Part shown: piece after piece, positions 1 to 8,978 of the stretch | How the letters are laid out: the number at the start of each line of letters is the position of its first letter | Position numbering within the stretch: position 1 is the first letter of the stretch | NCBI GenBank assembly: GCA_009781125.1 | Contig: WQYS01000080.1 | Coordinates: 1-8,978, forward strand | Length of the DNA: 8,978 nucleotides | Reading direction: 5' to 3' | Source of the DNA: Acidobacteriaceae bacterium | GTDB taxonomy: Bacteria; Acidobacteriota; Terriglobia; Terriglobales; Acidobacteriaceae | Notes under the pieces: generated by a model | Databases searched by the model: none | Told to the model about the DNA's origin: nothing | Seen by the model: only the letters and a program-made list of their open reading frames with translations | Translations under genes and position numbers: made by a program

Positions 1-2514
1 CGCCGTGGTGGTGTTACATGCAACCGAGACCGGCAACGATATATAGCCCGGATCCGTGGTGGCAGAGGGCAGGAAGTCCATCTCCGCTGCGCCCAGCATG
101 AGCTCATTGATATTCGCCGCCGTGCCATCGGAGGCAATCGTCACCACCACCGCGCAGGCAAGCCTCTGGCCTGCTGGTATCTGGCCAAAATTATTTGTGC
201 CGCAAGCGGCGTCGTTGACGACCTGCGTCAGCGTCTCCGAGGTCGCTCCGTCGAAGTTGTCGTCGCCCGAGTAGACCGCCGTGACCGGATGCGCGCCCAG
301 GGCCAGCTCACTGGTCTCGCACGTCGCCGTAGTGCCGGAGATGGTCACGGAATCGCAACTTGCGTTGATGGATGTTCCGTTATCCTCGAAGTCGATCGTC
401 CCGGTGGCTCCGGCTGAAACCGTCGCCGTAAACGTCACCGGCTGGCCGACTTGCGACGGGTTCAGCGAAGAGGTCAGCGTCACCACCGGAGTCGCTTTTG
501 CGATGACTATCGTGTATTCCTGGGTTCCGTCGTATCCTGCTGGCAGAGTGCTGTCGGTCGCCGTGACGGTGAAGGTGTAAGAACCCGGCGCCGTCGGCGT
601 TCCCGAGAGTACGCCTGATGGGCTCAGAGTCAATCCGGGGGGAGACGAGCCAACGGTCACCGCAAAACCATAGGGAGGCGTGACGCCTCCGCTGGCCGTC
701 ACCGTCTCTGAATACGCTGCGCCGTAGACACCATCCGCAAGCGCCGGAGTGAGCGTAATATCCCACCCGATGCCGTTCAAGACGATAGCCTGCGCCGCAT
801 ACGCAGGCACGGGAGCGTTCAGGCTATCGTCGGTCAGAGTCAGCGCGCCCGCGATCGACGCCGCCTCCGTGGGCGTGAAGCTGACCGCCAGTTCGCAGAC
901 ATCATTTACCGCAAGCTCCCCTGCTGTCAAAGCGCCGCTTTCGGTCAGCGGACAGGGCGTGCCGCCGCTGCCGCTCACGGTAAAGCTCGCGGGAGAAGCG
1001 TCTGGATTGGTACCTGTCTCCGGAACCGGAAAGATCAGCGGAGCGTTGCCGATATTCTCTATCGTGACCGTCTTGGAGCTGTCCGTGCTCGTCGAGCCGA
1101 CATGCGTCGTGGCGAAGTTGAGCGGCCCCGGCGGATCGGCAAAGTCCAGCTCCAGAACCCGGTAGTTCACCGTGTCGGCAATATAGACATTGCCGTTCCT
1201 GTCAACCGCAACGCCAAAGGGAGCGTTTAATCCGTCGGTCCAGATGACGCTCTCCACATAGCTGTTATCGGGCTGAAGGGTCTCTTTCAGGACGCGCCCC
1301 CTGCCGAGGGGAGTTGCAGTAATCGTATCGGCAATAAAGATATTTCCCAGCGGATCCGCCGTCAGGCCATACGGCTGCGATAGCGTGCTCGTAGGGATCA
1401 CAACCGGAACGTCATACGCGCTGCCCGATGGTGTTATCTTGTAGGCAAAGTTCGTAGTGATATCTGAGACGTAAACATTGCCCGCCACATCCACGCTCAC
1501 GCCTGCGGGAGAGATCAATCCGCCGCTGCTGTTCGCAACTACGCTTTCGGTGTAGGAGCCATCCGGGTTCAGAGTCTCTTTCAGAATCCGCGCATTGCCG
1601 GTATCGGCAACATAGATGTTGCCCGCCACATCGACTGCCGTTTCATAAGGCGAAGCCAGGCTACTGGTGGGAATCACAGTCAGCGCTGGCAAGAAGTCGC
1701 CCCCGGACGCCCCCGACGCCGTCATCTTGAACAGCTTGTTGGTGGCGCTGTCTGCCCAGTACAGGTTGCCCGCGCCGTCGATATCGAGCGATTGCGGATA
1801 GATCATCTCGCCCGCAGCATTGACTAACGCTATCCCCACATACGCCGGATTACTGCTTGCCAGCGCGATCCTGGCACCGCCGTCGCTCGGATACTCCCAG
1901 ACGGTGCTGTCTCCGGTGTCCGAAACGAAGACGTTGCCGAGCGTGTCGGCTGCCACGCCTTCCGGATTGGAGAACCCGGTAAGCGTTCTGCTGAGTACGC
2001 CCGGCAGAAAGTTGATCTGCGGACCGGCGCCGATGCCATGCACATACGCGGTCGCAATCCTGTCGCCCGACAAACCGAACAGCACCACCGCGCCGTAACG
2101 CAGGCCCGGCGCTATAGGCGTGAAGGTTACATCCACGGTGCAGGTCTCTCCAAAGCTGTACAGATGCCCCGTAACGCAGACCGTTCCCGGCTGCACCGCC
2201 GCCGCCTGGAAGTCCTGAGTAGGATCGCCTGTCGTCAACACCGCGTAGGGCGTACCTGCCAGAGTCCCCGCCGCTGTAAAAGTAAATACCGCCTGCTGCG
2301 CGGGCGACGTTGCCCTCACCCGAATGGAACCGAAATCCAGCGCGCCGACAGGTTCAGCCGTCTGCGCCGGAGCCGATCCGCCCGACGCAACCGCCAACAA
2401 TAGAAGAATCGTAAGGCTGCGGAAGGGACTCTTCCCTTCACAAAGGAATCTATAGAAATCAGATAGGAACGAGCTATCCACCCACGAATTCCTTTTGAAC
2501 AGTGTCGTATCCAC
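1..2514 (-). CDS. Secreted NHL-repeat / Ig-like repeat protein, 3' end outside window
   Basis: One frame stays open from 2583 to the left edge without a stop. I choose GTG 2514 because AGGAGG (2524-2529) lies 9 nt upstream; the first in-frame ATG is far inside, at 1806. At least 838 codons are present. Residues 1-32 form a long polar n-region, 33-46 are hydrophobic (SLTILLLLAVASGG), and APA|QT near residue 50 fits signal peptidase I cleavage. Residues about 57-150 resemble an ASH-type beta domain (LDFGSI start). Residues 179-455 hold six NHL-like units, probably a six-bladed propeller. About 463-580 is a second ASH-like domain (LNFATTHVG). About 583-665 is a putative-Ig (He_PIG) domain ending PPGLTLSPSGVLSGTPTAPG, and about 674-768 is an Ig-like Big_3_5-type domain (FTATVS, VYSGDDNF). 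A Cys-containing segment follows. Such proteins are common in Acidobacteriota secretomes; binding or adhesion is inferred and the ligand is unknown. It could be cell-surface anchored, but the C-terminus is missing. No enzymatic motif was seen. Confidence 0.87.
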   Translation of the reverse strand, partial: MDTTLFKRNSWVDSSFLSDFYRFLCEGKSPFRSLTILLLLAVASGGSAPAQTAEPVGALDFGSIRVRATSPAQQAVFTFTAAGTLAGTPYAVLTTGDPTQDFQAAAVQPGTVCVTGHLYSFGETCTVDVTFTPIAPGLRYGAVVLFGLSGDRIATAYVHGIGAGPQINFLPGVLSRTLTGFSNPEGVAADTLGNVFVSDTGDSTVWEYPSDGGARIALASSNPAYVGIALVNAAGEMIYPQSLDIDGAGNLYWADSATNKLFKMTASGASGGDFLPALTVIPTSSLASPYETAVDVAGNIYVADTGNARILKETLNPDGSYTESVVANSSGGLISPAGVSVDVAGNVYVSDITTNFAYKITPSGSAYDVPVVIPTSTLSQPYGLTADPLGNIFIADTITATPLGRGRVLKETLQPDNSYVESVIWTDGLNAPFGVAVDRNGNVYIADTVNYRVLELDFADPPGPLNFATTHVGSTSTDSSKTVTIENIGNAPLIFPVPETGTNPDASPASFTVSGSGGTPCPLTESGALTAGELAVNDVCELAVSFTPTEAASIAGALTLTDDSLNAPVPAYAAQAIVLNGIGWDITLTPALADGVYGAAYSETVTASGGVTPPYGFAVTVGSSPPGLTLSPSGVLSGTPTAPGSYTFTVTATDSTLPAGYDGTQEYTIVIAKATPVVTLTSSLNPSQVGQPVTFTATVSAGATGTIDFEDNGTSINASCDSVTISGTTATCETSELALGAHPVTAVYSGDDNFDGATSETLTQVVNDAACGTNNFGQIPAGQRLACAVVVTIASDGTAANINELMLGAAEMDFLPSATTDPGYISLPVSVACNTTTA
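1156..1938 (-). repeat. Six NHL-like repeats inside the secreted protein
   Basis: The signature G-N-[VIL]-[YF]-[VIW]-[SA]-D recurs at residues about 193 (GNVFVSDTGD), 249 (GNLYWADSAT), 298 (GNIYVADTGNARI), 345 (GNVYVSDITT), 390 (GNIFIADTIT) and 441 (GNVYIADTVNYRV). The spacing is 45-56 residues, as expected for NHL propeller blades. Two blades also share a longer motif, RILKETLNPDGSYTESVV near 309 and RVLKETLQPDNSYVESVI near 407, which suggests duplication of a two-blade block. Confidence 0.85.
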
Positions 2515-2523
2515 GGCTCGCCG

Positions 2524-2529
2524 CCTCCT
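2524..2529 (-). promoter_or_regulatory. Shine-Dalgarno AGGAGG deciding the GTG start of the NHL gene
   Basis: On the minus strand CAGGAGGCGG precedes CGAGCC and then GTG 2514. This is a full AGGAGG core with 9 nt spacing. It is the strongest ribosome-binding site in the window and it places the start of the NHL protein at a GTG codon directly ahead of a convincing signal peptide. Confidence 0.8.
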
Positions 2530-2606
2530 GAAGAGGAAAAACGAGAGAACCCTGACCAGCCTCGACCAACGACACTGCGAATTTTACACGCGCTTACTTT
2601 TCAACG

Positions 2607-2629
2607 TATAGAGATACTTATAGGGATAC
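2607..2629. repeat. Two tandem 12-nt units upstream of the NHL gene
   Basis: On the plus strand TATAGAGATAC (2607-2617) and TATAGGGATAC (2619-2629) are 10/11 identical with a 12-nt period. They lie about 95 nt upstream of GTG 2514, in the 161-nt gap after the M14 stop. This is the AT-richest part of the gap. No consensus -35/-10 pair could be fixed; a weak TAAAAT -10-like hexamer occurs nearer the gene (2581-2586 on the minus strand). The pair could be a regulator-binding site or chance. Confidence 0.35.
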
Positions 2630-2675
2630 AAGAGTCTGTGTCCGGGGCGGTATCCAGAAAGATATGTCGCGTGTC

Positions 2676-4556
2676 CTATTTCTTCTCCATCGGAATGCCA
2701 TCGACGCTCGTCAGCCTGCCCACCGGATACTCTCCCATGCGATTGGCCTCAAACCACGGCGAGCGCTCGAAGAAGAACTCCAGCCGCGCGCTGGGACTCG
2801 CCGCAAAGGCCGGATCGCTCGCAACCTTCCTTTCAAACTCGGCCTTCAGCCTGGGGTCGCGCGCCATCATCTCGCGCGCCAACTCTTCGAGCACGTAGTT
2901 CTCGCCGTACTCCTTCTGCTCGAAGATGGGGTCAAAGAAGCCCCACTGCAAGGCCGAGTCCGGGGCCGCAGGCTCCAGCCACCCGACCGCCACCCGCGAC
3001 AGCCGCTGATTCAGTTCGATCACGGCTGATCCGGCAGGAAAGGTTCTCTGCTGCTTCACCAGCTCGCAGTCGCCATACCTGCCTGCGCCGCTCGCCGCCT
3101 CTCCGTTGAAGGTCGGGTGCCGTCCTTCAAACGGAGGCGTCTGCCACTTCATACCGGTGCATTGATAGGTCTCCACCTCGCCGGTCCACGGCTCTGCCGT
3201 CCGAGTCATCTTCACCTGATGGGCGGCCAGCACGTCGATCACCTGCGTCCACGGCGCGGGAATGATATAGGCGGCAGGCAACGTGGTCTCAGCCGTCACC
3301 TTGTACCCGGCCTGCATGGGCAGCGACACGTTCCACGGCTCCTCAAAATACTTGATCCATATCGCGCCCGAGACATCGCTCAGTTCGCGGTCAAACCTGT
3401 AGCCGCGAAACAGCACCGGCGTGGTCTGGCCTCCCCACGCCAGAGCCAGCGGAAACTTCGCTTTGCCGAGCGGATGCGCTCCCATCTGCTCGGCTTCCTT
3501 ATCGGCAGCCGCGTTGAGCGCGATCACCTTGTCGGCCTCGCGATTCATCAACTCCAACAGACCGGCGAGAATCTCGTAGTTCCCTGTCACTCGCGTCTTG
3601 TAGTCCTTCAGCATGTGCAGTTCGACCAGCATTCCGGGACGGCCCTCCAGAATCATGTAGCCGGTCGAAAACCGCGGCGGATTGTCATTGAACGCCAGCC
3701 CCTGCGCGGGATCACTGTCATCCATCAGGAGAATATAGTTCGGAAACGCCAGATGTCCGTGATCGTTGACGTACTTCACCAGCGCGGGCGTTGCCGTGTC
3801 ATCGACCCACTTCGCCGTAGCCGCAGACACGTTCGGGCCGTCATCGAGGGTGAACGTCACGTCGTACTGATAGTCCGCGCCGTCGGTCACGTGGTCATCG
3901 ACGAAGAAGTCCGGCAGCCAGCGATGAAACATCGCCATCAGAGCACGTGTCTCCGGAGCATCGGCCTTCATGTAATCGCGGTTCAGATTCAGATTACTTC
4001 CGTTGCTGCGCCAGCCCATCTCTGCCGGGCCGTTCTGATTGATACGGTTGAAGGGCGAGCGGCGCTCGTGTCCGTCAGCGTTGTAGATGGGGATGAACAC
4101 AAACACGGCGCGGTCGAGCAGCGCCGCCTGTGACTTCGTAATCACCATGTCGCGCAGCAGGGCCAGACACGCATCCTTGCCGTCCATCTCTCCGGCGTGG
4201 ATCGAGTTCTGCACCAGCACGATGGGCCGCCTGGCCGCATGAATCGCCGAGGGATCGAAGACTCCATCGCGCGAGACGATGACGATGCTGAGGTCTCTGC
4301 CCTCGCCCGTCTTGCCGAAGGTTTCGATGCGAACCTGCCCCGGAGCCGCCGCATGAACGCGCTCCAGATAAGCCATCGTCTCGGCGTAGTCAGGCGTGGT
4401 CGCATAGCAGGCCTTCTCGGCAGGAGTCGCCCAGGCATCCTTTACGTCACACGCCGCCACCTGCGGAGGGTTCCATAACGGAGGCCGCACTACCGTCTGC
4501 CCCCATCCTGTACCCGCGCACACGACTATAGCCGCCAAACCGAGTCCTGTTCGCAT
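2676..4556 (-). CDS. Secreted M14-family zinc carboxypeptidase
   Basis: The product is 626 residues with an N-terminal signal sequence (MRTGLGLAAIVVCAGTGWGQ), so it acts outside the cytoplasm. The M14 metallopeptidase core is visible: HAGE at 120-123 supplies the zinc ligands His120 and Glu123, DDH at 220-222 supplies the third ligand His222, and LNRDY at 191-195 corresponds to the Asn-Arg substrate-carboxylate site (Asn192, Arg193). Glu312 in MLVELHM fits the catalytic general base. Residues about 50-340 form the catalytic domain. The remaining 290 residues are a C-terminal region of unclear function, much longer than in a minimal carboxypeptidase. Cys36/50 and Cys466/497 could form disulfides. 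ATG 4556 has GGGAG (4562-4566) 5 nt upstream and lies 16 nt after the ispF stop, so it is probably transcribed with ispF. Substrate (protein, peptide or cell-wall peptide) cannot be told; scavenging is the likely role. Confidence 0.88.
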   Translation of the reverse strand: MRTGLGLAAIVVCAGTGWGQTVVRPPLWNPPQVAACDVKDAWATPAEKACYATTPDYAETMAYLERVHAAAPGQVRIETFGKTGEGRDLSIVIVSRDGVFDPSAIHAARRPIVLVQNSIHAGEMDGKDACLALLRDMVITKSQAALLDRAVFVFIPIYNADGHERRSPFNRINQNGPAEMGWRSNGSNLNLNRDYMKADAPETRALMAMFHRWLPDFFVDDHVTDGADYQYDVTFTLDDGPNVSAATAKWVDDTATPALVKYVNDHGHLAFPNYILLMDDSDPAQGLAFNDNPPRFSTGYMILEGRPGMLVELHMLKDYKTRVTGNYEILAGLLELMNREADKVIALNAAADKEAEQMGAHPLGKAKFPLALAWGGQTTPVLFRGYRFDRELSDVSGAIWIKYFEEPWNVSLPMQAGYKVTAETTLPAAYIIPAPWTQVIDVLAAHQVKMTRTAEPWTGEVETYQCTGMKWQTPPFEGRHPTFNGEAASGAGRYGDCELVKQQRTFPAGSAVIELNQRLSRVAVGWLEPAAPDSALQWGFFDPIFEQKEYGENYVLEELAREMMARDPRLKAEFERKVASDPAFAASPSARLEFFFERSPWFEANRMGEYPVGRLTSVDGIPMEKK

Positions 4557-4572
4557 TCTTACTCCCTGCTTC

Positions 4573-5181
4573 TTATGTCAGATCGTCGGTATCAAATGCC
4601 GGACGCTTGCGCCCCAGCGCTGAAATATCCCTTGCTCCGCTTACAAGCCCTTCGACCACCTGATCGATCTCGGCCTCGGCCTCGGCGGTCATCTTCGCCG
4701 CGGGATCGGCGATCTTCAGGCTCTCCAGCAGAACCGTGGCATGAGCAACGGCTACATGATCCTGATTCAGGCCCTCCGGCGTCTTCGCCTTGATCCCGAC
4801 CTCGCCCGGCTTGATGCCAAGCAGCGCCGCCACCGACTCGCGCAGCTCGCCGGCGATGGGAACGATCTTCGGCTGTGCCAGGATCAGCACCGTATCTACG
4901 TTGACGATCTTGTATCCGGCGGTCATGACCTCTTCGAGCGCGGTCTCAAGAAAGATGTGCGAGGCCGCTCCCTTCCAACGCGGATCGCTGGGCGGAAAGA
5001 AGGTTCCGATGTCGCCCGCCGACACGGCTCCTAAAAGCGCGTCCGTGATGGCATGAAGCAGCACGTCGCCGTCCGAGTGACCCGCCAAGCCTTCGGGATG
5101 CTCGATCTTCAGGCCGCCGATGACCAAAGCCACGCCGGGCTTGAAGGAATGCGAATCAAAGCCGTAACCAATCCTCATCAT
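4573..5181 (-). CDS. ispF: 2-C-methyl-D-erythritol 2,4-cyclodiphosphate synthase
   Basis: IspF cyclises CDP-ME 2-phosphate to MEcPP with release of CMP, in the cytoplasmic MEP isoprenoid pathway. The start GYGFDSH and the block HSDGDVLLHAITDALLGA are diagnostic. By alignment to E. coli Asp8/His10/His42, the metal ligands here are Asp9, His11 and His43. IGTFFPPSDPRWKGA and NVDTVLILAQPKIVP are also typical. Two points are unusual. The usual TTTEKLGFTGRGEG-type nucleotide-binding segment is replaced by the shorter KTPEGLNQDHVAVAHA. The protein also continues about 42 residues past the normal end near 160, with an acidic EAEAEIDQ stretch and a tail ending KRPAFDTDDLT. Two consecutive ATGs exist (5181 and 5178); MRIG from 5178 matches the family start, and only a weak GAG-type ribosome site lies upstream. 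It sits downstream of ispD with a palindromic repeat between them. Confidence 0.95.
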   Translation of the reverse strand: MMRIGYGFDSHSFKPGVALVIGGLKIEHPEGLAGHSDGDVLLHAITDALLGAVSAGDIGTFFPPSDPRWKGAASHIFLETALEEVMTAGYKIVNVDTVLILAQPKIVPIAGELRESVAALLGIKPGEVGIKAKTPEGLNQDHVAVAHATVLLESLKIADPAAKMTAEAEAEIDQVVEGLVSGARDISALGRKRPAFDTDDLT

Positions 5182-5210
5182 GGAATCATCTCGTTTATAA
5201 GTGTTAATCC

Positions 5211-5315
5211 GGGTGCCCCATTCATGACACAGTTTTATCGTGTCATGGGTGGGGTCTTCTCACCACAAACATTTCCCCCACCCATGACGATAAAACTGTC
5301 ATGAGTGGGGCACCC
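5211..5315. repeat. REP/BIME-like pair of inverted palindromic units between ispD and ispF
   Basis: Unit A is 5211-5254 (44 nt) and unit B is 5276-5315 (40 nt, inverted), with a 21-nt spacer. Both units start, in their own orientation, with GGGTG followed by a hairpin. In A, 5216-5230 pairs with 5240-5254 around the loop AGTTTTATC. In B, 5276-5288 pairs with 5298-5310 around the same loop inverted. After alignment the units differ by one substitution plus a 2-nt loss on each side of the stem, so pairing is kept (CATGACAC/GTGTCATG against CATGAC/GTCATG). Together the units also form one large cruciform or transcript hairpin. Unit B ends 1 nt from the ispD stop codon. The layout matches known BIME-type elements (two inverted REPs). 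It may affect ispF expression or mRNA stability. Confidence 0.85.
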
Positions 5316-5316
5316 G

Positions 5317-6033
5317 CTATGCCTTCGCCCGCGCAAGGTAATACTCAGCCAGCTCGATGTCTCCCGGCTGTGTAATCTTGAAGTTGCGCGGCGAACCCTG
5401 CACCACCGTCACCTCAATGCCGGCGCGCTCCAGCAGACTGGCCTCATCGGTCCCGGCAAACTCGTCCGCCTCGGCCTCGCGGAAAGCTCTTCGCATCAGC
5501 CCGGCCCGCGCTCCCTGCGGAGTCTGCGCCAGAACGATGCGCTCGCGCGGAATCGTCGATGTAACGATCGCTCCCCCGGCGGTGCGGTCCACCTGCTTGA
5601 TGGTGTCCACGGCGGGCACTCCGACAATCGCCGCTCCGTGCCTGGCTACGGCGTCGATGGTCCGCTCAATGGTCGCCGTGTCGATCAGCGGACGCACGGC
5701 GTCGTGCACCAGCACCAGATCGTCGTCGTCGCAGTCGAGCGCGGCCACGGCGTTGCTGACCGACTGCTGGCGATGGTCTCCGCCTACAACGACGCGCACG
5801 CGAGAGCCTAGCTTGTACTCGGCAATCTGCGCTTCGACGCGCTCGCGCTCAGCGGCGCGCACGGCTACGCAGACCGCGTCCACGCGCTTGACCGCCAGAA
5901 ACGCCTGCAACGACCGGATCAGGACCGGAACCCCGCCGATCTCCATAAACTGCTTGGGCGCAACATGAGCCGCGCCGCCTGCGGCCATCCTGGTGCCGAT
6001 GCCCGCCGCCGGAAGAATTACAAAAACTCGCAT
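5317..6033 (-). CDS. ispD: 2-C-methyl-D-erythritol 4-phosphate cytidylyltransferase
   Basis: IspD transfers CMP from CTP to MEP, giving CDP-ME; it is the third step of the cytoplasmic MEP pathway. The 238-residue length matches the family (E. coli 236). The visible motifs are PAAGIGTRM (8-16), PKQF (26-29, Lys27), GGDHRQQSVSNAV (84-96), VHDAVRP (109-115), Thr144 in VDTIK, Arg163 eight residues before TPQ (171-173), TDEASLLE (195-202) and NFKIT (217-221, Lys219, matching E. coli Lys213). All catalytic and nucleotide-binding positions appear intact. ATG 6033 gives the usual N-terminus; AGGTG just upstream is a modest ribosome site. The gene diverges from tilS and precedes ispF by 135 nt. It is flanked on both sides by palindromic repeats, the downstream one starting 1 nt after its TAG stop. 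Confidence 0.97.
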   Translation of the reverse strand: MRVFVILPAAGIGTRMAAGGAAHVAPKQFMEIGGVPVLIRSLQAFLAVKRVDAVCVAVRAAERERVEAQIAEYKLGSRVRVVVGGDHRQQSVSNAVAALDCDDDDLVLVHDAVRPLIDTATIERTIDAVARHGAAIVGVPAVDTIKQVDRTAGGAIVTSTIPRERIVLAQTPQGARAGLMRRAFREAEADEFAGTDEASLLERAGIEVTVVQGSPRNFKITQPGDIELAEYYLARAKA

Positions 6034-6059
6034 AACACCTGAATATACAGGATTTTCAG

Positions 6060-6082
6060 ATCACTTTTGAATTATCACTTTT
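6060..6082. repeat. Direct repeat ATCACTTTT x2 upstream of ispD
   Basis: ATCACTTTT occurs at 6060-6068 and 6074-6082 on the plus strand (AAAAGTGAT on the ispD strand), with a 14-nt period, 27-49 nt upstream of the ispD ATG. The position suits an operator or upstream promoter element. A GATAAT hexamer (-10-like) overlaps the second copy on the ispD strand, but I find no matching -35. The regulator is unknown and chance is possible in this AT-rich stretch. Confidence 0.35.
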
Positions 6083-6085
6083 TGT

Positions 6086-6176
6086 TTGTCATCCCGCAGG
6101 GATTTGCTTTTGCTCTTTGCGCCGCACAATGTCTCGAGTAACTCCAGACAAAAAGCAGATTCCTGCGGAATGACAA
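6086..6176. repeat. Second REP-like inverted pair in the ispD/tilS divergent gap
   Basis: Arms 6086-6111 and 6151-6176 are inverted copies, 23 of 26 positions identical, separated by 39 nt. Each arm holds a small hairpin: ATCCC-GCA-GGGAT (6091-6103) in the left arm and ATTCC-TGC-GGAAT (6159-6171) in the right. Two of the three differences are the two sides of one stem base pair, so pairing is preserved. In common orientation both arms read TTGTCATYCCGCAGG and then on to TGCTTTT. The pair occupies more than half of the divergent gap and ends 26 nt before the tilS start. It is unrelated in sequence to the 5211-5315 repeat. Confidence 0.75.
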
Positions 6177-6180
6177 CGAA

Positions 6181-6185
6181 GGGAG
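6181..6185 (+). promoter_or_regulatory. GGGAG ribosome site that fits an out-of-frame ATG before tilS
   Basis: GGGAG lies 6 nt before ATG 6192, an ideal spacing, but that frame (6192-6386, 64 codons) is not the tilS frame. For the tilS ATG at 6202 the site would be 16 nt away, which is long. The closer candidate GAAGG (6194-6198) leaves only 3 nt. The tilS frame has a TGA at 6193-6195, so no earlier in-frame start exists. Confidence 0.45.
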
Positions 6186-6201
6186 TTTACGATGAAGGTT
6201 C

Positions 6202-7269
6202 ATGCCTCTCTCTTTCAACCGCGAATCCATCCGGCCCGGAGACCGGGTCTGCGTGGCCGTCTCTGGTGGAGCCGATTCGGTGGCGCTGCTGCTCGCGCTG
6301 CACGAAGCCAACCATGCCAAGCACGATGCTCTGGGCGTCGGCCTGTCTGTGGCGCACGTGCATCATGGCATCCGAGCCGCCGCTGAGTCGGACGCCGACC
6401 TGTCCTTCGTCCGTGAGCTATGCCTGCGGCTCGATCTCCCGCTTCATCTACACCATGCGGATATTCCCGCGCGCGTCGCCGCCACCCGCGAGACCGTCGA
6501 AGAGGCTGCCCGCGAGGTTCGTTACGAATTCTTCCGCAGCCTGATCTTCTCCGGGCAGACCGACTCGGTTCTCACGGCGCACACCCTCGACGATCAGGCC
6601 GAGACCGTCCTCATGAAGTTGCTGCGCGGAGCCTGGACCGAAGGGCTTTCGGCGATTCATCCCGTGGTTCAGGTCAGCGCTCCGGGCGAGCGTTCGGGCA
6701 GGATTCTCCGTCCTTTTCTCCAGACCCGGCGCGCCGAGATCGAGCAGTACCTCAAATCCTGCGGCCAGACTTGGCGCGAGGACTCGACCAACACCGACAC
6801 CGCTTACACGCGAAACCGCGTCCGCCACGAGTTGCTTCCACAGCTTCGCGCCTACAACCCCTCCATCGACCAGACGCTCGCGAACCTGGCCGAGATCGCC
6901 CGCGAAGAGGAGGCTCGCTGGCAGGCCGAGCTAGCGCGTCTGCTGCCGCAGCTCCTGCTGCCCGGCAAACCCGTCCGTGGCGGAGGCCGGGCGGTATCTA
7001 CATCCCAGGCCGAATCTTCGATAGCCATCGAGATAGAGCGCCTGCGCCCGCTCGATGCCGCGCTCCGCCGCCGCATTCTGCGGGCTGCGGCCCGCCAATT
7101 AGGCGCGCGCCTCAGCTTCGACGAGACGGAACGATTGCTCGCTCTGTGCGGATTTGTTGCTCTTCCAACGGTTGCGGCCCGCACCGGTTCCAAGCTGCAT
7201 CTGGCCAACGGACTCCGCGCCGAGCGCAGCATCCGCGAGCTTCGCATGTTCCGTAAACAGCCGCTATGA
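6202..7269 (+). CDS. tilS: tRNA(Ile)-lysidine synthetase
   Basis: TilS uses ATP and lysine to convert C34 of the CAU-anticodon isoleucine tRNA to lysidine, which changes both its codon reading and its charging; it is normally essential. The 355-residue protein has the N-type ATP pyrophosphatase P-loop SGGADS at 21-26, the HVHHGIR block near 52-58, TAHTLDDQAETVLMKLLRG near 126-144, and the DSTNTDTAYTRNRVRHELLP block near 194-213. A helical C-terminal half (REEEARWQAEL, then LRPLDAALRRRILRAAARQLG) corresponds to the tRNA-binding regions. A final RTGSKLHLANGLRAERS segment ends the protein. The length is within the family range. ATG 6202 is the first possible in-frame start and gives a normal N-terminus, though its ribosome site is poor. 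The gene diverges from ispD and precedes a DUF1640-like gene and ftsH. A tilS-ftsH neighbourhood is widespread in bacteria. Confidence 0.95.
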   Translation: MPLSFNRESIRPGDRVCVAVSGGADSVALLLALHEANHAKHDALGVGLSVAHVHHGIRAAAESDADLSFVRELCLRLDLPLHLHHADIPARVAATRETVEEAAREVRYEFFRSLIFSGQTDSVLTAHTLDDQAETVLMKLLRGAWTEGLSAIHPVVQVSAPGERSGRILRPFLQTRRAEIEQYLKSCGQTWREDSTNTDTAYTRNRVRHELLPQLRAYNPSIDQTLANLAEIAREEEARWQAELARLLPQLLLPGKPVRGGGRAVSTSQAESSIAIEIERLRPLDAALRRRILRAAARQLGARLSFDETERLLALCGFVALPTVAARTGSKLHLANGLRAERSIRELRMFRKQPL

Positions 7270-7326
7270 ACCTTTTTCACCATTCCTTATGCACAAAATA
7301 GTAAAATCAAAGAGTAAGCTATGATG

Positions 7327-7332
7327 AGAAGG
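7327..7332 (+). promoter_or_regulatory. Ribosome site AGAAGG and AT-rich leader of the coiled-coil gene
   Basis: AGAAGG lies 8 nt before ATG 7341, which supports that start over ATG 7353. The 71-nt gap after tilS is AT-rich and contains TAAAAT at 7302-7307, a possible -10 box, but no recognisable -35 at 16-18 nt. The gene may therefore have its own promoter. Confidence 0.45.
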
Positions 7333-7340
7333 TACGTTTC

Positions 7341-7745
7341 ATGGGCGCTACGATGACATTCAACAGTCTCAGAGCCGTCAAAATACTTGAACATGCCGGT
7401 GTCGCGCGCAACCAGGCGGAAGCATTCGCTGAAATTGTGTCGAATGCCGCCGATACGCCGGACATATCCGATCTGGCTACCAAGGCTGATCTTGAACAGT
7501 TACGGTTGGCCACCAAGGCTGATCTTGAACAATTGCGCAAAGATATGGATACCAGTTTTGAACAATTGCGCAAAGATGTGGATACCAGTTTTGAACTGGT
7601 GCGCAAAGATATGGATACCGGCTTTGAGCTAGTGCGCAAAGATTTCAGAGCAGACATGGCAGCTAATACGGTCAGACTCATCCTTGCCGTAATAGCCGTT
7701 TCTGGTGTCATGAACAGTATCCTTTTCTTCCTGCTTCGACACTAA
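7341..7745 (+). CDS. DUF1640/CCDC90-like membrane-anchored coiled-coil protein
   Basis: The product is 134 residues. The N-terminal MTFNSLRAVKILEHAGVARNQAEAF, the following DLATKADLEQLR, a charged coiled coil and a single C-terminal membrane segment (about 110-132, VRLILAVIAVSGVMNSILFF) match the layout of bacterial DUF1640 (CCDC90-like) proteins. The coiled coil consists of five 11-residue units at 45-99, which suggests a hendecad rather than heptad packing. With no signal peptide and one tail anchor, the coiled coil probably faces the cytoplasm. Hand counting gives about 48% GC, against about 65% in a sampled stretch of neighbouring tilS, so the gene may have been acquired or be fast evolving. 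It sits between tilS and ftsH, 71 nt and 130 nt away. Its function is unknown; an FtsH-related role is only a guess from position. Confidence 0.8.
   Translation: MGATMTFNSLRAVKILEHAGVARNQAEAFAEIVSNAADTPDISDLATKADLEQLRLATKADLEQLRKDMDTSFEQLRKDVDTSFELVRKDMDTGFELVRKDFRADMAANTVRLILAVIAVSGVMNSILFFLLRH
7473..7637 (+). repeat. Five tandem 33-bp units coding 11-residue coiled-coil repeats
   Basis: The units encode LATKADLEQLR (twice), KDMDTSFEQLR, KDVDTSFELVR and KDMDTGFELVR; a degenerate KDFRADM follows. The last three units are close at DNA level (GCGCAAAGATATGGATACC and variants). In-frame gain or loss of a unit would change rod length by one hendecad without breaking the frame, so length polymorphism between strains is expected. 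Confidence 0.85.
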
Positions 7746-7754
7746 ATAACGCTG

Positions 7755-7804
7755 GAACGTTTTCGTGGCCGCTACCGTCTAACGAAAGAAGGCCACTAGC
7801 GTTC
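7755..7804 (+). other. Imperfect stem-loop between the coiled-coil gene and ftsH
   Basis: GTGGCC (7765-7770) pairs with GGCCAC (7791-7796), and outside it GAACG (7755-7759) pairs with CGTTC (7800-7804) across a small internal loop. It starts 10 nt after the stop codon of the coiled-coil gene. No T-run follows, so it is a weak candidate for a terminator and could equally be an ftsH leader structure. A second short hairpin, GGCGC-CAGCA-GCGCC, lies at 7815-7829. Confidence 0.3.
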
Positions 7805-7861
7805 TGGGAGCGCGGGCGCCAGCAGCGCCAAGAGAGCAGCCGCAGTTGTGGGCCGGAAAAT

Positions 7862-7867
7862 GAGGAA
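7862..7867 (+). promoter_or_regulatory. Ribosome site GAGGAA supporting the TTG start of ftsH
   Basis: GAGGAA at 7862-7867 precedes TTG 7876 by 8 nt. An in-frame TGA at 7861-7863 overlaps the site, so no earlier start is possible. The next in-frame ATG, 9 codons later at 7903, would cut into the first membrane segment and lacks such a site. Confidence 0.7.
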
Positions 7868-7875
7868 CTTTCGCT

Positions 7876-8978
<1,103 letters not shown>

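Follow-up and report, generated by a model that had tools for sequence, protein, structure and literature searches.

A REPIN-like doublet of GGGTG hairpins between ispD and ispF in an acidobacterium and its probable association with RAYT transposases

Main finding

The window analyzed here is the whole of a stretch of 8,978 nucleotides from an Acidobacteriaceae bacterium, and it holds between ispD and ispF a 105-bp element composed of two inverted hairpins. This element is very probably a REPIN-like, RAYT-associated, non-autonomous doublet inserted between the two genes. Because it is arranged like the termini of a RAYT gene with the gene removed, a non-autonomous miniature element is the most likely description. 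In relatives of the host, we find the hairpins in high copy number and at intergenic sites, with covarying stems and in facing doublets, as well as RAYT genes whose facing flanks carry the same leader. The reading of the element as a RAYT-associated REP doublet is well supported by these relatives. It represents a variant form of an established element type, with a non-canonical foot.

Two hairpins that differ by a matched stem change

Unit A (positions 5211 to 5254, + strand, 44 nt) consists of a GGGTG leader followed by CCCCATTCATGACAC, the loop AGTTTTATC, and GTGTCATGGGTGGGG, which form a 15-pair stem that includes two T-G pairs. Unit B (5276 to 5315, − strand, 40 nt) is inverted relative to A and is made up of GGGTG, CCCCACTCATGAC, the same loop, and GTCATGGGTGGGG, with 13 pairs of which one is T-G. 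The two are separated by a 21-nt spacer (5255 to 5275), a layout similar to that of four doublets of 99 to 105 bp in the relative G133, and the outer arms of the doublet form an inverted repeat (I4) of 20 nt at 95%. The inner stem of unit A, CATGACAC/GTGTCATG, and that of unit B, CATGAC/GTCATG, differ by two bases in each arm with no mismatch in either. The first-pass annotation had described an inverted pair of hairpins with one GGGTG leader and one 9-nt loop, an inner stem that passes from 8 to 6 bp with pairing intact, and wobbles that are T·G on the GGGTG-first strand; the letters of 5211 to 5315 bear out all of this. It had also proposed that unit B lost two bases on each side. The matched two-base difference stands, but its direction does not, as a loss in B and a gain in A can be read equally well.

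When folded as single-stranded DNA, the GGGTG-first strands reach −12.7 kcal/mol for unit A (z −5.34) and −12.3 kcal/mol for unit B (z −6.25), values that none of 200 shuffles equaled; the complementary strands reach −11.5 and −10.2 kcal/mol, respectively. The complete 105-nt doublet folds at −41.2 kcal/mol (z −10.85) and its other strand at −40.7 kcal/mol with DNA parameters. R1, a covariance model that we built from 14 hairpin units, scores unit A at 48.6 bits (E 3.2e-9) and unit B, itself one of the 14 sequences in the model, at 61.3 bits (E 3.7e-12).

Position within a compact gene pair

The element lies in a 135-bp spacer within a same-strand gene pair. Upstream is ispD (5317 to 6033, − strand, PF01128), with its stop codon a single base away from unit B, and downstream is ispF (4573 to 5181, − strand, PF02542, YgbB). 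The closest relatives of the window's IspD are acidobacterial, with identities up to 82%. We compared 21 acidobacterial loci, in 16 of which ispF follows ispD in the same direction; the other five are not comparable. In nine of the 16, the genes overlap or are at most 5 bp apart, and in the other seven a spacer of 20 to 565 bp is present without a GGGTG element there, these lengths resting on ispF starts extrapolated from alignment. The leader motif is absent from the ispD-ispF spacer of all 16 comparable loci. Given that ispD and ispF nearly touch in nine of these 16 loci and that none has the leader motif between them, the doublet appears to have been added to a compact gene pair, although such spacers can hold other sequence too.

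Two further repeats were observed in the window. A second, different REP-like inverted pair lies between the divergent ispD and tilS genes (6081 to 6114 on the + strand and 6148 to 6180 on the − strand); its members carry GTCATCCCGCAGGGAT and GTCATTCCGCAGGAAT, respectively, and in their short stems, too, the differences are compensated. A repeat of similar type, GTCATTCC..GGAATCTGC, is frequent within the 400 kb studied of the relative G145. At 7492 to 7643, a 33-bp repeat runs in frame inside a short gene for a coiled-coil protein, which scores 33.3 bits against PF07798 (cut-off 33.5).

A dispersed and mostly intergenic repeat in relatives

All 11 relatives searched with R1 contain matches at E ≤ 0.01, from 15 to at least 150 copies in each, with no more than 150 candidates scored per genome; these genomes are not a random sample, as ten had earlier pattern matches and G010 was included for being a named genome. 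Across the phylum, 25 of 297 genomes have matches at E ≤ 1e-5 under stricter filters, with 22 candidates scored per genome. None of 23 control genomes (22 from other phyla and one titled only "uncultured bacterium") has a match at E ≤ 0.003. A strict hairpin pattern found two matches in 21 relatives, in two genomes only, and a looser pattern detected copies in 13 of the 150 genomes sampled from G005's family, where the reversed control pattern had no match; the covariance model recovered far more. The plasmid collection yielded no match.

We counted intergenic units in 400 kb of each of two relatives after merging matches to both strands of one palindrome (134 to 129 in G145, 88 to 86 in G052), with genes called by a custom codon-usage script. 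Intergenic positions hold 115 of the 129 units in G145, compared with 17.5% of random sites, and 67 of the 86 in G052, compared with 16.6%. The many copies and intergenic bias that the first-pass annotation had named as support for its reading are thus present in relatives of the window's host.

Two-unit elements recur in the same stretches, and most face as the window's do: doublets with leaders out outnumber those with leaders in by 23 to 2 in G145 and by 13 to 2 in G052 (400 kb each), a predominance in favor of the first-pass reading. Most doublets listed from relatives have units of unequal length, as in the window. The four short G133 doublets share its size, leader, layout, and CATGAC stem type; a fifth, of 148 bp, has another stem. 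The 13 G052 doublets have a median of 105 bp and the window's size and layout, whereas those of G145 are longer, with a median of 144 bp. In near-identical 200-kb segments of G249 and G315, 11 of 12 R1 sites are at shared positions and the twelfth is inside a ragged indel of about 230 bp; this one comparison revealed no clean insertion with defined ends.

Stem covariation and the strand that is read

To keep pairing out of the selection, units were gathered by leader and loop only, which gave 134 units, 130 of them unique; part of the sequence searched had been chosen through R1 matches. Arm positions are paired in 93.8% of cases in the unique units, compared with a mean of 79.9% and a maximum of 82.3% in 200 shuffled sets, and stem columns 6, 7, 8, 10, and 11 vary on both arms. 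The arms, which range from 10 to 15 nt, are of equal length in 104 of the 130 units, as judged from the position of the closing [GA][TC]GGG. A T·G pair occupies column 5 in 70 of the 86 units having 12-nt arms. The 9-nt loop motif is carried by 163 of 224 units found with the model and lacking in 61, and 132 of the 163 have equal arms. The stem changes in relatives are therefore compensated, in length as well as in sequence, as had been supposed from the two window units.

The first-pass annotation had further suggested selection on a folded single strand. This is supported by the wobbles: on the GGGTG-first strand of 98 unique equal-arm units, G-T pairs number 109 and A-C pairs 17, a count somewhat biased in that the units were found with a model of that strand. 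Because the two units of a doublet show their GGGTG-first strand on opposite DNA strands, a single transcript cannot serve both. This would favor single-stranded DNA as the form that is read. The matched stem changes, including those of length, would be accounted for if selection acts on how the folded strand is recognized.

RAYT genes with flanking hairpins

Matches to the Y1 transposase domain (PF01797) are found in nine of the 11 copy-bearing genomes, 43 in total. None was detected in G052, which has 143 hairpin copies, or in G005, and the best match in G082 has an internal stop. We scanned 30 of the 43 loci for flanking hairpins at a cut-off of E ≤ 0.5. Six (L118, L126, L127, L129, L133, and L135) have facing hairpins on both sides of the gene and the other 24 do not; L121, L128, and L138 have hairpins in one direction only. 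Each flank of the six carries a GGGTG[CG]CCCA-type leader with a stem of its own, both copies at L129 being altered; the L129 gene is not one full open reading frame.

Proteins from five of the six flanked loci were tested, and all five exceed the cut-off of NF047646, the family of REP-associated tyrosine transposases, as well as that of PF01797. Against NF033573 (IS200/IS605), they score 30.8 to 43 bits, below the cut-off of 55. The HUH and Y.H.NP motifs are conserved in all five, with MP[ED]H[VI]HLL and Y[IM]H.NPV as common forms, and the L126 protein matches the Escherichia coli TnpAREP structure 4ER8 (E 7e-11). One hairpin of this locus (L126, 1884 to 1922) is 94.9% identical to unit B of the window over 39 nt. 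A RAYT gene flanked by the repeat, the association that had been predicted, therefore exists in relatives.

A RAYT would presumably recognize and bind the GGGTG-first hairpin in single-stranded DNA form, after which its HUH/Y1 active site would cleave beside the hairpin and insert it elsewhere. Mobilization of the hairpin by a RAYT is what the flanked genes suggest, and the window's host would presumably carry a cognate enzyme. These loci define an acidobacterial REP family whose foot is not GTAG, whose leader is shared, and whose stem differs from RAYT to RAYT. Since the stems differ and the leader is common, the parts that a RAYT reads (leader, loop, and stem) can be tested by swapping.

Relation to known repeat systems

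The doublet resembles REPINs, pairs of inverted REP units whose movement is attributed to RAYTs (Bertels and Rainey 2011, PMC3116915). It shares with REP and REPIN elements a conserved 5′ leader followed by a variable self-complementary stem and, in the relatives, many dispersed, mostly extragenic copies and a RAYT gene flanked by the repeat. It differs from REPINs in its GGGTG leader, its acidobacterial host, the unequal stems of the window units, and the polarity of lone copies in some genomes. The flanked proteins are similar to TnpAREP class 2 in their HUH motif, Y---NP signature, and flanking hairpins whose 5′ foot is conserved (Quentin et al. 2018, PMC6006769; NF047646; 4ER8). The foot of that class is GT[AG]G (PMC6006769), however, and in both window units the bases directly 5′ of the palindrome are GGTG, not the GTAG or GTGG of a canonical REP. 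The RAYT flanks in relatives likewise have a GGGTG-type leader in place of GTAG/GTGG. We therefore regard the repeat as a variant and not as a canonical GTAG REP.

Repeat-flanked IS200-like tyrosine transposases have been described in Terriglobus saanensis, K. versatilis, A. capsulatum, and G. mallensis (Di Nocera et al. 2013, PMC3733652). Among these TIRYTs and TIRtrons, the ORF1552 repeat is a repeated family, and the same source reports that most GTAG and CGTC families favor REP heterodimers over homodimers (PMC3733652). Like the flanked Y1 loci here, TIRYTs and TIRtrons are acidobacterial tyrosine transposases with flanking repeats (PMC3733652). The TIR consensus given in the text of that paper, GGGGWSAS, is absent from units A and B; read by eye, GGGG[AT][CG]A[CG] occurs on neither strand of either unit. 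The flanked loci also resemble IS200/IS605 elements in having a Y1 transposase domain and hairpins at both gene ends. They are set apart by the scores of the five proteins below the NF033573 cut-off and by hairpins that far outnumber the Y1 genes, and the window doublet itself encloses no gene, hence no above-cut-off transposase between hairpins.

The first-pass annotation had allowed that the family might be undescribed for this lineage. By title or passage, no paper found in searches of the open-licence literature describes this hairpin, and a search of that literature for GTGCCCCAT with GGGTGGG returned only papers unrelated by title. RAYT-like genes with terminal repeats, in contrast, were already reported in Acidobacteria (PMC3733652), so the family can be called undescribed only within the scope of the open-licence papers searched.

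Orientation of lone copies around the replication origin

In some Acidobacteriaceae, lone hairpins change direction at the replication origin. For these counts, members of inverted pairs (opposite strand within 150 to 200 bp) were left out and origins were set from parB, the G145 parB having strongly matched in each genome of two sets (11 and 6); G145 and G052 were examined over 400 kb around the origin and five other genomes over whole chromosomes or the main contig. On contig C6 of G145, unpaired copies are on the + strand to the left of about 83.7 kb and on the − strand to the right, with 74 of 79 in agreement (58 of 63 if copies within 150 bp of one another are treated as one). The GC skew changes sign at this point, and rsmG, parA, and parB, named from their translations, lie at 83 to 87 kb. 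The polarity was first noticed in G145 and in G010 (Terriglobus roseus DSM 18391), whose whole chromosome gives 72 of 103 in agreement (48 of 65 clusters within 3 kb), and G052, G249, G133, G143, and G366 were tested afterwards. Agreement is 47 of 61 in G052 (40 of 54 clusters, p 5e-4), where the switch falls near parB at 401 to 402 kb and a few + copies lie to the right of parB, and 47 of 58 in G249 (clusters 34 of 44). No significant polarity appears in G133 (30 of 59), G143 (33 of 81, three of 86 rows having been left out by hand), or G366 (16 of 25, with the length rounded to 4.02 Mb). The switch is thus seen in four of seven genomes, two of them among the five tested after it was noticed, and a universal rule is rejected by the other three. 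The lone copies of G366 switch direction in blocks at odds with the parB-based origin, for which a rearrangement or a wrong origin is possible.

Gene direction does not suffice to explain the polarity in G145 and G052, as agreement extends across most gene contexts. After omission of copies with no usable neighbor gene (6 in G145, 12 in G052), agreement in G145 is 23/23 beside lagging co-directional genes, 13/14 beside leading co-directional, 20/22 beside convergent, and 10/11 beside divergent genes; the corresponding values in G052 are 17/18, 9/12, 6/10, and 7/7. Two other hairpin repeats of G145 share the switch point near parA/parB, one with 12 + and no − copies to its left and no + and 8 − to its right, the other with 20 + and 2 − to the left and 4 + and 26 − to the right. 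Some of these copies adjoin GGGTG units and so are not independent of them; in G052, both repeats have too few copies to show a direction.

The sense of the polarity places the GGGTG-first strand on the leading-strand template, and so on the nascent lagging strand. We tentatively propose, as a possibility somewhat short of even, that in some Acidobacteriaceae the replication fork sets how lone RAYT-type hairpins are oriented, with a flip at the origin, and that the two other G145 repeats obey the same rule. If so, single-strand hairpin elements spread, or are retained, via one particular fork strand, and the genomes would be a natural record of the fork strand that such elements use. By our own strand bookkeeping, the sense would be opposite to that of a leader-first strand inserting into the lagging-strand template, as IS608 does (PMC6006769). 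T. roseus DSM 18391 offers a named strain in which to ask the question.

In the spirit of this polarity, tandem REP arrays of Pseudomonas fluorescens SBW25 run forward at about 2 Mbp and in reverse at about 4 Mbp (PMC3116915). The RepRanger authors describe E. coli REPs as lacking clear clustering or periodicity on either strand (PMC12306157). Beyond the SBW25 arrays, no replichore polarity of REPs was found by title or passage in the open-licence literature. What a specialist would not anticipate is the origin-switching orientation in the genomes that have it, a pattern that calls for many complete chromosomes.

Alternative explanations

The element could instead be a non-mobile RNA structure of the ispD-ispF transcript, whose fold tunes the stability or translation of both genes. 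Its location inside a same-strand gene pair and its strong folding on both strands fit such a role, and functions in termination and mRNA stabilization have been hypothesized for REPs (PMC3733652). The hairpin family is dispersed, however, with differing neighbors, and lone copies keep a replication-related direction whichever way the adjacent genes run and hence no fixed direction with respect to transcription. Nor can a single transcript present the T-G strand of both units. In 4900 to 5600, no Rfam family attains its gathering score; matches of three microRNA families to the doublet fall far short of theirs and reflect only a long hairpin. We consider this explanation very unlikely.

KOPS and chi are cases of polar DNA motifs recruited by the host, and the hairpin could likewise be a non-mobile motif whose orientation is selected relative to replication. 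Unpaired copies that flip at the origin in G145, G052, G010, and G249, across most gene contexts of the first two, would suit such a motif, as would the crowding of 97 of the 129 G145 units into the first 180 kb, around the origin. We nonetheless judge it very improbable: polarity is not significant in G133, G143, or G366, stems vary both among genomes and inside single ones, and Y1 genes bear the same kind of hairpin. That two other G145 repeats share the polarity points to insertion or retention of elements rather than to one recognized motif.

A bidirectional intrinsic terminator or attenuator, which strong hairpins between genes might bring to mind, has next to no likelihood, given that ispD and ispF are co-directional, that a leader and often a loop are conserved across genomes beyond the stem alone, and that a scan of 5000 to 5500 for a hairpin followed by a T run found no site; a promoter reading of the doublet region also found nothing.

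The RAYT-associated doublet thus remains our preferred reading of the window element. Among the lone copies of its relatives, a number in G143, G052, and G145 are followed by a second small palindrome of the ATTCGCGC-NNN-GCGCGAA type or by ATGAATCCC, so that lone copies may be longer, asymmetric elements.
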